DNA of 8,794 bases from a bacterium (GTDB lineage Bacteria > Desulfobacterota > DSWW01). The notes beneath the pieces are model-generated. The model was given only the letters and a program-made list of their open reading frames with translations. It was not told the DNA's origin and ran no database searches. A program made the position numbers and the translations under genes. The stretch spans positions 1 to 8,794 of the forward strand of contig JAUWSZ010000060.1 in assembly GCA_030609865.1 (NCBI GenBank). The letters run 5' to 3'. The first letter of the stretch is position 1. Each line of letters starts with the position of its first letter. Shown in pieces: positions 1 through 8,794 of this stretch.

Positions 1-202
1 GAAATTCCGGTTCAAGAACAAATTGCTTTCCATGGACAGTTCCACCATCTCCCTTTGCTTATCCCTGTTTCCGTGGGCAAAGTCTCGCCGAACCAAGGGG
101 CCATCAAACACGGTCTTCGTAGAATCCGTTCCAACCGGATTCGCCAGTACTCCCCGATTGGCTCTCTATTCCTCAAGAGCCCCTGTTCCTTGATTCCGTC
201 AT
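1..202 (-). pseudogene. Doubtful leftward reading frame at left edge, interrupted after 9 codons
   Basis: A minus-strand ATG at 202-200 is preceded by a strong ribosome-binding site, GGGGGAGG (215-208), 5 nt away. The reading frame stops at TGA (175-173) after only nine codons (MTESRNRGS). Just downstream another minus frame is open to the window edge and encodes a charged, protein-like stretch with pieces such as TVFDGPLVRRDF and KQREMVELSMES. A third minus frame and one plus frame are also largely open here, so coding is not proven. It could be a decayed gene, a gene with a frameshift near its start, or chance. I recognise no family. There is no SECIS-like hairpin after this TGA, so selenocysteine is not suggested here. 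Confidence 0.2.
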
Positions 203-375
203 GATATCCTCCCCCTTGTTTTTGGGAGCCCTAACATACTATCTCGTGAGCTGACAAGAAACACTGTTATCCACGTTGATCAGAGGCCGGTTCGGCCACT
301 CGGTAGACCGCCGTTTTCCAGGTCACAGCGCAAACAGGACAAGCCTTTTGGGCAAGCAGGGACTCCAGATATTCC

Positions 376-427
376 TTGACACAGATAGCCGTATTTGTTA
401 CGTATCAATCGTATATAATACGATAAT
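376..427 (+). promoter_or_regulatory. Promoter-like boxes upstream of the first molybdopterin oxidoreductase gene
   Basis: A perfect TTGACA lies at 376-381. A perfect TATAAT lies at 414-419 and GATAAT at 422-427. The distance from TTGACA to TATAAT is 32 nt, too long for one ordinary sigma-70 promoter. At the normal 17 nt from TTGACA one finds only TACGTA (399-404). The A+T-rich stretch about 80 nt before the start codon is a plausible promoter location, but the exact start site cannot be fixed by eye. Confidence 0.35.
408..424. promoter_or_regulatory. Perfect 7-3-7 dyad overlapping the -10-like box (candidate operator)
   Basis: ATCGTAT at 408-414 and its exact reverse complement ATACGAT at 418-424 flank a 3-nt centre. 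The TATAAT box (414-419) lies inside the dyad, so a dimeric regulator bound here would block or contact RNA polymerase. I cannot name the regulator. Confidence 0.4.
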
Positions 428-432
428 CGAAT

Positions 433-449
433 GTTTCGATATCGGAAAC
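433..449. promoter_or_regulatory. Second dyad, GTTTC...GAAAC around CGATATCG (candidate operator)
   Basis: The sequence GTTTC-GATATCG-GAAAC is a near-perfect palindrome: one extra C on the left arm would make it perfect over 18 nt. It lies just downstream of the first dyad, with centres about 25 nt apart. It could be a second operator or the base of a 5' leader structure. Confidence 0.35.
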
Positions 450-500
450 TCTGCGTGGTCTCTACGCGGACCAGGTCATATAACGTGAGGAGGAAGTCTC

Positions 501-2789
501 ATGCAGGAGAAGATTACAGCTTGCTTTCTGTGTGGCTGCAACTGCGGCCTGATCATGACCCTGGATGAGAACAAACGAATCGTTAAGGTCCGCGGCGACA
601 AGGACAATCTCCACTCCAAGGGTCACATCTGCAACAAGGGTCTCAACCAGGGGGGCCACTACGACAGCCCTGACCGCCTCACGGCCCCTCTCAAGCGCAA
701 GGGAGACCGCCTCGTGGAGGTCTCCTGGGCCGAAGCCATAGACGGTGTTGCCCGGGAGCTTCTTCGTGTGCGCAACAGGTATGGGCCACGTTCCATTGGC
801 CTGGCCCTGGGAGGTTCCGGTCACCCTACCGCACAGGTCATGTTCGCGTTCATGTTGGCGAAATCCATGGGAACCAGGAATCTGTACAGCCCGGTGGGGC
901 TGGAACTCTCGAGCAAGTACCTGGCCAACCAGAAGCTGTTCGGGTGTTCGCAGATGGAAGGATACCCGGACTTCGGTCACTCCAAGTACATCCTGCTCAT
1001 GGGGACCAACCCGTTCATCTCCTACCCTCTACACCGTGCGCACCTCATGGAAGCCGCCAAGGATCCGGCGAGGACCCTTGTGGTCATAGACCCGCGCCTT
1101 ACCGAGACGGGCCGCGCAGCCGACAAACACATTCCGATTCGTCCGTCCACCGATATCTACTTCATCCTATCACTCCTTCAAGTGATCACCTCCGAGAACC
1201 TTTACAGCCAATCGGTTGTCAGCAGACACACGAGAGGCCTCGAACAGGTGAAGAGAACCGTGGCCCGTTTTACGCCCAAGGCAGTGGAGAAGGTAACCGG
1301 CATCCCGAAGAAAACTATCCAGGAGTTGGCTCGAGGCCTTGCTACCGACACACCGTCCATCCTCATGTATGACATGGGCGTCATCGCGAACAGGCACTCG
1401 ACCCTGGTTTCGTGGGCCGTAAATGCAATCATGTTCATCCTGGGCAACGCAGGGGCGAAAGGGGGTACCCTTCTCAACCCGACCCTGCTCAACTTCAACC
1501 AGAGCGAGAAGAGGGCCTTTGCTGGGGACACTTACGTTTCCAGGGTTCGGGACTATCCTGAGATATGCGGGTTCATGCCGGTGACGGTTCTGCAGGACGA
1601 GATCCTGACCCCGGGACCGGGACAGATCCGCGCCATGATCGTCACCGGGTGCAATCCGCTGAGGGCCTACACGAACTCGAACAAGATGGAGAAGGCCTTC
1701 CGGGACCTCGAGTTTCTCGTTTCGATCGATCCCTTCCTGACCGAGGTGGGCCGTCTGGCCCGCTACGTGCTCCCAGTCTGCTCTTTCCACGAGCAGGACA
1801 ACATCTCCTTTGGGTTTCACGGGCTGTATGCCGATCGCTTCGTTCAGCTCACAAAGAAGATTCGCCAACCCCTGGGCCAGAGTCGGCCGGAGTGGATGAT
1901 CTACAACGACATCGGAAAACGAATGGGCCTGAACTTCATGGACGCTGCTCCGATCCACTACGGTTTTGAGATCGCCGAGAAGATCCGCAAGGTCGTGGGA
2001 AAACCCGGGGAAATCGATCGCCAGGAGGTGTTCTTCAGGATCGTCGCGCGGGCGGGAAGGACCTCCTTTGCCGAGTTGGAAGCCAATCCCCACGGCCTCA
2101 TCCTGACCAAGGGCAAACCCGTGGACTTCCTCAGTGAGATCCGGACGCCCGACAAGAAGGCCCACCTCGATGTTCCGGAGTTCCTGGCCGCCATTGATCG
2201 GCTCGGTCTCAAGCCACCCAAGAAGGACCCCCAATACCCGCTTCTCCTGTCAACCACTACCCGCACGATGGCCAACGTGAACGCCATCTACCGGAACGAA
2301 CCGTGGATCGCCAAGCACATGGCCGAGAACAGCATTCTCCTCCATCCGGACGATGCGCGTCCCCTACGTGTCAAGGACGGTGAACGGGTTTGGATGGCTT
2401 CGAGGACCGGTGCGGGTGAGGTTCCTGTCTCCTTCACCAAAGATGTTCTTCACGGCACGGTGTATCTGTCCCACGGGTGGGGGCTCGATTCCAGGGACCC
2501 CAAAGACACGTCGGGAAGACTGCGGGGTACGGCCACATCCATATTCCTGCCGGATGAGGAAGGAGACGAGTTCACGGGCTTACCTTATTACAGCGGGATC
2601 CCCTGTAAGGTGGAGAAGATTAAGGCCAAGGCGCCGCGGGCGAAGAAGGCGGCCAAGAAGAAGGTGGTCAAGAAAACCGCTAAGAAGAAGACGGTCAAGA
2701 AGAAGGCTGCAGCAAAACCCACGAAGACGGTGCTCAAGAAGAAGGCTTCCAAGAAAACGGGTAAGAGGAAAGCGGCGAGAAAGGGCTAG
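501..2789 (+). CDS. Molybdopterin oxidoreductase with lysine-rich H1-like C-terminal tail
   Basis: This is a member of the DMSO reductase/formate dehydrogenase superfamily, which bind bis-molybdopterin guanine dinucleotide with Mo or W and do two-electron redox or hydration chemistry. Residues C8, C11, C15 and C44 follow the CxxCxxxC-x28-C pattern for an N-terminal [4Fe-4S] cluster, and C44 is followed by NKG. A central molybdopterin domain includes EILTPG at about residue 367. A C-terminal dinucleotide-binding domain includes the HGWG motif. The residue aligning with the Mo-ligand cysteine of the paralogue downstream is L136, flanked by E135 and S137, so no cysteine ligand is evident. Residues from about 706 to 762 form a Lys/Ala tail that the catalytic domain does not need. 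There is no Tat signal, which suggests a cytoplasmic enzyme. The start is fixed by GAGGAGG at 487-493, 7 nt upstream. It is the first gene of a probable three-gene operon. Family assignment is firm; the substrate is unknown. Confidence 0.93.
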   Translation: MQEKITACFLCGCNCGLIMTLDENKRIVKVRGDKDNLHSKGHICNKGLNQGGHYDSPDRLTAPLKRKGDRLVEVSWAEAIDGVARELLRVRNRYGPRSIGLALGGSGHPTAQVMFAFMLAKSMGTRNLYSPVGLELSSKYLANQKLFGCSQMEGYPDFGHSKYILLMGTNPFISYPLHRAHLMEAAKDPARTLVVIDPRLTETGRAADKHIPIRPSTDIYFILSLLQVITSENLYSQSVVSRHTRGLEQVKRTVARFTPKAVEKVTGIPKKTIQELARGLATDTPSILMYDMGVIANRHSTLVSWAVNAIMFILGNAGAKGGTLLNPTLLNFNQSEKRAFAGDTYVSRVRDYPEICGFMPVTVLQDEILTPGPGQIRAMIVTGCNPLRAYTNSNKMEKAFRDLEFLVSIDPFLTEVGRLARYVLPVCSFHEQDNISFGFHGLYADRFVQLTKKIRQPLGQSRPEWMIYNDIGKRMGLNFMDAAPIHYGFEIAEKIRKVVGKPGEIDRQEVFFRIVARAGRTSFAELEANPHGLILTKGKPVDFLSEIRTPDKKAHLDVPEFLAAIDRLGLKPPKKDPQYPLLLSTTTRTMANVNAIYRNEPWIAKHMAENSILLHPDDARPLRVKDGERVWMASRTGAGEVPVSFTKDVLHGTVYLSHGWGLDSRDPKDTSGRLRGTATSIFLPDEEGDEFTGLPYYSGIPCKVEKIKAKAPRAKKAAKKKVVKKTAKKKTVKKKAAAKPTKTVLKKKASKKTGKRKAARKG
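2616..2786 (+). other. Lysine/alanine-rich histone H1-like tail (protein region)
   Basis: The last 57 or so codons of the upstream enzyme encode short degenerate repeats of the KKA/KKT/KKK kind, such as AKKAAKKKVVKK and TVKKKAAAK. The DNA is correspondingly rich in AAGAAG. Such tails resemble bacterial histone H1-like proteins and AlgP-type C-termini, which bind nucleic acid or other polyanions. The downstream paralogue lacks the tail. Its role here is unknown. Possibilities are DNA, RNA, polyphosphate or acidic-membrane binding, or docking to an acidic partner. Confidence 0.85.
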
Positions 2790-2828
2790 ACGGGTCCATA
2801 GGGGCCAACCCTGTGGATTGGGAGCCAT

Positions 2829-2854
2829 TGGATTCCCGCCTGCGAGGAATGACG
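2829..2854. repeat. Degenerate palindromic intergenic repeat (REP-like)
   Basis: The core ATTCC-CGC-CT-GCG-A-GGAAT (2832-2850), flanked by TGG and GACG, resembles a common dispersed palindrome of the ATTCCCGC...GCGGGAATGAC type seen between genes in many proteobacteria. One arm has an A where the symmetric G would be, so this copy looks decayed. It sits in the 125-nt gap between the two oxidoreductase genes. The match is from memory. A genome-wide copy count would settle it. Confidence 0.45.
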
Positions 2855-2914
2855 CGGATGATTCCAAATATTGATAGTGTAATCTGACCAATAAGCGGAA
2901 GGAGCCTTGACTCA

Positions 2915-5065
2915 ATGATCGAGACCAAGAAGTCGTTTTGCCGCTTCTGCCACGCCTTCTGCGGGATCGAGGTGGACGTAGAGGACAACCGGGTGTTGGC
3001 GGTGCGCGGAGACCCGGACAACGCGGTCTCCCAGGGATACACTTGCCTGAAGGGCCGGGCCGAGGTGGACCGGATCTACCATCCGGACCGTCTCCTGTCC
3101 TCCAAGAAGCGGGTCAACGGCCGGAGGGTGGACATCCCCGCAGAGCAGGCACTGGACGAAATTGCCGGGAAACTCGAAGCGATCGTGGCCGAACACGGCC
3201 CCCGTTCCGTGGCCACGTTCCTGGGCTGCGGCGCCCACCGGACTTCTGCAAGCGGTCCGTGGTTCGTCCGCAAGTGGTTCGAGGCCCTCGGTTCGCCCAG
3301 CCTCTACACGACCTTCACAATTGACTGCCCCAGTATGCTCGTCGCTGCGGACCGACTGTTCGGAGCCCCGGTCCCGGTCAATCTGTTCGACATCGCGAAC
3401 GCCGACGTGGCCATGTTCGTGGGCACCAATCCCGTTGTGTCTCACGTGATGAGCATGCCCCAGTCAAACCCCTTCAAACGGTTGAAAGACGCCCAGAAGC
3501 GCGGCATGAAGCTCATCGTCATCGACCCCCGGTGTTGCGACGTTGCCCGGCGTGCCGACATCCACCTGCAGGTCAAGCCGGGAGAGGACGCTACACTGCT
3601 CGCAGGAATGATCAAGATCATCATCGAACAGAACCTCTACGACCGCGAGTATGTCGAGAGCTTTGTAAGCGGCATGAGCGAATTGCACGAGGCAGTGGAG
3701 GACTTCGAACTCGCGTACGTTTCCAGCCGGACCCAGGTGCCGGCCGACCGGATCGAGCAGGCCGCTCGAACGCTGGCTACGGCCGAGCGAGGCGGCGCAC
3801 AGACCGGGAGCGGGGTGCACATGGGGCGTCACCAGAACCTGACCACCCAGCTCGTCATGACTTTGAACGCCTTGTGTGGGCGTTACGACCGCCGCGGAGG
3901 CCTGGCACGCAACGAGGGGCCACTGGGGCAGCGGATTCCGGAAAACATGGGGCCTATAAACAAGCCATTGTACTCCGGCCTGGTCTCCCGCGTCCGGGGA
4001 ATCAAGGGGACCACGGGTGGTTTGGGATACTACCTGGAGATGCCCAGCAATACCCTTACGGACGAGATCCTGACACCCGGTGAGGGCAAGATCCGGGCCC
4101 TCATCGTGGTGGGGGGCAACCCGGCCCTGGTCTTCCCGGATGAGAAGTCCACGGTCCGGGCGCTACAGGATTTGGACCTCCTGGTGGTCAACGATCTCTT
4201 CCTGTCGGCCACGGCGCAGTTCGCTGACTACGTCCTGGCGGTCAAACACCCCTTCGAACGGGCAGACGTCCCCAGACTGATGGACTGGGGATATCCCTTC
4301 CCCTTCGGGCAGTACACACCCCCCCTCGTCGAGGGCCCCCCCGGCACACAGGAAGACTGGGAGGTATTCTGGGGCCTCGCAAAACGGATGGGCCTTCGGC
4401 TGAAGGTCGCGGGCATCGAGAAAGATCGGAAACCCACGGCCGACGAGATGCTGGACGGTCTCTTCTCGCATGCGCGCATTCCGCTCAGCGAAATTCGCAA
4501 GTACCCGGGCGGCCACGTCTGGGGGGAAGAGGAAGCAAAGGCGGGAGGGGTCATCCCCAACATGATCGGACACGAGGACCGACGGATGGCCGTCGGCCAC
4601 CCCGAGGTCATCGCCGAGCTGCGAGAGGTGCGAGCAGAGCCCGTAGTCGAAGGTGGAGGCTACGAGCCCGGCGAGAACTGCACCTTCCGGCTGATCACCT
4701 ACCGCATGCGGGAGGTGTACTGCAGCCAGGGGCAGAACCTGCCGTCCCTGCACTCCAAGCGCCCCTTCAACCCCGTACTGATGAACCCGGAGGCCATGCA
4801 GTCGCTGGGCGTCAAGGATGGAGACCTGGTCGTAGTGGACAGCGGCTTTGGGAGCGTGGAGGCCATCGTGGAAGGGACCGACGACTTGACGGTCGACGTC
4901 ATCGCCCTCGCCTTCGGCTGGGGCGATCCATCGGACGATCGAGACGTCCGTGAGAAGGGATCGAACGTCCAGCGCCTGATCCCGGACGATTACCGATACG
5001 ACCCGGTCACCGGCCTGGCCCTCCAGACCGCTATACCCGTAAACGTGTATACCCGTACGAATTGA
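2915..5065 (+). CDS. Molybdopterin oxidoreductase (paralogue of the upstream gene)
   Basis: This is a second DMSO reductase-superfamily enzyme of 716 residues, about normal for a catalytic subunit. C9, C12, C16 and C44 give CxxCxxxC-x27-C for the [4Fe-4S] cluster, with C44 followed by LKG as in many formate dehydrogenase-like proteins. C138 in TIDCPSM sits where the Mo/W-ligating Cys or Sec falls in this family. EILTPGEGKIR (from about 384) marks the central domain. The C-terminal domain carries VKDGDLVVV and FGWGDP. No signal peptide is visible, so a cytoplasmic location is likely. It is clearly related to the upstream gene (matching VRGD.DN, HGPRS/YGPRS, GTNP and DEILTPG blocks) but lacks the lysine tail. 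AAGGAG at 2899-2904 supports the start. The serine hydrolase gene follows after 18 nt. No electron-transfer or membrane subunit is adjacent, so the redox partner is unknown. The substrate cannot be read from sequence. Confidence 0.93.
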   Translation: MIETKKSFCRFCHAFCGIEVDVEDNRVLAVRGDPDNAVSQGYTCLKGRAEVDRIYHPDRLLSSKKRVNGRRVDIPAEQALDEIAGKLEAIVAEHGPRSVATFLGCGAHRTSASGPWFVRKWFEALGSPSLYTTFTIDCPSMLVAADRLFGAPVPVNLFDIANADVAMFVGTNPVVSHVMSMPQSNPFKRLKDAQKRGMKLIVIDPRCCDVARRADIHLQVKPGEDATLLAGMIKIIIEQNLYDREYVESFVSGMSELHEAVEDFELAYVSSRTQVPADRIEQAARTLATAERGGAQTGSGVHMGRHQNLTTQLVMTLNALCGRYDRRGGLARNEGPLGQRIPENMGPINKPLYSGLVSRVRGIKGTTGGLGYYLEMPSNTLTDEILTPGEGKIRALIVVGGNPALVFPDEKSTVRALQDLDLLVVNDLFLSATAQFADYVLAVKHPFERADVPRLMDWGYPFPFGQYTPPLVEGPPGTQEDWEVFWGLAKRMGLRLKVAGIEKDRKPTADEMLDGLFSHARIPLSEIRKYPGGHVWGEEEAKAGGVIPNMIGHEDRRMAVGHPEVIAELREVRAEPVVEGGGYEPGENCTFRLITYRMREVYCSQGQNLPSLHSKRPFNPVLMNPEAMQSLGVKDGDLVVVDSGFGSVEAIVEGTDDLTVDVIALAFGWGDPSDDRDVREKGSNVQRLIPDDYRYDPVTGLALQTAIPVNVYTRTN

Positions 5066-5083
5066 GAAGGGGGAGTCAGGACC

Positions 5084-6268
5084 ATGGCAAAGAGGAAGAA
5101 CAACGATTCCGATCTTTCGAGGAATTTGGGCCTCGACCCCAGGGCCCTCAGCCGCCTGGCTGAGACGATTGAGAAGGACATTACCCAGGAACTCTATGAT
5201 GGGGCCGTCTTCATTGTGGCGCGTCACGGCGAAATCGCGATGCACGAGACAATCGGGCATACGGACCTGGCAAACAAGCGCACTGCCGCGAAAGATGACG
5301 TATTCCACCTCATGTCCGTAACGAAGCAGTTAACGTCCGCTGTCATTCTCGCAGCCATCGATAGAGGGGATTTTACGCTCACCACAAAGGTCAGTGAAGT
5401 CATCCCGGAATTCGGCGTAAAGGGCAAACAAAACGTAACCGTCGGACATCTCTTGACCCAGACGAGCGGGCTCAATACGGAATTACCATTCATGGTCCCC
5501 ATGGATCAGATCGCGAACATCCAGGTGCGGGTCAGCGCCGTCTGCAACGATCGACTCCATCACATCCCAGGCAAGATGGTTTCCTATAACGCCACCACGG
5601 CACACGCCCTCCTGGCCGAGATGGTGTGCCGCCTCGATCCGGCCATGCGTCCTTTCCGTCAGATACTCGACGAGGATCTGTTCAAGCCCCTCGGGATGAA
5701 GGATACCTCCCTCGTGCTCCGACCGGATCTTGCGGAGCGCAGAGTCCCTATTGTGGCTCGCTATGCCACCCCCGGACTCTTCGATCCTGTGATGCTCGAA
5801 ACAACGAACTATCTCTTCACAGAAGAAACGGAGTTTCCTGCCGGCGGAGCAATCGGTACGGCTTTGGATCTATTTCGTTTCACGGAGATGCTCAGACGAG
5901 GAGGGGAACTTGACGGCGTACGGATCCTGTCCCCCGGAATCATCAAGAATGCCACCACGAATCACACCGGATCCCTTCCCAACGACATCTTTGACTATGC
6001 ACGGGAAATGCGTGCTTGGCCGGAATGGCCTGCCTATTTGGGGCTTTCTTTCTTCTTGCGCGGTGAGGGGATATTCCCGACGCCTCTCGGCATCTCCACA
6101 TCCCCAGGAACCTTTTCCGGACAAGGTACAGGATCCACGATATTCTGGGTAGACCCTGAGCGAGACCTCACTTTTGTATGTCTGACGGCTGGTGTCATCG
6201 AGGACGGAGATAATATCTTACGTTTTCAGAAGCTGTCGGATATGGTCGTCGCTGCCGTGGTCCACTAG
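5084..6268 (+). CDS. Serine hydrolase, class C beta-lactamase/esterase family
   Basis: A 394-residue protein of the beta-lactamase/transpeptidase-like fold. The nucleophile motif is S78-V-T-K81 inside HLMSVTKQLTS. The second motif is Y168-N-A in VSYNATTAHALL. The usual class C beta-lactamase motif is Y-S-N, so the third position (A170) is changed. That is closer to family VIII esterases and LovD-like acyltransferases than to antibiotic-hydrolysing enzymes. A GTGS segment near the C-terminus may supply the third motif. There is no signal peptide or lipobox, so it is probably cytoplasmic, again unlike a true beta-lactamase. An AGGGGGAG ribosome-binding site lies about 8 nt before the ATG. The 18-nt gap to the oxidoreductase gene suggests co-transcription. 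An ester, thioester or amide linked to the oxidoreductase substrate is a plausible target, but that is inference. Confidence 0.88.
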   Translation: MAKRKNNDSDLSRNLGLDPRALSRLAETIEKDITQELYDGAVFIVARHGEIAMHETIGHTDLANKRTAAKDDVFHLMSVTKQLTSAVILAAIDRGDFTLTTKVSEVIPEFGVKGKQNVTVGHLLTQTSGLNTELPFMVPMDQIANIQVRVSAVCNDRLHHIPGKMVSYNATTAHALLAEMVCRLDPAMRPFRQILDEDLFKPLGMKDTSLVLRPDLAERRVPIVARYATPGLFDPVMLETTNYLFTEETEFPAGGAIGTALDLFRFTEMLRRGGELDGVRILSPGIIKNATTNHTGSLPNDIFDYAREMRAWPEWPAYLGLSFFLRGEGIFPTPLGISTSPGTFSGQGTGSTIFWVDPERDLTFVCLTAGVIEDGDNILRFQKLSDMVVAAVVH

Positions 6269-6340
6269 AAACGAGATTGACGATGTGGTAGCCAGCCAGC
6301 AAAACCTGTCGCCGCGATTGTTTTTATTCGGCCGCTCACT
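6269..6340. other. Convergent intergenic gap without a clear terminator
   Basis: This 72-nt gap lies between the 3' end of the rightward serine hydrolase gene and the 3' end of the leftward methyltransferase-like gene. The best hairpin candidate is GCCG...CGGC (6311-6333) around a short T run. Its four-base stem and long loop are too weak to call a terminator. Confidence 0.4.
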
Positions 6341-6769
6341 CTATATCCAGCGTCTTACCTTGTTCTTGTATTGCAGGTACTCATCTCCGAATTTACCTTC
6401 CAGATATTCCTCCTCACGAACGACGACAGCACGCTCAAGAGCAATGAGAAGCACCGGGAGCAAGAATACCAACCACAATGAATTTGCATAAATTGAAATC
6501 CCACTGTAGATCAGCATGAGCGATAGGTACAAGGGATTTCTGGTGTATCTGAAGAAACCCTCGGTGACAATCGTTGTTGTCGGCCTATCAGCCCGTGGAT
6601 CTGTCTTCTTGCGTAACATCAGGCGCGTTGTTGTCACCATGATAATACCTGAAATTACGAACAGAAGATTCGCCAGCACCTTTGATAGAGTACTTGGATG
6701 AGCCATGATGGCAAGCGGGTAGAATCTGTGAATGAGGAACCCCACAGCCAGGACGACCCCAAATATCAC
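6341..6769 (-). CDS. Isoprenylcysteine carboxyl methyltransferase-like membrane protein, start disturbed
   Basis: A small integral membrane protein of the ICMT/phospholipid methyltransferase group (SAM-dependent methyl transfer). There are about three to four hydrophobic segments: residues 1-22, 31-50, 79-95 and 96-113. The C-terminal signature is present: TEGFFRYTRNPLYLS (70-83) and then EEEYLEGKFGDEYLQYKNKVRRWI-like sequence, matching the usual G.YR..RNP.Y and E...FG..Y..Y...V.R pattern. The GTG at 6769 has no ribosome-binding site, and family-like sequence (DDEDHAHIVAHPP) continues upstream in frame without any ATG. An ATG at 6807-6805 overlaps the stop of the preceding gene (ATGA) and has AGGGA upstream, but it lies in a different frame. 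One base missing between 6807 and about 6800 would explain this. Bacterial members often have unknown substrates. Confidence 0.75.
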   Translation of the reverse strand: MIFGVVLAVGFLIHRFYPLAIMAHPSTLSKVLANLLFVISGIIMVTTTRLMLRKKTDPRADRPTTTIVTEGFFRYTRNPLYLSLMLIYSGISIYANSLWLVFLLPVLLIALERAVVVREEEYLEGKFGDEYLQYKNKVRRWI

Positions 6770-6803
6770 TGGGGGGTGCGCAACAATGTGAGCGTGGTCT
6801 TCG

Positions 6804-7283
6804 TCATCTTTCCCTGCTTCCTTCGGTCACGGAACTCGATGACTTACGCGAAAGCGTATTGCCAAGACTATTGGTAAATCTCATCATACGCATGACTTTT
6901 TGAATATACTCTCTTTGCTCTTTGGGATAGTGGCTTTGATAATCAGCTACAGAGTCGCTTGCGGGTTCCGCTCCGTTCAATAGGGCCCAGTCGTGTGCAT
7001 ATTTCAGGGCCAACCATTCCCTGTATTCGAAGTCTGACTTGTTCAGCTCGATCAGCTTATCGATTTCCGTATCTGTCAGTCCAAGCCGCAGACCTGCGGC
7101 AGCATGATGGGTGGTTCACTCCGTACAGTTATTGGCAATGGAAACGGTAATCATGATCTTCTTTCTCAACTTCTCGTCCAGTTTCGTGAACGCTGAATAG
7201 AAAGACGGACCCGTGAACAAACTGTAGAACTTTGACTTGAAATCTGACATAGACGTAAACCTGCTCGTTTCCTCAGTTGGCAT
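6804..7283 (-). CDS. AhpD/carboxymuconolactone decarboxylase-like selenoprotein (UGA = Sec56)
   Basis: Reading from ATG at 7283 through one in-frame TGA gives 159 residues that fit the AhpD-like/carboxymuconolactone decarboxylase fold end to end. The N-terminal helix ends in KLDEKLRKKIMITVSIANN. The active site is C53-T-E-U56-T-T-H-H60, i.e. CxxU-x3-H in place of the family's CxxC-x3-H. Then come AAAGLRLGLTDTEID and the helical WLALKYAHDWAL and YIQKVMRMMRFTNSL segments usual for the family. TGA (7118-7116) replaces the second cysteine codon, and a SECIS-like hairpin starts within 20 nt. AGGAG 8 nt before ATG fixes the start. The gene ends with its own TGA, overlapping the next gene by ATGA. 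The expected role is thiol/selenol redox or peroxide reduction in the cytoplasm. It lies 58 nt downstream of the ferredoxin-nitroreductase gene. A nonsense mutation is the alternative, but it would have to hit exactly the redox residue. Confidence 0.88.
7085..7100 (-). promoter_or_regulatory. Bacterial SECIS element
   Basis: Minus-strand GCCGC-AGGTCT-GCGGC is a perfect five-pair stem with a six-base loop; A-U pairing would extend it to six pairs around GGTC. The loop begins 20 nt after the UGA codon, within the spacing required for SelB-dependent insertion. The apical GC-AGGTCT-GC is identical to the apical part of the E. coli fdhF SECIS as I remember it. It lies inside the coding sequence, encoding AAGLRL, as bacterial SECIS elements do. 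Confidence 0.85.
7116..7118 (-). other. UGA selenocysteine codon (codon 56)
   Basis: The in-frame TGA replaces the C-terminal cysteine of the CxxC redox motif (NNC-T-E-stop-TTHH). Coding sequence on both sides matches one family without frame change. The same gene also ends in TGA at 6806-6804, where no hairpin follows, consistent with context-dependent decoding. Confidence 0.87.
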
Positions 7284-7341
7284 CTTATTGTCTCCTAAGG
7301 TGTTTTATCGCACCGAACTTCCTCGAAAGAGCTCGGTCTCG

Positions 7342-8223
7342 CTAACGCCACTGAACATCAGGACGATTACGCTCAATCAACCGCATATATTTGATATCCT
7401 GGTAGCCCATGGTCATTGCCCCATAACATTTGTTGTCCTTGGGGATGCCGAGGCGGTTCTTCAATTTCTTGTTGTTGTTTACCGAATTCTCCACCCATCC
7501 GTTGAAGCAAACCCCTACCCCTAGAACATGTGCCATCAGGGAACAATGATACATGGCTGCTGCACAATTGAAGGCAGGGCTGCCGTCCCAATCTTCCGCG
7601 TGGACCAAGAGCAGGGCCTGGGCGTGACGTAACAGCGGGTCTTCACCCTGTTCGATTCGCTTACGTGCATAGATGATCGCGGGTCCGTAGTTCTCGAGTT
7701 CCTGAATCTTCTTGCGTCCTATGATCTTGGACATGAGGAGGGCGAAAGGCTTCTTCTCCAGCTGCTTGAAGAATTTCGCATTGAACTCCATTATTTCCTT
7801 GCCCAATTCAGAAATCTCCGCAGGGGATGTCATGATCAGATAGTGAACTCTCTGACTGTTGGAGCCGGTTGGGGCGTACCTGCCTGCATTGATGATCTGT
7901 TCCAGCACCTCCTTGGATATCGGCTCCTTACGGTACGAACGCACAGATCGCCTTTCCCGGAGAAGCTGCATAAGAGTTTCCGGGGAGACGGCCGGCTTCT
8001 CGCCTACAGTGAGATCAGGCGCAACTACAGTCTTCTTTTGGACCACCGCGTCGACCGGACAGACCGCCCCACAATGACCGCATTCGATGCACCATTCTCC
8101 ACGGTCGACAACAGCCTTGTCGTCCTTCATGTCCAGCGTAAAGACCGGACAGGCCTGCACACAGATCCCACAGCCCGTACATGCGGCGGTGTCTATCTCG
8201 GGTGGCGTCGTTGTTCTTCCCAT
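7342..8223 (-). CDS. Ferredoxin-nitroreductase fusion protein
   Basis: A 293-residue fusion. Residues 15-25 (CTGCGICVQAC-P) and 45-55 (CIECGHCGAVC-P) each give CxxCxxCxxxCP for a [4Fe-4S] cluster. The nitroreductase fold, an FMN-dependent oxidoreductase, begins near 83 with RERRSVRSYR (89-98) and APTGSNSQ (117-124). It continues through HAEDWDGSPAFNCAAAMYH and GVGVCFNGWVENS. The fused ferredoxin would feed electrons straight to the flavin, so the enzyme probably uses ferredoxin-level electrons or passes electrons to a partner instead of using NAD(P)H. The substrate is unknown: nitro compounds, quinones or enones are possible. The start ATG has AAAGGAG about 10 nt upstream. The stop lies 58 nt before the selenoprotein start, suggesting one transcript. 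A promoter candidate lies at about 8305-8333. Confidence 0.9.
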   Translation of the reverse strand: MGRTTTPPEIDTAACTGCGICVQACPVFTLDMKDDKAVVDRGEWCIECGHCGAVCPVDAVVQKKTVVAPDLTVGEKPAVSPETLMQLLRERRSVRSYRKEPISKEVLEQIINAGRYAPTGSNSQRVHYLIMTSPAEISELGKEIMEFNAKFFKQLEKKPFALLMSKIIGRKKIQELENYGPAIIYARKRIEQGEDPLLRHAQALLLVHAEDWDGSPAFNCAAAMYHCSLMAHVLGVGVCFNGWVENSVNNNKKLKNRLGIPKDNKCYGAMTMGYQDIKYMRLIERNRPDVQWR

Positions 8224-8269
8224 GGGAGGCGATCTCCTTTTGCAGCTTTGACTGAATTCTGTCGCGTCT

Positions 8270-8282
8270 GTGATGTTGTCAC
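8270..8282. promoter_or_regulatory. Dyad GTGA-N5-TCAC downstream of the promoter
   Basis: GTGATGTTGTCAC has two 4-base arms and lies about 23 nt downstream of the -10-like box. It resembles a CRP/FNR-family half-site pair, but the spacer is one base shorter than the usual six. A repressor site is the more natural reading if it is functional at all. Confidence 0.2.
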
Positions 8283-8304
8283 CAAGACTCCATTCTAATC
8301 TCGT

Positions 8305-8333
8305 AAATTACCATTTTGGAAGGAGCGACGCAA
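8305..8333 (-). promoter_or_regulatory. Sigma-70-like promoter for the ferredoxin-nitroreductase gene
   Basis: TTGCGT (8333-8328) and TAATTT (8310-8305) on the minus strand are separated by exactly 17 nt. They lie about 80 nt before the ATG, in the 216-nt gap after the dicluster ferredoxin gene. This would let the nitroreductase, selenoprotein and methyltransferase genes be transcribed without the ferredoxin gene. Confidence 0.45.
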
Positions 8334-8342
8334 GCCTTTTTT

Positions 8343-8359
8343 CATGGTCTACTTCCATG
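8343..8359. promoter_or_regulatory. Dyad CATGG-N7-CCATG just upstream of the -35 box
   Basis: Two perfect 5-base arms (8343-8347 and 8355-8359) lie about 10 nt upstream of the -35-like box, a position typical of an activator site. Short arms make chance quite possible. Confidence 0.25.
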
Positions 8360-8439
8360 GGATAGAAGGGTAAGAGCTATATCCACCGAGGTGCGCATCT
8401 TTCACCGTGCAAGGCGGGGAGAGCTTGAAACAGAAGCGC

Positions 8440-8794
8440 TTATTTCTTCGCTTGCTTGGCTTTCTTCAATCTTAGTTTGGTCCGAAGCTGATTTAGTTGC
8501 GTGTCTTCAAAGTTCATGGTATCAGGATCTATTAACCACTTGAATTCGCCTCGCGTCGCGGCATCATCGAGCCTTTGTCGATAGAGTTCATAGTTCACAG
8601 GCATTGCCTCCGATAGGAGTCCCCAATCTCCATCAACGGCATCAATGGCTATTTCAGGACACACCATTACACAACGCCAACAAAAAATGCACGGATTCTG
8701 TATGGTTGGAGGATCGGCCCCGATGTCAATACCACCGACAGGACAATTCTCTTCACATGTATGGCATTCCACGCACGTATCCGTGTCAATACGC
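8440..8794 (-). CDS. 4Fe-4S dicluster ferredoxin-type protein, 5' end outside the window
   Basis: The frame is open to the right edge, so the N-terminus is missing; 117 codons plus the stop are visible. Cluster motif one is TCVECHTCEENCP and motif two is PCIFCWRCVMVCP, both CxxCxxCxxxCP, for two [4Fe-4S] clusters separated by about 20 residues. A helical, charged tail follows (NYELYRQRLDDAATRGEFKWL and beyond) and ends in a basic stretch, KLRLKKAKQAKK. It is a likely electron carrier or the small electron-transfer subunit of an enzyme encoded further right. The GTG at 8772 would be an internal start that removes the first cysteine of cluster one, so it is not the true start. The nitroreductase gene lies 216 nt downstream. 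Confidence 0.85.
   Translation of the reverse strand, partial: RIDTDTCVECHTCEENCPVGGIDIGADPPTIQNPCIFCWRCVMVCPEIAIDAVDGDWGLLSEAMPVNYELYRQRLDDAATRGEFKWLIDPDTMNFEDTQLNQLRTKLRLKKAKQAKK

Follow-up and report, generated by a model that had tools for sequence, protein, structure and literature searches.

An in-frame TGA in a CMD/AhpD-type gene of a Desulfobacterota bacterium: a probable selenocysteine codon in the front half of an apparently split membrane-methyltransferase fusion

The stretch of 8,794 nucleotides analysed here (the window; contig JAUWSZ010000060.1 of assembly GCA_030609865.1, Desulfobacterota, DSWW01) carries on its minus strand a CMD/AhpD-type open reading frame (ORF) that is interrupted by an in-frame TGA. 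An earlier note on this DNA, made from the letters alone, had taken the apparently broken gene for a selenoprotein with a CxxU centre. This raised the question of whether the TGA is read as selenocysteine (Sec) or as a stop, and to what kind of protein the gene belongs.

The minus-strand frame 7283-6804 is 159 residues long when the single TGA inside it (7118-7116) is read as U56, and it ends in a second TGA. The internal TGA had been placed on the second Cys of a CxxC-x3-H motif, and C53, U56 and H60 were indeed found as stated, the active-site stretch reading C53-T-E-U56-T-T-H-H60. Family-like sequence on both sides of the codon was confirmed as well: with Cys put at position 56, the Pfam CMD family PF02627 matched residues 33-81, spanning the TGA, at 3.2e-10 (40.3 bits, cut-off 23). 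Plain ORF calling on the window yielded remnants only, among them the predicted piece of 69 residues after a TTG start (6804-7013). The features of the window are collected in Table 1.

Table 1. Positions of the selenoprotein candidate, its signals and its neighbours in the window.
Feature	Position	Strand	Remark
Two tandem molybdopterin oxidoreductases, formate dehydrogenase/thiosulfate reductase type	501-2789, 2915-5065	+	
Serine hydrolase, PF00144 family	5084-6268	+	Nearest lipase LipE, well under cut-off
PEMT/ICMT-type integral-membrane methyltransferase ORF, detached C-terminal half	6341..6769	-	142 aa, GTG start
CMD/AhpD-type selenoprotein ORF (proposed)	6804..7283	-	159 aa with U56
AAGGAAGC, apparent scar of 50-bp deletion relative to L001	6816..6823	-	
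SECIS-type hairpin GCCGCA-GGTC-TGCGGC	7085..7100	-	Loop 21 nt after TGA
His60 codon, active-site His of CxxC-x3-H motif	7104..7106	-	
Proposed Sec56 codon (in-frame TGA), second residue of C53-x-x-U56 redox pair	7116..7118	-	
Cys53 codon, first residue of redox pair	7125..7127	-	
Lys41 codon, place of AhpD proton-relay Glu (12 before first Cys)	7161..7163	-	
GGAG, likely ribosome-binding site	7292..7295	-	8 nt before ATG
Ferredoxin-nitroreductase protein	7342..8223	-	58 nt upstream of CMD ORF
4Fe-4S protein, C-terminal part, cut by window end	8440..8793	-	Best NCBIfam EFR1 ferredoxin, under cut-off

A scan of genome contigs provided two relatives with TGA at codon 56, namely L001 from a Syntrophobacteria MAG (about 90% identical to the window, and 88% in the best segment of the scan) and L002 from a Desulfobacterales MAG (42% identical). 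A profile built from the window, L001 and L002 was searched against genomes of the phylum and of the order. The phylum search (395 genomes, E <= 1e-5) gave 28 matches, four of them with one internal TGA; 23 of the 28 read Cys in a motif scan and one (L053) had no motif line. The order search (389 genomes, E <= 1e-10) gave 16 matches, ten with one internal TGA. Three genomes were common to both searches, so that 41 distinct genomes were matched. The set compared at the DNA level comprised 21 relatives and the window (22 genes); three duplicate loci and the 20 other phylum matches, among which 19 read Cys, stood outside the DNA-level tests. Within this set codon 56 was TGA in 14 genes, including the window, and TGC in the other eight. 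The relatives with TGA came from 13 other genomes, those of L001 and L002 and 11 further ones. The earlier note had proposed, as a check, a search for homologues with Cys or Sec at position 56, and homologues of both kinds were thus found (13 with TGA, eight with TGC). On a tree of the 22 genes the Sec/Cys label required five changes, three of them forced by well-supported branches, and 48 of 500 label shuffles needed as few changes as observed. The tree also contained close mixed pairs, such as L070 (Sec) and L077 (Cys). With Sec and Cys versions in close relatives, the role of Sec can be studied in matched pairs.

Some further observations were made on the family. The active-site His is replaced by Arg in two of the 14 TGA genes, L071 (G533) and L073 (G200). 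Four database proteins of 111-118 residues (P0026, P0027, P0028 and P0031) begin with a Met that precedes the active-site His by three residues, as would be expected if a Sec codon slightly further upstream had been called as a stop. P0031 is named as coming from a Spirochaetota MAG, and the family may reach beyond the Desulfobacterota. A scan of IMG/VR gave no relative.

A SECIS-like hairpin with correct spacing had also been claimed for the window. The hairpin present there, with a stem of 6 bp and GGTC as its loop, begins 15 nt downstream of the TGA; its dG, for the hairpin alone, is -9.5. It lies within the bSECIS limits given in PMC13188914, which are a loop of 3-9 nt, a stem of 4-16 bp, a distance of 16-37 nt from the UGA, an MFE <= -7.5 and a G in the first two loop positions. 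The claim thus stood as far as the published limits are concerned, but the hairpin taken alone did not stand out clearly from synonymous shuffles (p 0.16 with wide limits, 0.04 with post-hoc limits and 0.05 with the published limits), and the hairpin evidence therefore rests on the relatives as a group. The three statistics combined wide limits with pooled codon usage, post-hoc limits with GC3-matched codons, and published limits with GC3-matched codons; the last version is the one relied on. With the published limits, p was below 0.1 in ten of the 14 TGA genes (Fisher 5e-9) versus one of the eight Cys genes (Fisher 0.7), these Fisher values, like those below, being guides only because the sequences are related. 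Hairpins within all published limits, with a dG <= -7.5, were found in 11 of 14 TGA genes versus two of eight Cys genes. Those of L067 (-1.9), L072 (-0.4) and L069 (-5.5) among the TGA genes fell short of -7.5. With the post-hoc limits, 11/14 TGA genes (Fisher 1.3e-10) versus 0/8 Cys genes (0.99) had p below 0.1, and in each TGA gene no more than about 7% of the other codons scored as well as the TGA or better. When wide limits were combined with pooled codon usage, p was below 0.1 in only five of 14 TGA genes and one of eight Cys genes. The energy of the whole 45 nt behind the window TGA carried no signal (z +0.22). As a group, the TGA copies are enriched in SECIS-type hairpins downstream of the codon, and the Cys copies are not. 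An Rfam scan of the window gave no match to a SECIS family; its sub-threshold matches to BjrC68 and Glutamine-II were taken as chance.

The machinery for Sec insertion was searched in the genomes of the relatives. SelB was found over its cut-off in all 13 genomes with a TGA relative (both of those with L001 and L002 and all 11 further ones), tRNA-Sec in 11 of the 13 (both of the former and nine of the latter) and SelA in both TGA relatives' genomes tested for it. tRNA-Sec was not found in the TGA genomes G438 and G561. Among the Cys genomes, SelB and tRNA-Sec were each present in 7/8 as well, so that neither singles out the TGA genes; the machinery shows only that Sec decoding is available in the genomes of the relatives. 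In two sets of SelB search controls, 14/14 and 11/14 gave matches, which were over the cut-off in only two. Only matches over the cut-off were counted, and the weaker ones in the controls were taken as other elongation factors. Two tRNA-Sec candidates over the cut-off per genome were seen in G406 and G455, and in G406 the second of them adjoins a second over-cut-off SelB (C31). At the sequence level the reading of window codon 56 as Sec in a CxxU centre is well supported by a TGA kept in relatives, by TGC in its place in the Cys relatives, by the group-wise excess of hairpins behind the TGA and by the Sec machinery in relatives' genomes.

In L001 a single frame runs from the ATG of the CMD part through the TGA and a linker into a PEMT/ICMT-type domain, giving a protein of 330 residues. 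The model of this protein showed two helical domains joined by a linker (residues 145-183) with pLDDT<50, at a pTM of 0.48; a Foldseek search with it gave weak matches (best E 0.011, none <= 0.001). The corresponding domain passed the PF04191 cut-off of 25 in the window ORF (45.9 bits, 8.4e-12) and in L001 (38.2 bits). Scores against NF040696, protein-S-isoprenylcysteine O-methyltransferase, were 33.0 and 28.0 bits, far under the equivalog cut-off of 160, and 'Ste14' therefore names a fold, while the function implied by the name is not supported. Among the matches listed, none of the CMD, fusion and PEMT proteins reached the cut-off of an NCBIfam equivalog.

A protein search with the window ORF gave 40 proteins, most with PF04191 and some named Ste14, which aligned downstream of the Sec codon. 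The L001 fusion protein, with full-length proteins admitted, gave 79 matches. A protein was counted as fused when it aligned to the L001 protein on two sides, at residue 140 or earlier and past residue 260. In this sense 49 of the 85 proteins from the pooled searches were fused, and these carry the C-terminal part of the CMD domain. The comparison of these 49 was one of protein records, and the DNA through the Sec codon was read for the window and L001 only. None of the 49 covers residue 56, the earliest start being at residue 67; their commonest length is 262 residues (16/49), and 37 of them start with Met. No full-length Cys fusion occurred among the 85 pooled proteins. Outside the 49, two proteins contain residues from before codon 56: P0033 seems to be frame-shifted at this point, and P0037, with alignments at 1-43 and 127-258, lacks the codon. 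Late starts of this kind are produced by gene callers for any Sec codon, and the 49 late starts are what a gene caller gives when codon 56 is taken as a stop. The 49 database fusions apparently lack their redox centre because the Sec codon was read as a stop; in some of them truncation or a different start may have another cause. A study of the 'Ste14' of these bacteria would then clone an incomplete protein.

In the window, the methyltransferase ORF is 81% identical to the C-terminus of the L001 fusion. The 8-mer AAGGAAGC occurs twice in L001 (8307 and 8357, 50 bp apart) and once in the window (6823-6816), and the window is without the 50 bp of L001 between these direct repeats. The stretch concerned lies in the linker of the L001 protein. 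As 50 is not a multiple of three, the CMD frame runs into three foreign residues and a TGA at 6806-6804: residues 1-156 follow the ancestral frame, and 157-159 with the stop are out of frame. The end at residue 159 is thus not the natural end of the family, the ancestral frame being left after S156. A comparison of the window with L001 gave dN/dS values of 0.12 for the CMD and 0.20 for the PEMT part, and most of the divergence between the two may predate the deletion. Programmed frameshifting at the CMD stop was considered and rejected: no slippery site was seen by eye and L001 is in one frame. Taken together, the window gene is with good probability the N-terminal Sec half of an ancestral CMD(Sec)-PEMT fusion, its UGA being decoded as Sec and its two halves separated by the 50-bp deletion. 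The earlier interpretation was therefore right in its selenoprotein reading and CxxU centre, and missed that the gene is the front half of such a fusion.

Other explanations of the TGA were weighed against this one. If the codon were a nonsense mutation, the CMD ORF would be a pseudogene, in line with the remnants from plain ORF calling and with a second defect in the window copy, the 50-bp frameshift. However, codon 56 is also TGA in relatives from 13 other genomes, which are spread over several branches of the tree, dN/dS is about 0.12 for the CMD part, and group-wise enrichment of hairpins was seen only behind TGA. All of this argues against decay, and we regard this explanation as barely credible. 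Alternatively, the UGA could be a true stop, with the cell making only the downstream methyltransferase protein by re-initiation. That none of the 49 fused database proteins starts before residue 67 would agree with this, but such starts arise at any Sec codon as an effect of gene calling. Moreover, residues 1-56 are conserved, the CMD active site straddles the codon and the Cys relatives read straight through it, which makes re-initiation very improbable.

A separate question is whether the gap at 6823-6816 belongs to the organism at all, or is an assembly or sequencing artefact that conceals an intact fusion. None of the 49 fused database proteins has such a deletion, at most three residues being missing over L001 residues 148-190, and the PEMT frame in the window is otherwise open and conserved; both observations speak for an artefact. 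On the other side, loss exactly between 8-bp direct repeats is an ordinary outcome of slippage, and an 8-bp repeat is shorter than the words usually used in assembly. We consider an artefact possible, though less likely than a real deletion. The Sec half of a split fusion is our preferred reading of the window gene, and the 50-bp deletion appears to separate its CMD and methyltransferase halves.

The CxxU centre as such is not new. The earlier note had mentioned AhpD-like selenoproteins from metagenomes, and these are in print: AhpD-like/CMD (PF02627) selenoproteins with CxxU have been described since 2005 from the Sargasso Sea and GOS surveys (PMC1088965, PMC2398784) and are also listed in PMC13188914. 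By the passages describing them, the Sargasso Sea and GOS proteins share with the window the CMD/AhpD domain, the CxxU and a SECIS directly after the UGA; these passages mention no fusion to a membrane methyltransferase, which sets them apart by description. PMC13188914 also lists, in brief, an arsenite methyltransferase/AhpD domain selenoprotein (NF041537) with UxxG and CxxU and three Sec. Judged by its name, it combines a methyltransferase with an AhpD CxxU domain, as the fusion described here does, and it is a possible parallel for the joining of this domain to another methyltransferase; the entry differs in its three Sec, compared with one Sec and a PEMT/ICMT-type membrane domain in the window family. 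NF041537 was absent among the NCBIfam matches at E <= 0.001. Two families with a related CMD core, GSU3128 family NF041047 and GroundWater_YciW NF053654, are both named (seleno)protein, and their scores were far under the cut-offs (25.2 vs 110 and 29.1 vs 310). A CMD(Sec)-PEMT/ICMT fusion was not found in the open-licence literature searched, a body that excludes most subscription papers. As far as searched, the PEMT/ICMT fusion is the new part.

Among characterized proteins, M. tuberculosis AhpD and PA0269 have a helical hairpin with CxxC-x3-H as here; the window protein differs in that Sec replaces the second Cys and Lys the relay Glu, and in that its ancestral form has a C-terminal membrane domain. 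The PA0269-type entries 2ijc, 2o4d and 7xw1 matched by sequence and weakly by fold. According to PMC3141380, the relay of AhpD consists of five residues, Glu, Cys, His, Cys and His, and the relay Glu is replaced by His in one AhpD-like protein. The position 12 before the first Cys is Glu in 20 of the 22 sequences and Lys only in the window and L001. Measured against the AhpD pattern of CxxC-x3-H with Glu at -12, the window protein has the C, the U and the H, with Lys at -12, and scores for ahpD_dom TIGR00778 (cut-off 27.8) were borderline (window 27.9, L001 27.6). For both reasons the protein is called AhpD-like and is not claimed as AhpD. The C-terminal domain matched Ma-ICMT (4a2n) by sequence (7.8e-6 with a single sequence, 1.3e-6 with a profile) and weakly by fold (E 0.54). 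Compared with Ma-ICMT and other PEMT/ICMT proteins, it has Arg-Asn-Pro-x-Tyr instead of Arg-His-Pro-x-Tyr and is joined to a redox selenodomain.

From these features a mechanism can be proposed, in which the substrate and the electron donor are suggested by two loci, the window and L001. The UGA at 7118-7116 would be decoded as Sec by SelB and tRNA-Sec via the downstream hairpin. The selenolate would attack an oxidised or electrophilic substrate, and Cys53 would close a selenenylsulphide; a redox role of the C/U pair is likely. Reduction would be supplied by the adjoining ferredoxin-nitroreductase, a plausible electron donor to the pair. The second domain of the intact fusion might then methylate the reduced substrate, probably a lipophilic thiol or similar, at the membrane; this coupling is speculative. 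The Lys in place of the relay Glu would fit a substrate other than a hydroperoxide. Only tentatively, then, the ancestral protein may be pictured as a selenoenzyme of the membrane, fed by the adjoining ferredoxin-nitroreductase, in which the second domain methylates the product of a Sec-dependent reduction. Should both parts be expressed in the window organism, they would function as two independent proteins. An intact fusion would join selenium redox chemistry and a membrane methyltransferase in one chain, and it suggests a substrate class that can be tested. The fold of the debrominase Bmp8 (6ohi), seen among the sequence and fold matches, is a lead for the substrate; no support for this link was found in the open-licence literature searched.

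The position beside a ferredoxin-nitroreductase had been singled out as unusual. This neighbour is real (7342-8223) and common to the window and L001. The ORFs compared at the remaining TGA loci included no counterpart of the nitroreductase, the serine hydrolase or the PEMT protein, and within this comparison these three were confined to the window and L001. The L001 cluster shares with the window the ferredoxin-nitroreductase (92% identical) and the serine hydrolase (90%), and further 4Fe-4S proteins lie near the gene in both. The window 4Fe-4S protein at 8440-8793 has no clear counterpart in L001; a pairing with L001 11053-11889 was dropped, as the match was only E 0.001. The pair of molybdopterin oxidoreductases, neither of which came near the cut-off of any of the 25 families listed, is convergent with the selenoprotein cluster. 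Near the TGA CMD gene of L063, a protein of 278 residues (3215-4051, minus strand) is a closer match to window 8440-8793 (1.9e-7) than any protein of L001. Finally, the L001 cluster contains a second ferredoxin-nitroreductase (4706-5626, minus strand), which is 42% identical to that of the window.
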